58,499 bases of DNA from an uncultured Chloroflexota bacterium (GTDB lineage: Bacteria > Chloroflexota > Anaerolineae > Aggregatilineales > Phototrophicaceae). Of the stretch, positions 1 to 58,499 are shown in pieces. The position numbers and the translations under genes are program-made. Every line of letters begins with the position of its first letter. Position 1 is the first letter of the stretch. The notes under the pieces are model-generated. The model was not told the origin of the DNA. It worked only from the letters and a program-made list of their open reading frames with translations, and ran no database searches. The stretch spans positions 1-58,499 of the forward strand of contig CAIPFY010000126.1 in NCBI GenBank assembly GCA_903864435.1. The letters run 5' to 3'.

Positions 1-1307
1 GAAACCTGTGTACTGTCGGTACGCATGTAGGTAATCAGACCGACTGTACCCGCCGCGCCGATGTCAATACCTTCGTACAACTGCTGCGCCACGCTCATTG
101 TGCGGCGAGCGTTGAATCCTAAGCGCCGCGAGGCTTCTTGCTGCAATGTGCTGGTCGTAAATGGCGCGGAGGGCTTCCGCTGGCGTGTGCCATGCTTCAC
201 GTCAGACACTTTGTAGGCGGCGGTGTCCAGAATGGGCAAGTGTGGTGCTACCGCCTCTTTGCTTCCCAACGTGATGTCATGCCCGTTGAGCTTAATTAGG
301 CGGGCGTTGAACGGGCGCTTGGCGCTGGTATCCGGCGCGAGGTGCTTCTTCAGGCGAGCATCCAGCGTCCAGTATTCTTCCGCTTTGAAGCTGTCAATCT
401 CTCGTTCACGATCCACCACCAACCGCACTGCGATACTCTGTACGCGCCCCGCCGAAAGCTGGTTGCGGACTTTTTCCCATAGCAACTCGGTGATGTTGTA
501 ACCCACAAGGCGGTCGAGGATGCGGCGGGCTTGTTGCGCGTTCACCAGATTCATGTCCAGTTCACGCGGGTGTCCGAAGGCTTCTTCGATTGCGGGCTGC
601 GTGATTTCGTGGAATACGACACGCTTGGCGCGGACGCTTTCCATGTCCGTGACGTTCATGAGATGCCACGCGATGGCTTCTCCTTCGCGGTCAGGGTCGG
701 TTGCGAGGAAGATTTCGTTAGCGCGTTGAACAGCGTCCTTGAGGTCGTTGACGACATCGCGTTTGTCATTCGGGACGCGGTACTTGGGTTCAAAATCGTT
801 CACCACGTCTACCGAGATTTGCGAAACCAGCAAGTCTCGCACATGGCCTTTGGAGGCTTTCACGACATAGCCGCTGCCCAAGAAATTGCCGACTGTGCGT
901 GCTTTGGCAGGCGATTCGACAATCACCAATTTGCCCGATCTCCGGTGCGGGGTTGCAGATTTACCCGCTGCTGCTTTCGACTTGGGCTTGGTGGCAGTTT
1001 TGCCGGGTTGGGTGGTTTTTGCGCCGGTACCCGTTTTGGTTGCGCTGGTTTCGCGTTTGCTCGCTGGCGCTTTCTTGCTGACCGTCTTGGTTTTGGCGGT
1101 AGTTTTACGTGCGGGAGCCGCAGGACGTTCAGGCTTGACCAGACCTTCGTGGGCAGGGGTGTTTCCCATGAGGAACAGCCCAGTACCACACACACCACAA
1201 GTCCCTTTTGTGCCGGGAGTGCCTGCGGCGGTAAATACAGCCTGCGGGTTTACAATCGGTCGCTTCGTTTTACATTTGATGCAGTAAGCCTGATACGTGT
1301 CAGTCAT
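1..1307 (-). CDS. topA: DNA topoisomerase I, N-terminal 435 codons (cut by window edge)
   Basis: Type IA topoisomerase that relaxes negative supercoils through a transient 5'-phosphotyrosine link. The open frame runs off the left edge, so only the N-terminal part is present. Residues 1-50 form a small four-cysteine zinc-ribbon-like unit (C9xxC12 and C37xxC40) resembling DUF5679. A linker rich in Lys, Ala, Thr and Pro follows (about 60-125). The Toprim domain starts at KLVIVESPAKA (Glu131) and carries the DPDREGE acidic triad (Asp204, Asp206, Glu208). The catalytic tyrosine is in GLITYMRTDST (Tyr427), just inside the edge. The ATG at 1307-1305 is chosen because the zinc-ribbon unit begins there. 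The fusion is the unusual point; the identity of the enzyme is secure. Confidence 0.97.
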   Translation of the reverse strand, partial: MTDTYQAYCIKCKTKRPIVNPQAVFTAAGTPGTKGTCGVCGTGLFLMGNTPAHEGLVKPERPAAPARKTTAKTKTVSKKAPASKRETSATKTGTGAKTTQPGKTATKPKSKAAAGKSATPHRRSGKLVIVESPAKARTVGNFLGSGYVVKASKGHVRDLLVSQISVDVVNDFEPKYRVPNDKRDVVNDLKDAVQRANEIFLATDPDREGEAIAWHLMNVTDMESVRAKRVVFHEITQPAIEEAFGHPRELDMNLVNAQQARRILDRLVGYNITELLWEKVRNQLSAGRVQSIAVRLVVDREREIDSFKAEEYWTLDARLKKHLAPDTSAKRPFNARLIKLNGHDITLGSKEAVAPHLPILDTAAYKVSDVKHGTRQRKPSAPFTTSTLQQEASRRLGFNARRTMSVAQQLYEGIDIGAAGTVGLITYMRTDSTQV

Positions 1308-1330
1308 TCCAACGCTTTCACAATCTAGGT

Positions 1331-1357
1331 AAAGACCGGGCAAGGCGTCCGGTCTTT
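1331..1357. terminator. Hairpin between manC and topA
   Basis: A perfect 9-bp inverted repeat (AAAGACCGG at 1331-1339, CCGGTCTTT at 1349-1357, 9-nt loop) lies between the end of the guanylyltransferase gene and the start of topA. It probably ends transcription of the former. The T tract is short in either direction, so termination strength is uncertain. Confidence 0.6.
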
Positions 1358-1402
1358 ACAGCTTCATTCCATTGACGGATCGTGCTAGACAAGACACAGG
1401 TG

Positions 1403-2485
1403 TTACAAGTAACGATAGTTCTTGGTTCGCAGGAGGTGATTGACCACTTCTTTTACATCCTGCGTGCGGTCTTTGTGGCACAAGAGTAGCGCATCATCGG
1501 TTTCGATCAGGATGACATCTTGCACGCCGATGGTCACGATTAGTTTATCACTGTAAACCAGTGTGTTCTTTGTGTCTAGGATGACTCGTTCAGGTTGGCG
1601 GCCTTTGAAGGCGTTTCCGAATTTATCCAGTTTGAGGACTTCAAACATGGATGACCAGCTGCCCACGTCATTCCAACCGATGTCTACCGGGATGACCGCT
1701 ATCTTCTCGGCACCTTCCATCACGGCGTAATCCAGCGAAATCTTCGTGATCTTCTCCCAGATTTCTTCTAGGCGTGCATCAAATTCGCGGGTATCCACCG
1801 CTTTCGCCAACTCCATGAACTCGGCGTGCATTTCCGGTTGCTGGCGCTGGAACTCGCTCATGGCCTGCGCTGCTGTCCAGATGAACATCCCCGAATTCCA
1901 TGTATAGTCGCCGGATGCCAGAAACGAGGTGGCGGTGACGACGTTGGGTTTTTCGGTGAATCCGAGCGAGTGATAAGCGGTGAAGGTGCCTGCCTTTTCT
2001 AGCACTTCGCCCTGATGAATATAGCCGAATCCGGTAGCCGGATAGGAGGGGGAAATGCCTAGCGTGACGATGTACCCATTTTGTGCCACCTGACAACCGG
2101 CGGCCAGCGCGTTACGGAACTCGTCTTTTTTCGTGATGTGATGGTCAGCGGTTAGGATGGCAACGGTGGCTTGCGGATCGCGCTTCTGGATGACGGTGAT
2201 ACCCAGTGCGGCGGCGGGGCCGCTTTCCTTGCCATAGGGTTCGATGATGAAGTTCTCGAAGGGTATCTGGGGCGCATGACTACGCAGTGATTCCAGATAC
2301 TTGCGGCCTGTGACCACGTAAATTTGTTCCGGCGAGAATAGGGGGGACAAGCGTTCCACGCTGGTCTTGAACATCGAATTTTCTTCGACCAGTGGCAGAA
2401 GCTGTTTAGGCATATCCTGACGGCTCATCGGCCACAAACGGGTTCCGCCGCCACCTGCCATGATTAGTGCGTAATAATGTTCCAT
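1403..2485 (-). CDS. manC: Mannose-1-phosphate guanylyltransferase
   Basis: Makes GDP-mannose from mannose-1-phosphate and GTP in the cytoplasm. The nucleotidyltransferase signature AGGGGTRLWPMSR is at residues 10-22, FTEKP at 176-180 and NSGMF at 197-201. At 360 aa it has no C-terminal cupin (phosphomannose isomerase) domain, so it is the monofunctional form. The ATG at 2485 is preferred over an upstream in-frame start at 2533 because the family N-terminus begins here, AGAGAGG lies about 10 nt upstream, and the longer form would run into dprA. It is the likely source of GDP-mannose for the gmd and rmd-like genes about 30 kb away in this window. Confidence 0.93.
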   Translation of the reverse strand: MEHYYALIMAGGGGTRLWPMSRQDMPKQLLPLVEENSMFKTSVERLSPLFSPEQIYVVTGRKYLESLRSHAPQIPFENFIIEPYGKESGPAAALGITVIQKRDPQATVAILTADHHITKKDEFRNALAAGCQVAQNGYIVTLGISPSYPATGFGYIHQGEVLEKAGTFTAYHSLGFTEKPNVVTATSFLASGDYTWNSGMFIWTAAQAMSEFQRQQPEMHAEFMELAKAVDTREFDARLEEIWEKITKISLDYAVMEGAEKIAVIPVDIGWNDVGSWSSMFEVLKLDKFGNAFKGRQPERVILDTKNTLVYSDKLIVTIGVQDVILIETDDALLLCHKDRTQDVKEVVNHLLRTKNYRYL

Positions 2486-2514
2486 TCGCAAGTGCCTCTC
2501 TACTGCTGGCTGGC

Positions 2515-3606
2515 TCAAGAAGGTATCAGGCAATATTGCATATATCCGGTTGTTCGCGCAAGTCCCTTTAGCTCAAGAATTGTCAATGTACTGCTTAAGG
2601 TTGCGATTGGAAGGCCACTCAGCCGTGCGAGATCATCAATATGGGTTGGGTCGAGGCTAAGTTGATTGAGGATCGCTTCTTCGGTAGGGTTTGCCGGGGC
2701 GATGCGTTCGGCGGTGACGCGAGACTGAATGAGTCCATGTGCCAGATTGAACTCCTCCAGAATGTCTTTCGTCTCCATCACCAGTTTTGCGCCATCTTGA
2801 ATCAAACGGTTGGTACCCCGGTTGGACGGGTTCAAAATGCTGCCGGGGACGGCAAAAACTTCGCGCCCTTGATCGCTGGCAACGTTGGCGGTGAGGATGG
2901 CGCCACTTTTTTCGGGCGCTTCGACGACCAGCACACCGAGCGAAAGCCCGCTAATGACACGGTTGCGGCGCGGGAAGTTGCGGCCTTCCGGCGGTGTGCC
3001 GATGGGAAACTCGCTGATGAGCGCACCCTGCTGCATAATCTGTTCCGCTAACTTGTGGTTTTCGGGCGGGTAGATTCGGTCAATTCCGCTGCCGAGGACG
3101 GCTAGTGTACGTCCGCCGCCGTGCAGGACGCCACGATGAGCAGAGGTATCAATCCCCAGCGCCAGCCCACTCACAACGGTCACGCCCGCACGACCTAGCT
3201 CGGTACAGAGCGTGTAGGCCACATCCCGCCCATAGGGAGAGGCTTTGCGTGTGCCAACCGCAGCGATGGCGCGGTTGTCTTGGGGGATGAGCGTGCCGCG
3301 CACATAAAGCAGAGGAGGCGCGTCCGGCATCGGTTTCAATAACTCAGGGTAGTCCTCTTCGGCCTGTGTGACAAACCATGCTCCACAGCGTTCAATTTTG
3401 TCGAGTTCGGCCTGTAGGTGGATTGTTTTGCGTACCTGAAGAAGGTTTTGCAGCGGGCGGCGATCCAGTCCGGCAGCGATGAGGTCGCTTTCGCTGGCAC
3501 GCCATGCGTGTTCGAGGTTGCCGAACGTGTGCAGGAGAATCGCCAAGCGGCGGTTGCCAATCTCCGGCACGAGGCTAAATCCTAGCCAATAATTGCGGTC
3601 GCTCAC
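2515..3606 (-). CDS. dprA: DNA-processing protein DprA
   Basis: Loads RecA on incoming single-stranded DNA during natural transformation. An N-terminal helix-hairpin-helix-like region (1-70) precedes the Rossmann-fold core with VGTR (117-120) and SGLALGID (146-153). A short winged-helix-like C-terminal part follows (about 300-363). The start is taken as GTG at 3606: it gives the normal family N-terminus (SDRNYWLGF) and has GGAGG 4-5 nt upstream, whereas the ATG at 3669 has no ribosome site and adds an atypical leader. Product 363 aa, a normal length. The gene ends 29 nt before manC on the same strand. Confidence 0.93.
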   Translation of the reverse strand: MSDRNYWLGFSLVPEIGNRRLAILLHTFGNLEHAWRASESDLIAAGLDRRPLQNLLQVRKTIHLQAELDKIERCGAWFVTQAEEDYPELLKPMPDAPPLLYVRGTLIPQDNRAIAAVGTRKASPYGRDVAYTLCTELGRAGVTVVSGLALGIDTSAHRGVLHGGGRTLAVLGSGIDRIYPPENHKLAEQIMQQGALISEFPIGTPPEGRNFPRRNRVISGLSLGVLVVEAPEKSGAILTANVASDQGREVFAVPGSILNPSNRGTNRLIQDGAKLVMETKDILEEFNLAHGLIQSRVTAERIAPANPTEEAILNQLSLDPTHIDDLARLSGLPIATLSSTLTILELKGLARTTGYMQYCLIPS

Positions 3607-3702
3607 AAGACCTCCAGTTTCTGCGTGTGGATCGTTTGTTGCTATTCTTAATACTGTCGTTTTGCCCATTTGTACAATAAGTAAAATTATTATCTTCTGA
3701 GC

Positions 3703-3732
3703 TTGCCTGTTTACAAGAAACCAATGTATGAT
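3703..3732 (+). promoter_or_regulatory. Candidate promoter in AT-rich divergent region
   Basis: The 163-bp gap between dprA (minus) and the exported-protein gene (plus) is markedly AT-rich. On the plus strand TTGCCT (3703-3708) is followed after 18 bp by TATGAT (3727-3732), 37 bp upstream of the ATG at 3770. On the minus strand TTGTAA (3716-3711) and an AT-rich -10-like stretch near 3688-3693 could serve dprA. Both are sequence matches only. Confidence 0.4.
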
Positions 3733-3769
3733 TGTTTTTGTTTACTTTTTTCACAAAGGTCAGATAGTC

Positions 3770-4756
3770 ATGAGCAGTCTCCGGTTCACCAGAATTCAGC
3801 TTCTAATCATTATTGTGCTGGTTCTGCTGATTAGCGGAGATTTCTTGGTTGTGTTTGGACAAGATATACCAACTTTTGAAGTCGGTAAAACAACAACATT
3901 TTCTGATGAGGGTGATTTTAATTATCATTACACTATCGACAATGTTGGTCCTCATCAACCCGGTTCCCCTGAATTTACGACAATTTCAGTAGGCAAATAC
4001 GCCAGTACTCACATGATTACATCACCCGGTGAAGGGGGGATGTCTTTTGCCGAAGTGGGAGGAACTTTTCGCGCAGTTGATAATCTGTTTCCCAATGTAT
4101 TAACCGCCTCTCTCTCTTTAGATATTACTTATAGACTGAAAGTTGATTTTAATATTAATGTGCCTCCGAGTTGTGCAGGCTGTGGTGCTGGCGCGGCAAG
4201 TGCTTACATCAAGGTGGTTGACGAGACTGATCTAACAATCTTCTACGAAGAGATAAGTTTTTTGCATATAGCTCCTGATAGTGCGGATACAGGAGTTCAA
4301 CACATTGTTGTTGATATGGGCAAACAAGAGATTCAGGATGGCACATTGACTGGTTTCAAAATTCAGATGCGTACTCATGCAGATGTTTACTGGCCTGATT
4401 ATGCCGATGCCCTTGCCGAAGTTACCGTCAACAGCTTCACTATTGATCAGACTATTCCTTGGCCCGTTGACCCTGATCCCACCAATATGCCTCCGCAGCG
4501 CAATTATTTCACCACTTCAACACCAACGCTTTCATGGACGCGGGTATCAAATGCTGTTGAATATGAAGTCCAAGTGGATAATGCGATAACCTTCAGCGCC
4601 CCTTTGAGTTTTTCAATAAAAGTTTCGGAAAGTTCACTGTGGGTCACAACTCACCCATTACCAGATGGTCTGTATTTCTGGCGCGTGAGGGCACGAAACG
4701 CTCAATCTCCTAGTAATTGGAGTGTGGTTGATAGTTTCGTGATTAATAGTCCCTAA
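3770..4756 (+). CDS. Exported protein with C-terminal fibronectin-III-like domain, function unknown
   Basis: I do not recognise a named family. From the ATG at 3770 the product is 328 aa. It has a signal peptide or membrane anchor with a long hydrophobic run (residues 8-30), a beta-rich middle region, and a C-terminal section (about 240-328) that resembles a fibronectin type III fold: TPTLSW, YEVQVD and GLYFWRVRA. A CAGCG pair (PPSCAGCGAG) sits near residue 145. An in-frame ATG at 3728 adds only 14 residues before the signal sequence; AAAGG lies about 11 nt before the chosen start. The gene is on the opposite strand to its neighbours and clearly richer in A+T, which suggests acquisition or relaxed selection. 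It is probably secreted or surface-bound. Confidence 0.75.
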   Translation: MSSLRFTRIQLLIIIVLVLLISGDFLVVFGQDIPTFEVGKTTTFSDEGDFNYHYTIDNVGPHQPGSPEFTTISVGKYASTHMITSPGEGGMSFAEVGGTFRAVDNLFPNVLTASLSLDITYRLKVDFNINVPPSCAGCGAGAASAYIKVVDETDLTIFYEEISFLHIAPDSADTGVQHIVVDMGKQEIQDGTLTGFKIQMRTHADVYWPDYADALAEVTVNSFTIDQTIPWPVDPDPTNMPPQRNYFTTSTPTLSWTRVSNAVEYEVQVDNAITFSAPLSFSIKVSESSLWVTTHPLPDGLYFWRVRARNAQSPSNWSVVDSFVINSP

Positions 4757-4844
4757 CCAATTTATGTTTGTCTCGCCGTTTGCTACCTTGCCTGATGGTG
4801 TTCGGATTGCATTGGGAATTAGGCGCAGCAGGTAGTCATTAGGG

Positions 4845-5384
4845 TCAGGGGAGCAGGCCTTCGGGCAGGCGCACGATCATTTTTTGCGCGTCCATATCGG
4901 TTTCGAGAATGGTATCGTTGGTGGCGGGGATGAGAATTTCGCCGTGCTTTTCGCTTTCCAGCACATAGACATCATTCGCGCCGGTTTCCAGCACATCGGT
5001 AATCGTGCCGAGGCAGGTTCCATCTTCGGTGTAGACTGTAAGGCCAATGACCTGAAACAGATAATGTTCGCCTTCGTCCAGCGGAATCGCATCCTCCATC
5101 GCTACCATCACCCATAGCTGACGCAGGCGGTCAGCCGTATCGCGGCTGGTGATGGTGCCGAGCTTGAGCAGCACGTAGCCCTGATGCATCCTCACGCTGA
5201 CCAGCGAGTAGGGCTGCGGGTGTTCATTTTCGGGAGTGGGGGAGAGGTACAGCGTTTTGAGCGAACGCAGCCGATCGGGATAACTGGTGAGGACGCGCAT
5301 ACGCATTTCCCCGACCACCCCGTGCGGGCGCAGAATTTCACCCACTAAGAGATAGGCTGGGTTTTTGGAAGAAGCATCAGGCAT
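4845..5384 (-). CDS. rimM: Ribosome maturation factor RimM
   Basis: Assists 30S head assembly by binding ribosomal protein S19. The 179-aa product has the N-terminal RimM barrel (VGEILRPHGVVGEMRM, residues 14-29) and a C-terminal PRC-barrel ending with the usual EILIPAT-like segment. It follows khpA with 1 nt between them, in the order rpsP-khpA-rimM that is common next to ffh. No trmD follows; the next gene is convergent. Confidence 0.95.
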   Translation of the reverse strand: MPDASSKNPAYLLVGEILRPHGVVGEMRMRVLTSYPDRLRSLKTLYLSPTPENEHPQPYSLVSVRMHQGYVLLKLGTITSRDTADRLRQLWVMVAMEDAIPLDEGEHYLFQVIGLTVYTEDGTCLGTITDVLETGANDVYVLESEKHGEILIPATNDTILETDMDAQKMIVRLPEGLLP

Positions 5385-5385
5385 A

Positions 5386-5610
5386 TTAAGAGATTTTCAG
5401 GATAACCTTGTTTTTGCTGTTGGTGGAGGCGCGCAGCAGGGTGCGCATGGCGTTGGCGACGTGGCCGCCTTTACCGATGACCCGTCCGGTGTCATCCGGG
5501 GCGACGCGCAGTTCTAGCACAATGGTGCCATTGGACACGCGGCGGCTGACCTTTACTTCAGCGGGATCGTCCACAAGGCTCTTGGCGATGTACGAAATCA
5601 GGTCTTCCAT
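5386..5610 (-). CDS. khpA: KH-domain RNA-binding protein KhpA
   Basis: A small single KH-domain protein of 74 aa with the RNA-contacting loop GKGG at residues 46-49. KhpA proteins bind RNA broadly and in some bacteria influence cell division and elongation, usually together with KhpB. The position between rpsP and rimM is the classic one (ylqC in Bacillus). Confidence 0.92.
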   Translation of the reverse strand: MEDLISYIAKSLVDDPAEVKVSRRVSNGTIVLELRVAPDDTGRVIGKGGHVANAMRTLLRASTNSKNKVILKIS

Positions 5611-5684
5611 CGTGAACCCCCATAGTTCGGTAGACAGAGGGGCGAAGCAACGCCTCGCCCCGGAACGGTTTCAGATGACTACAC

Positions 5685-6080
5685 TTAAGCGTTGGCTGCT
5701 TTGGCCTTCTTGTGCGACTGACCGGCAGCCGGAGCCGGGTGGCTGGTCTTGGGGCTGATGGGAGCCGCGCTCGCCTTCGCAGCGTTCGCTTCTTCAACCA
5801 GATTTTCGACGCTTTCGCCGGCCTTCAAACGGGCGAAACGGGCAGTGGTACCGGTGCGGTTGAGGATGTTCGCCACCGCTTCACTGGGCTGTGCGCCTAC
5901 GCTCAGCCAGTACAGCACGCGATCTTCCTGAACGATATCGGTAGTCGGTTCAGTACGCGGATTGTGGAACCCGACGATTTCGATGAACCCGCCGTTGCGC
6001 GAGCTGCGTTGATCCGCCACCACGATACGATAGGTGGGCTGCTTCTTAAGACCGATACGACGTAGACGAATACGAACCAT
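5685..6080 (-). CDS. rpsP: 30S ribosomal protein bS16
   Basis: The ribosomal protein core begins MVRIRLRRIGLKKQP and continues through a typical S16 fold to about residue 85. The ATG at 6080 is chosen because it gives the universal S16 N-terminus and has GGAG 9 nt upstream; a longer in-frame ATG at 6134 lacks support. At 131 aa it is longer than the usual 80-90 aa, because of a C-terminal tail rich in Ala, Lys and Pro. Such tails occur in several phyla and are probably disordered. Confidence 0.95.
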   Translation of the reverse strand: MVRIRLRRIGLKKQPTYRIVVADQRSSRNGGFIEIVGFHNPRTEPTTDIVQEDRVLYWLSVGAQPSEAVANILNRTGTTARFARLKAGESVENLVEEANAAKASAAPISPKTSHPAPAAGQSHKKAKAANA

Positions 6081-6177
6081 TTGCACAAACTCCTGTAGTT
6101 TAGCGCCCTCATGCGCCCAACGGCGGAGGGCCACTGGCGAAAAATGTGACTGCCAGTTGCGGTAAGGTCGAAAGACC

Positions 6178-7509
6178 CTAGCGCATACCCGGAAAACCGG
6201 GCATATTGGGGAAACGTCCCTTGCGTAGCTGGCTCATCAAACTCTGCATGTCGCGGAACTGTTTCAACACGTCGTTGACATCGCGCACCTCAACGCCGCT
6301 GCCTTTGGCAATACGCTGTTTGCGGCTGGCGTTCAGTACCTTTGGATTGGCGCGTTCACGGGAGGTCATCGAACTGATGATTGCTTCCACGCGCTTCATA
6401 CGCTTCTCGGCTTCTTCCTGATCTATTTGCCCGCGCATCTTGTCCATGCCGGGGATCATGCCGAGAATCTGGGTGATCGGTCCCATCTTCTTGATCTTCT
6501 GAAGCTGTTCCAGAAAATCCTGAAGCGTGAACTGATTCTCCATGAATTTCTTCTGGAGCTTCAGGGCTTCTTTTTCGTCAAATTCCTGCTCAACCTTTTC
6601 GATCAGGCTGAGGACATCGCCCATGCCGAGGATGCGCGAGGCCAAACGGTCAGGGTGAAAGACCTCGAAACCATCAATCTTTTCGCCCGTGCCGAGGAAT
6701 TTGATCGGGACGTTGGTGACGGCACGCATCGAGATGGCCGCGCCACCCCGCGCATCACCGTCAATTTTGGTCAGGATGAGGCCGGTGACACCGACGCGGT
6801 TATTGAACCCTTGCGCGATGTTCACGGCTTCCTGACCGGTCATCGAGTCCGCGACCAGCAGGATTTCGGCAGGCTGGGTGCGGCGCTTGATTTCTTCCAG
6901 TTCCGCCATCAACGTGTCGTCAATTTGCAGGCGGCCTGCGGTGTCCAGAATGACGACGGCAGCGTTGGCTTCGCGGGCGGCTTTCAAACCGTTTACGCAA
7001 ATATCCGCCGGTTTCGCCTTTACCCCTTCTTGGTAGTAGGGGACGTTGATCTGTTTTGCCAGCGTCACCAGCTGGTCAACAGCGGCGGGGCGGTAGGTGT
7101 CGGCAGCCACTAGATAAGGCTGGCGACCCTCTTTGCGGAGATAGGTAGCGAGCTTGGCGGCGGTGGTGGTTTTGCCGGAACCTTGTAGACCGACCAGCAT
7201 GATGACATGCGGCTTGGTGCTGCCCGAAAAGTTCAGCCGCCCCGGTTCGCCCAATGTCTCGATGAGTTCTTCGTGGACGATCTTTACGACCATCTGACCG
7301 GGTTTGAGCGCCTTAGCGACTTCAGAGCCTATGGCACGCTCTTTCACCCGCTTGACAAAATCTTTGACAACCGGGAGCGCGACATCAGCTTCCAACAGCG
7401 CCATGCGGACTTCCCGCATGACCGAATCGACATCCTTCTCGGTAAGTTTGCCTGCCTTACCCAGATTATCGAAAATGCTTTGTAAACGATCGCTTAGATT
7501 CTCAAACAT
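6178..7509 (-). CDS. ffh: Signal recognition particle protein Ffh
   Basis: SRP54-type GTPase that binds signal sequences and 4.5S RNA and delivers ribosomes to FtsY at the membrane. The N domain is followed by the G domain with P-loop GLQGSGKTT (107-115), DTAGR and TKIDGDARGG. The methionine-rich M domain (about 300-443) ends in a Met/Pro/Gly-rich tail. Length of 443 aa is normal. It is the first gene of the ffh-rpsP-khpA-rimM run and has a good promoter upstream. Confidence 0.98.
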   Translation of the reverse strand: MFENLSDRLQSIFDNLGKAGKLTEKDVDSVMREVRMALLEADVALPVVKDFVKRVKERAIGSEVAKALKPGQMVVKIVHEELIETLGEPGRLNFSGSTKPHVIMLVGLQGSGKTTTAAKLATYLRKEGRQPYLVAADTYRPAAVDQLVTLAKQINVPYYQEGVKAKPADICVNGLKAAREANAAVVILDTAGRLQIDDTLMAELEEIKRRTQPAEILLVADSMTGQEAVNIAQGFNNRVGVTGLILTKIDGDARGGAAISMRAVTNVPIKFLGTGEKIDGFEVFHPDRLASRILGMGDVLSLIEKVEQEFDEKEALKLQKKFMENQFTLQDFLEQLQKIKKMGPITQILGMIPGMDKMRGQIDQEEAEKRMKRVEAIISSMTSRERANPKVLNASRKQRIAKGSGVEVRDVNDVLKQFRDMQSLMSQLRKGRFPNMPGFPGMR

Positions 7510-7539
7510 ACAACACGCTCTGTTCTCTCAGCGAATGGG

Positions 7540-7568
7540 ATTGTAGATGAGCCATTGTACAGCGTCAA
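7540..7568 (-). promoter_or_regulatory. Sigma-70-type promoter for the ffh operon
   Basis: On the minus strand TTGACG (7568-7563), a 17-bp spacer and TACAAT (7545-7540) form a near-consensus housekeeping promoter. Transcription would start near 7533, leaving about 24 nt of leader before the ffh ATG. Confidence 0.75.
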
Positions 7569-7594
7569 GGCAGGTTTCCGTCCCCGTATGTGCA

Positions 7595-8095
7595 TCAGGT
7601 TTGGGGCGTGAGGTGATAATAGCCCCGATTATGGTAGATGATGGGCTGCTGCTGAAGGTCGCTGCCTGTGGCGAGTACCTCGCCGACGATCATGCGCGTG
7701 ACGCCTGCTTCATGGATGGCATGTAGTCGGCAGTCCATCCAGCCGACTGCGCCCGCCAGAAGGGGAGCGCCAGTGGTGGCGGTGTGCGTCTCGACCTGAT
7801 AGAAGCGATCGGCACCTTCGGGCAGTTTGGCGAAGCCTGCGAACTGCGCCGAAAGATGCCCCTGCTGTGCATTCAGTACCGAAATCGCAAAAATGCCGGT
7901 TTTGCGAATGAGTTTGTAGGTTTCGATGTAGTTTTGCAGGCACACCAGCACCAGCGGCGGTTCCAGCGAAACGGATGTGAACGAGCTGGCGGTGACACCC
8001 GCACGGGCGACTCCGTCGGTGCTAGTAACGACGGTAACACCGCTGGCCCACAGGCGCATGGTCTGGCGCAGACTTTCCATATCAACACTATTCAT
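7595..8095 (-). CDS. Flavin reductase family (FMN-binding split-barrel) protein
   Basis: A 166-aa protein of the flavin reductase-like domain family, which uses NAD(P)H to reduce FMN or FAD, often for a partner monooxygenase. Family features include ASGVTVVTS near the start, GVTASSFTSVSLEPPLVLVC (core flavin-binding strand region) and a C-terminal YHNRGYYHL segment. Start is placed at the ATG at 8095 with GAGGTG about 8 nt upstream. It is the last gene of a compact four-gene set. No dedicated monooxygenase is nearby, so its partner is unknown. Confidence 0.88.
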   Translation of the reverse strand: MNSVDMESLRQTMRLWASGVTVVTSTDGVARAGVTASSFTSVSLEPPLVLVCLQNYIETYKLIRKTGIFAISVLNAQQGHLSAQFAGFAKLPEGADRFYQVETHTATTGAPLLAGAVGWMDCRLHAIHEAGVTRMIVGEVLATGSDLQQQPIIYHNRGYYHLTPQT

Positions 8096-8124
8096 GACAT
8101 TACACCTCGTTAGGTTCAAGATAC

Positions 8125-9072
8125 TCAGGATACGGATTGCATTCCGGCAGAGGGTTGATCCCGGTTGAACAGCAGATCGGCCATACGCGGAACATAATCG
8201 GTCAATGCTGCAAATCCGTCCGCGAAGGTTTCTCGCTGGCGACCAATAATCACGGTTGGAATATCGTTTTCAGTATGGTTGCGGTGGTCAATGGCTTCCA
8301 GATTGCCATGATCGCTGGTGATAATCATCAAGCCTTCGTCATCGTTCCATGCTTCCAGCGCACCCGCCATGACTTCATCGAACAACTCTAGAAGATCAAC
8401 CCCTGCGCTTAGTGGCCCACGATGACCGATTATATCCGTTACCCAGTGGGAGAAGAACGCAAAATCGTAGTGACGGGAGATTTCGACCATTTTGCCACCG
8501 CCTTCGCGGGGCGTATACAGGGGGGTATCGGTGTAGCCGAGTTCGGATCGCCACCCCTGACCTGTCCAGTCCACCGCCAGCGCCTCGCCGCGATACAGGT
8601 TGGCTTCGGTCATCAGCGGTAAGCCGGCTTCCAATACGGCTTGCTGGTAACTGGCGGGCAAGCGTTTGCGGCTATCAATCCCCTGATGGAAGCGCGGCGG
8701 ATAGGCTTCGATCAAGGCGGCAGTTCCACCGTGCGAAACCACTTGCTTAAAGAAATTATCCCCGGCGATGAGCGCACGGATGGCCGCGTTAGGCTTGGGG
8801 CCATAGTGTTCCCCGATGATCTGCGGAATATTGCGTCCGGTGAGGATTGCGGCTTGTCCGGTGGCACTTTGCGGACGGCCTGCAACACCTAAGCGAGCAT
8901 CTGTGGGGATGAACAGCGCACGCTCAGTCTGCTGGCGACCGATTCCAGCGAGCCAGCGGCGGCCATTGGTCAGGCTGTGCAGCGTGGGTAAGTGGGCGGC
9001 AGCGAACGGGTTGGTGTTCGGATTATCTTCCCCTAGACCGATGCCATCCAGAAAAATCATGAGTATGTGCAT
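8125..9072 (-). CDS. Alkaline-phosphatase-superfamily metalloenzyme (phosphomutase-like)
   Basis: A 315-aa protein related to cofactor-independent phosphoglycerate mutase and phosphopentomutase. It begins with the metal-binding LDGIGLG (Asp9), has a SATGQAAILTG segment where the Ser/Thr nucleophile is expected, and carries TSDHGNLE plus a following HRNH for the second metal site. Two metal ions and a phospho-enzyme intermediate would be expected from the superfamily; the substrate cannot be read from sequence. Its ATG directly follows the TAA of the upstream thioredoxin gene (TAAATG), which suggests coupled translation. Confidence 0.8.
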   Translation of the reverse strand: MHILMIFLDGIGLGEDNPNTNPFAAAHLPTLHSLTNGRRWLAGIGRQQTERALFIPTDARLGVAGRPQSATGQAAILTGRNIPQIIGEHYGPKPNAAIRALIAGDNFFKQVVSHGGTAALIEAYPPRFHQGIDSRKRLPASYQQAVLEAGLPLMTEANLYRGEALAVDWTGQGWRSELGYTDTPLYTPREGGGKMVEISRHYDFAFFSHWVTDIIGHRGPLSAGVDLLELFDEVMAGALEAWNDDEGLMIITSDHGNLEAIDHRNHTENDIPTVIIGRQRETFADGFAALTDYVPRMADLLFNRDQPSAGMQSVS

Positions 9073-9576
9073 TTAGGAACCGTTTGTTTTCTCCGGCATG
9101 ACAGAGGCTTGTTCCAGTTCGGTTTCGGATGGCGGCGTATGTGACCGCCAGATTTCTGAACCCGCCGAGTCGAACAGCACAAATTCCGGCGTGAAGCTGA
9201 ATCCGTAGCGCTCCCGCAGGGTGCGACCAAAATCGGTATGAATATCCACTCGCAAAATATTGAAACGGTCATCCAGACGCGCTACCAGCGCATCAACCGC
9301 CGGTTTCGCGGCGGTGCAGCCCAGTCAGTATTGGCTGAAAAATTCGACAAAGGTCGGTTTCCCGCTGCCGATGAGCGCGACCGCAGCATCGGCGTTGTTC
9401 ACATCGCTGACGCTTTGCCGCAGCGCCAGCCACGCGCCGGTGAATGCCAGTGTCGCGATGACGATAACCGGCAGGATGACGCGCCATTTCAGCCGGAATA
9501 GGCGCATCACACCCGCGCCGATTAGCAAGATGATGAGCGAAATCCAGATGAAAGAAAACTGGTTGAATAGTTCCAT
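9073..9576 (-). CDS. Membrane-anchored thioredoxin-like protein, candidate selenoprotein (UGA at codon 84)
   Basis: The frame from ATG 9576 to TAA 9073 encodes 167 residues if the in-frame TGA at 9327-9325 is read through. Residues 8-25 and 32-52 are transmembrane segments. The thioredoxin strand TFVEFFSQY is followed by TGA-Leu-Gly-Cys (codon 84, Cys87), then AAKPAVDAL, and later the cis-proline motif FTPEF (Thr129-Pro130). TGA therefore sits exactly at the first cysteine of CxxC, giving UxxC. The ATG overlaps the MBL gene's stop (TAATG) and the TAA abuts the next ATG (TAAATG), so reading the whole frame leaves no gap on either side. A 7-bp hairpin begins 9 nt after the TGA. Alternatives are a Cys-to-stop mutation or a base error. 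Sec-decoding genes are not in this window. Confidence 0.75.
9296..9324 (-). other. Candidate bacterial SECIS hairpin
   Basis: Directly downstream of the TGA in the thioredoxin gene, the mRNA has 9 nt and then ACCGCCG (9315-9309), loop CGAAAC (9308-9303) and CGGCGGT (9302-9296), a perfect 7-bp GC-rich stem. The apical loop begins 17 nt after the TGA and has G as its second base. As I recall them, bacterial SECIS rules ask for a loop about 16-37 nt downstream with a G in the first two positions, so this fits at the near limit. The E. coli GU loop motif is absent. Confidence 0.55.
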
Positions 9577-10244
9577 TATTGTTTTTCTGCCTGTTGTTGC
9601 GCATAGTCCAGTAGGAACGGGTTGGTCTGCCGTTCGCGCCCGATTGTGGTGAGTTCCATGTGTCCGGGCAGGACGCGGGTATCATCGCCAAGCGGCAAAA
9701 GCTGCTCAAAAATTGAGCGCATGAGCAACGGGTGATCGCATCCGGGAAGGTCGGTGCGTCCGATGCTGCCTGCGAACAAACAATCGCCGCTAAAGACTAG
9801 CTTGGCTTCGGGCATATAGAACGCGATATGACCGGGAGCGTGACCGGGCGTGAAACGGGTTTCCAACCGGATCGAGTCCAGCGTGAGGGTTTCCGGTTCG
9901 GAAGTGAGCAACCGATCCGGTTCCGCCGCTTCAGGGAACAGCCGTCCAGCGATGCGCAGTCCGGTTTGGGGCAGGTTTTGAAGCATCGGGAGCGAGTCGC
10001 CGTGAATATAGAAGGGCGCGCCGGTGATCGCTTTCAGGTCGGCACTGGCGAGAACATGGTCGAAATGTGCATGGGTCGCCAGAATGAGCTTGATCGTCCA
10101 GCCTGCATCCTGCGCGGCACGTTGGATGTACTGTGCGTTGTCCACCGGGTCTATCACCAGCGCCGAACGGGTTTCGGTATCAGCCACAAGGTAACAGTGG
10201 GTGGCGGCCAGCCCCAGCGTGAATTGTTTGATTTCGATTCCCAT
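9576..10244 (-). CDS. MBL-fold metallo-hydrolase (glyoxalase II-like)
   Basis: A 222-aa metallo-beta-lactamase-fold protein with the metal-binding THAHFDH (residues 57-63), a downstream FTPGHAPGH histidine, the FSGDCLF aspartate and a final LPGHM histidine. This pattern matches glyoxalase II and related thioesterases or persulfide dioxygenases; the exact substrate is not clear. It is the first gene of the compact set that continues with the thioredoxin-like protein, sharing one base with it. Confidence 0.88.
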   Translation of the reverse strand: MGIEIKQFTLGLAATHCYLVADTETRSALVIDPVDNAQYIQRAAQDAGWTIKLILATHAHFDHVLASADLKAITGAPFYIHGDSLPMLQNLPQTGLRIAGRLFPEAAEPDRLLTSEPETLTLDSIRLETRFTPGHAPGHIAFYMPEAKLVFSGDCLFAGSIGRTDLPGCDHPLLMRSIFEQLLPLGDDTRVLPGHMELTTIGRERQTNPFLLDYAQQQAEKQ

Positions 10245-10338
10245 GATCCCTGCCGCTGTTTGATAGGTGATGCAAGCGTGAATTGTACCGTATTCTACGC
10301 CATGCTGCGTTGGAAGCCCATCAGAAGCGCGGGCGAGC

Positions 10339-11991
10339 TTAGACCAGCGGATCGGCAGCAGGTTTGCGCCGTAGGAAACTGTTCAGCACCATCTGAAGTT
10401 CTGGCAGCTTGAGAAAGTAGGCGATCATGATGAACACCAGCATCCCGCAAGCAGTTTCGACGGCAATTTGAGCAACGGTAAAGGGCAGCCCCCGACCGGC
10501 TAACCCTAGCGCATTCCAGAGCGTGTTCACCAGCTCAATCGCCAGTGCCATGACAAGGCTGGCCGCCAGCGTTTTAAGCAGGGTTTTGCCTAACTGCGAT
10601 TCGTTCGCGCCATGCCAGCGCCGCCGGAGTAGCGCCAACAGTACCAGCACTTCAAAAAGGACTCCGAGCGAATTTGCCAGCGCCAACCCGCCTACATTAC
10701 CGACATCGGGCGTGAGGCCGAGTGCTGGGATTTGCGCGGCGGCATTCACAAAATAGCCGGTTGCTACCCGGTTGACCCCGCTGAACGTGAGCGCGAGAAC
10801 AAAGTTGATGGCTGTGCCGCCGAGTGCCGCCCATAACGGTGTGAGCGTGTCTTTGTCTGCATAGAAACTGCGGGCGACCACTTCCAGCGCCGAATGCACC
10901 ACGATTCCTAACGAGAAGAAGCTGAGGGTGGTATAGACTAACTGGGAAGCGGACGCATCGAACGCACCGCGCTCTAGCAGGCTGATGAGGGGGCGACCAA
11001 TAAAAACGATGCCGATGGCGGCGGGAATGCTGCAAATTAGGATGACCCGCAGCGCCGCGGTCATGGCGTTGCGCTTCCCGTTTTCGTCGCCCATTTCGCT
11101 AAGCGCCGCCAGCGTGGGAAAAATGACCGTGCCGATGGCTGTGCCGATCAACGTTTCTGGAATCTGCATCAACCGCCATCCCCAATCCAGCGCCGCGACA
11201 GGCGCGGTTCCCAATCGGGAGGCGATGTTGTTCATGATGAGAAAGTTGGTGCTGATGACACCTAATCCGGCGACACGGGGCAACATCAGGCGAATCACGC
11301 GCCACAAGACCGGATCGCGGAATCCGGTTTCAAATGCCCACCGTGCTTTGACGCGCCACAGACCGGGAATCTGAATGCCGAGGTGCATGAATGACCCGAA
11401 CACCGCGCCGAATGCAATGCCGCGCACGCCGAAGGAGGGCATCAGGAAAATCACGCCGAGCAAAATCCCGACATCGAACATGATGGGCGCCAGCGCGGGT
11501 AGCAAGAAGTTGTTGTGGCTTTGCAAAATGCCCATCAGGATGCCGCTGATCGAAAAGACGACGGTGCTAATGAGCAGGATGCGCATGAGTTCAACCGTCT
11601 GGGCGCGTACAGTTTCGTCAAAACCGGGCGCAACCACATTGGTGACGAGCCAAGGGGCGACGAAAAAGACAACGAGGCTCACGCCTAGCGTGATGACAAA
11701 AATGCTGTTGATGACATGGCTGGCGGTGCGCCATGCGCGTTCGGTTTCGCCTCTGGCAAGGAATCCGGTGAAGATGGGGATGAAGGCATGTGCCAGCGCA
11801 CCGCCCGCGATCAGCGTGAAGATCAGTTCGGGGATGCGGTTAGCCGTGACATAGGCCGCCCATTCCGCACCCACGCCGAACACTCTGGCGATGATGAAGG
11901 TTTGACCGAGGCTGACCACTTTGGCAACAGCGAAAGCGATCACGACGATGAGCGTTGAGCGAGCCAACTGGCGATTGTTTTGCGCGGTCAT
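10339..11991 (-). CDS. murJ: Lipid II flippase MurJ
   Basis: A 550-aa polytopic membrane protein of the MOP superfamily, which moves lipid II across the membrane for wall synthesis. The N-terminus (STLIVVIAFAVAKVVSLGQTF) and the early loop TANRIPELIFTLIAGGAL are typical of MurJ/MviN, and about 14 transmembrane segments are visible. It begins 9 nt downstream of the C39/TPR gene and is probably cotranscribed with it. It adds to the several wall-synthesis genes in this window. Confidence 0.93.
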   Translation of the reverse strand: MTAQNNRQLARSTLIVVIAFAVAKVVSLGQTFIIARVFGVGAEWAAYVTANRIPELIFTLIAGGALAHAFIPIFTGFLARGETERAWRTASHVINSIFVITLGVSLVVFFVAPWLVTNVVAPGFDETVRAQTVELMRILLISTVVFSISGILMGILQSHNNFLLPALAPIMFDVGILLGVIFLMPSFGVRGIAFGAVFGSFMHLGIQIPGLWRVKARWAFETGFRDPVLWRVIRLMLPRVAGLGVISTNFLIMNNIASRLGTAPVAALDWGWRLMQIPETLIGTAIGTVIFPTLAALSEMGDENGKRNAMTAALRVILICSIPAAIGIVFIGRPLISLLERGAFDASASQLVYTTLSFFSLGIVVHSALEVVARSFYADKDTLTPLWAALGGTAINFVLALTFSGVNRVATGYFVNAAAQIPALGLTPDVGNVGGLALANSLGVLFEVLVLLALLRRRWHGANESQLGKTLLKTLAASLVMALAIELVNTLWNALGLAGRGLPFTVAQIAVETACGMLVFIMIAYFLKLPELQMVLNSFLRRKPAADPLV

Positions 11992-12000
11992 GATGCGCCT

Positions 12001-13608
12001 TTACGTGGGTAGTTGTTGAAGCGCGGTTTGAGCATCGGCAAAGCGCGGATTATGCACCAACGCCTGTCTGAAGGCCGCTGCTGCGCCTGCGTTATCGCCC
12101 TGCGCGGCCAGCACTTTACCCTTCCAGTAGTAGGATTCTTCCACGTAGGCGCCGCCGTTGTTCAGGTTCACATCCACCAGCGCGAGAACATCCGAGTAGC
12201 GCCCGATCTGGAAGTAGGACTCGAAGGGACCAAACTGATAGAGCGTGATGCGCCATGGGACATTAACCTGTCTGGCACGGTCGAAGGCGGCGGCGGCTTC
12301 GTCATAGCGCCCCAGTCTGGTCAAGGATGAGCCGAGATTGAACCACGCAAAGCCATTCTTGGGATTGGCGCGTGCTTCCGCCTGTGCTGCTTCGGCAGCG
12401 ACGGTTGCCGCGCCGGTGGGTTCGGCTAGAGCGCCTAGAATCTGCATCACCGCTGCTTCTTCTTCCGACTTATACAGGGTGATAAAGGCGCGGTTGAAGT
12501 TCTCCCAGAAGTCATCGAACTCGGTATAGGATTTGGGCATACCGACATTGTTATCGCCCGTTCCGAGATAACTGTCGTAGATGTAGAACGACTGCTGCGT
12601 GTCGTCGTAGCCGACGACGGTCTGGTAATGACCGATCCAGTCCGAGCCTTCCCACATGAAACCTGTTTCGATGATGACCGGATAACCGCCTGCGATCAGC
12701 CGCTTTAGCGTTTGCATATCGCCGCCGATACGGTTGAGCGCCCGCACACCCGTTTGCTCATTGACGAAGGCCGCCAGTTCCCACGGGTTGACATTTTTAT
12801 CTTCCTCGTCCGGCTTCAGGAAATCGGCGGCGAAGTCCATTGTTTCTTTCCAGCCGTAGTAACTGAGCGCCATTGTGATATTGGCGGGGCCGCAGTTGTT
12901 CCACGTTTGCTTAATGTAGGTGAAGCCGAACAACCGGGCAGTAACAGGTGGGGGCGGGATGCCCATTGTGACGACTGCCGCCGGTTGAGGCGTGGGTACC
13001 AGCGCGGCCTGTGTCGCTTCCGGTGTGGCGGTGGGGGGCTGTGTGGGCGTGGCGGTTGCTTCCAGCGTGGGCTGTGGCGTGGCGCTGGGCGCGACAGGTG
13101 CGGCGCTTTCTAAGGTGGGTGTGGCGGTTCCGCCCAGTGTCAGGGGGGCATTGAGAAGACTGGCAGGATCAATGCCGCTGCCGCTGTCGTTGGGAACAGG
13201 CGTGGGTAACGAACTACCGGGCGGGGGTAGCGGCGGATTGAATGCCGCCATGAACGGCAGATAGTGTTTGACCGTTTCCCGCTGACCGGGAGCCAGTACG
13301 TTCCGATAGATGAGAATCGTCGCTAAACTGGCGATAATCCACACCACGATCCATGTGGCCGTAACGACTGCCGCCCAGCGCCGTCCCTGTAGAAACGCGA
13401 TGGCGATGATGGTGCCGATGGTCAAGATGGGCGCTGCCAAGAGGGTGATTTCCAGCAACGTACTCATGCCGGGGCTGCTGAGGAAAATCAGCCCGGCAAT
13501 TCCGCCGAGAATACCAAGGATGAAAATGCCGATGACGGCAATGAAAAGGAAACGCGGCGGCGGTTGCACGCCTTCGTCATAGTCTGATTGAGGTTGCCGA
13601 TTGTTCAT
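12001..13608 (-). CDS. Membrane protein with C39-like cysteine peptidase domain and TPR repeats
   Basis: Product of 535 aa from the ATG at 13608 (GGAG 9-10 nt upstream). Three transmembrane segments lie at about 20-44, 52-73 and 80-101. A Thr/Pro-rich linker (about 125-215) leads to a C39-like papain-fold domain with Gln233, catalytic Cys239 (NNCGPAN), His327 (GHYQTVVGYDD) and Asp345. The last 120 residues are tetratricopeptide repeats (NPKNGFAWFNLGSSLTRLG and similar). The peptidase domain should lie outside the cell. C39 domains process bacteriocin leaders in ABC exporters, but no transporter domain is present here, so substrate and function are unknown. Confidence 0.85.
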   Translation of the reverse strand: MNNRQPQSDYDEGVQPPPRFLFIAVIGIFILGILGGIAGLIFLSSPGMSTLLEITLLAAPILTIGTIIAIAFLQGRRWAAVVTATWIVVWIIASLATILIYRNVLAPGQRETVKHYLPFMAAFNPPLPPPGSSLPTPVPNDSGSGIDPASLLNAPLTLGGTATPTLESAAPVAPSATPQPTLEATATPTQPPTATPEATQAALVPTPQPAAVVTMGIPPPPVTARLFGFTYIKQTWNNCGPANITMALSYYGWKETMDFAADFLKPDEEDKNVNPWELAAFVNEQTGVRALNRIGGDMQTLKRLIAGGYPVIIETGFMWEGSDWIGHYQTVVGYDDTQQSFYIYDSYLGTGDNNVGMPKSYTEFDDFWENFNRAFITLYKSEEEAAVMQILGALAEPTGAATVAAEAAQAEARANPKNGFAWFNLGSSLTRLGRYDEAAAAFDRARQVNVPWRITLYQFGPFESYFQIGRYSDVLALVDVNLNNGGAYVEESYYWKGKVLAAQGDNAGAAAAFRQALVHNPRFADAQTALQQLPT

Positions 13609-13684
13609 TCGTTCTTCTCCGCTGCCAGCAGTGAGCCTTCCAGTATAGGGCATGTGTCTGCTCTGCCGGCCTACCGTTTGTCGC

Positions 13685-13713
13685 TTATACTACACTTGGC
13701 GCGGGAGCGTCAA
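13685..13713 (-). promoter_or_regulatory. Sigma-70-type promoter for the C39/TPR gene and murJ
   Basis: On the minus strand TTGACG (13713-13708), a 17-bp spacer and GTATAA (13690-13685) form a strong promoter match. Transcription would begin near 13678, about 70 nt before the ATG at 13608. The same 214-bp gap must also hold the promoter of the divergent PHP gene. Confidence 0.72.
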
Positions 13714-13822
13714 GTTTTACCGACCGCCGTTTTCCCACCGTATTCCAGTGTGGGAAGGCACGTTCCCTTGTGCGATAATGTCCGGTGCCATCCGGCAGGT
13801 CACGAGTCGACGGGAGTCGCCC

Positions 13823-14506
13823 ATGAATGAGCGTTGGAATGTGGATCTCCACAGCCACACCTACTGGTCAAAAGATTGCTTGAGCCGGTTTGAGAGAATC
13901 GCTGCTCTTTGCAAGCAGCGCGGCGTGGATCGCATCGCCATCACCGATCACAACACGGCGGAGGGTGCGCTGGCGTTTCAGAAAATTGCGCCTGATCTAG
14001 TCATTGTGGGCGAAGAAATCATGACCACTGAAGGCGAGATTCTGGGCTATTTCGTGCGCGAAAGCGTCCCCGCTGGCTTGACGCCGATGGAAACCATCCG
14101 GCGGTTGCGCGATCAGGGGGCGGTGATTAGCGTGTCGCATCCGTTTGATCGCCTGCGTAAAGGCGCATGGGGCGAAGCGGCGCTGACGCGGATTGCCGAG
14201 CATGTGGATGCGATTGAGATTTTTAACGCCCGCTGCATTTATAGCGCCGACAACGAACAGGCGCTGTTGTTCGCCGCGCAGTACGGCATGATCGGCACAG
14301 TGGGTTCAGACGCGCACAGTGCGCCGGAATATGGACGGGCGATGACGTGTTTGCAACCGTTCCACGATGCACCCTCGTTTTTGCAGGCGCTTCATAGTGC
14401 CGAGTACCTCAAGCGCCTCAGTCCGGTTTATGTGCATGGCTTTAGCAGCCTTGCCAAATGGTCGAAACGGCTGGGACTGCGCCCCCGTCAGTGGTCGGGC
14501 GGTTAA
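13823..14506 (+). CDS. PHP-domain metal-dependent phosphoesterase
   Basis: A 227-aa PHP-domain protein with DLHSHTYWSKD near the start, TDHN, GEEI, VSHPFDR and GSDAH, which together form the usual trinuclear metal site. Stand-alone PHP proteins hydrolyse small phosphoesters or nucleotides; substrate unknown. The start at 13823 gives the family N-terminus and has GGGAG 7-8 nt upstream; the open frame extends further upstream without homology. It converges on the PBP-like gene with a 4-nt overlap at their ends. Confidence 0.87.
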   Translation: MNERWNVDLHSHTYWSKDCLSRFERIAALCKQRGVDRIAITDHNTAEGALAFQKIAPDLVIVGEEIMTTEGEILGYFVRESVPAGLTPMETIRRLRDQGAVISVSHPFDRLRKGAWGEAALTRIAEHVDAIEIFNARCIYSADNEQALLFAAQYGMIGTVGSDAHSAPEYGRAMTCLQPFHDAPSFLQALHSAEYLKRLSPVYVHGFSSLAKWSKRLGLRPRQWSGG

Positions 14507-15921
14507 GGTGGGGTGATATGCGCGGCGGAGGCCAGCACCGCGCCGCCGATCCGGGCGGCGAGCGAGGGGTCATCACTGTCCTCCAGTACCACCGCCACCG
14601 TGATTCCTCTGCGCCCGCCCATCGCTGCGAACCCGATGAACCAGACTTGCGAGGCTTTTCCCGAATAGGCGCGTGCCACATGACCGCCGATGTCGAAGGT
14701 TTTGCGCTGTGCGTCCTGCGCCGCCCCATAGGACACGGCATCGCGCATCCATGTTCGTAAATTGGCAGCCACTTCCGCTGTGGTAATGGGAATAGGGGAT
14801 GTGCTGCCTGTACGATATTCCCATGCGCTGCTGTTCGGCGGACGGGTTGCCAGCAGGGTGTATGGAACCGGCGCGTTGCCGTCATTCAGGATAGCGGCGG
14901 CGATAACGGCCATCTGAAGCGGGGTTGTGCGCAGTTGCCCCTGACCGAGCGCCGTTTCTAACAGATTGAGGGGTGTCAGGTTGAGGGTTTGCGGGCGCAG
15001 TCCTTCCGGTATCCGTGTGAAGCCTTCAAGGGTGGTGCGTTCTAATAATTGAAAGGTATCCAGCGCCGCCTGTACGGTATCTGTTCCCATCGTTTCGGCT
15101 AATCGTGCGAATGGATACGGGCAACCATAGGCGAAGGCTTGCCGTAAGGAGAGCGTTGTGCTTTGGGGTGTCTCGGCGCAGGTGAGTTCGGTGTTGTTCA
15201 AGTGGATCGGTTGTAGCGCATCGGCAAGGGGCGCGTCGGTGGCTTGCCGGGTGAGGATGGCAGCGGCGGCCAGCGGTGTTTGCAGCATCCCGCCCGGTTG
15301 GTAGGTTCCCTGAAGCGCCCGGTTGAAGAACGGGTTGTCTGGCGATTGGGTGAGGTTGCTCCAATTGTCATCCAGTGTATTTGGGTCAAAGGTGGGCAAA
15401 CTGAGCATGGCGAGAACCTGTCCGCTAGGCACTTCTAGCACGACGACGGCGCCACGCCTTCCGTTCATCAGTGCGGCAGCGGTTTGCTGTACGCGGCTGT
15501 CGAACGAGAGCATCACATCCGAACCGATTTGTGGATGATGCAGCAGCCCGTTCACCCACTGTTCAACCAGCGCCGGTTTCAGATCGTCACCCCGCAAAAT
15601 CGGGTCGAAGGCGGCTTCGGCTCCGTTGACGCCGTAGCGATAACTAGCATAGCCCAACGCACTATAAAAGGCCGGGTCAAGATACTGTCGCTGACCGATT
15701 TGATCGTCCCCGCTGATGGTTTGTGCCAGCGGATGGTTATCGCGGTCAGTGAGCATCCCCCGGCGTAAGCGCGTTTCCGATTCGACGTTGCGCGGGTTGT
15801 CGTCCCGTTTGGTGATACTTGATGTGCCGAAGGTCGTCCAGTAAGCTGCCGAGAGAGCCACCAGCGCGAAGGCGATGAGCATTCCTAGCGAGAGGCGCTT
15901 GATTTCCTGTGTGAATCGCAT
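14503..15921 (-). CDS. Penicillin-binding protein homologue with degenerate active site
   Basis: A 472-aa class B PBP/PbpA-like protein with one N-terminal transmembrane segment (11-30), a short dimerisation region (RRGMLTDRDNHPLA) and a transpeptidase fold. All three catalytic motifs are altered. The SxxK serine region reads YQPGGMLQ (207-214), with Gly211 and Gln214 in place of Ser and Lys. The SxN region reads GCP (266-268). The KTG region reads YSG (419-421), just before the conserved VWFIGFA. The gene is otherwise intact and follows the SEDS gene by 7 nt, so it is probably a maintained non-catalytic partner rather than a decaying gene. Classical transpeptidation is not expected. Confidence 0.85.
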   Translation of the reverse strand: MRFTQEIKRLSLGMLIAFALVALSAAYWTTFGTSSITKRDDNPRNVESETRLRRGMLTDRDNHPLAQTISGDDQIGQRQYLDPAFYSALGYASYRYGVNGAEAAFDPILRGDDLKPALVEQWVNGLLHHPQIGSDVMLSFDSRVQQTAAALMNGRRGAVVVLEVPSGQVLAMLSLPTFDPNTLDDNWSNLTQSPDNPFFNRALQGTYQPGGMLQTPLAAAAILTRQATDAPLADALQPIHLNNTELTCAETPQSTTLSLRQAFAYGCPYPFARLAETMGTDTVQAALDTFQLLERTTLEGFTRIPEGLRPQTLNLTPLNLLETALGQGQLRTTPLQMAVIAAAILNDGNAPVPYTLLATRPPNSSAWEYRTGSTSPIPITTAEVAANLRTWMRDAVSYGAAQDAQRKTFDIGGHVARAYSGKASQVWFIGFAAMGGRRGITVAVVLEDSDDPSLAARIGGAVLASAAHITPP

Positions 15922-15928
15922 GACGCCC

Positions 15929-17230
15929 CTAATCTTCTAATGCGGACAACCGCAGCAGCAGCCCGATCATGGTGAAGCAGGTTAGAAGCGAGCTTCCGCC
16001 GTAGCTCATAAAAGGGAGTGTCACCCCGGTCAGCGGGAGTAATTTCAGTACGCCCATCATGATGAGCAGGCTTTGTACGCCCAGTGTCACACTGAGGCCG
16101 ACAGCCATCAACGCCAGAAACGAGCGCCGTTGCAACCGCAGCGCACAGTGCAGGCCGCGCCCGACCAGCACGGCGATGCACCCGATGATGCTGAGGATAC
16201 CGAGCAGCCCCCATTCTTCGGCAATCGCCGCGAAGATGAAATCTGAATGGACAACCGGAATATACCCCGGCGATCCCTGCCCGACTCCCTGTCCGAGGAT
16301 GCCGCCACTGGCGAAGGCCAGCAGGCTTTGCACGATTTGATAAGCCCGCCCGTCCGATTCCGGCCAGGGATTGATCCAAATATCCACGCGGAGTTGAACG
16401 ACCCCGAAGGCGTGATATGCCGCCCATCCTGCGGCAACCGTCAGGCAGGCACCGCCGACCAGCAGCAGACTGTAGCCGCTGGCGACATAGATCAGGAGCA
16501 AAAATACAGTGAAGAACAGAATAGCGGTTCCCAGATCGCGCTGCCAGATCAGGACGACGATGGATAATCCCCACATCAACAGCATGGGGCCGATGACGCG
16601 GGGCGAAAGGTGTAACCGGTGGTGCTCCAGCCCTTCAGCCCGGAAAGCCGGGAACTGCTCCGCGAGGTAGCTGGCGAGGAAGGCCACCAGAATAATCTTG
16701 AGCACTTCGGAAGGTTGGAAGAAAATCGTTCCGGTTCCCAACCACAACTGCGGGGCGCTGCTTAATCCAGACGGGTTGACGCCTAGCACGATGGTGCTGA
16801 CGAGCAACAGCAGCCCGCAGGCTAACAGTAAATACCGATACGAGCGCAACCATCGCAGGAGGTGAGGCAGCCCGGCCACCGCGCCGAGTGCGGTAGTGGC
16901 TACCACGAGCCACGCGGTCTGGCGTTCCGCGAAAACGGGCGCGAGGCGGTCAATGGCGACCAATCCCCAACCCGACAGGAACATGGTTACGGGGAACAAC
17001 AGGGGATCGCGACCCGGCAGTGTGCGATTGAGGAACACATGCCCGCTGATGGCGCAGAGCAACCACACCAGCCCATGCAGCCCATCCAGCCAGCTTGCCG
17101 CCGGACGCTGAATAAAGAGGGCGAGGAAGTTGATGAGGATAAACGCGCCAGCCAGCAGCAGCAACCCGCGTTCACGGCGCTGACTGCCCGGTATGGCGGC
17201 GCGTTTTAGATCGAACGTATCAACGACCAT
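15929..17230 (-). CDS. SEDS-family peptidoglycan glycosyltransferase (RodA/FtsW)
   Basis: A 433-aa polytopic SEDS protein, the polymerase that links lipid II into glycan strands. The conserved SEDS region is intact: VDIWINPWPE, YQIVQSLLAFASGG, then VHSDFIFAAIAEEWG with the essential aspartate, and MSYGGSSL (about 408-415). Whether it serves elongation (RodA) or division (FtsW) cannot be settled from sequence. It starts directly after mtnP and is followed within 7 nt by the PBP homologue, the standard SEDS-bPBP pairing. Confidence 0.92.
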   Translation of the reverse strand: MVVDTFDLKRAAIPGSQRRERGLLLLAGAFILINFLALFIQRPAASWLDGLHGLVWLLCAISGHVFLNRTLPGRDPLLFPVTMFLSGWGLVAIDRLAPVFAERQTAWLVVATTALGAVAGLPHLLRWLRSYRYLLLACGLLLLVSTIVLGVNPSGLSSAPQLWLGTGTIFFQPSEVLKIILVAFLASYLAEQFPAFRAEGLEHHRLHLSPRVIGPMLLMWGLSIVVLIWQRDLGTAILFFTVFLLLIYVASGYSLLLVGGACLTVAAGWAAYHAFGVVQLRVDIWINPWPESDGRAYQIVQSLLAFASGGILGQGVGQGSPGYIPVVHSDFIFAAIAEEWGLLGILSIIGCIAVLVGRGLHCALRLQRRSFLALMAVGLSVTLGVQSLLIMMGVLKLLPLTGVTLPFMSYGGSSLLTCFTMIGLLLRLSALED

Positions 17231-18100
17231 TTAGCCTTCAGGAATGTACTTTTGGATGAGGGGTTGCAGGCGCTGCTGTATTTCGGCAGGCATGACGCGC
17301 CTGTCGGTCATGATTGCGTTTTCAAGCGCGTGATGCGCGGCATAGTCCGCATGGGGGTCAAGGTTTTCGATGACCTTAGCGATGGCCTGCTGGGCAATAT
17401 GCACGTTATGGTGCAGCGTTTGAATGACCTGCTCGACGGTGACGGGCTTTTCGGACACATGCCATGAGTCGTAATCGGTGACATGCGCCATCGTGACGTA
17501 AGCGATTTCGGCCTCCCGCGCCAGAAAGATTTCGGGGCAGGTGGTCATCCCGATGAGACTGCATCCCCACTGGCGAAAAATGTTGCTTTCGGCGCGGGTG
17601 GCAAAGCGCGGGCCTTCTTCGATCAGGAACGTACCGCCCTTGTGCGCGGTGCCGCCCACTTCGATGACCGCATTGTAGGCGAGATCAATCAGTTCGGGGG
17701 TATACGGATCGGCGACGGATACATGACCGACCATGCCTGAGTCGAAGAACGAACGATCACGGCTGTTCGTGTAGTCAAATATCTGGTCTGGCATGACGAT
17801 ATGACCGGGTGCATAGTCATCACGCAGCGAACCGCAGGCGTTCACCCCGATGATGAAGCGCACCCCCAGCGTTTTGAGCGCATAAATATTGGCGCGGTAG
17901 GGGACGGTGGTGGGTGTGAAGTAGTGACCGACCCCATGACGCGGCAGGAAGGCGACCCGCTTGCCGCGCAGGGTTCCGATGACAATATCGGCGCTGGGAC
18001 TCCCGAAAGGGGTGGTCAGGGCGACAGCGGTTTTATCCGTGATTTCTTCCATGTGATACAGGCCAGAACCGCCAATGACGGCGATGCTCACGCTTTCCAT
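17231..18100 (-). CDS. mtnP: S-methyl-5'-thioadenosine phosphorylase
   Basis: Cleaves methylthioadenosine with phosphate to adenine and methylthioribose-1-phosphate, the first step of methionine salvage. The 289-aa product starts with the phosphate-binding IGGSGLY. It has NACGSLRDDYAPGHIVMPDQ and MTTCPEIFLAREA followed by TDYDSW, a pattern closer to MTA phosphorylases than to general purine phosphorylases. The ATG at 18100 is preferred, with GGAG about 10 nt upstream. The product methylthioribose-1-phosphate is the substrate of MtnA, encoded at 44.6 kb. The gene sits inside a cell-wall cluster, which is unexpected. Confidence 0.92.
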   Translation of the reverse strand: MESVSIAVIGGSGLYHMEEITDKTAVALTTPFGSPSADIVIGTLRGKRVAFLPRHGVGHYFTPTTVPYRANIYALKTLGVRFIIGVNACGSLRDDYAPGHIVMPDQIFDYTNSRDRSFFDSGMVGHVSVADPYTPELIDLAYNAVIEVGGTAHKGGTFLIEEGPRFATRAESNIFRQWGCSLIGMTTCPEIFLAREAEIAYVTMAHVTDYDSWHVSEKPVTVEQVIQTLHHNVHIAQQAIAKVIENLDPHADYAAHHALENAIMTDRRVMPAEIQQRLQPLIQKYIPEG

Positions 18101-18143
18101 GTTTCTCTTGCTCCTTCGATGGCTCTGCAATAACTCCGAACGT

Positions 18144-18932
18144 TCACCAACTCAGGATCGCGCCGCCGTCTACGGGGAGGGCGACGCCTGTAATGAAGCC
18201 GGCGGCTGGCGAACACAGGAATACGGCTGCATTTGCGAATTCCTCCGGCGTGGCTAAACGTTTGAGCGCGGAGGCGGCTGCAATATGTTCGATTTCATCT
18301 TCTATATCCGTTCCGTTTTTGGCGGCACGGGCTTGCATGAGTTCGGTTATCCGTTCGGTGCTGGTGTAGCCCGGTAGGATGCTGTTTACGCGAATACCTT
18401 CACTGCCCACTTCCAGCGAGAGGGTTTTGGTTAGCCCGACGACTGCCGGACGCAGCGCATTCGAGAGGGTCAGGTTTTGAACGGGTTGCTTGGCGGCTAC
18501 CGAGGTGATGGTTAGCACCGCAGCGCGTTTGGACTGCCGCAGGGAAGGCAGGCATTCGCGTATGAGGCTGATGGTACTCAGTACGTTTAGCTGGAAGGCC
18601 GCCTGCCATGCCGCAAGGTCGAAGTCGTCAAACACACCGGCTGGCGGGCCACCGGCATTTGTCACCAGCACGTCCAGCCCGCCCATTGTATCCACCGCGT
18701 TGCGAACCATGCGCTGAATGGCTTCGGGGTTGGTCACATCCGCGGGGAAGGTAAAGACCGGGTTTCCGGTTTCGGCGACGATGGCGGCGGCAGTCTCTTG
18801 CAGCGGTTCGAGATGGCGGCTGCTGATGACCACCCGCGCCCCTTCGCGGCTAAACTGGCGGGCGGTGGCGGCTCCCAACCCCCGACTGGCGGCTGTGACG
18901 AGAACCCGCGCTCCATTCAATCCCAGTTCCAT
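18144..18932 (-). CDS. Short-chain dehydrogenase/reductase-family protein lacking the usual YxxxK
   Basis: A 262-aa Rossmann-fold SDR with the TAASRGLG nucleotide-binding loop (residues 13-20), TNAGGPP, and a C-terminal LPVDGGAILSW typical of FabG-like proteins. The active-site serine is present (Ser144), but the Tyr and Lys of the YxxxK motif are replaced by Ser157 and Arg161 (LSNALR). A branch of SDRs naturally shows this SN..R pattern, so it may be a family trait rather than decay. The substrate is unknown. It lies between fhaB and mtnP with short gaps and is probably in the same transcript. Confidence 0.88.
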   Translation of the reverse strand: MELGLNGARVLVTAASRGLGAATARQFSREGARVVISSRHLEPLQETAAAIVAETGNPVFTFPADVTNPEAIQRMVRNAVDTMGGLDVLVTNAGGPPAGVFDDFDLAAWQAAFQLNVLSTISLIRECLPSLRQSKRAAVLTITSVAAKQPVQNLTLSNALRPAVVGLTKTLSLEVGSEGIRVNSILPGYTSTERITELMQARAAKNGTDIEDEIEHIAAASALKRLATPEEFANAAVFLCSPAAGFITGVALPVDGGAILSW

Positions 18933-18939
18933 AATGGGT

Positions 18940-19380
18940 TTACTCCATATTCAAGCGCAAACGTACCGATCCGATACCGATAATGTCGCCTTTGGTGATG
19001 ACTGTCGGTTGTACGACGGGGACATCGTTTAACGTTGTTCCGTTGCGGCTGTGCCGGTCTTCCAGCCACCATTGGCCGCCGCGAAGGGTAATTAGCGCGT
19101 GTTCGCTGCTGGCGAAGGTGTCTTCAATCAGAATGGTGTTGGTCGGCGCACGTCCGAGGCTGGTAATGCTTAACAGGGGAAATTCCTCACCCGTATCTAG
19201 TAGGCGACCTTCGATTTCCTGCAAAATGTGTAGGCTGCCATACTGCCGCCTGCTGCTGTCCACGCGCACGGCAGCGCGGCGCATGTCGTACCACAGGATC
19301 GAGAGCAGCGCGCCGAGCATGGCTAACAACAGTAGCGCCGAAATCAGCCGGAGGATGAGCAGAACCAGTTCGCCTGTCAT
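18940..19380 (-). CDS. Membrane-anchored FHA-domain protein (FhaB-like)
   Basis: A 146-aa protein with one N-terminal transmembrane segment (5-31) and a cytoplasmic FHA domain (about 70-146) that should bind phosphothreonine peptides: LGRAPTNTI, SSEHALI and RHSRNGTTLN are the expected loops. It corresponds in size and position to actinobacterial FhaB/FipA, which acts in wall synthesis and division under Ser/Thr kinase control. It follows the fhaA-like gene by 4 nt. No kinase or phosphatase gene is present in this window. Confidence 0.88.
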   Translation of the reverse strand: MTGELVLLILRLISALLLLAMLGALLSILWYDMRRAAVRVDSSRRQYGSLHILQEIEGRLLDTGEEFPLLSITSLGRAPTNTILIEDTFASSEHALITLRGGQWWLEDRHSRNGTTLNDVPVVQPTVITKGDIIGIGSVRLRLNME

Positions 19381-19384
19381 GGAA

Positions 19385-20155
19385 TTAATCCGGTTCTACC
19401 GGGGGCGTGATTCCGGTCTGCGTTTCGCCCATCGGGTGATCTTCCATATAGACAAACTGTGTGGAACCCATTTGCACCACATCCCCATTCTGAAGGTTGT
19501 GTTCGTGGATACGCACATTGTTCACCCATGTTCCCCCCCGGCTTTCGGTGTCGAACAGGGTATAGCGCCCGAAACGTAGCCGCAGTTGGAGATGATGACG
19601 GGACACGGAAGGGTCTTCAATCACGATCTGATTATCGTGACCACGACCAATATTCACCACATCATCCACAAGGTTAATGGCGGCGCGGCCTGCGATGAGG
19701 ATTTGCGGATTGCCCGGTTTGGCAAAGGCGGGTATTTCCACTCGCTTCATGACAGCGGTTGTGCTGTGCTTTTTCAGGGAATGGTTCGCCTGTACCCGGA
19801 AAGACGGCGTGTTTACGCTGTCGTCCGTGACCAGTTCAATCGTGGGGGAGCAAATCATCCGATAACCGAGATTGGTGGCAAGTTCCAGCAGGTGATTGCT
19901 CAAGCGATCCAGCAGAGTCGGTTGCTTGTGCAGAAGGCGGTCGCGGGTCTGGGTGTTCAGGGAAATGCAGTAATGATCGGGCGCGATGGGTCGCGGGTCG
20001 CTGGGGGTGCCGGAGGTGGCTGCTTCTTGCATGGCGCGTGCCAGTTCAACCGCCAAGTCCTGTGCGCGGGTATGCCGCCCAAAGAGGTGAGCAAAAGCAC
20101 CTTCCACGAGGCGTTCAAGTTGGGATTCCAGATGGGCGATCGGCTGCTCATTCAT
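19385..20155 (-). CDS. DUF3662-FHA protein (FhaA-like)
   Basis: A 256-aa protein with an N-terminal DUF3662 region (about 1-125; LESQLERLVEGAFAHLFG, QDLAVELARAM, APDHYCISLN) and a C-terminal FHA domain (GRGHDNQI, SVSRHHLQLR, TWVNNVRI). In actinobacteria FhaA binds phosphorylated wall-synthesis proteins, including the MviN pseudokinase region. The ATG at 20155 is chosen because the conserved domain starts here and a promoter lies directly upstream. No Shine-Dalgarno sequence is visible, and the transcript may be leaderless. Confidence 0.88.
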   Translation of the reverse strand: MNEQPIAHLESQLERLVEGAFAHLFGRHTRAQDLAVELARAMQEAATSGTPSDPRPIAPDHYCISLNTQTRDRLLHKQPTLLDRLSNHLLELATNLGYRMICSPTIELVTDDSVNTPSFRVQANHSLKKHSTTAVMKRVEIPAFAKPGNPQILIAGRAAINLVDDVVNIGRGHDNQIVIEDPSVSRHHLQLRLRFGRYTLFDTESRGGTWVNNVRIHEHNLQNGDVVQMGSTQFVYMEDHPMGETQTGITPPVEPD

Positions 20156-20162
20156 AGGTTGA

Positions 20163-20192
20163 ATTATAGCGAACTGCTTTTGGGGCTGGCAA
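20163..20192 (-). promoter_or_regulatory. Promoter for the fhaA-fhaB-SEDS cluster, probably leaderless
   Basis: On the minus strand TTGCCA (20192-20187), an 18-bp spacer and a perfect TATAAT (20168-20163) lie just before the ATG at 20155. Usual start-site spacing puts the first transcribed base within 1-2 nt of that ATG, so the mRNA would have essentially no leader. Confidence 0.72.
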
Positions 20193-20244
20193 TTCGAGTT
20201 TCTGACGACTGCCCCGCGCTCTCGCAACGGCTTGACCTTGCCTT

Positions 20245-20285
20245 GCAAAAGAACAAGCCGGATAGGACATCCGGCTTGCTTTTGC
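20245..20285 (-). terminator. Rho-independent terminator after the parvulin gene
   Basis: The minus strand downstream of the parvulin gene has AAGCCGGAT, loop GTCCT, then ATCCGGCTT, extended by an outer GCAAAAG/CTTTTGC pairing, with T-rich sequence after the stem. It separates this transcript from the fhaA promoter. Confidence 0.8.
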
Positions 20286-20307
20286 AATCAGGCTGCGGGA
20301 TTCCGCA

Positions 20308-21681
20308 TTAACCAATGATGGTTTGCGGATCGGTGGGGACGTTATCTGCCCAGACCGGGAAAGTCTGTGTGACTTCCAGCTTGGACTTGCGGTAGTCTTC
20401 TAGCCATTTCTGGAAGAAGTTGTTGCGGGCTGTTTCGAGTTGCGAATCATCCATCTCGCGTTCTTCACTGGCGCGTACTTGAATGATATGGTAGCCGAAC
20501 TGGCTCTTGACCGGCCCGACCAGTTCACCGATGGGCGCAGCTTTAGCCGCGTCTGCAAATTCGGTCACATACTGCGAAATGGGCGCCCAACCGAGTTCGC
20601 CGCCGTTCGCACCAGAACCGGTGTCGGTGGAGATGGCCTTTGCCAGATCGGAGAAGGAGTCGCCGGCCTTCAGTGCCGCCAGCGTATCCTGTGCTTCTTC
20701 TTCGGTGGCAACCAGAATGTGACGCGCATCCACGAAGGTAGCCGTTTTGCTGATGTCGCTGCCGAGTTTGTCGCGCAGGGCATTGCGGAGCGCCTGCGTT
20801 TCAAAATAGGCGTTCAGGTCGGCATCGCTCATACCGGTTTCCTGCCGTATCTGGGTGAAGAAATCGTTCCGGCGCGTCTGGAAGTTTTCGGCTTCCTGCG
20901 TTGTGGTGAGTGTAGGCGCGGGCGGCAGCGTCGGGAACGGCGAGGGACTCGCGGTGGGCGTGAGTTCCGGGGTAGGGGTGATGGTGGGCGTGGGCGACGG
21001 CGTGGGCGAGACAAACGGCGTCGGTGTGGCGGAGGGTTCAACCGTCGCGGTTGCTTCGGCTGTGGATTCGGCAACCGCAGCCGCATCCGCCAGTGCTACT
21101 GGATCATAGCCAAAGAACTGGCTGATCTGCTTGTCAATATCGGCCTGCGAGACCGTCACGTCGTTTTCCTGCGCACCCATGCGGATCAAACGCTCATCCA
21201 CCATCGTGTTGATGACCGTCAGACCCATTTGATCGGGAACCTGAATTTCGCGCATGTAGGTAGCAAACGGTTCCTGACTCTGCATCTGCTCGAAGATTTG
21301 TTGATCCTCGAAGCCGAAGCTCTGGTAAGTCTGGATCACATTGGTCAACTGTTGGTTGTACAGCACACGCTGCAACCGGACGCGCTTGGCGAAATCGGTG
21401 ACGGTGATATTATTCCCATCCACTGAAGCCACGACCTGATTCGGGCGAATGACACCATCCAGCACAAAGGCCACCGCCAGAATGATGACGGTGGCGGCGA
21501 TGGCGATGCCCGTTCCGATCAGCACCCAGCGTTGAATTTCATGCTCACGCTCAGCGCGAGAATGGTATTCGCGCTTGCTGTCCTGTTTACCCGATTTGGC
21601 GGCGTCCGCTGGCATACCCTCAGCGACGGGCTTGCGCGGGGTTTCTTTGGGCAGCCCGGTCGTCTGTCTTTTTTTGCTCAT
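20308..21681 (-). CDS. Membrane-anchored parvulin-type peptidyl-prolyl isomerase (SurA/PrsA-like)
   Basis: A 457-aa extracytoplasmic folding factor. A charged cytoplasmic N-terminus precedes one transmembrane segment (about 52-76). A SurA-like chaperone region follows (VASVDGNNITVTDFAKRV), and a parvulin domain lies near the C-terminus (DARHILV, FSDLAKAISTD, GGELGW, FGYHIIQV). The chaperone region is split by a long Thr/Pro/Ser-rich stretch (about 195-260), an unusual place for a linker. It follows rpsR after a terminator-like hairpin and ends at a strong terminator. Confidence 0.9.
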   Translation of the reverse strand: MSKKRQTTGLPKETPRKPVAEGMPADAAKSGKQDSKREYHSRAEREHEIQRWVLIGTGIAIAATVIILAVAFVLDGVIRPNQVVASVDGNNITVTDFAKRVRLQRVLYNQQLTNVIQTYQSFGFEDQQIFEQMQSQEPFATYMREIQVPDQMGLTVINTMVDERLIRMGAQENDVTVSQADIDKQISQFFGYDPVALADAAAVAESTAEATATVEPSATPTPFVSPTPSPTPTITPTPELTPTASPSPFPTLPPAPTLTTTQEAENFQTRRNDFFTQIRQETGMSDADLNAYFETQALRNALRDKLGSDISKTATFVDARHILVATEEEAQDTLAALKAGDSFSDLAKAISTDTGSGANGGELGWAPISQYVTEFADAAKAAPIGELVGPVKSQFGYHIIQVRASEEREMDDSQLETARNNFFQKWLEDYRKSKLEVTQTFPVWADNVPTDPQTIIG

Positions 21682-21712
21682 AACTACTCTTTACTCCCGT
21701 CTACTAAACAGA

Positions 21713-21745
21713 GAAAAGGGCATCGTCGTTTGCCGACCATGCCCT
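21713..21745 (-). terminator. Terminator after rpsF-ssb-rpsR
   Basis: The minus strand carries AGGGCAT and ATGCCCT as the outer stem and GTCG/CGAC inside it, with a C-rich mismatch between, followed by TTTTCTC. It lies 75 nt after the rpsR stop and 31 nt before the parvulin ATG, so it ends or attenuates the ribosomal operon. Confidence 0.65.
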
Positions 21746-21819
21746 GTCCATACATTGAGACGAATGCGACCTTCGACCGGAACCGTTTTGACGCGGTTGG
21801 ACGGGATCGCAACCACGCG

Positions 21820-22119
21820 CTAGTCCGTGGAAAGAACGTAAGGCAGCAGAGCCAGATGACGCGCACGCTTGATTTCGCGTGCCAGTTCGCGCTGGCAGCG
21901 GGCGCAGTTGCCGGTCTGGCGGCGCGGCTTAATTTTGCCCGTTTCGCCGATGAAGCGGCGCAGCATGTCTACATCTTTGTAGTCAAAACACTTGCCATCG
22001 GGGCAGTAGGTGGTGCCACGCCCACGACCGGGGCGGCCACCGCGCCGAAAACGATCGCGGCCTTCGCCATCATCATTGTCGTCACGCGGGCCGCGGTCAC
22101 GGTATTCGTTATCGCTCAT
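21820..22119 (-). CDS. rpsR: 30S ribosomal protein bS18
   Basis: A 99-aa S18 with a long acidic and Arg/Gly-rich N-terminal extension (1-35) and a conserved core ending in [11 protein letters not shown]. The core has CPDGKC (39-44) and CARCQ (about 73-77), so this looks like the zinc-binding, cysteine-containing form. Third gene of rpsF-ssb-rpsR, 12 nt after ssb. Confidence 0.96.
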
Positions 22120-22131
22120 GATTGCTCCTCG

Positions 22132-22542
22132 TTAAAATGCGTAGTCGCCGTTTTCGCCATCCGAGTCGACAAAGTCCACATCGTCATGGTGCGAGTCGCG
22201 GCGGCGGTCACCGAGCAAGATCATCTCGTTGGCGACCAGCTCGGTTCGAAAATGCTTTTTGCCGGTTTCGTCTTCCCAACCGCGTGTTTGCAAGCGGCCT
22301 TCGACGTAAACCTGTTGATTCTTGCTGAGATGCGTTTTGCAGATTTCTGCCAGTGTGCCCCAAGCGACCACGTTGAACCATTCGGTTTCTTCGCGGCGCT
22401 CGCCTTCGGCAGATGTCCATGTTCGGCTGGTGGCAACGCTAAAACTGGTCACTGGCCGACCACTGGGGGTGAATCGCATTTCAGGATCACGCCCCAGATA
22501 GCCAATAATCATGACTTTATTTAGCCCGCGTCCCATCCCCAT
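22132..22542 (-). CDS. ssb: Single-stranded DNA-binding protein
   Basis: A 136-aa OB-fold SSB: NKVMIIGYLGRDPE at the start, WFNVVAWG and QVYVEGRLQTR in the core. The short acidic C-terminal tail ends in DYAF, resembling the DIPF tip that recruits partner proteins. It sits between rpsF and rpsR, the classic arrangement. Confidence 0.97.
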   Translation of the reverse strand: MGMGRGLNKVMIIGYLGRDPEMRFTPSGRPVTSFSVATSRTWTSAEGERREETEWFNVVAWGTLAEICKTHLSKNQQVYVEGRLQTRGWEDETGKKHFRTELVANEMILLGDRRRDSHHDDVDFVDSDGENGDYAF

Positions 22543-22565
22543 CTTACTCCGTGTTCAGCAGTCCG

Positions 22566-22880
22566 CTATTGCGCGGCCTTTGGCGGCTTCACGTCAGGGC
22601 GTACCAGCAGATAACGCAGCACATTGGGGGAGAGGCGGAGGTTACGCTCCAACTCCGGCAGGTTCTGGGGGTCAATTTCTGCGTACATCAGCACGTAGAA
22701 ACCGTCGCGCTGCTTGTCGATCTCGTAAGCCAGCTTGCGCTTGCCCCAACGATCAATCTTTGTAACCTGACCGAGCTGTTCGGCTTCCACCCACGTTTGC
22801 ACCTGAGTGACGGTGTTGTTGATGACTTCTTCATTCGGATCGAGCCGCACGATAAAAGTCAGTTCGTATGGATTACGCAT
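22566..22880 (-). CDS. rpsF: 30S ribosomal protein bS6
   Basis: Begins MRNPYELTFIVRLDP and contains the S6 core (WGKRKLAYEI, DGFYVLM, LSPNVLRYLLVR), 105 aa from the ATG at 22880. A longer in-frame start at 22943 is unlikely because it adds a non-family leader. AAGGAG lies about 13 nt upstream, slightly far. First gene of rpsF-ssb-rpsR. Confidence 0.96.
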   Translation of the reverse strand: MRNPYELTFIVRLDPNEEVINNTVTQVQTWVEAEQLGQVTKIDRWGKRKLAYEIDKQRDGFYVLMYAEIDPQNLPELERNLRLSPNVLRYLLVRPDVKPPKAAQ

Positions 22881-22991
22881 AGGGAATTCAACTGCTCCTT
22901 TCCCCGGGTTTGCCTTGCAGATGGCGCGTGTGCGCTCTGCCAAGCGGAAAGTACGTCCCGTTGTGGGACACTTTATTCGACTGGCGGAATG

Positions 22992-24476
22992 CTATCCGAT
23001 TGACACTCTTTTTGCAACGGTCGCTTTCGGGCGGCCTTCGCGGTGGACGAGGCTGGAACTGGCTAACGCCAGCGCCACCACCATCCAGAAGGATGTGATG
23101 GAGGCATGAAAATCCAACCGGAAGAAGTACAGATCGGCGGTGGCATTCAACAATGCCGTCAGCAGCGCCGCGTGATAGCCCAAATGGATGGCTTCCAGTT
23201 CCGGCATGTGCTGCGCCAGTTGCCGCGCTCGCCATCCGTAGATGAACACGCCCGCGATGGTGACGGCATAGAGTCCCACGCCGACCAGCCCGATTTGATT
23301 CGCCATAATCAGGTACATACTGGCGACATTGGTATACAGGTCAATTTCGGGCGTTCCGGTGAAGCCCACGCCGCTGATGGGATACTGGCTGATGAGGTCT
23401 AGCGAGTCGTTATACTCGCCTAAGCGCATTTGTGTGGCGAGGTCGGACGCGGTGAACGCCTGCGTAAAGCGTTCGATGTAGGCGCGTGTTTGTGGCAGGA
23501 TCAGCAGCAGCGCCGCCCCCAACGCCAGCAGGACGAGGTAACGGCGGTAGCCTTTGAAGCTGGCGATAAACACGACGCCGATGGCAAAGGCCAGCATGGA
23601 GGCGCGGGAGAAGGTTAGCACTAAGGCCAGCGCAACCAGCCCTAGCATGCCGAACGTCAACCAGCGGAAGCGCAGCACCGGACGTTGCGCGAACAACTGC
23701 GGCGCGATCATCGCTGCTGACACGGCGAGGAAACCGCCGAGCGCGTTGGGGTCTACCCATGTGCCGATAGCGCGTTCTGCCAGTTCGGGGTTGTCCTCGA
23801 TATAGCGAATCACGCCGCCGTTCGGGTAGCCGATGCGTGCCAACCGCACCAGCAGGCTTTCAGTGGTGGCGTCCGGCAGGACATACAGAATGATCGCTAC
23901 CAGCGCCTGCGCCCCGGCTGCCAGCATGACCGCCAGCACCAACCGCCGCAGCGCCTTCGGGTCACGTAGGAGGTCTACCAGCACGAACGTCAGGCCGATG
24001 CTGAGCAGTGTTTCGACGAATTGGCGCAATATTTGCGACGTGGGCATGGCGAAGCGCAGACCGAGCGCGAAAGCCGTGAGTAGCCACATGACGTACAGGA
24101 TAATCAACCCGTGTGCGGGCGTGATGTTGAATCCCTGCCGCTGTCCGGTCATCCACTGGAACAGATAGACCAGCAGGAATGCGCCGAGTGCGACATCCAG
24201 AAACGTAGGCGTGACGCCAATGCTGAAGGGCAGCGTGCCGAACGGCAGCAGCGCCACGATGGCGATGACGCCGACCAGCGCGGCTTGAACGTTGGAGAGG
24301 ATGTACAGCCCGACCAGCAGCCCGATCACGGCAGCACTGGCGATCAGCGGCCCGGCCAGCGCGATCAACAGGCCGAGCAGCCCTGCGACCAGTCCGATTG
24401 TAATCCCGACCCAGACGCCATAACTACGCTGGTTCAGGCTGGCGATCCATTCTTGCAGGCGACTAACGTCTTGCAT
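22992..24476 (-). CDS. O-antigen ligase / Wzy-type polysaccharide polymerase family protein
   Basis: A 494-aa polytopic membrane protein with about 12 transmembrane segments and the Wzy_C-type region in its middle (LTFSRASMLAFAIGVVFI, followed by a large extracytoplasmic loop near MRLGEYNDSLDLISQYPISGVG). Proteins of this family join or polymerise lipid-linked glycans outside the membrane. A monoderm host would point to a polymerase or a wall or glycoprotein ligase rather than lipopolysaccharide ligation. It overlaps the upstream membrane protein by 14 nt and is last of a five-gene glycan operon. Confidence 0.87.
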   Translation of the reverse strand: MQDVSRLQEWIASLNQRSYGVWVGITIGLVAGLLGLLIALAGPLIASAAVIGLLVGLYILSNVQAALVGVIAIVALLPFGTLPFSIGVTPTFLDVALGAFLLVYLFQWMTGQRQGFNITPAHGLIILYVMWLLTAFALGLRFAMPTSQILRQFVETLLSIGLTFVLVDLLRDPKALRRLVLAVMLAAGAQALVAIILYVLPDATTESLLVRLARIGYPNGGVIRYIEDNPELAERAIGTWVDPNALGGFLAVSAAMIAPQLFAQRPVLRFRWLTFGMLGLVALALVLTFSRASMLAFAIGVVFIASFKGYRRYLVLLALGAALLLILPQTRAYIERFTQAFTASDLATQMRLGEYNDSLDLISQYPISGVGFTGTPEIDLYTNVASMYLIMANQIGLVGVGLYAVTIAGVFIYGWRARQLAQHMPELEAIHLGYHAALLTALLNATADLYFFRLDFHASITSFWMVVALALASSSLVHREGRPKATVAKRVSIG

Positions 24477-26718
24477 GGCGGTTTCGACTCCGAATGAACT
24501 GCACGATGCCGAACGCGCCTAGCCCGATCCAGCAGGCGAGGCTGATGAGCGCCCCTGCACGGTAGCTAAGTGGATCGTAGCGGAAGATCAACGTGTGCTG
24601 ACCCGCAGGGACTTCGACGGCGCTTAAGGCGCTATAGGCGCGTAGAATGGGCGCGGGCTTGCCGTCTAGTTCGGCTGTCCAGCCCGGATAGTACGGTGTT
24701 GCGATGGACAGAATCGCGTTTCCTGCCGCATTGACCGCGATTGTGAACGTTTCGGGCGCAAACTGTGTGACTTCGGCGTGGTCATCGGCAGACGGACTGC
24801 CCGGTGGCGTGGTGGGCGGTTGTTCCAGCAACACCGTTTGGCGGGCGTTGAAGGCTGCATCCGCTAATCGCTGCCGTGCTGCCTGTGCATCTGCGATGAC
24901 TTCGGTGTTGTAGACCAGCAGCGCGAAGGGGCGCGGGTTGGTGAGGCGATGCAGATTGACTGTGCCGTAGCGATCGTCACCGCTGGCGATAATCTCGCTG
25001 GGGATGGGCATCTCCTGCCAGTCGGTGTAGACGTAGCGCACGGCGAACAATTCCCATGCCAGCGGGTTAATCAAATTCGGTTCGATGAGCGCGAAGGTTC
25101 TTTCGAGGAACAACGGACTGATTCCGCGCATATCTGCCAACCCGTACAAACTGCCGTAATTGTCATGCAGGGCGCGATAGCCATCCACCCGGAAGGGTTG
25201 ATCGGTATCCGCTAAGGCAGTTTGAATCAGAGGGGGCGGTTGGAAGGACAACTGCTGATCGGGCGGGATGGAGTCGTAGTTACTGGGACGATCCATGCTC
25301 ACGGTGAATAGTTCCAGTGCCAGCATGCTCCCTAGCAGAATCCAGCGCAGCGGTTTGTCCGGCGCGTCCAGCAGGTAGGGAATGGCGAGAACGGCTCCCA
25401 GTGCCGATAGCACGACGAACGCCCCTGTTCCTAGTATGGTACCGTAGGCTTCCTGATTGCCCATCCACGCCACCAGCAGCAAGCCGAAGGCGGCAGCGCA
25501 CACGATGGCGAAAACGCGCAAAACGCGCCGGATTTTTAGCGTGGCTTGATAGTCTTTCAGCTTGTCCCAAGAGGCGAGATGCGCCGCGCCCAAGCCAGCC
25601 AGCAGCGCCAGCCCGAAGGAAACGAGATACGCAGCCCGTTCCTGTCCCCGGAAGAAGCGCAGTCCCGGCAGGGCGTTATACAGCGCCGCGAACAACGGGG
25701 TATGGGCGCCCATACTGAGGCCGAAGGCGAACAACGCCACCCCACCCCAGAAGCGGCTGTGAGGAACCTGTCGCCAGAGGGCGATGCCTGCCAGCGCCAA
25801 CCCGATCAGCCCGACATACAACGGCGACCACAAGCTGACCACGCCCGGAAAGACGAACTGCACCGCATCTTGCAGCGGGAAGCCGTTGCCTTTAGCGTCG
25901 AAGCCCATTGCGGTACGGGCGGTGTGGGATAGATACTCGAACCCCGGCAAAAGTTGTACTGCCGCCAGCCCCCCACCGAGGATGCCGAATGCGAGCGTTC
26001 CCATCAGGAATGGCCGCCAGCCCAACCGCTGTTCATAAGCGCGGTAGCCCAGATAGGCCACCAGCAGGTAGGTCTGGAAGAAGCTGGTTTGCGGATGCCC
26101 AGCCAGCCACGACAGGCCGAACGCGAACGCGGTCAGCGCCAGCCATGCCGGACGGAAGCGCCCTTCTTGCGTGGCCTCGTGCAGCCCTAGCAGCGCCAGC
26201 GGTAGCCAGATGGCGGCTTCGAGCAGGGCGACTTGCAGCGGCGGGTAACTGCCCATAAAGCCGCCGTAGCTGAAGATGAGCGCCGCGATGAAGGCGGCTG
26301 GCACGCTGCCCGCGCTGGTTCGCGTCAATCGGCGCGCAAAGGCGTACATCAGCAGCGATCCGAGCAGTACGTGAGCGATCATTTCCAGTTCTAGCGCGTG
26401 GTAACTGAAGCCGCCTGCCATTTTGCTCAGGGCGATGGTGAGCAGTCGCGGCGGGTAGAACACGGCGGCCTGTGTATCGCCGATGAAGGGCAGGCCGCCG
26501 TTGTTGTACGGATTCCACAGCGGAACTTCGCCCACGCTGAACCGCTGGTACTGATAGGCTGCAAACGCCACGAATTGACCGGAGAAATCCCCTTTTTCAA
26601 TCGAGGCTTGATCGGCAATGACAGGGGTGAGCAAGCGCCAGAAAAACAGCGCCCACAGCAGCATAAGCACCAGAATCGCGGCGACATCGGCGGTAATCCA
26701 GCGTGACCAACGGCTCAT
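24463..26718 (-). CDS. Large polytopic membrane protein, YfhO-like (GT-C type)
   Basis: A 751-aa membrane protein with about 12 transmembrane segments and a C-terminal extracytoplasmic beta domain (about 590-720; TPYYPGWTAELDGKPAPI). The pattern GEVPLWNPYNNGGLPFIGDTQ near residue 60 and the closing PGQHTLIFRYDPLSYRAGALIS resemble YfhO-family proteins, which are linked to glycosylation of wall polymers. Donor and acceptor are unknown. Its ATG overlaps the upstream stop (ATGA), so translation is coupled. Confidence 0.83.
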   Translation of the reverse strand: MSRWSRWITADVAAILVLMLLWALFFWRLLTPVIADQASIEKGDFSGQFVAFAAYQYQRFSVGEVPLWNPYNNGGLPFIGDTQAAVFYPPRLLTIALSKMAGGFSYHALELEMIAHVLLGSLLMYAFARRLTRTSAGSVPAAFIAALIFSYGGFMGSYPPLQVALLEAAIWLPLALLGLHEATQEGRFRPAWLALTAFAFGLSWLAGHPQTSFFQTYLLVAYLGYRAYEQRLGWRPFLMGTLAFGILGGGLAAVQLLPGFEYLSHTARTAMGFDAKGNGFPLQDAVQFVFPGVVSLWSPLYVGLIGLALAGIALWRQVPHSRFWGGVALFAFGLSMGAHTPLFAALYNALPGLRFFRGQERAAYLVSFGLALLAGLGAAHLASWDKLKDYQATLKIRRVLRVFAIVCAAAFGLLLVAWMGNQEAYGTILGTGAFVVLSALGAVLAIPYLLDAPDKPLRWILLGSMLALELFTVSMDRPSNYDSIPPDQQLSFQPPPLIQTALADTDQPFRVDGYRALHDNYGSLYGLADMRGISPLFLERTFALIEPNLINPLAWELFAVRYVYTDWQEMPIPSEIIASGDDRYGTVNLHRLTNPRPFALLVYNTEVIADAQAARQRLADAAFNARQTVLLEQPPTTPPGSPSADDHAEVTQFAPETFTIAVNAAGNAILSIATPYYPGWTAELDGKPAPILRAYSALSAVEVPAGQHTLIFRYDPLSYRAGALISLACWIGLGAFGIVQFIRSRNRHARR

Positions 26719-28961
26719 GGCGCATCCTCCAGTACCACGCGGACGCGGCTGAGGTAGGTGAAATCGTTCGCCATGCCCCCATCCGGTGTGATGATCCGCA
26801 GACGGGTATAGCCGCCTTCGGGTAGGGGTAAGTAGAAGCCTAGTTCCAGTTCATAGATGCCGGGCGGCGCGTTCGGGTCAATCGGCAGATCGTGTTCATC
26901 TGTGATGATGTCGCCCGGTTTCCATGTGCTGGTCGGGGCTGTCCAGTTGGCGGGCATGGTGTCCGACGAGGCGTATTTGGTGAGCGTGATCGGGTTCAGA
27001 ATGTTGGCGAACACCTTGTAGTCCTGCGGAATCGGTTTGAGTCCGCGCCAGTATAGGGTGAGTTGGACGGTATCACCCGGTTTGGGGCTGAGATCACTGA
27101 GCGAGTAACCGGCGAGTTCAATTTGCCCGTCGAAATTGATGCGAATGGGATTCGGCACGCCGAGATCGTCAGGACGGGGCTGCAACCGGATTGTGCCGAT
27201 TGTCAGCGTTTCGTCGCCGTTGTCCAGCGTGAGGCGTTCCCCGCTGCGGAGATCATACCAGCCGACGACAACCGTTAAATCCATCGGGGCGTAAGCAGCG
27301 GCGGGAACCCATATCGCAACCGGATTGCGCCATGCGCGTTTTTCGGGGAGTGTGCTGGTCGCCAGTTTGCCGCCGCCGGGGTACACATCGCGCTGACCGA
27401 GGATGACTCCATCTGGCGTGACCAGATGCACGAACAGACTCCAGTCACGGGTTAGCGGCGTCATCACCTGCCAGTCCAGTTCGATCTGCACATAGCTTTC
27501 CGGTTGCACTTCTCCGGTGAGAATGCGCTGATCCAGCAGGCCGACAACACCGCCGCCACTTTCGCGGAAAAGCGACTGTGGCGTGGCAGCGGTGAGTTCG
27601 GCGGGCGCTGCGTAAGCCGGGGCGATCACGAGGAACGGGGTGAGTGCCGCTACCAGCAAGAAATAAGCGCCGATGCCGATCATCAGCAGCGGTTGAGCGC
27701 GTTTGGGCAGCAGCCACAACAGCCCGACCGCCATCCACAGCGACAGCGCGGAGAGCGCCCCGAATACCAGTCGTCCCTGCGAGGCAGGCGTTTCAGCCGT
27801 CCAGCGCAGGAAGGAAACGAACGTGACAACCGGCCAGATTACCGTGATGGCGGCGGGTAGCCAGCGTTCCAGCGACCCTGTGCGCCGTACCAGCGTCTTG
27901 CACAGAAAGGCGATTGCGCCTAGCAGCGCCAATCCGCCGATGATATTGAAGATCAGGTAGACCTGATCTGGAAGGGGGACGTTCATCCCGCCGAAGAAAC
28001 CCCAGTAAGCCTGTGTGAAACTGTGACGTTCGCTCCAAAGCTGGGCAGCGTTGGCAGGGATCGCCCGCCGCCCGACCATTTGTAAGAACATCGCCAGCCC
28101 GGACGGGTCGTTATAAAGCTGGTAGTTGTGCCAGTACCACCAGCCCGCAATCAGAATCGTGAGTCCGCCAGTGATCGCGCCGCCCATTAGCACAGGCCGC
28201 ACGTTGCGTAAGCGCAGGCTGAGTACGAGCAGTGCCAGCGCAACCAGCGGAATTAGGAAGCCAATGTTCAGCTTGGCGAGCAGTCCCGCGCCGGTGACGA
28301 GGCCAATCCAGATATAGGTGCGCCAATTGGGGAGGGTTCGTGCTTTCAGCAGGCGAACGATCAGCAGCGTGAGCAGGTTGCCGAGCAGGTTGGAAAGGTT
28401 GTCGTTGTTGACCGAGCCGCTGATGAACAGAAACATGGGCAGAAAGGCGTTGAGCGCCGCCGCACCCAGCCAGATGATCGGCCATTCGGGGAAGATTTCA
28501 CGCGCTAGGAGGTAGGTGACGACTACGGTTGCCAACCCAAGTGCCAACGAGAACAGCCGGATGATTTGCAGGGCGAGGAGCGTCCCGCGCCACCCGGACG
28601 TTTCGTCGGTGTGAATCATCATGTTGGCGTTGCCATCGGGGCGGATAACGCCGATGTCGGCATGGGGGTTTTGCTGCCGTACCGCGTCCATATCGCCCGT
28701 GTCTATGCCGCCAGCCAAAACGGCGGCCAGCATGTAGTAAAGGGGCGGTTGGCTGCCTTCCTGCCGCCATGCGCCGGGGTTAGCCGGGTCTTGTGGGGGG
28801 AGCGCCATGCCATGCTCCGCCAGATACTTGACCATCGGGTAATGCCAGAGTTCATCGGAGGCTTCAAAGGGCGGCGTGAACACGCTGTACAGAATGCCGA
28901 GGATGAGATACGCGCCGAGGATGAAGCCCAACCAGCGGCGGTGAGTGGGGGTGGTGGTCAT
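26715..28961 (-). CDS. Polytopic GT-C-like membrane glycosyltransferase (DUF2142/GT39-like)
   Basis: A 748-aa membrane protein. The first loop has PPFEASDELWHYPMVKYLAEHG, with the acidic pair expected of GT-C enzymes that use lipid-linked sugars, and later QPPLYYMLAAV. About 10-12 transmembrane segments run to residue 460, followed by two beta-rich extracytoplasmic domains (about 490-745). It is closest in style to DUF2142 or GT39/ArnT-like proteins. The substrate is unknown. It overlaps both neighbours by ATGA. Confidence 0.8.
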   Translation of the reverse strand: MTTTPTHRRWLGFILGAYLILGILYSVFTPPFEASDELWHYPMVKYLAEHGMALPPQDPANPGAWRQEGSQPPLYYMLAAVLAGGIDTGDMDAVRQQNPHADIGVIRPDGNANMMIHTDETSGWRGTLLALQIIRLFSLALGLATVVVTYLLAREIFPEWPIIWLGAAALNAFLPMFLFISGSVNNDNLSNLLGNLLTLLIVRLLKARTLPNWRTYIWIGLVTGAGLLAKLNIGFLIPLVALALLVLSLRLRNVRPVLMGGAITGGLTILIAGWWYWHNYQLYNDPSGLAMFLQMVGRRAIPANAAQLWSERHSFTQAYWGFFGGMNVPLPDQVYLIFNIIGGLALLGAIAFLCKTLVRRTGSLERWLPAAITVIWPVVTFVSFLRWTAETPASQGRLVFGALSALSLWMAVGLLWLLPKRAQPLLMIGIGAYFLLVAALTPFLVIAPAYAAPAELTAATPQSLFRESGGGVVGLLDQRILTGEVQPESYVQIELDWQVMTPLTRDWSLFVHLVTPDGVILGQRDVYPGGGKLATSTLPEKRAWRNPVAIWVPAAAYAPMDLTVVVGWYDLRSGERLTLDNGDETLTIGTIRLQPRPDDLGVPNPIRINFDGQIELAGYSLSDLSPKPGDTVQLTLYWRGLKPIPQDYKVFANILNPITLTKYASSDTMPANWTAPTSTWKPGDIITDEHDLPIDPNAPPGIYELELGFYLPLPEGGYTRLRIITPDGGMANDFTYLSRVRVVLEDAP

Positions 28962-30106
28962 TTTCGGACTGCCTTTTGAAGAACGCGCTCGAAGAAGGCC
29001 AACTGCGCTCTAGCAATCTGGTTCCAGTCGAATAGGCTGGATAAGTTGCGTGCGCCTGCGCTCAATCGGGCGCGTTCTTCAGGTTGTTCCCACAGGTCGC
29101 GCAGGGCTTTTGTCAGAGCATCGGCATCACTACGCGGAATGAGGCGGACGTTTTGATCGTTTTCAAAAGCCGGAACCGATACGGTAGGCCGGGTGGTGAT
29201 GATGGGGCAGCCGTATTGTAGCGCCGCCATCAGGCTACCCCGCCGGTAGGATGCGCCATCCGCGAACGGTAGCGCGATCACATCACAGGCGTTTAGTCCG
29301 GCGGCAACCGCCGAGTCCGCTTCGAGGTATCCAGTGGCCTGTATCGCATCTTCCAGCCCTAGCGCCGCGATTTGTGCTGTGAAACCTCGCATGAAATCGG
29401 CATTGGTCGGGTCGCTGCTGCCCAAGCCGCCGCCGACGAGCATGAGCCGCGCCGGAATGCCCGAATCGAGCAGGCTGCGCAGGCTGGTTAATAGGATGTC
29501 CAGCCCTTTGCTGTGGTTCATCAAGCCGAAGTAGCCGATGATGAATTGATCGTCACGTACTCCCCAAGCGCCCCGCTGCTGCTGACGGGAGGCGGGGGTG
29601 GGCAGCGGCGCACGAATGTTGCTGCCGATGGGAATGAGCGCGGTGGTGGTTAGCGCCCGAAGGGGTAGTTCATCTTCGTGGTTGGTGGCAATCGCGCCCG
29701 CCGACATCCGTGCCAAACGGCGAACAATCCACTGGCGGAACGCTCCCGCTTTCGGGAATAGATAGGGGAAGCGCAGGTCGTGGAAGGTGGTGATGGTGGG
29801 TACAGGGATGGCTTCTGGAAGGAAGTGAATCACAGGTGACATGCCGAAAGCCGCTGTTTGATACTGCAAATTCACCATGTCGAGGCGTTCCCGCTGTACC
29901 CATCGGCGCAGCGCAAGAAGGGACGCGGGGTGCCAGTTCGGGGTGGTGGTGATGGAAATCACCGGGTCGGGGCTGTGCGCTCCGGCGCTGCTCAAAACCG
30001 CCACCGTATGTCCTTGCTGGTGGAAGGTTTCTGCGAGAATGCTGGTGTAGGCTCCCACACCGCCCTGCATCGGCGGGTATTCGCCGCTGACAATCCCGAT
30101 ACGCAT
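28958..30106 (-). CDS. Glycosyltransferase family 4 protein
   Basis: A 382-aa GT-B-fold enzyme: GEYPPMQGGVGAYTSILAETF in the N-terminal donor-side loop, and a C-terminal domain with IIGYFGLMNHSKGLDILL, MLVGGGLG and a VIALPFADGASYRRGSLMAALQYG region holding the nucleotide-sugar-binding area. Likely transfers a hexose from a nucleotide sugar onto the growing glycan in the cytoplasm. Its ATG immediately follows the GT2 stop (TAAATG). Confidence 0.9.
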   Translation of the reverse strand: MRIGIVSGEYPPMQGGVGAYTSILAETFHQQGHTVAVLSSAGAHSPDPVISITTTPNWHPASLLALRRWVQRERLDMVNLQYQTAAFGMSPVIHFLPEAIPVPTITTFHDLRFPYLFPKAGAFRQWIVRRLARMSAGAIATNHEDELPLRALTTTALIPIGSNIRAPLPTPASRQQQRGAWGVRDDQFIIGYFGLMNHSKGLDILLTSLRSLLDSGIPARLMLVGGGLGSSDPTNADFMRGFTAQIAALGLEDAIQATGYLEADSAVAAGLNACDVIALPFADGASYRRGSLMAALQYGCPIITTRPTVSVPAFENDQNVRLIPRSDADALTKALRDLWEQPEERARLSAGARNLSSLFDWNQIARAQLAFFERVLQKAVRK

Positions 30107-31033
30107 TTAGGTCACTTTCAGGCCGGAACGAAGAACCTGCCAATAGGCGCGCAATCGCTCCATGCGCAGCGGGCGCTTATGCCCTAACAGCGCCTTCGAG
30201 CCTTCGATCAGCATTTGCGCGGCATAATTTAAGAGCAACCAGACGCGCAATAACTGCGCGATGGCGCTGCCGTGATATTTGCGGAAGTAGTGGAGCTTGC
30301 TCTGTTGGAAGTGGATATGTTTGCGTGCTGTGACCTGTTCGCTGCTTTTGCCGCCGTGATGAACGATCTGCACGCCGCCGTGATAGACCACGCGCCAGCC
30401 CGCCATTTTTGCCCGTTTGCACCAGTCCAATTCTTCGGAGTACATCACGTAGGCTTCGTCGAGGCCGCCGATTTGTGCAACCACCTCGCGCCGCGCCATA
30501 AGTGCCGACCCCTGCACCCAATCCACATCAGCGATGGCGTTGTCCGCCATATCGCTTGCGGTGTAATGGTTCATGATAGATCGCGGGGCGAAAGCCTGCG
30601 CCCATGTGCTTTCAAACAGGCCGACAGCCAGCGTGGGGAAGCGGCGGCGGGTGGATTGGTGGCTGCCATCGGTGTTGAGTGTGTGCGGGCCGACGATGCC
30701 GACAGCCGGGTTTTCATCAAGATAGGCGATCATGCGGGCTAAGGCTGTGCCGACGACTTCCGTATCCGGGTTCAAGAGCATCACATAGCGCCCCTGCGCT
30801 TGCGCGAGGCCGAGATTATTCCCGCGTGTGAAGCCGACATTTTCGCTCATCGCCAGCAGGTTGACCTGTGGAAAAGTTGACCGGAGCATTTCCGGGCTGT
30901 TATCCGTGCTGGCAGAATCCACCACGATTATTTCCAGCGTGTATGGATGGGACGGCGCAGCCAGCACACTGTTGAGACAGGCTTTGAGCAGTTCCGCTAC
31001 ATTCCAATTGACGATGATGACTGACAAATCCAC
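30107..31033 (-). CDS. Glycosyltransferase family 2 protein (rhamnosyltransferase-like)
   Basis: A GT-A enzyme with SVIIVNWN at the start, VVDSASTDNS, GFTRGNNLGLAQAQGRYVMLLNPDTEVVG (a DxD-like NPDTE) and a VQGSALMARREV segment, typical of the wbbL/rhamnosyltransferase group. No ATG fits: the frame begins TTG (31036) then GTG (31033). GTG is chosen because the family N-terminus is (M)DLSVIIVNWN; AAGGA lies 10 nt upstream of it, or 7 nt upstream of the TTG. About 308 aa. First gene of the glycan operon. Confidence 0.87.
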   Translation of the reverse strand: MDLSVIIVNWNVAELLKACLNSVLAAPSHPYTLEIIVVDSASTDNSPEMLRSTFPQVNLLAMSENVGFTRGNNLGLAQAQGRYVMLLNPDTEVVGTALARMIAYLDENPAVGIVGPHTLNTDGSHQSTRRRFPTLAVGLFESTWAQAFAPRSIMNHYTASDMADNAIADVDWVQGSALMARREVVAQIGGLDEAYVMYSEELDWCKRAKMAGWRVVYHGGVQIVHHGGKSSEQVTARKHIHFQQSKLHYFRKYHGSAIAQLLRVWLLLNYAAQMLIEGSKALLGHKRPLRMERLRAYWQVLRSGLKVT

Positions 31034-31069
31034 CAACGGAAAGTCCTTGTGTTATGCCCGGCGACCGCG

Positions 31070-31078
31070 ATTATAGCA
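31070..31078 (-). promoter_or_regulatory. Extended -10 promoter for the glycan operon
   Basis: The minus strand has TGCTATAAT (31078-31070), a perfect -10 with the TGn extension that can replace a -35 box; no good -35 is visible. It lies about 35 nt before the GTG start of the GT2 gene, in the 131-bp divergent gap shared with the small exported protein gene. Confidence 0.55.
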
Positions 31079-31167
31079 GAATTTACAGGCGGGCTACGCC
31101 CGCATCACACTTCGGTAACATTTGCGCCCTATCTTGAAGGTGTTGATCGTTATCGAGGAGGTTTGTG

Positions 31168-31577
31168 ATGAAGCGCACACTTTGGATCGTGGGATTGATG
31201 ATGGTGATGCTGCTGGCAGCAGTGAGCGCAGTCGGCGCTCAGGAACAGACCGCACCACAAACAGGTGGAAATGAAAAGGGTGGGCCGATGGCGCAGATAC
31301 TTCGCCGACAGGTGATGTGGTTAGCATCAGAAGAAACGGGCGTTCCGGTTCGTGATTTGATCGCTGAAATCCGGTCGGGCAAGAGCCTCGGCACGGTGCT
31401 GACCGAGCATGGCGTGGATAGTGCCGCGTTCGTGGATACGGTGGCTGCCCAGTTGCAGGAGCGCCTTGACCGCGCTGTGAGCATGGGGCGCTTGACACAG
31501 GAACAAGCCGATGAGCGCCTGAGCCAGTTCCGCGAACGTTTGACCGAGCGCCTGACGGTTGTGCCGCCAGTGGGCGT

Positions 31578-31581
<4 letters not shown>
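31168..31581 (+). CDS. Small exported protein, DUF2680-like, function unknown
   Basis: A 137-aa protein with a signal peptide (cleavage likely after VGAQ near residue 24) and a helical remainder: VPVRDLIAEIRSGKSLGTVLTEHGVD, then RLDRAVSMGRLTQEQADERLSQF. Such repeats of short helices resemble DUF2680-type secreted proteins of unknown role. The ATG at 31168 has GAGGAGG 7 nt upstream, one of the best ribosome sites in the window, so good expression is expected. Its TAG overlaps the TAG of the convergent tatD gene inside one CTAG. Confidence 0.85.
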
Positions 31582-33412
<1,831 letters not shown>

Positions 33413-34354
33413 CTAAACTCTTGTTCGACAGTCATTGAGAACATCGAGAAGGGTTCGGTCAAATGGGATTTCGCAGTGCCAACCGGTATGCGCTTTGAGT
33501 TTGCTGGCATCCCCCTGAATGATCGGAATGTCGGCGGGCATCATGCGCTGCGGGTCGGTATGCACTTTAATCGGCACTTTGCTGTAGGCTAGTAGCGTAT
33601 CCAGCACATGCTGAATCGTATAGACCTGACCGGAGGCGATGTTGTACACATCGCCGGGGATGCCTTTTTCCATGATGAGGCGATAGGCGCGAACGACATC
33701 ACGCACATCGGTGAAGTCGCGCTGTGCGGTGAGGTTGCCTACTTCAACGGTGGGCGGTTTTTGACCGGCTTCGATGCGGGCGACCTGTATGGCGAAGTCT
33801 ACGGCGACGAAACCTTCGCTCTGACCGGGGCCGAAGTGATTGAACGGACGGGTGCGCAAGATGGGCAGTTTGTGACTGAGGAAGTATTGCAGCCCCAGCA
33901 AGTCCTGCGTGACTTTGCTCACCCCGTAGGGGTTGGTCGGGCGCAGCGGCTGTTCTTCGCGGATCGGCAGGAATTCCTGTGCCACCGGCCCGTAAATTTC
34001 GGCAGAGCTGATGACCAGTAAACGCGGGCGGATATTGAGGGCGAGGCAGCCCAGAATCAGGTTAAGCTGTGCGCGGATGTTGTTTTCCAGCGTGTCCCAA
34101 GGAATCACGAACGATCGGCGCGGGGAAGCCTGTGCCGCCAGATGGTAGATATGATCTGGTTGTACCGTTTCGAGCAGCGCACGGACGGCGGTTTCATCTT
34201 TCAAATCCAGCGCGTGACCGGTTACGCCTTCCGGCGTGCGCTGCGTGTGGTCGAGAATCGTTCCATGCAGTTCGGCGGCGGGGTCAGTGGATCGCAGATG
34301 TTCACTCAGATGTTTGCCAACAAAGCCACCCACGCCCGTGATCAAAATTCGCAC
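33413..34354 (-). CDS. rmd: NAD-dependent epimerase/dehydratase, probable GDP-6-deoxy-D-mannose reductase
   Basis: A 313-aa extended SDR with GVGGFVG (7-13), LAAQASPRRSF, SSAEIYG (116-122), YGVSK (143-147) and NHFGPGQ. This profile fits the Rmd-like reductases that convert GDP-4-keto-6-deoxy-D-mannose to GDP-D-rhamnose. The adjacent gmd supports this, but a GDP-fucose-type or other epimerase cannot be excluded. The start is GTG at 34354, with GAGG about 10 nt upstream; the frame is open further upstream without homology. Confidence 0.85.
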   Translation of the reverse strand: MRILITGVGGFVGKHLSEHLRSTDPAAELHGTILDHTQRTPEGVTGHALDLKDETAVRALLETVQPDHIYHLAAQASPRRSFVIPWDTLENNIRAQLNLILGCLALNIRPRLLVISSAEIYGPVAQEFLPIREEQPLRPTNPYGVSKVTQDLLGLQYFLSHKLPILRTRPFNHFGPGQSEGFVAVDFAIQVARIEAGQKPPTVEVGNLTAQRDFTDVRDVVRAYRLIMEKGIPGDVYNIASGQVYTIQHVLDTLLAYSKVPIKVHTDPQRMMPADIPIIQGDASKLKAHTGWHCEIPFDRTLLDVLNDCRTRV

Positions 34355-34391
34355 GTTTCCGATCCTCTCGCTGCCGATTGTTGTGGAACGC

Positions 34392-34397
34392 ATTATA
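34392..34397 (-). promoter_or_regulatory. Candidate -10 box upstream of the rmd-like gene
   Basis: A perfect TATAAT on the minus strand, 37 nt before the GTG at 34354 and just downstream of the DUF4397 lipoprotein gene. No convincing -35 or TGn extension is present, so this is tentative. Confidence 0.35.
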
Positions 34398-34418
34398 ACG
34401 AATGGGCGCGTGTTTCCT

Positions 34419-36422
34419 CTAGCCTGAGACAGCAGGGTAGGGGACGTAGAATGCACCCGTTTTGGTGGCGACCACATCCCCCGCCGCACCATTTTTCAAC
34501 GTAATTGAATCGATTCGGCTCTGATAGTGGGCGCCATCGCTGAAGGTGACAAAGAAGTTAAACACCCCTTCGGGCATCAGGATGGTATTGGAAACGCTGC
34601 TGCCGCGCTGCTGATCGAGGATTTGCTGTATGCCGAAGGGTAAGGTGGAACCCTCCACGCCATCCGGTGTGCCGGTGACAGATGCTTCCGACGTTCCTGC
34701 TTTTCCGGTGACAAAGGCCAATCCTAGCGATTGATCGGCACCGCCGCTGAGATTGATAAACCGCACATGGGGCGTGTTGCCCGTGTAGAGCGCCTCGTCA
34801 TCGCGGGTGATGAGAAATTCGGTCTGGTTGGTGGAAGGATGCAGAACAATGGTATAGCGTTCACCGGCCTCAAAGGTCGCATCGGTGGTGGCGAGAACCA
34901 CGCCATCCTGTTCGGCTTGAAGGGTGATGCTGTGCTGCACGACTTCCACGAAGGGACTGCCTGTGTTGCTGTCTAGGGTGGTTGGTTGGCTGTTGTCGTT
35001 CAGGCTGAATTGTACGGGCGTGCCGTTAATCGCGTTGATGTAGCGGATGAGCGCCGTGTTACGCTGATTCCCATCGCCCGTGCTGACAGCGGTATTTTGA
35101 CCCACGTTGTCGCTAATAACGAGGGGTGGGCTGTCCAAACGGCCTGTGACGAGATAGAGATAACTGCGCCCTGCATCCAAGCTGATATTTTCCGCAAGTT
35201 CCACCGTTTGACTGCCGCCGATGAAGGTGAGGGAATACAGGGTGGCGTTCAAAATGGTGGTGCGAGGTGCGTCTCCATAGTAGAGTTCGTTGATTCCCGG
35301 CAGGCTGCTGTTGCCGGATACGACAAGGATATTGTTGAATTGCGGGAGCGTGTTTAGCAAGGCGATACGCGCTTGCCCCGCGCCAGTGGGTGTCAGGTCT
35401 TCGGCGAACGTGACCAAGCGCAGGCTGTCCGTTTGGCCCATGACCACCAGCGCAATGTTGCCTGCTTCCAGCGGAAGTTCCTGTTGGAGCAGGGGGGCTG
35501 TGGTTTGCGGGTCGGTTCCAGCGGCATAGATGGCGATGAAATGGCTTCCGCTGATGGTGTTTTGGCGTGCGGTTGGCCGACCATAGCTCACGGCTGATTC
35601 TAGGACTGTGCCATCCATGTACAGGTCAAGCGGTTGCAAGGCTAGGGCGGTATTGATGACGCGCAGGGAACTGCGCCCCGGCGCGGACTTGGCGAGGCTG
35701 GTGATTGTGACCTGCTCTGGCGTACCGCTGATGATCTCGATATGCTGCTGCCGATCTTCCAGTGTAACCGCGAAATCAGCGAGGGCGGTGTCTCCGCTGC
35801 GGATGGTCAGGTGTTGTTCGCCGGGGGCTACCGGATTGCTGTCCCCACTCGTCCCCGGCTGAATTTCAGGAATCAACAGGGTGTTATCGTCCCCTGCCGT
35901 TAAGCGGATGGGCTGATTGAGCGCGTTCACCAGCGTAACCGCGCTCTCGCCGGTGTTCAGCGCGATTTGCGTTTCGGGAATGGCTTGTATCTGTAGACTT
36001 GCGGCTTTTCCGGTGATTAGCAGCAGCAGCGATTCGCCCCCTGTCAGAGTCAATGCGGTGGTGGTCAAGGGCGGGTCGTTGGGGTTGCTGCCGCTAGGGA
36101 GGGCTTTTAGAACATAGTCTCCGGCGGCCAGTGTGGTCGGGTCGGTCGCCTGACCTGCGTCGAGATTGGTGGCAATGGCGTTAAAGCCAGCGTAGATCGT
36201 TAATGTCGGTGCGCCCTGTGCGGCATGAATAATGCGCAGGTGGGCAGGCGGTGGTACATCTGTGGGGACTGCCGTAGGGACGATTTCGCGGGTGGGAGCA
36301 GGTGTGCTGGTGGGTACGGGGGGAGCTGTTGGCGGCAGTGTCGGCACGGCATTCGGCGTTCCCGAACAGGCGCTCATGATGAGCAGCAGAACAATCCAGT
36401 ATAGAGCTTTCGTGCACGCCAT
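34419..36422 (-). CDS. DUF4397 repeat lipoprotein
   Basis: A 667-aa surface protein. The signal peptide ends in a lipobox (IMSAC, Cys19), so it should be lipid-anchored. A Thr/Pro linker (about 25-60) leads to about five repeats of the DUF4397 type, each starting with a strand such as LRIIHAAQGAP, LRVINTALALQP, RIALLNTLPQ, LIRYINAINGTP or VRFINLSGG. The repeats are beta-rich and probably stack as an adhesive or structural stalk. The ATG at 36422 is preferred because the lipoprotein signal starts there. It is transcribed after the larger DUF4397/SH3 gene but separated from it by a terminator. Confidence 0.87.
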   Translation of the reverse strand: MACTKALYWIVLLLIMSACSGTPNAVPTLPPTAPPVPTSTPAPTREIVPTAVPTDVPPPAHLRIIHAAQGAPTLTIYAGFNAIATNLDAGQATDPTTLAAGDYVLKALPSGSNPNDPPLTTTALTLTGGESLLLLITGKAASLQIQAIPETQIALNTGESAVTLVNALNQPIRLTAGDDNTLLIPEIQPGTSGDSNPVAPGEQHLTIRSGDTALADFAVTLEDRQQHIEIISGTPEQVTITSLAKSAPGRSSLRVINTALALQPLDLYMDGTVLESAVSYGRPTARQNTISGSHFIAIYAAGTDPQTTAPLLQQELPLEAGNIALVVMGQTDSLRLVTFAEDLTPTGAGQARIALLNTLPQFNNILVVSGNSSLPGINELYYGDAPRTTILNATLYSLTFIGGSQTVELAENISLDAGRSYLYLVTGRLDSPPLVISDNVGQNTAVSTGDGNQRNTALIRYINAINGTPVQFSLNDNSQPTTLDSNTGSPFVEVVQHSITLQAEQDGVVLATTDATFEAGERYTIVLHPSTNQTEFLITRDDEALYTGNTPHVRFINLSGGADQSLGLAFVTGKAGTSEASVTGTPDGVEGSTLPFGIQQILDQQRGSSVSNTILMPEGVFNFFVTFSDGAHYQSRIDSITLKNGAAGDVVATKTGAFYVPYPAVSG

Positions 36423-36486
36423 ATCGCATCCCCTCGTGTGAATCATGCTTCTGTATTGTACAGCGGGTCATCGGTGCGTACATAAA

Positions 36487-36518
36487 CAAAAAGTCCTGCG
36501 AGTGCCGCAGGACTTTTC
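36487..36518 (-). terminator. Strong terminator after the DUF4397/SH3 gene
   Basis: A perfect 12-bp inverted repeat (AAAAGTCCTGCG at 36489-36500, loop AGTGC, CGCAGGACTTTT at 36506-36517). Read on the minus strand the stem ends in a T tract (TTTTTG), so it terminates the gene above it. It could also work in the other direction. Confidence 0.88.
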
Positions 36519-36544
36519 GGAATGCGAGAGAAACGCTAGTCAGA

Positions 36545-39292
36545 CTATTTGGGCTTCACCGATCCGGCAGGCACCCAACCCCGTGTGAAATCCGGCAGTT
36601 CGATGTAGCTGAAGGTGCCATCCGAGAACAGCAAGAGGGCTTCCTGTCCCTGCGAAATGAGGGGCAGACCATCCGCATTACCGCCCGGTGAGCCGGTCAT
36701 CTGGACAATCGAATCGCTCACGCGCACGGGAAGCCGCTGTTCGGTGGCGGCGGGCGTGCTGGTGGGCGCCGGGACTGTACTCGTCATCGTGGTGGCCGGT
36801 AGCGTTTGTTCCGTTTCACCGATGCCCCCTGAGAGAATGGGCGTGACTTCGGAAACGGTTACATTTTGACCATTGAAGGTGAGAAGTACGAATATGAATT
36901 GATCGTTTTGGGCGACAATCCAGCCTTCGATATTCTCAAAATTCACCTTCAACCACTGTGAATCCGCAGAACGACCACTCACGATGAGTTGCGTGCCTGT
37001 GGGGATTTGCGCCAGCACTTCCGATGTTGCATCTGCATAGCGCCGCAGATTCAGATTGGAACCCGGATTGAGGTTGACCTGAGCGACGTAGGCGTTCTTT
37101 GTCGGGTTTACCGTCGGTATTGCGACTGAAACCGAACCGCTTAGGACTTCGCCGCGTGTGGTGTCGTCTTCGATATTGAGCAGCCCGCGTGATTCGATTT
37201 CATCCATCTTGATCGGGCGATCGCGGTAGCTGAACTTGATATAGGCCGCGTTCACCCATCCCGTAACCACGAACCCTTCCGGGGCGCTGTACTGGACATA
37301 CACCCAGTTGCGGGCTTCGTTCAGGCCGAGGAGCAGCATCACGGTGTCATTGGGAACTCGTGCCAGTACTTCGCCGCTGGTATCGGGAATGCGGCGGATA
37401 TTCAGATTGGTGCCGGGGTTCAGATCGTACACAATCGCCCCCACACCATCTACAGGCAGCGGTTGCACCGCCGCAAGAGTCTGTTCAGCACCGCCCGGCA
37501 GGTTGCCTGCTACGGTGGGTAGGCTGGCAAGGCGGACACGTTCCCCGCGTGCATTGCGGACATCGAGGAAGAGCGCGTTGGCCCATGCGCTGACGGTGGT
37601 GCCCTCTGGCGTTATATAGCTGACGTTGATCCATGTTTGATCCGGCGGCAAATCCTGTTGAGGATCGGTCAACAGGCTGGCGGGGTCTACATATTCGTAG
37701 TCTTCGGGCGGATTCGGGGTGGCGCTGTTGGGATTCGGTTCAATCTGCCCCTGACGCCCATTCACCGCCAGAATGGTGTTTGGCGGCACGGTTGCCAGCG
37801 AAAGCGCATCGGAACTGGCATACTGGCGAAGCTGCAAATTGCGATCGGCGTTCATGTTGTAGACACGGGCGGTAAAGCCCGTTGAACTTACCGGCGCAGA
37901 TGATGCAACTGGTGCGTTTGGCGCGACAGTCGGTTGAACCGGAGCCGATTCAAGCGGCGCAACCGTAGGCTGCGGAACAGCGGTCGGTTCTACAACCGGG
38001 GCGATGGTGGGCTGAACGGCTACTACAGCCGATACCGCACCCGGCGCACTGGTCAGCCCTTGCACAAGGCTGGTCGGTGCCACAATCAGGCTAGGTGTTC
38101 CGGCGATGGTAATCGCAAGCAGGTCATAGTACACGCCGCCGTACAGGGTTTGTTCGGCGGTGGGCGCTCCATTCACGGCGATTGTGCCAAGCACGGGGGC
38201 AAAATCCACCGATGCGGAAGCGGTACTACTGGCGAGATCGCTGACGAGAACCGTTCCGTTTGCCAACGATACACTGGCGGCCTGATTCACAAGGCCGTTG
38301 ATGACGCTGGCACGCGCCTGTGTCGGATTCATGCCATCCATGTTATCCGCGAAGACGGTTAAGGCCGGGGCAGTGGGTGCGCCGATGGCGACCACTGTAG
38401 CGGCTTTGCTGGCTTCGATGGTCACGCTGGTGTTGAGCAGGTTCTGATCGCTGCCAGCAGCGCGGATACTGGTGTCATACGTACCGGGGGCGATAGCAAT
38501 GTGTGCGGTGTAGCTGCCCAACCCCAGATTGGGGGCGATGAGCGTGCCGTTGACATACACATCCACCGCAGGGGCACCGTCAATGCCGTGCATCACGCGC
38601 AGGAAACCGGCTGAACCGTTCGAGCGCGTTGGCTGGCTGAGGGTCATGATGGCCGGGCTATCCGGCGCACCATACACCAGCAAAATGTACGAGGTGCCGC
38701 CGTTGAGGCTGAGGCCGTTGGCGGTGATGAGCGGTGTTGAGGCGCTTCCACCACTGGCGGTTAAGGCAAAATCGTAAGCGTAGGAAGGAACGTCTAGCGT
38801 TCCAGCCTGCACCCCGTATTGCAGTCCGGGAATGACCGGACGACCATCCGTGAGCAGCAAGTCCACATTGGGCGCACCATTAATGGCGTGGATCGCAGTC
38901 AGGCGTGCCTTGCCCAGTTCCAACGGATTCAAATCATCGTTGTACACCAGAAAGCTAGGCGGATTGGCGGAGGCCGCAATCAGGGTCAATGCCGCGCCAT
39001 CGCCCGCACTGATCGCCTGCTGCCACAGCACGTTGGTGGTATCTGCCGGGGTCACGGTAATGTTGTGGTCGCCCGCGGGTAGGCTGGCGTAGGTGGTGGC
39101 GACGCCAAAGTTGAGATTACGGGCGGTAAGCTGCCCGTCTGTATAAATATCAACTGCTGAAGCGCCGGGAATGACATGCACAAAACGGATCATAGCCGTT
39201 CCGCCCTGCGCCATAACGGTGCTGCTGCCGATGGCAAGCAAGAGCGCCAGCACAGCGAGAATAGCGATACTGTGTCTCAAATGTTGCTTCAT
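36545..39292 (-). CDS. Large secreted protein with DUF4397 and SH3-like repeats
   Basis: A 915-aa exported protein. The signal peptide (1-30) ends in VMAQ. About four DUF4397 repeats occupy 33-400 (IRFVHVIPGASAVDIY, LTAIHAINGAPNVDLL, LRVMHGIDGAPAVDVY, ASVINGLVNQAASVSL). A Pro/Val/Ala linker follows (about 425-490). Three bacterial SH3-like repeats come next, recognisable by NLQLRQYAS, NLNIRRIPDTSGEVLARVP and NLNLRRYADATSEVLAQIP, and a fourth weaker one ends the protein. SH3_3 domains often bind peptidoglycan, so it may hold a wall-bound surface layer. The ATG at 39292 has GAGGAGGAG directly upstream, an excellent ribosome site. Confidence 0.88.
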   Translation of the reverse strand: MKQHLRHSIAILAVLALLLAIGSSTVMAQGGTAMIRFVHVIPGASAVDIYTDGQLTARNLNFGVATTYASLPAGDHNITVTPADTTNVLWQQAISAGDGAALTLIAASANPPSFLVYNDDLNPLELGKARLTAIHAINGAPNVDLLLTDGRPVIPGLQYGVQAGTLDVPSYAYDFALTASGGSASTPLITANGLSLNGGTSYILLVYGAPDSPAIMTLSQPTRSNGSAGFLRVMHGIDGAPAVDVYVNGTLIAPNLGLGSYTAHIAIAPGTYDTSIRAAGSDQNLLNTSVTIEASKAATVVAIGAPTAPALTVFADNMDGMNPTQARASVINGLVNQAASVSLANGTVLVSDLASSTASASVDFAPVLGTIAVNGAPTAEQTLYGGVYYDLLAITIAGTPSLIVAPTSLVQGLTSAPGAVSAVVAVQPTIAPVVEPTAVPQPTVAPLESAPVQPTVAPNAPVASSAPVSSTGFTARVYNMNADRNLQLRQYASSDALSLATVPPNTILAVNGRQGQIEPNPNSATPNPPEDYEYVDPASLLTDPQQDLPPDQTWINVSYITPEGTTVSAWANALFLDVRNARGERVRLASLPTVAGNLPGGAEQTLAAVQPLPVDGVGAIVYDLNPGTNLNIRRIPDTSGEVLARVPNDTVMLLLGLNEARNWVYVQYSAPEGFVVTGWVNAAYIKFSYRDRPIKMDEIESRGLLNIEDDTTRGEVLSGSVSVAIPTVNPTKNAYVAQVNLNPGSNLNLRRYADATSEVLAQIPTGTQLIVSGRSADSQWLKVNFENIEGWIVAQNDQFIFVLLTFNGQNVTVSEVTPILSGGIGETEQTLPATTMTSTVPAPTSTPAATEQRLPVRVSDSIVQMTGSPGGNADGLPLISQGQEALLLFSDGTFSYIELPDFTRGWVPAGSVKPK

Positions 39293-39394
39293 AGCTCCTC
39301 CTCGATTCTTCCTGGGCGCATCAGACGGGGGCGGGCGGTTTTTCAGCCACCCGCACATCCCTATTTTCGCTTGATTCCGAAAACGCGATACCGC

Positions 39395-40699
<1,305 letters not shown>

Positions 40700-40753
40700 T
40701 TATCACAGGATTGATACAGATGAACGCGGAAAATCCGGCGTTTGCTCTACGCT

Positions 40754-41725
40754 CTATGCTTTTGCAGAAAGCGACAGACGATCTAAAAGACCCCCATCGG
40801 GGTATTCACTACGGAAACGCTCGATGAATTGTGGAACAGTGAAGTGATGGCTCTGCGTGCCGACGTGTTCCAGCGCATAGGTGGCGCAGAGCGATCCGAC
40901 CTGTGCGGCTAACGTTAGCGGCCAATTGACTGCGATGCCGCGAATGAAACCCGCACGGAAGGCATCCCCGCCGCCGGTGGGGTCTTTGATTGTTTCGGCT
41001 GGGAAGGCGGGGACTTCGGTCAGTTCGCCGTTCAGATAGATATGGCTACCCCGCTTGCCCTGCGTAATGACCAGCACTTCGATCTGGCGGCGTAAATCCT
41101 CCAGCGTTTGCCCGGTCTTTTTGCAGATAACTTCGGCTTCATAGGCGTTTACGATCATGGCGTAAGCGCCTTCCATGTCCTGCCGCAGCGCCGCGCCGTC
41201 CAAACGGGCGACCTGCTGGCTGGGGTCATAGATGAAGCGGATGCTTCGCTAGCGGCATTCCGCAGTGAGGTTACTCATGGCCTGCGGATCATTGGGGGAG
41301 ATAATCACGAGATCGGGCTTGGAGGCCATGACATCCGCGACGCGCAAATCCTTCGCGTGTGCCATCGCGCCGCTGTAGAACGACGCGATCTGGTTGTTGT
41401 CGAGATCGGTGTTCACGAAAAAGGAGGCGGTAAACACCTCGTCAATTTGCCGCACGGTGCTGGTATCCACGCCGGCGCGTTCCAGCCAATCTCGATAATC
41501 ACCGAAGTCGCGGCCAACTGTTCCCATGAGTTTAGGGCGGGTGCCGAGCAGCGCCATTGTGTAGGATATGTTGGCGGCCACACCGCCCCAGTGCTTGGTC
41601 ATATCTTCCACAAGGAAACTGAGGCTAATTTGGTGGAGTTGATCTCCAATGAGATGATCGGTGAAGCGCCCCGGAAAGCGCATCAGGTAGTCGTAGGCGA
41701 TTGAACCAGAAATCAGGATTTCCAT
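40754..41725 (-). pseudogene. PfkB-family (ribokinase/adenosine kinase-like) kinase with an in-frame TAG
   Basis: The frame from ATG 41725 to the stop at 40754 encodes 323 codons and is broken only by TAG at 41251-41249 (codon 159). Before it lie GSIAYD, GGVAANISY and TVGRDFGDY. After it lie FIYDPSQQ, NAYEAEVI and the PfkB signature DPTGGGDAFRAGF with the catalytic Asp. The surrounding text ECR-stop-RSIRFIYDP aligns without gaps to the usual ECRxLGIxFIYDP, so one base change (for example from CAG, AAG or GAG) explains it. This is either a recent pseudogene or a sequence error. Proximity to ahcY suggests adenosine as substrate. Confidence 0.8.
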
Positions 41726-41771
41726 AGGCGCGTGTAATCAAACCTGCTTGTATGGGCGGACATAAGCCAGC

Positions 41772-41780
41772 AGTATATCA
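41772..41780 (-). promoter_or_regulatory. Extended -10 promoter for the PfkB kinase and ahcY
   Basis: The minus strand reads TGATATACT (41780-41772), a -10 hexamer TATACT with a TGn extension, about 47 nt before the kinase ATG. No clear -35 box. The 119-bp gap is AT-rich and divergent; the promoter of the plus-strand gene must also lie here. Confidence 0.48.
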
Positions 41781-41844
41781 TACCCATTTCCTGCGTTGTA
41801 GAATAGAAATACATATTGAAAAATTTTGAAAAAGGTATCTCCTG

Positions 41845-43158
41845 ATGACGGTTTGGGATCATGCGCGTTTGCCAGTCAGCCGCTTGAAACTGGATGTGAA
41901 CGGATTGCAGCGCGGCGACTACAGCGACAAGTATTTTGAAAATGTAGTGCATGTACTGGAAGGCGCTGCGGCAGCCGGTTATCGTTTTGAAGGACAATCC
42001 CCTCGATTACGGCCTGACGAATCCGCCGGACTGCCGGTTGGCGATATTGAAGTGGAAGCGCAGATTTTCACTCGCCGTTCGCCCTTTGCGCTGGTGGGCG
42101 GGGTGGATGTGGCGCTGGCGATGCTGCGGGTGGCAGGTGGCGCGAATCTTGAAGCGGAAGCAGTAGAAGATGGCTCCAGAGTTCGCTATGAGGGCGATAC
42201 CGAGAATGTACAGCCCGTCATGAAGATCAGGGGGCGTTACCGGGATTTCGCCCTGCTGGAAACTCCGATACTTGGCGTACTCACCCGAATCACGCGCATG
42301 GCGACCAATTCGCTGCTGGCGTTGCAAGCCGCTGCGGGTAAGGGGTTGCTGTTTTTTCCGGCGCGGTTTGATGTGCCTGATGTACAACCTGCGGACGGGT
42401 ATGCCTACTGGCTGGCGGTTCAGTCTTACAACCACGAGTCCGGCACACGCCTCGCGCCGCTGGTGAGTACCGATGCGCAGGCGCGATGGTGGGATGGGCG
42501 CGGCAGCGGAACGGTTCCTCATGCGTTGATTGCCTGTTTTCTGGCGGATACTGCCGAGGCGATGCGTGCTTTTGCCTTGTATAGTCCGGTGGATATTCTG
42601 CGCGTGGCGCTGCTGGATTTTGAGAATGATGCGGTAGGCGCGGCGCTGGCTACGCTGGCAGTGTATTGGCCGCGCTATCTGGATGCGAAGCGTGCCGGCG
42701 ATGTGGAAGGACAGATGCGCTGGCGCTTGTTTGGCGTGCGGTTGGATACCAGTTCCAACATGCGCGATGTGTCGTTGGGCGATGGGGACGCTGGTGGCGT
42801 GACTCCGGCGCTGGTTCTGACCGTGCGAGCCGCGATTGATCGCGCTTGGGAACAGTGGGACATCCCCGACGGTTGGCTGTCGGAGGCGCGTGATTACTGC
42901 CGTCAGATCAAGATTGTGGTGAGTGGCGGCTTTCATGCCGGTAAAATCGCTCTGTTTGAGCGAGAAGGCGTCCCCTCTGATCTGTATGGAGTGGGTTCAA
43001 CCTTGCTGCGGAATGCAGAAGATGTGGGTACCGATTTCACAATGGATGTGGTGCGCGTGAAAGTGCATGACCAGTGGGTAGATATGGCTAAAAAAGGTCG
43101 TAAACCCAATGACAACCCGGAACTGAAACCGGTTCGGTTGAGTGACTTGCCGCTGTAG
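41845..43158 (+). CDS. pncB: Nicotinate phosphoribosyltransferase
   Basis: Converts nicotinate and PRPP to nicotinate mononucleotide for NAD salvage. The 437-aa product shows LVGGVDVALAML, the family motif GTVPHALI (222-229), RLDTSSNMRD (299-308, matching the usual RLDSGD region) and IVVSGGFHAGKI with VGSTL for PRPP binding. The C-terminus has a basic RKPNDNPELKPVRL tail. Identification is by motif; a related nicotinamide or other quinolinate-type transferase is less likely because of GTxPH. AAGG lies about 10 nt before the ATG. Confidence 0.85.
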   Translation: MTVWDHARLPVSRLKLDVNGLQRGDYSDKYFENVVHVLEGAAAAGYRFEGQSPRLRPDESAGLPVGDIEVEAQIFTRRSPFALVGGVDVALAMLRVAGGANLEAEAVEDGSRVRYEGDTENVQPVMKIRGRYRDFALLETPILGVLTRITRMATNSLLALQAAAGKGLLFFPARFDVPDVQPADGYAYWLAVQSYNHESGTRLAPLVSTDAQARWWDGRGSGTVPHALIACFLADTAEAMRAFALYSPVDILRVALLDFENDAVGAALATLAVYWPRYLDAKRAGDVEGQMRWRLFGVRLDTSSNMRDVSLGDGDAGGVTPALVLTVRAAIDRAWEQWDIPDGWLSEARDYCRQIKIVVSGGFHAGKIALFEREGVPSDLYGVGSTLLRNAEDVGTDFTMDVVRVKVHDQWVDMAKKGRKPNDNPELKPVRLSDLPL

Positions 43159-43179
43159 CGGTAGAGAAAGGCGCGTGTG

Positions 43180-44511
43180 ATGAGCGATCAACCCGATCAA
43201 CTGGCGAACGAGGCGGGGCGACCCCGACGGGATGCGGATACGGGACGTGAACCACAGTTTGTGGCGGCACAGATGGGGGCGCGTTGGATTTCGCTGAACG
43301 CATTGGCGGAACGCATCGAGGCGGCTTTTATTGAAGAACACGCCAATGAGACGGCGGCGCTGCGTGAAGCCGATACCCGTACCAAACGCTTGCAACTGGT
43401 CATCTCCACACTGGATTATGTGGTCGCTTCCGAATCGGTGCAGTTGTCCGCGTCCGAGAGGGCTGATCTGGTCAGCCGGGTGTACAGTGCGCTTTTTGGC
43501 TATGGGCCGCTGGACGCGCTGTTTATGGACGAACGCATCACCACGCTATCACTGGAAGGGGCGGATGCGGTTTCTGTGCGCTATGAACACGGGCAGTTGC
43601 AGCCATTGGGGCCACTTTTCCAGACCGAGGAGCAGTTCCGGCGCGTGCTGCGCCGCCTGCTGATGGATGCGAACGCGGAACTACGGGAAGATCAGCCGTA
43701 TATCGAGGCCGGACTGACCATCGGGGAACGCCCGATTTGCGTGAATATGATCGCGCCGCCGGTTTCGTTTCAACTCACTGCGGATATAAGGATGCACCCC
43801 AAGAAATTGCCCACGCTGGCTGATCTTGTGGCGCAAGAGTTCCTGACCGAGACAGCCGCAGCGGTTGTACAGGCGCTGGCACAGTCGGCACACGGGGTCA
43901 TTGTGGTCGGAGAATCGGAGTCCGGTAAGACCACGCTGTTGAATGTGGTGGCGCACCTGCTGCCCGCCCCTGAACAGGTTAGCGCGGTGGAGCGTGCGGG
44001 CGAAATGCGTTTACCCGCAGGTATGAGCCGTTTGGCGGTGCAGTGGCCGCAGGGGACAGCGCCCGGTATCACCTTCGGAGAGCAAATCTTGTCAGCGATT
44101 CGCCTGAAGCCGCAAACGCTGCTGCTGGATGAAGTCCGCACTGATGAGCCGGAGACAATCGCGCCCCTATTGATGCAGGCGGATGCGCCGCGCCAAATCT
44201 GGTCTTTCCGGGGTGCGATTTTCGCCAAGCGGCTGCAAAGCTCTCTGGGTATGCTGGCACGCCGCGCCGATCCTTCAGGTGGGGAACGGCTGGTGAAGGC
44301 GTTGTATGAACGCCTGCCGTTCGTGCTGACGTTAAGCCGCAGCGGGGAACGGTTGCGACTGTCGAGCATTGCGGAATGGCAGTTTAAGCACAGCGCCGAT
44401 TACCCGACTTATACGCTGCTGATGCACACCGAAGATGGACAACTGCGCTTTACCGGCGAAAGCCCCCTGCGTTCGCTCAATCTGCCGTCAGATTTTTGGC
44501 CTGCGCCCTGA
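43180..44511 (+). CDS. Diverged CpaF/VirB11-type secretion ATPase
   Basis: A 443-aa protein related to CpaF/TadA ATPases, which drive Tad pili. The N-terminal region holds FGYGPLDALFMDERITTLSLEG (107-127) and the P-loop is GESESGKTT (244-252). The Walker-B region reads LLLDEVRTDEPE (314-325) instead of the usual VGEVRGxE, and the following GHDGS...THA box of active CpaF is not recognisable. No other tad or pilus gene is nearby, so it is an orphan. ATG 43180 (after a GTG at 43177) with AAAGG about 9 nt upstream; 21 nt after the phosphoribosyltransferase gene. Confidence 0.8.
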   Translation: MSDQPDQLANEAGRPRRDADTGREPQFVAAQMGARWISLNALAERIEAAFIEEHANETAALREADTRTKRLQLVISTLDYVVASESVQLSASERADLVSRVYSALFGYGPLDALFMDERITTLSLEGADAVSVRYEHGQLQPLGPLFQTEEQFRRVLRRLLMDANAELREDQPYIEAGLTIGERPICVNMIAPPVSFQLTADIRMHPKKLPTLADLVAQEFLTETAAAVVQALAQSAHGVIVVGESESGKTTLLNVVAHLLPAPEQVSAVERAGEMRLPAGMSRLAVQWPQGTAPGITFGEQILSAIRLKPQTLLLDEVRTDEPETIAPLLMQADAPRQIWSFRGAIFAKRLQSSLGMLARRADPSGGERLVKALYERLPFVLTLSRSGERLRLSSIAEWQFKHSADYPTYTLLMHTEDGQLRFTGESPLRSLNLPSDFWPAP

Positions 44512-44513
44512 CC

Positions 44514-44544
44514 GAAAGAGGCTTGCATGCCGCAAGCCTCTTTC
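44514..44544. terminator. Bidirectional terminator between the CpaF-like gene and mtnA
   Basis: A perfect 13-bp inverted repeat (GAAAGAGGCTTGC, loop ATGCC, GCAAGCCTCTTTC) in the 56-bp gap between two convergent genes. Short T runs flank it on both strands, fitting a shared terminator. Confidence 0.8.
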
Positions 44545-44567
44545 GACTGCGATTGTTCGAGCGCGGG

Positions 44568-45608
44568 TTAGACCTTTTCGCCTGCGACTGCGCGTTTGAG
44601 GCTGTCGGTGAAGGGCGGGCGGGCGATGCCGTTCTCGGTGATGATTCCACTCAGGTAGCGGTGAGGGGTGACATCAAAGGCCGGGTTGCGGGCATGGAAA
44701 TGCGGCGGTGTGATGGCATGACCGTAGGGCGTGAGTACCTCGGATTTGTCGCGTTCCTCAATCGGGATTTCGGCACCGGAGGCCAGCGTGAGGTCTACAG
44801 TGGAGGTCGGCGCGACCGTGTAGAAGGGGATGCCGTTTTCTTTGGCGAGGACGGCGACCTGATACGTGCCGATCTTGTTGGCGAAATCACCGTTGGCGGC
44901 CACACGGTCTGCGCCCACTAGCACGATGTTGATTTCACCCTTTTGCATGTAATAGCCAGCGGCGGTATCGGGCAAAATGTCGTAGCTCACGCCGAGCTGC
45001 TCCATTTCCCACGCACTCAACCGTGCGCCTTGCAAGCGGGGGCGCGTTTCGTCAAGCAGCACATGGATGCGTTTGCCCTGTTCAAAGGCTGCCCGCACCA
45101 CGCCCAGCGCGGTGCCATAGTCTACGGTTGCCAGTGCGCCCGTGTTGCAGTGGTGAAGGATGGTGAACCCGTCCTGAATGAGCGCCGCACCATACGCGCC
45201 CATGCGCTGATTGATTGCGACATCTTCATCTGCCACGCGCTGCGCTTCGGTGAGTAGGCCGTCACGGAGCGCCTGCGCATCAGCGAAGCCGCTGAGAGCG
45301 TGTTTGAACATCCGGTCAACCGCCCATGCGAGATTGACCGCCGTCGGGCGTGCCGCTTTGAGTACCGCACCCGCCTGATCGAGGTCGGTCAGCAAGGAGG
45401 CGAGACTGGTGGCGGGGCTGTTTTTCGCCGCCAGCGCCATGCCAAAAGCGGCTGCCGCGCCAATGGCCGGTGCGCCGCGCACGGTCATGTCGGTGATTGC
45501 GGCGGCTACGGCTGCATAATCTTTGAGATCAACCACTTCCAGCTTCCAGGGGATCGCTTTCTGGTCAATCATCCTCACGTTGCCATCGTGCCATTCAACT
45601 GTACGCAT
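44568..45608 (-). CDS. mtnA: S-methyl-5-thioribose-1-phosphate isomerase
   Basis: Second step of methionine salvage: isomerises methylthioribose-1-phosphate to methylthioribulose-1-phosphate. The 346-aa product has VRGAPAIGAAAAFG (44-57), HHCNTG with catalytic Cys154, LLDETRPRLQGARL (184-197) and VGADRVAANGDFANKIGTYQ with catalytic Asp234. These features separate it from the eIF2B-like regulatory subunits. The substrate comes from MtnP, encoded 27 kb away in this window. Confidence 0.96.
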   Translation of the reverse strand: MRTVEWHDGNVRMIDQKAIPWKLEVVDLKDYAAVAAAITDMTVRGAPAIGAAAAFGMALAAKNSPATSLASLLTDLDQAGAVLKAARPTAVNLAWAVDRMFKHALSGFADAQALRDGLLTEAQRVADEDVAINQRMGAYGAALIQDGFTILHHCNTGALATVDYGTALGVVRAAFEQGKRIHVLLDETRPRLQGARLSAWEMEQLGVSYDILPDTAAGYYMQKGEINIVLVGADRVAANGDFANKIGTYQVAVLAKENGIPFYTVAPTSTVDLTLASGAEIPIEERDKSEVLTPYGHAITPPHFHARNPAFDVTPHRYLSGIITENGIARPPFTDSLKRAVAGEKV

Positions 45609-45652
45609 ATAACCTCGTTTGTATGTTCAGTCTGCGGGGTCGCTGATCGGTA

Positions 45653-45688
45653 GCGAACGCAAAACCCGCCATGTGGCGGGTTGTTCGC
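45653..45688 (-). terminator. Terminator after the DsbA-like gene
   Basis: An 8-bp stem (AACCCGCC, loop ATGT, GGCGGGTT) with an outer GCGAAC/GTTCGC pair. It lies just downstream of the DsbA-like gene on the minus strand and before mtnA. Confidence 0.65.
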
Positions 45689-45714
45689 GTCCGGCAAAAA
45701 TGGGTTCTTCGGGT

Positions 45715-46410
45715 TTAGGAACTGGCCTCAACTGCTAACACCACCTGCGCCAATGTGCTAAAGGGAACGCCACCCCGGTTATAGGTTTGCCCGCCAATGG
45801 TGATCCACTGAAGGGGGCCGTTCTCGAAGCGAATCATGACGGCGGGCGTTCCGGTGACGCCTGCTTGCTGCCCGACAAGCGAATCGGCTTGGAACTGTTT
45901 CGCGTTGCTTGTACATTCCAGCAGTGTGCCATATTCGGCACCGATGGTCTTGGCAACATCACGCCCGATGTCGCTGTACAGGCCGGCGGCGGCGAGTGTA
46001 AAGATGCGTTCGTGCGCCTTCCAGAAAGAACCGGGCTTCACGGTTTCGGAGCATTCCGCCAGCTGTGCGGCGAAGTCGCCATACTGACTGCCAGTGGTAC
46101 GCAGCATCCGGTATTCAAATTTCGCTTTGCCAGTGGCGACATATTCGGTTATGAAACGGGTGACATCGCCTACATAGTCCTGACAGTGGGGGCAGGTGAA
46201 ATCGGCAAATTCAACAACCGTAATGGGAGCATCCGGGTTGCCTAGCACAAACGCGCCGTCCTCGGTACGAGATTGCGGGATGTTATCAAAATTCAAGCCG
46301 CTTCCGGTTGTATTGCCGGAGAGCAGGATGACAACGGCGGCTGCTACCACCACCACTACCACAAGCACGCCGATGATGAGCATGTTACGTTGTCTGACAT
46401 TTGGATCCAT
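45715..46410 (-). CDS. Membrane-anchored DsbA-like thioredoxin-fold protein
   Basis: A 231-aa protein with one N-terminal membrane anchor (about 10-31) and an extracytoplasmic DsbA domain with CPHC at 73-76 in FADFTCPHCQDYV, plus a VTGTPAV cis-proline region. It probably forms or isomerises disulfides in exported proteins. Unlike the thioredoxin-like protein at 9.3 kb, its active site uses ordinary cysteine codons, which is a useful contrast. Confidence 0.93.
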   Translation of the reverse strand: MDPNVRQRNMLIIGVLVVVVVVAAAVVILLSGNTTGSGLNFDNIPQSRTEDGAFVLGNPDAPITVVEFADFTCPHCQDYVGDVTRFITEYVATGKAKFEYRMLRTTGSQYGDFAAQLAECSETVKPGSFWKAHERIFTLAAAGLYSDIGRDVAKTIGAEYGTLLECTSNAKQFQADSLVGQQAGVTGTPAVMIRFENGPLQWITIGGQTYNRGGVPFSTLAQVVLAVEASS

Positions 46411-46494
46411 GTTGTTCGCTCTATTCCTAAACGAATGTGAATTGAGACTGAGAGGCCGTTGAACGACCTTGCTAGATGAGGATTGTAATGAAAA

Positions 46495-47103
46495 TCACAG
46501 GCGAATGCGAGGGATTGGAATCAACCAACTGACGCGCTGCTGGTATGTGCGATAGGTGTCCCCGTAGGCTTCGAGAAGGCGGCGTTCTTCGAGCATAGAC
46601 CCGAAGATAAAATAGAGCGTGGAAGCCAGATTAAAGGCCAACAAGGATTCGGTCATGGTGGCGAAAGGCCACATCATCATGAGCGAAAAAAGATAGAGTG
46701 GATGGCGCACGAGTGCATACACGCCTTTCAGTTGCAAGGGTTCTTCGGGCAACGGCAGCGGAGAACCGTTCAGGTAAGCGCGAATTTGCGACAGGCCGAT
46801 GAAGCGCATCCCGTCAATCTGAAGGACGGACGCGATCATGCCTAACGCCCCGATCCCTTGAATCGCCAGCAGAAGGAGCGCCGGTACGCCTTCGACATGC
46901 CAGACCACCCCGCCGGACTGTAGAACCACAAGGGCGAATACGGGGGCGAGTGTTACAATAGCAAGCAGGTTGTAGCCCATGCGGTAGAAGCCTTCGTAGG
47001 CGCGATCACCGACCCGCTGGCGGATTGTTTGTTTGATGCCTGCTCCAGCCAGCCAGCTATGGACGAAACCGAAGGCGAGTAGCGCGAGAAAAATCAAGAT
47101 CAT
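46495..47103 (-). CDS. Isoprenylcysteine/phospholipid methyltransferase-like membrane protein
   Basis: A 202-aa polytopic membrane protein (about 5 transmembrane segments) with the ICMT/PEMT-type C-terminal signature VRHPLYLFSLMMMW followed by EERRLLEAYGDTYRTYQQRVSWLIP, the region that binds SAM and the membrane substrate. The NnrU/PEMT group is equally possible; the acceptor is unknown. It begins 32 bp from the divergent pdp gene. Confidence 0.85.
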   Translation of the reverse strand: MILIFLALLAFGFVHSWLAGAGIKQTIRQRVGDRAYEGFYRMGYNLLAIVTLAPVFALVVLQSGGVVWHVEGVPALLLLAIQGIGALGMIASVLQIDGMRFIGLSQIRAYLNGSPLPLPEEPLQLKGVYALVRHPLYLFSLMMMWPFATMTESLLAFNLASTLYFIFGSMLEERRLLEAYGDTYRTYQQRVSWLIPIPRIRL

Positions 47104-47135
47104 GAGGACTGCCTTTACTCAGGAGAGATAGAATT

Positions 47136-48458
<1,323 letters not shown>

Positions 48459-48463
48459 CCGCT

Positions 48464-49291
48464 TCAGGCGGGCGGGGCGGCTTCGATCAGGCAAAGTTGT
48501 TTGCTGGATTGCAGACAATCGCTATCGTAGCGATAGGCGTGCAGGGGCGCACCTGACCAGTAGCCGTTCTCAAAGTGGATTGTGCCGTTCAGCCCTTCGT
48601 AGCGCATGTTGCGGAGGGTGTCGGCAGGGCTGCTGGTGCGCGAGGCCGCCGCCGCCATTCGCGCCGCGTCGTAGCTCAGGGTCGAGAGCAGCCCCGGTTC
48701 GGGGATGTAGAGTCCGCTGTTTAACAGGCGTTCGCGGAAGGCCGAGTCTGCCAGCGCCGCGTTGGTGACGATGACCGCGTGGGGGGTATCTCCGCCCAGC
48801 AGCGCGAACTGTTTTAGCCCGAAAATTTCCCCGCCCACGATGTCCCCGTTCAACCGCGCCATCTCGGTGATCTCGCGGGATTCGGGCGGCAAATCGGCAG
48901 AAGCCAGCATAAAGCGGTTGTCGCCAACGGGTGTTGATCCCCACTGACCGATGATGATGGCGGGAAGTGCTGCTCCGAGCGCCTGCTGTGTGTCGGTAGT
49001 GGCGGCGGCATAGCCCGTCAACAGCACGGCCTTCACACGCGGGTCTGCTGCCAGCGCCACAGCACGGGCACGGGCGGAGTCTGGTGTGCCGCCGTCATCC
49101 AGCGCCAGCAGTTCTAGCGCCTGATCCCCTTCATCACTGAGTGCCAGTTTTGCCGCGTAGTAGGCATCGTAGCCAATTTCGCGGTAGCGCCCCTCGAACG
49201 GCCCCAGCAGCGCGATGCGGTACATGGAGGCGGGCGTTCCGCAGCCTGCCAGCAGCAGCAGCATGAGCAGGGCAGCGGTTCTAGCAACCAT
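48464..49291 (-). CDS. Periplasmic-binding-type lipoprotein (LivJ-like)
   Basis: A 275-aa protein from the ATG at 49291. Residues 1-17 are a classic lipoprotein signal (LLLLAGC, Cys17). The rest resembles type-1 periplasmic-binding proteins of the Leu/Ile/Val family (ALLGPFEGRYREIGYDAYYAAKLALSDEG), but it is shorter than usual. No transporter gene is adjacent, so it may be a sensor or an orphan binding protein. An ATG at 49306 is a possible alternative. The gene overlaps the end of mltG by 11 nt. Confidence 0.82.
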   Translation of the reverse strand: MVARTAALLMLLLLAGCGTPASMYRIALLGPFEGRYREIGYDAYYAAKLALSDEGDQALELLALDDGGTPDSARARAVALAADPRVKAVLLTGYAAATTDTQQALGAALPAIIIGQWGSTPVGDNRFMLASADLPPESREITEMARLNGDIVGGEIFGLKQFALLGGDTPHAVIVTNAALADSAFRERLLNSGLYIPEPGLLSTLSYDAARMAAAASRTSSPADTLRNMRYEGLNGTIHFENGYWSGAPLHAYRYDSDCLQSSKQLCLIEAAPPA

Positions 49292-50384
49292 TGGCGAGAT
49301 GCTCATCAAAGGTGCGGGCGAAGTCGTGGTAGCCGTCACTGCGGCAGTCGGCGCGAAAGTAGTAGAAATCCGACTGCGCTGGATAGACGGCGGCACGAAT
49401 GGCGCTCACCGAGGGGTTGGCAATCGGGCCGGGGGGGAGGCCGTCGTTCAGGTAGGTGTTGTAAGGCGACACCACATTTTGATAGTTGGCGGCGGTGATG
49501 CGTGGCCACCAGTTGCCGGGTGCGCCCAACGGATACTGCACAGTCGGGTCGGCCTCAAGGCGCATGGGCATCGCCAGACGGTTGCGGTAGACGCTGGCGA
49601 TCATCGGATGTTCGTCGGGATGCACGGCTTCGCGCTGCACGATGGCGGCCAGCGTGACGATCTGGTAGGGTGTGAACCCCTGCGCGGCGGCGTCGGTGAG
49701 AACTTGACCGCCTACAGTGGTGGTAAAGGTTTGTAACAGGATGTCGCGGAGCATTTCGGGCGTGACCTGTGCCGGAATCTGGTAGGTGTCTGGATACAGG
49801 AAGCCTTCTAGCGAGACTCCGGGCGGGATACCCATTTGCGCTGCGAAGGTGGAGTCTATTGGCGCACCCGAACCCACTACACCGAGGAATTCCGCCGCGC
49901 CGAACCCGAAGTAAGCGCGGGCTTGTTCGACCGCTTCAGCGACTTCTTCGATGCGCCAGCCTTCCAGAATGCGGAAGGGGAACTGACTGCTGGCCGAATC
50001 GGTGAGAGCCACCGCGATTTGTGCGGGGGTCTGGGCGCGATTCAGGAAGAACACGCCTGCTTCCAACTGTGTGTCGAGGTCGTTCAGGCGCACGTAATCC
50101 ACAAAAAGATCGGCATCGGTAATCAGACTGGCGCTCACCAGATTTTGCGCGATGAGGCGCGGGGTGTCGCCCATGCTCACGGTGAACCGCTGCGGGGCGG
50201 TGTCGGCGCTGTAAGGGCGGTTCAGTTCGGCCTGCCGACCACTGAGCGACAGGCGAATCAGCGCCTTCTGCACATAGTCTACCGGCTGACCGCCCGAAAT
50301 GACGAACAGCGCCCCGCCTGCGATGACCGCCGCGACGAGCAAAAGGGCAGCGCCGATGACGGCTGTTTTGAGAAGTCGTTCCAT
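49281..50384 (-). CDS. mltG: Endolytic murein transglycosylase MltG
   Basis: A 367-aa membrane-anchored (8-29) YceG/MltG-type enzyme that cuts nascent glycan strands near the membrane. It has the LysM-like region (PQRFTVSMGD), LEGFLYPDTY with the catalytic Glu, IVQREA and the final LPPGPIANPS motif. It follows ruvX with 14 nt between, as in many genomes. Its presence indicates that peptidoglycan is made and trimmed here despite the degenerate PBP. Confidence 0.95.
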   Translation of the reverse strand: MERLLKTAVIGAALLLVAAVIAGGALFVISGGQPVDYVQKALIRLSLSGRQAELNRPYSADTAPQRFTVSMGDTPRLIAQNLVSASLITDADLFVDYVRLNDLDTQLEAGVFFLNRAQTPAQIAVALTDSASSQFPFRILEGWRIEEVAEAVEQARAYFGFGAAEFLGVVGSGAPIDSTFAAQMGIPPGVSLEGFLYPDTYQIPAQVTPEMLRDILLQTFTTTVGGQVLTDAAAQGFTPYQIVTLAAIVQREAVHPDEHPMIASVYRNRLAMPMRLEADPTVQYPLGAPGNWWPRITAANYQNVVSPYNTYLNDGLPPGPIANPSVSAIRAAVYPAQSDFYYFRADCRSDGYHDFARTFDEHLANGC

Positions 50385-50398
50385 CTGCTTCTATGTCC

Positions 50399-50845
50399 TT
50401 AGCGCAGCACTTCCGGTAGTTCGGCTAATCCATCACGCAGGGCATCCAGATAACTTTGTAAGATCAACCTTGCCGCCAGATCGTCAATCCGGTCGCGCAT
50501 TTTGCGGCCTTTCTGGATGGAGAGTTCGCGGGCATCGGCGCTGGTCAACTGCTCGTCCCATTCGATGATGGGTAGGGGCGTAACTACCGCTAAACGGGCA
50601 ATCCATTTGCGGACGGTATCGCCTTGCGTGTATTCGCCGGGGACGGCTTCGGGGTTCACAGGTACACCGACCACCAACCCCACCACGCGCTGTTCCCCCA
50701 CGATATGCAGGATGCGGCGGAAATCGTCGGCATTGGAGGTGCGCTGAAGGATCGAAAGCTCACGGGCAACCAAGCCGCTGCTGTCGCATACAGCTAATCC
50801 GATGCGTTTTAGGCCGTGATCTATGCCTAGCAAGCGCCCTTTCAT
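50399..50845 (-). CDS. ruvX: Putative Holliday junction resolvase / pre-16S rRNA nuclease RuvX
   Basis: A 148-aa RNase H-fold YqgF protein. LLGIDHGLKRIGLAVCD carries the first catalytic Asp, VVGVPVNP and WDEQLTSADA supply the others, and DDLAARLILQSYLD ends the fold. It is usually linked to 16S rRNA 5'-end maturation. It shares four bases (ATGA) with the upstream gene. Confidence 0.94.
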   Translation of the reverse strand: MKGRLLGIDHGLKRIGLAVCDSSGLVARELSILQRTSNADDFRRILHIVGEQRVVGLVVGVPVNPEAVPGEYTQGDTVRKWIARLAVVTPLPIIEWDEQLTSADARELSIQKGRKMRDRIDDLAARLILQSYLDALRDGLAELPEVLR

Positions 50846-52416
50846 GACAGCGGGGTTTCCTGTATCTGAATGGAAATGCGCGGCGAGAGGAGGGGCAGGG
50901 TTGTCCAGCCTTCAGGCCATACGGTGATTTGCGGCGGCATTCCCGCTTGCAAGGGGAGGTCAGTCACCAGATAGGCTATCGCATCGTTCAGGGGGCGTCC
51001 GACCAGCGCCGAACGGACTTGATCGGCATCAATTTGCGCGATGACCGTGCCGCTGCCCGTCATCTCAAATACCACTTCGCCAGTGGCGGGATTGACGCTT
51101 TCCACCGATTCGCAGCCCAAGTCGTAACGCACACTCTGCGGGATGATGGATTGCCCCTGTTGAACCTGATGGGATAACTGCGCGTAAACCACCTGCTGCC
51201 CGAACTGCTCATCAACCACAACGGCTTCGACGACTGCCCGCATATCGAGCGAGAGTGTGTCCGCCACTTCGTCAGGTTGGGCGCTGAAGGTCTGCCAGTC
51301 GGAGCGTTCTTCGACAATGCGCACGGTTTCGAGGATGATGCACTGGCTGGCGCTGATGCGGGATTGCATCTCGACATAAGCGCGGTTTTGCAACTGCTGG
51401 CGGACGGTGGCAAGCAGGCGATCCTGATCGCCCTGTGTGACGGTGCGCTGGGTGCGACTGCTGCCGCCGCCGGTGGGGGCGATGTTACGCACTGTGACGG
51501 CGCTGGCTAAAGGGCCGACCACTGTGTTGATCGTGCCAGCGTCCACGTTGCCGACCGCACCCGCCGAATCGGTCAGGGCTTCGATGGGGACTTCGATCTG
51601 CAAACCGATTCCACCGGGCAAACTGGCTTCGCTCATCGTTCGGAATTGGATGATATTGCCGCCGCTGGTGGTGACGGTGGTGCTTGCCGGAATGGTGACG
51701 GCCTGCTCCGTCTGGTTGATGAATACCACCGATCCGGTCGCGGCGGCCTCGCCCATTGCCTGAACGCCGCTGGTTTCCAGCGTTCCGTTGTCTTCGATCT
51801 GGACGCTCAACTGCGTAGACGGGATGATGCGGTTTTCAATATCTATGCCGAGGCTCTGGGGTGAAGCGGTGATCGTTGTGGCAATATCCACTGTGGTTTG
51901 GGCTGGAACGAGTTGGACGGTGGCACTGGGCAGCACCACATAGCCAATCGCCGCCGCGACCCCGACGAAAACCACTGCCGCAACTGCCCGCCGGATGAGC
52001 TTCCAGCGGCGTTCCTGCGCGGTTTCTTCGCTGTAGATGCGGCTGGCGACATCTTTCAGGTCGTCCGGTATCGGCTCATCCTGTGGGCGCTGAAACCGTC
52101 CGGTGAACACTTTGGAACGTCCGCGCCGCCAGCGCCCGCGTTCGCTTGAGCCGATGGTTTCAAAGGTGCTGATGTTCAATTCGGTAGCGTGTTTGACGAC
52201 TTCTGCATCGTGCGTGACCAGTGCCAGCCGGATAGCCCGCCGCATGGCCTCGCGCTGGATGAGTACCAGATCGAGCTTGCGGGTGAGGATGGTGCCGTTT
52301 TCAGGCCAGATCAGCAGCACTTTTTGGCCGCGCACAAACGACAGCCGATCACGCACCGAGGATACATCATCGCCGGTTTCAAGCTGTACATATTGTGCGC
52401 GACTACGTTCCGCCAT
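50842..52416 (-). CDS. Baseplate-J-like domain membrane protein, function unknown
   Basis: A 524-aa protein. A cytoplasmic N-terminal region (1-140) resembles a small nucleotide-binding fold, with QKVLLIWPENG and LALVTHDAEVVKHA. One transmembrane segment follows (about 143-163), then a large extracytoplasmic beta-rich region (170-524) with the baseplate J/gp47-type repeats GSVVFINQTEQAVTIPAST and AGAVGNVDAGTI. Such proteins occur near ruvX/alaS in Chloroflexota but no other phage-tail part is present, so it is unlikely to be a phage baseplate. Role unknown; a cell-surface or wall-spanning assembly is possible. Confidence 0.82.
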   Translation of the reverse strand: MAERSRAQYVQLETGDDVSSVRDRLSFVRGQKVLLIWPENGTILTRKLDLVLIQREAMRRAIRLALVTHDAEVVKHATELNISTFETIGSSERGRWRRGRSKVFTGRFQRPQDEPIPDDLKDVASRIYSEETAQERRWKLIRRAVAAVVFVGVAAAIGYVVLPSATVQLVPAQTTVDIATTITASPQSLGIDIENRIIPSTQLSVQIEDNGTLETSGVQAMGEAAATGSVVFINQTEQAVTIPASTTVTTSGGNIIQFRTMSEASLPGGIGLQIEVPIEALTDSAGAVGNVDAGTINTVVGPLASAVTVRNIAPTGGGSSRTQRTVTQGDQDRLLATVRQQLQNRAYVEMQSRISASQCIILETVRIVEERSDWQTFSAQPDEVADTLSLDMRAVVEAVVVDEQFGQQVVYAQLSHQVQQGQSIIPQSVRYDLGCESVESVNPATGEVVFEMTGSGTVIAQIDADQVRSALVGRPLNDAIAYLVTDLPLQAGMPPQITVWPEGWTTLPLLSPRISIQIQETPLS

Positions 52417-52454
52417 CCGAACTCCGCGTTCCGCAGCTATTGACGATCAGCTGC

Positions 52455-55157
52455 TTAACTTTTGTACTGGTCGCGTATCCAGCCCCGCGCCATGTCGAGG
52501 GCTTCGGGCAGCTTGCTGGCATCCTTGCCGCCCGCCTGCGCCAGATTGGGGCGTCCGCCGCCCCCGCCGCCAACCAGTGCCGCCGCCGCTTTAATCAGGT
52601 TGCCGGCGTGCAGCCCCTTCTTGGTCAGGTCATCGGAAACCATCGCCAGAAGTTGCGGCTTGCCATCGTTCACGCTGCCTAGCAGCAGCACGCCGCTTTT
52701 GTACTTGTCGCGGAACCAGTCGGAGACTTCGCGCATACTGTCCATCGTCAGGCCGTCCAACTGCGCGATCAGGGTTTGCACGCCGTTGATCGTTTCGGGC
52801 TGCAAAGCGTTGAAACGACTGCGGGCAATTTCGCGCTGCAAAGCCGCGATCTGCTTTTTGGCGGCGCTGAGTTCGTCCTGCAAACCCGTAAGGCGGGTGA
52901 CGGCATTATCGGGTGTCGTTCCCAGATGAGAGGCAATCTGGTCAATCTGTTCGCGCTGCGACTGGATGTATTTCACCGCACTGTGTCCGGTGAGCGCCTC
53001 GATGCGGCGAATGCCCGCGCTGACGCTGCCTTCGCTGACGATCACAAACGGGCCGATTTGCCCGGTTTCCTTCACATGTACGCCGCCGCACAACTCGTAG
53101 CTGTAGCGGTGGTCGTTCTGCGCGATCACGACGGTGCGTACCCGTTCGCCGTATTTCTCGCCAAAGAGCGCCATCGCGCCTTCGGAACGCGCTTGTGCCA
53201 GCGCCTTTTCTTGCGAGATGACCGGATAATTCTTGAAGATGACTTCGTTCACGGCCTGCTCGATGTCCGATAGTTCGGCATCCACCACTTTTTGATCGTG
53301 GGCAAAGTCAAAGCGCAGGCGATCCGGCGCGACCAGCGAACCGCGCTGCTGGACATGAGTCCCCAGACGACCGCGCAGCGCCGCGTGCAGTAGGTGCGTG
53401 CCGGTGTGGTTGCGGGTGATGTCGCCGCGCCGTTCGTTATCTACAGCGGCGTGGGCGGAGTCGCCTTCGCGGGGCGTGCCTTCCACCACTTCGCCAATGT
53501 GAACGATCAAGCCGCCCACCGGACGGCGGGTGTCCTCGACTTCGATCAGCCAGCCTTCGCCGCTGATGAGGCCGGTATCGCTGACCTGACCGCCGGCTTC
53601 GACGTAGAAGGGCGTTTGGCCTAGCACGACTTCGACCTTATCGCCCGTGATGGCGCTTTCTACGCGCTGTCCATCGCGGAACAAGGCGATGATGCGGTCA
53701 TCGAGTTCGGTTTCGCCGTAGGGCAGATAGGTCACGCCTTTTTCGCCAACCAGTTTGGCTTCTTTGAGTTGTGCCAGCACTGCGTTGTGGGTTTCGCCGC
53801 TGGCGATTTCACCCATCGCCTGACCGCCGCCGCTGACTTCGGTATGACGGGCTTCCTCTTCATTGAAGCCGGCCATATCCAGCCCGAAACTGCGTTCTTC
53901 AGCAATATCTTTGATGACCTGAATCGGCAGGCCAAGCGTGGCCTTGAGGTAGAAGGCCACCCGTCCCGGCAGTTCCTTGCGACCCTCTTTCGCCAGCATG
54001 TCCAGTTCCGCGTTTAATTCTGTCAGGCCGCGATCCAGCGTGCGGCGGAAGCGAATTTCTTCCTGTGTGATGACCTTCTTGATGGCGGCGGCGCGTTCGG
54101 TCAGTTCGGTGTAGTGGCCGCCCATGATTTCGATCACGGCGGTTGCGACTTCACCGAGGAAGGGCTGATGGAAGCCTAGCTTTTCGCCGAAGCGGGCGGC
54201 GCGGCGGATGACCAGACGGCAGACCGAGTCGCGGCCTTTCGCACCGGGCAGCACGCCGTCGGCGATCAGGAACACGGCGGCGCGAATGTGATCCGCGATG
54301 ACGCGGTAGGGGACAATGTTGGCATCCCGTTCGGCGTCGGTGTGGCCGGTCAGGGATTGGGTTTTGCGGATAATCGGCATGAACAGGTCGGTTTCGTAGT
54401 TGGAGCGCACGCCGTTGACCACGCTCAGGATGCGTTCCAGCCCCATGCCGGTATCCACGCCGGGGGCGGGCAGGGGAACGTCGTACTGACCGGTGTGTGT
54501 CGGGTCGGCCTGTGTGCGGTTGAACTGCATGAACACGAGATTCCACAGTTCGAGGAAACGGTCATCTTCTTCGACGAGCGAGGGGATGATGTTGTCCTCG
54601 CCGCGTTCGGGGTATTTGTCCCAGTGGAGTTCGCTGGTGGGGCCGCAGGGGCCTGTGTCCGCCATCTGCCAGAAGTTGGTTTTCGGCCCCAAACGGGCAA
54701 CGCGCTTGGGGTCTACGCCCAACTCGTTCACCCAGATATTGTAGGCTTCGTCGTCGCTCTGGTAGACGGTGAAGGCGAGGCGCTCTTTGGGCAGTCCGTA
54801 GACTTCGGTTAGCAAGGTGTAGGCGAACTTGATCGCGTCGCGCTTGAAGTAGTCGCCAAAGCTGAAGTTGCCGAGCATTTCAAAGAAGGTGTGGTGGCGT
54901 GGCGAAGGGCCAACGTTTTCGAGGTCGTTGTGCTTGCCGGAGACGCGCATACACTTCTGCGAGGTGGTGGCACGCCGGTAATCCCGCTTGTCCAAGCCGA
55001 GGAACACATCTTTGAACTGCACCATGCCGGCATTGGTGAATAGCAGGGTGGGGTCGTTGGCGGGAACCAGTGCCGAGGAAGCCACCTGTTGATGTTGCAC
55101 TTCTTCAAAGAATTCCAAGAATGCGCGCCGCGCATCCGCGCTTGTCATCGGTTTCAT
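52455..55157 (-). CDS. alaS: Alanyl-tRNA synthetase
   Basis: A 900-aa class II synthetase. The N-terminus MTSADARRAFLEFFEE and FTNAGMVQFKDVFLG belong to the aminoacylation core. The editing domain has NHTGTHLLHAALR (HxxxH) and CGGVHVKETG (CxxxH) for zinc, and the C-terminal C-Ala domain ends in GGGGGGRPNLAQAGGKD. The ATG at 55157 (or 55148) gives the normal start; the longer open frame from 55406 has no homology. Confidence 0.97.
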   Translation of the reverse strand: MKPMTSADARRAFLEFFEEVQHQQVASSALVPANDPTLLFTNAGMVQFKDVFLGLDKRDYRRATTSQKCMRVSGKHNDLENVGPSPRHHTFFEMLGNFSFGDYFKRDAIKFAYTLLTEVYGLPKERLAFTVYQSDDEAYNIWVNELGVDPKRVARLGPKTNFWQMADTGPCGPTSELHWDKYPERGEDNIIPSLVEEDDRFLELWNLVFMQFNRTQADPTHTGQYDVPLPAPGVDTGMGLERILSVVNGVRSNYETDLFMPIIRKTQSLTGHTDAERDANIVPYRVIADHIRAAVFLIADGVLPGAKGRDSVCRLVIRRAARFGEKLGFHQPFLGEVATAVIEIMGGHYTELTERAAAIKKVITQEEIRFRRTLDRGLTELNAELDMLAKEGRKELPGRVAFYLKATLGLPIQVIKDIAEERSFGLDMAGFNEEEARHTEVSGGGQAMGEIASGETHNAVLAQLKEAKLVGEKGVTYLPYGETELDDRIIALFRDGQRVESAITGDKVEVVLGQTPFYVEAGGQVSDTGLISGEGWLIEVEDTRRPVGGLIVHIGEVVEGTPREGDSAHAAVDNERRGDITRNHTGTHLLHAALRGRLGTHVQQRGSLVAPDRLRFDFAHDQKVVDAELSDIEQAVNEVIFKNYPVISQEKALAQARSEGAMALFGEKYGERVRTVVIAQNDHRYSYELCGGVHVKETGQIGPFVIVSEGSVSAGIRRIEALTGHSAVKYIQSQREQIDQIASHLGTTPDNAVTRLTGLQDELSAAKKQIAALQREIARSRFNALQPETINGVQTLIAQLDGLTMDSMREVSDWFRDKYKSGVLLLGSVNDGKPQLLAMVSDDLTKKGLHAGNLIKAAAALVGGGGGGRPNLAQAGGKDASKLPEALDMARGWIRDQYKS

Positions 55158-55197
55158 GACCACAACCAATCCTGAATTTGTGTCCAATTTACCCGTG

Positions 55198-55224
55198 ATT
55201 ATAGTCTGCGCGATCAGTTCGCAA
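55198..55224 (-). promoter_or_regulatory. Candidate promoter for alaS
   Basis: The minus strand has a perfect TATAAT (55203-55198), with TTGCGA (55224-55219) 15 bp upstream. The spacing is short, so the -10 is the stronger part. Start near 55191, about 34 nt before the ATG. No T-box structure was noticed. Confidence 0.45.
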
Positions 55225-55260
55225 CAGGGGGAGCGTGCTTGAGGGGAGATGTGGGCGAGT

Positions 55261-55294
55261 CTGCCTGCCCCTCTCAAAATAGAAGGGCAGGCAG
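55261..55294 (-). terminator. Inverted repeat after the ABC permease gene
   Basis: A 10-bp perfect stem (CTGCCTGCCC and GGGCAGGCAG) with a 14-nt loop, 15 nt downstream of the permease stop and before the alaS promoter. It lacks a T tract, so it may be an intrinsic terminator of modest strength or an mRNA end-protecting hairpin. Confidence 0.5.
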
Positions 55295-55308
55295 GCGGAA
55301 AGACAATC

Positions 55309-56817
55309 TCAGGCGTTGGTTGTGACCATACCGCTGAGGATGAGAATGGCGACGAGCGCGATGCCGAATACCGCCAGCGGGGAATGCGTGGTTGTCCAAC
55401 CGACAATCAACGCGCCAAAGCTGAGGGTGGTTGCCAGCAGACGCATTTGCAAGACGCGGCGGGAAGTGAGCGCCACCGCACCGCAAAGTGCCAGCATCAC
55501 GCTCAACACGCCGATCAGCAGCAGGGCGAAGAAGGCGGCTTCGATCTGTATCCCGTTAGCGAAGATGACCACCGCACCCCCGACCACTGTGGCGATCAGC
55601 GGCAGCAGAATGTCCGCTATCAGCAGTTCAAAGCCGTTGACGGGTAGGAATTGTCGCAGGAAACGTTCTTCCACATCCACGCTGAACACATACAGCATCC
55701 CTAGCGGGGGCGCTGCGCCAACCACCAGCAACCACAGAATCCACACCTGCACGGGGGGATTGCCAGCGAGGATAAGCACCGCGATTTGCGTGAGTACCGC
55801 CCCCCACAGGCCGCTGAACAGCAGCATGAACGGGTGGCGGATGTAGGAGATGGCAGCTTTGGCGGCCAGCGCCCGGAACCCGGTCACGTTGTCCGGCAGG
55901 CGCAGCAGGGCTTTGCGCGATCCGCGTGCGCTTTGCATACGGATGCGCAGTTGCACATCAATTTGCTTCCACGCCATCAGCCCAAGCGATTGAATGCGGG
56001 CGTACAGGATGCTTTCGTCGGTGGCCTGCACCATGTCAATGCGGGCGGCCAGACGGGTCATTCCCCACACCAGAACGACTGCTAAGGCGAGCCATGCCAG
56101 CGGCAGCCATGCCGGTTCGTGACCGAGGATGTACAGAATGAGCGATCTGCCCGGCCAGAGCAAGCCATCCGGCCACGCCACCGCCGCCGGAATGAGCAGT
56201 AGCGGCAGCACCCACAGAATGCGCACGCGGCGAATGCGCACGTCAATCAGGCGCAGCACACCCAGCACCCAGCCAATCGCCCATGTGGCGATGACGAATG
56301 GGATGAAGATCAGGATGGCGCGCAGGGCGTTGCCGCCGCCTACCGTGCTTCCGAGTGGACGGCTTAGAAAGATGGTGATGAGCGCGGCGAGCAGGCTGAT
56401 GAGCACCACCCGCGTGAGTACCTGCCGGACAAAGCCGATGAACACGGGAGCCGCCGGACTAATCGGCGATCCGGCGATGTACGAAATGTCCTCAAATGTG
56501 AGCTTCAGCGGCGTGCTGTTGAGCGCCACCATCATCACGAACACTTGCAGGCCGAGCATGATAAACGGCAGCACCATTAGCGCGTCTGATAGCGACGCAC
56601 CGTTCAGCAGTCCGCCGAGGGCGTGGGCTTGATCGTGCGCCCACGTCCACATTGCGCCGACCCAGATGCCGCATATTCCGAACAAATAGAGGATATAGGC
56701 ACGGCTGGACAGGGATCCGTTGTCCGGTTGGTAGCCCAACACGCGCAGCCAGTACACGGCTTCGTCCTGAAACTGCTTCCAGCGCAGCCAGCCCAGCACG
56801 CGCAGATCATTCGTCAT
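55309..56817 (-). CDS. ABC-2-type membrane permease
   Basis: A 502-aa polytopic membrane protein with about 12 transmembrane segments, encoded downstream of an ABC ATPase and overlapping it by 11 nt, so the two form an export complex. I do not recognise a specific substrate family; helices and the long second half fit a full-length ABC-2 permease. The ATG at 56817 (MTNDLRVLGWL) is chosen because an upstream ATG (56838) would extend further into the ATPase gene. Confidence 0.82.
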   Translation of the reverse strand: MTNDLRVLGWLRWKQFQDEAVYWLRVLGYQPDNGSLSSRAYILYLFGICGIWVGAMWTWAHDQAHALGGLLNGASLSDALMVLPFIMLGLQVFVMMVALNSTPLKLTFEDISYIAGSPISPAAPVFIGFVRQVLTRVVLISLLAALITIFLSRPLGSTVGGGNALRAILIFIPFVIATWAIGWVLGVLRLIDVRIRRVRILWVLPLLLIPAAVAWPDGLLWPGRSLILYILGHEPAWLPLAWLALAVVLVWGMTRLAARIDMVQATDESILYARIQSLGLMAWKQIDVQLRIRMQSARGSRKALLRLPDNVTGFRALAAKAAISYIRHPFMLLFSGLWGAVLTQIAVLILAGNPPVQVWILWLLVVGAAPPLGMLYVFSVDVEERFLRQFLPVNGFELLIADILLPLIATVVGGAVVIFANGIQIEAAFFALLLIGVLSVMLALCGAVALTSRRVLQMRLLATTLSFGALIVGWTTTHSPLAVFGIALVAILILSGMVTTNA

Positions 56818-57571
56818 CGGTTGTCGCTTTCCGCGCACGGATGGCGGCGCGCAGAAGGGCTTCGAGTGTCAGGCTGCCTTCCAGACTAAATTCAGCGCGT
56901 AATTCGTCCGGTGTGCCGCGCCCGATTAATTCTCCGCCTTCCATGATGAGGTACTGGTCGGGATGGGCTTCCTGCGGGAGTTGATGGCTGCTGAGTAGAA
57001 TGGTCATGCCCTCGGTACGGTGACGGTTGAGTTCTTCCCACAGGTCATCCGCCGAAACCGGATCGAGGGGGCCAAGCGGTTCGTCCAGCAGCAGGATTTT
57101 GGGTTCGATGAGGAGTGCCATGCACAGCGCCAGTTTGTAGCGCATCCCGCGTGAGAAGCTGAACGGGAAGGCCGAACGGTTGGGGTACAGACCGTAGCGC
57201 CGCAGCAGGTCTACCGCATCATCTTCCCAGTTTTGCCAACCATGCAGTTGCGCGTTGAGTTGCAGATGTTCCCACGCGGTTAGCTCGTCGTAAAAGGGCG
57301 GGGTATCCGGTACGAGAACGACATGTTCACGGATTTGTCGTTCGTCGGTGTTGACCGACTGACCGAGGATGGAGACATTGCCATCGGTGGCGCGTGTCCA
57401 TCCGGCAATACATTTGAGCAGCGTGGATTTGCCCGCGCCGTTGCGCCCGACCAGCGCGACGAGCTGGCCTTCGTTAAGGTCAAACGTCACATCGGTGAGC
57501 GCATGAAACGAACCGTAGACGTAACCAATATTTTGAACGGAGAGAAGTGGCGTTCTCGAATCTTCAGGCAT
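56807..57571 (-). CDS. ABC transporter ATPase subunit
   Basis: A 254-aa ATPase: Walker A GRNGAGKST (42-50), Q-loop region VPDTPPFYDE, signature FSRGMRYKLAL in place of LSGGQ (usual for ABC-2 exporters), Walker B ILLLDEP and a switch histidine in LLSSHQLP. The ATG at 57571 has AAGGA 6 nt upstream, better than the GTG at 57589. It powers the permease encoded next. Confidence 0.93.
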   Translation of the reverse strand: MPEDSRTPLLSVQNIGYVYGSFHALTDVTFDLNEGQLVALVGRNGAGKSTLLKCIAGWTRATDGNVSILGQSVNTDERQIREHVVLVPDTPPFYDELTAWEHLQLNAQLHGWQNWEDDAVDLLRRYGLYPNRSAFPFSFSRGMRYKLALCMALLIEPKILLLDEPLGPLDPVSADDLWEELNRHRTEGMTILLSSHQLPQEAHPDQYLIMEGGELIGRGTPDELRAEFSLEGSLTLEALLRAAIRARKATTDDE

Positions 57572-57697
57572 TGTGTGTCCTTCATTCACGATGGCGGTCT
57601 TATTCTACACAGGAAGCACAGCAGTTGACAGAGACGCTCGATCATGGAAAGCTCTAACAGGTGAGTTGGGGTTATTGGGTTGGGGAGATTTGAGTTG

Positions 57698-58499
57698 ATG
57701 ATTGACCATGTTGTGCCGCCTTCATTGTTGTTGAAACCGATGTACATTGGCAATATTTGCATTGAAACGCCGCTGACGTTGGCTCCGATGGCCGGACAGA
57801 CGAATTATGCGTTTCGGACTCTGTGCCGCGAACAGGGCGATTGCGGGCTGGTTTGCACCGAGTTGATTAGCAGCATGGCGATTCACTACAAGAATCAGAA
57901 AACATGGCGCATGTTCGACTGGCGACCGGATGAAAGCCCGTTCGCGGTGCAGTTGTACGGCGCGGAACCGGTTGCGATGGCAGAGGCGGCGCGGGTAGTG
58001 GTGGATCAGGGCGCGGATATTGTGGACATTAACATGGGGTGCTGGGTTCCCAAAATCGCCAAAAGAGGCGGGGGCGCGGCGCTGTTGAAGGATGTGTGCG
58101 CCGCGACATGGGTGGTGGAAGCGGTGGTGAAAGCCGTGAACGTTCCGGTGACGGTGAAGGTGCGCAGCGGGTGGGATGCCGAACATCTGACCGCCGTCGA
58201 GTTCGCCCGCGCTGCTGAACAGGCGGGGGTGAAGGCGATTGCGGTTCATGCGCGGACGGCGGCGCAGGCGTTCACCGGCAAGGCGGATTGGGATATGATC
58301 CGGCAGGTGAAAGAAGTGGTGCGGATTCCGGTGATCGGCAACGGCGATGTGTTGAACGCGGCGGACGCGGCGCGGATGCTGGAGCAGACCGGTTGTGATG
58401 GCGTGATGATCGGGCGGGGGGCGCTGGGCAACCCTTCGTTGTTCCGTCAGATCGCGCATGAACTGCGGAACGGCGAACCGTTGCCGCCGCCAACTGCGC
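57698..58499 (+). CDS. dus: tRNA-dihydrouridine synthase, N-terminal 267 codons (cut by window edge)
   Basis: FMN-dependent TIM-barrel enzyme that reduces uridines in tRNA. Visible parts: LAPMAGQTNYAFRTL, CTELISSM, VQLYG, DINMGCWVPKIAKRGGGAALL (catalytic Cys; the usual GCP is GCW), VTVKVRSGWD, VHARTAAQ and GNGDV with IGRGALGNP for phosphate binding. The frame runs off the right edge. ATG 57698 has GGGGAG about 10 nt upstream. Whether it is DusA, DusB or DusC cannot be told; DusB-like is likely. Confidence 0.92.
   Translation, partial: MIDHVVPPSLLLKPMYIGNICIETPLTLAPMAGQTNYAFRTLCREQGDCGLVCTELISSMAIHYKNQKTWRMFDWRPDESPFAVQLYGAEPVAMAEAARVVVDQGADIVDINMGCWVPKIAKRGGGAALLKDVCAATWVVEAVVKAVNVPVTVKVRSGWDAEHLTAVEFARAAEQAGVKAIAVHARTAAQAFTGKADWDMIRQVKEVVRIPVIGNGDVLNAADAARMLEQTGCDGVMIGRGALGNPSLFRQIAHELRNGEPLPPPTA

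Follow-up and report, generated by a model that had tools for sequence, protein, structure and literature searches.

The window, a 58,499-nucleotide stretch of DNA from an uncultured Chloroflexota bacterium, carries on its minus strand a thioredoxin gene that is broken once, by a TGA at codon 84. We judge it very probable that in this gene, which encodes a thioredoxin with a predicted membrane anchor, the codon is decoded as selenocysteine (Sec), because the TGA falls on the single critical codon and the same TGA is found in two congeners. In thioredoxins, the first active-site residue attacks a disulfide and the second resolves it. We infer that, in the window protein, Sec84 would carry out the attack and Cys87 the resolution, with two N-terminal helices keeping the thioredoxin domain on the outer side of the membrane and the cell's SelA, SelB, SelC and SelD decoding the UGA. 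Members of the protein family differ here, and only here, in having Sec or Cys. The Sec form studied here stands among Cys orthologues, and its gene would have to rely on a SECIS element unlike the one common in the family.

The read-through frame runs from 9576 to 9073 on the minus strand, a strand that the first-pass annotation of this DNA had left out. It comprises 167 codons plus TAA and matches the Pfam Thioredoxin family (PF00085) with 29.2 bits against a cut-off of 23.5. The proposed Sec codon (9325–9327, minus strand) is the only break in the frame and opens a U-L-G-C motif, as had been noted earlier. Cys87, the proposed resolving cysteine (9316–9318, minus strand), and Pro130 (9187–9189, minus strand), which we take to be the cis-proline position of thioredoxins, are both invariant in 53 aligned rows. 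We also reproduced the tight packing of the operon. The frame overlaps by one base the stop of the upstream gene (TAATG), which encodes a metallo-beta-lactamase (MBL) fold hydrolase (9576–10244, minus strand; PF00753, 94.3 bits), and abuts the ATG of the downstream gene (TAAATG), which encodes a PGM-like metalloenzyme superfamily protein (8125–9072, minus strand; PF01676, 71 bits). A flavin reductase-like gene follows (7595–8119, minus strand; PF01613, 140.1 bits). Termination at the TGA would open 252 nt (9073–9324) before the downstream gene. A standard gene caller stops at such a TGA, so members of the family are likely annotated as truncated helices lacking the active site.

A thioredoxin fold is predicted for residues 62–159 (9100–9393, minus strand; mean pLDDT 91.3), and among the 50 matches listed by Foldseek against the PDB nearly all are named thioredoxin, with alignments of 84–111 columns; with the Pfam match, these results bear out the fold assigned at first reading. 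Two membrane helices are predicted ahead of it by the structure model and by hydropathy, at residues 3–26 (9499–9570) and 31–52 (9421–9486), both on the minus strand, in agreement with the earlier proposal of a two-helix anchor with the domain outside, itself a matter of prediction. The pair recurs in 74 of 76 homologous rows with a long N-terminus, the 35 shorter rows of the 111 having been set aside. Lysine and arginine together average 3.2 residues in the turn between the helices versus 0.14 before helix 1. By the positive-inside rule for membrane protein topology, this basic turn suggests that both ends of the protein lie outside.

Across 111 distinct homologous loci, the codon equivalent to codon 84 is TGA in 77, TGC in 25 and TGT in 9, giving 34 with Cys; the alignment was anchored on a motif required to have C or U, and any other residue would have escaped it. 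None of the aligned domains in these loci contains a further in-frame TGA, in a count that TAA or TAG would have escaped. The coincidence of 77 TGA and 34 Cys at one codon with no other in-frame TGA marks this as a selenoprotein family, and it matches the earlier claim that Sec replaces the first CxxC cysteine of a thioredoxin, for which Cys or TGA was to be expected opposite the stop in relatives.

The loci were gathered from several searches. A class-wide protein search matched 201 of 396 genomes at E ≤ 1e-5, with many matches listed as having one internal TGA and a weak end that includes ordinary thioredoxins; a search of the window's taxonomic family matched 54 of 98 genomes. We collected 115 loci (30 from the class search, 22 from the taxonomic-family search, and 3 and 60 from further searches) and reduced them to 111 by dropping the duplicates L078 (the same place as L056), L079 and L095 as well as L080, an ordinary thioredoxin from another phylum. 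The ratio of 77 to 34 is not a census, because loci came from the top of the match lists, G349 (no stop) was skipped and weaker rows were left out. A second TGA is listed in a few class-search matches, and in the three that were fetched (L090, L093 and L124) it lies just beyond the aligned domain. Outside the class, too, the phylum has read-through matches, with 98 of 301 genomes giving any match at E ≤ 1e-12.

Some genomes hold Cys and Sec paralogues together (L085 and L131 in G313, L099 and L114 in G127, L021 and L096 in G366). At another locus (L127:1091-1486), the Sec thioredoxin directly adjoins a second thioredoxin with a stronger Pfam match (110 bits), and the two are possibly a working pair.

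The genome from which the window comes, a draft of 5,389,799 bases in 464 contigs (completeness 94.54, contamination 4.88), has all four selenocysteine genes that the first-pass annotation had named as the ones to look for. The tRNA-Sec scores 68.6 bits (cut-off 47), has the anticodon TCA and is called by ARAGORN too; selB scores 376.2 bits (cut-off 242.25) and selD 369.8 bits (cut-off 125). selA reaches 518.6 bits (cut-off 267.9) and is cut by a contig end, and a second selA fragment elsewhere in the genome scores 45.5 bits, below the cut-off. The selD gene (L171:1501-2436, minus strand, contig C453) contains an in-frame TGA of its own, in the motif U-A-S-K, which makes it probable that the genome uses Sec elsewhere; a 5-bp hairpin follows this TGA. 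Given a fragmented draft with contamination of 4.88, a foreign origin of the sel genes is conceivable in principle, but the congeners G402 and G406 have them too, with tRNA-Sec matches of 75.3 and 74.5 bits, respectively, and selB over the cut-off in both. Within the window itself, there were no Rfam matches at gathering cut-offs and no ARAGORN tRNA.

The tRNA-Sec cut-off (RF01852) is imperfectly specific, as 5 of 14 control genomes pass it, some of which presumably lack Sec. Weak matches near 50 bits in relatives may therefore be false, and 68.6 bits together with an ARAGORN call makes a stronger case than these. With the same caveat for weak matches, 310 of the 396 class genomes and 73 of the 98 in the taxonomic family match tRNA-Sec, and the Sec trait seems common in the class Anaerolineae. 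A match is present in 67 of 76 genomes with a Sec row versus 21 of 31 with Cys rows only (Fisher p=0.023, uncorrected for kinship); most genomes with the Cys form retain the trait. Two Sec-row genomes without a match, given as 90 and 92% complete, count against the Sec reading.

The Sec rows share a hairpin of 8 bp, formed by positions 19–26 and 30–37 nt after the UGA, with a three-base loop at 27. Standard pairs fill 89% of the hairpin cells in Sec rows and 46% in Cys rows, compared with 23–46% when the hairpin is slid and 68% in synonymous shuffles of the Sec rows; since the structure was chosen from the Sec rows themselves, the Cys rows are the fairer control. At least 6 of the 8 pairs form in 73 of 77 Sec rows versus 5 of 34 Cys rows. 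Taken singly, 28 of the 77 Sec rows exceed their own synonymous shuffles at 0.05. In the 77-row alignment (74 distinct), both sides have changed in 85 cells, where shuffles average 28.7 and 0 of 500 reach the observed count; the number of pairs with both-side change and the number of further pair types stay within the shuffles (60 and 92 of 500) in the same alignment.

Three other measures were tried and set aside as discriminators. Hairpin energy by itself is a poor guide to whether a row is Sec or Cys (p=0.011, with many Cys rows equally stable), and synonymous shuffles of best-hairpin energy, run for 22 of the 111 rows, have little power: shuffles are as stable in 16–17 of 100 for rows with the family hairpin, 35 of 100 for the window gene and 0–1 of 100 for three Cys rows. 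A G-U at +27 is undiagnostic, since all 77 Sec rows have it and so do 31 of 34 Cys rows.

Four Sec rows are without the family hairpin: the window gene, which forms 3 of the 8 pairs, L063, which forms 2, L077 and L096. All belong to the window's taxonomic family, in which L076 and L121 do have the hairpin. That L077 and L096 also do without it suggests that a different type of SECIS may exist in the family, and some known bacterial selenoprotein genes depart from the consensus SECIS model, according to a review (PMC9312934). The window gene offers two mutually exclusive candidates on the minus strand. The first has 7 bp and a six-base loop 16 nt after the UGA (9296–9315) and is not clearly beyond shuffles; the second has 7 bp above a lower 4-bp stem, with its loop 27 nt after the UGA (9278–9310). 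Neither stands clearly beyond chance: the counts are 18 and 30 of 200 dinucleotide shuffles (7 and 10 of 200 for shorter, chosen stretches), and the second is not beyond its synonymous shuffles (35 of 100 equally stable). The missing family hairpin is the reason that we keep our judgement below certainty.

The setting of the gene among its relatives also bears on the reading. In the thioredoxin tree its clade (SH-aLRT 85) has 28 rows, of which 26 are Cys and 2 are Sec, and a tree of four neighbouring genes (36 rows) places it beside L057, a Cys locus (96/86). Its nearest relatives, L056 and L057, both have Cys. Gene order is well kept in the 29 loci of the taxonomic family, with the PGM-like neighbour adjoining the thioredoxin in 28 and the MBL neighbour kept in 26, and these syntenic loci include 3 with TGA and 26 with Cys; within the genus, TGA occurs in 3 of 11. 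Besides the window gene, G406 and G402, both congeners, carry the TGA at this codon of this locus. Well supported branches of the four-gene tree force at least three changes between Sec and Cys. Two histories would give this picture: retention of Sec here, with a change in many sisters, or a regain of Sec. One version, to which we would give somewhat less than an even chance, is that Sec gave way to Cys with loss of the family SECIS and was later regained at the same codon with a new, differently built SECIS, for which the Cys orthologues of the genus provide controls. The first-pass annotation had proposed a Sec thioredoxin; the fold, the exchange, the machinery and the predicted helices agree with this, while the absence of the family hairpin and the nesting among Cys orthologues are features that it did not foresee. 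The sel genes, whose absence it had named as a refutation, are present, and among the homologues there are forms with Cys at codon 84, the lack of which it had also named.

Those two features are what would be seen if the gene encoded a true Cys thioredoxin in a lineage already fixed for Cys, its TGA having arisen by an error in sequencing or assembly or by a recent nonsense mutation, and only one base change separates TGC or TGT from TGA. However, the Cys version of the ORF could acquire a stop by 41 different single changes, only one of which, by inspection, lies on codon 84. A chance origin is unlikely given this one site in 41, the same stop in G406 and G402, and the lack of TGA elsewhere in the aligned domains of the 111 loci (where TAA or TAG would be missed). 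We regard this alternative as improbable, though not negligible. A short functional product of 83 residues, which would have the two helices and one strand but no thioredoxin site, is far less probable still. Its ORF exists, and a weak SECIS would favour termination, but each of the 10 relatives compared shows higher conservation downstream of the TGA than upstream of it, and the following gene abuts the full frame. That the UGA is read by suppression as Trp, Cys or another residue, without Sec, would suit a frame that continues past the UGA and has no usual SECIS, but is hardly credible when TGA occurs only where relatives have Cys and the Sec genes are present in the genome.

The suggestion that the protein works with its MBL-fold and flavin-reductase neighbours draws slight encouragement from the recurrence of flavin reductase in other taxonomic families, but the reductase gene lies beside Sec and Cys forms alike. 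By tblastn, 24 rows have a flavin reductase nearby, including 7 from beyond the window's taxonomic family. At 12 diverse loci we found 44 neighbouring ORFs, and the 20 scanned against Pfam are mostly unrelated (for example amylase, EF-G, glycosyltransferase and sigma factor), with two flavin reductases among them (L030 and L032). A flavin reductase as the partner of the thioredoxin is thus suggestive only. Thioredoxin, PGM-like metalloenzyme and flavin reductase (7595–9576 in the window) are found near one another in several taxonomic families of the class, whether the thioredoxin is a Sec or a Cys form, and the recurring PGM-like and flavin reductase genes hint at a shared context rather than at a Sec-specific partner.

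With orthologous Sec and Cys enzymes in one genus and in the same gene order, the locus lends itself well to studying what keeps Sec in place or brings it back. It is also suited to asking how little SECIS the bacterial SelB needs.

Sec-containing thioredoxins are already known. Bacterial thioredoxin with UxxC (PF00085) is given as an experimentally verified Sec family in a 2026 review (PMC13188914), which also lists SaoT, HUIPC and other thioredoxin-like selenoproteins. For Chloroflexi, the count of selenoproteins in a 2006 survey was 3 (PMC1794560), and a word search for "Chloroflex" and "Anaerolin" gave 0 mentions in the accessible text of PMC13188914, PMC12013277 and PMC5029168. The literature that we searched, on selenoproteins of Chloroflexota and Anaerolineae and on thioredoxin-like selenoproteins, yielded no description of the anchored Sec/Cys family. 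The window protein resembles TsoB (NF045694), SaoT and HUIPC in having UxxC or a related motif in a thioredoxin-like domain. The NCBIfam selenoprotein models gave no match to it at E ≤ 0.001, and no NCBIfam model of any kind reached its cut-off for this protein or for 7 relatives; the TsoB model matched 3 of the 7, far below cut-off. The canonical thioredoxin equivalog (TIGR01068) is also missed, with 23.1 bits against a cut-off of 96.8. Soluble thioredoxins of the PDB such as 6esx and 1nw2 are similar in structure (in the 50 matches listed, TM-scores by target length reach 0.77), and the family profile matches 261 sequences of the PDB at E ≤ 0.001. The alignments to these soluble proteins omit the helical hairpin of the window protein, however, and the PDB proteins have Cys where the window protein would have Sec. 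A close parallel is with the Sec bacterial thioredoxin (PMC13188914), which has in common with the window protein a thioredoxin fold, Sec at the first CxxC position and Cys in homologues. It differs in that the protein family of the window has the family hairpin in its mRNA, which the window gene itself is without, and in that the window protein bears two predicted N-terminal membrane helices and belongs to a sequence family of its own.
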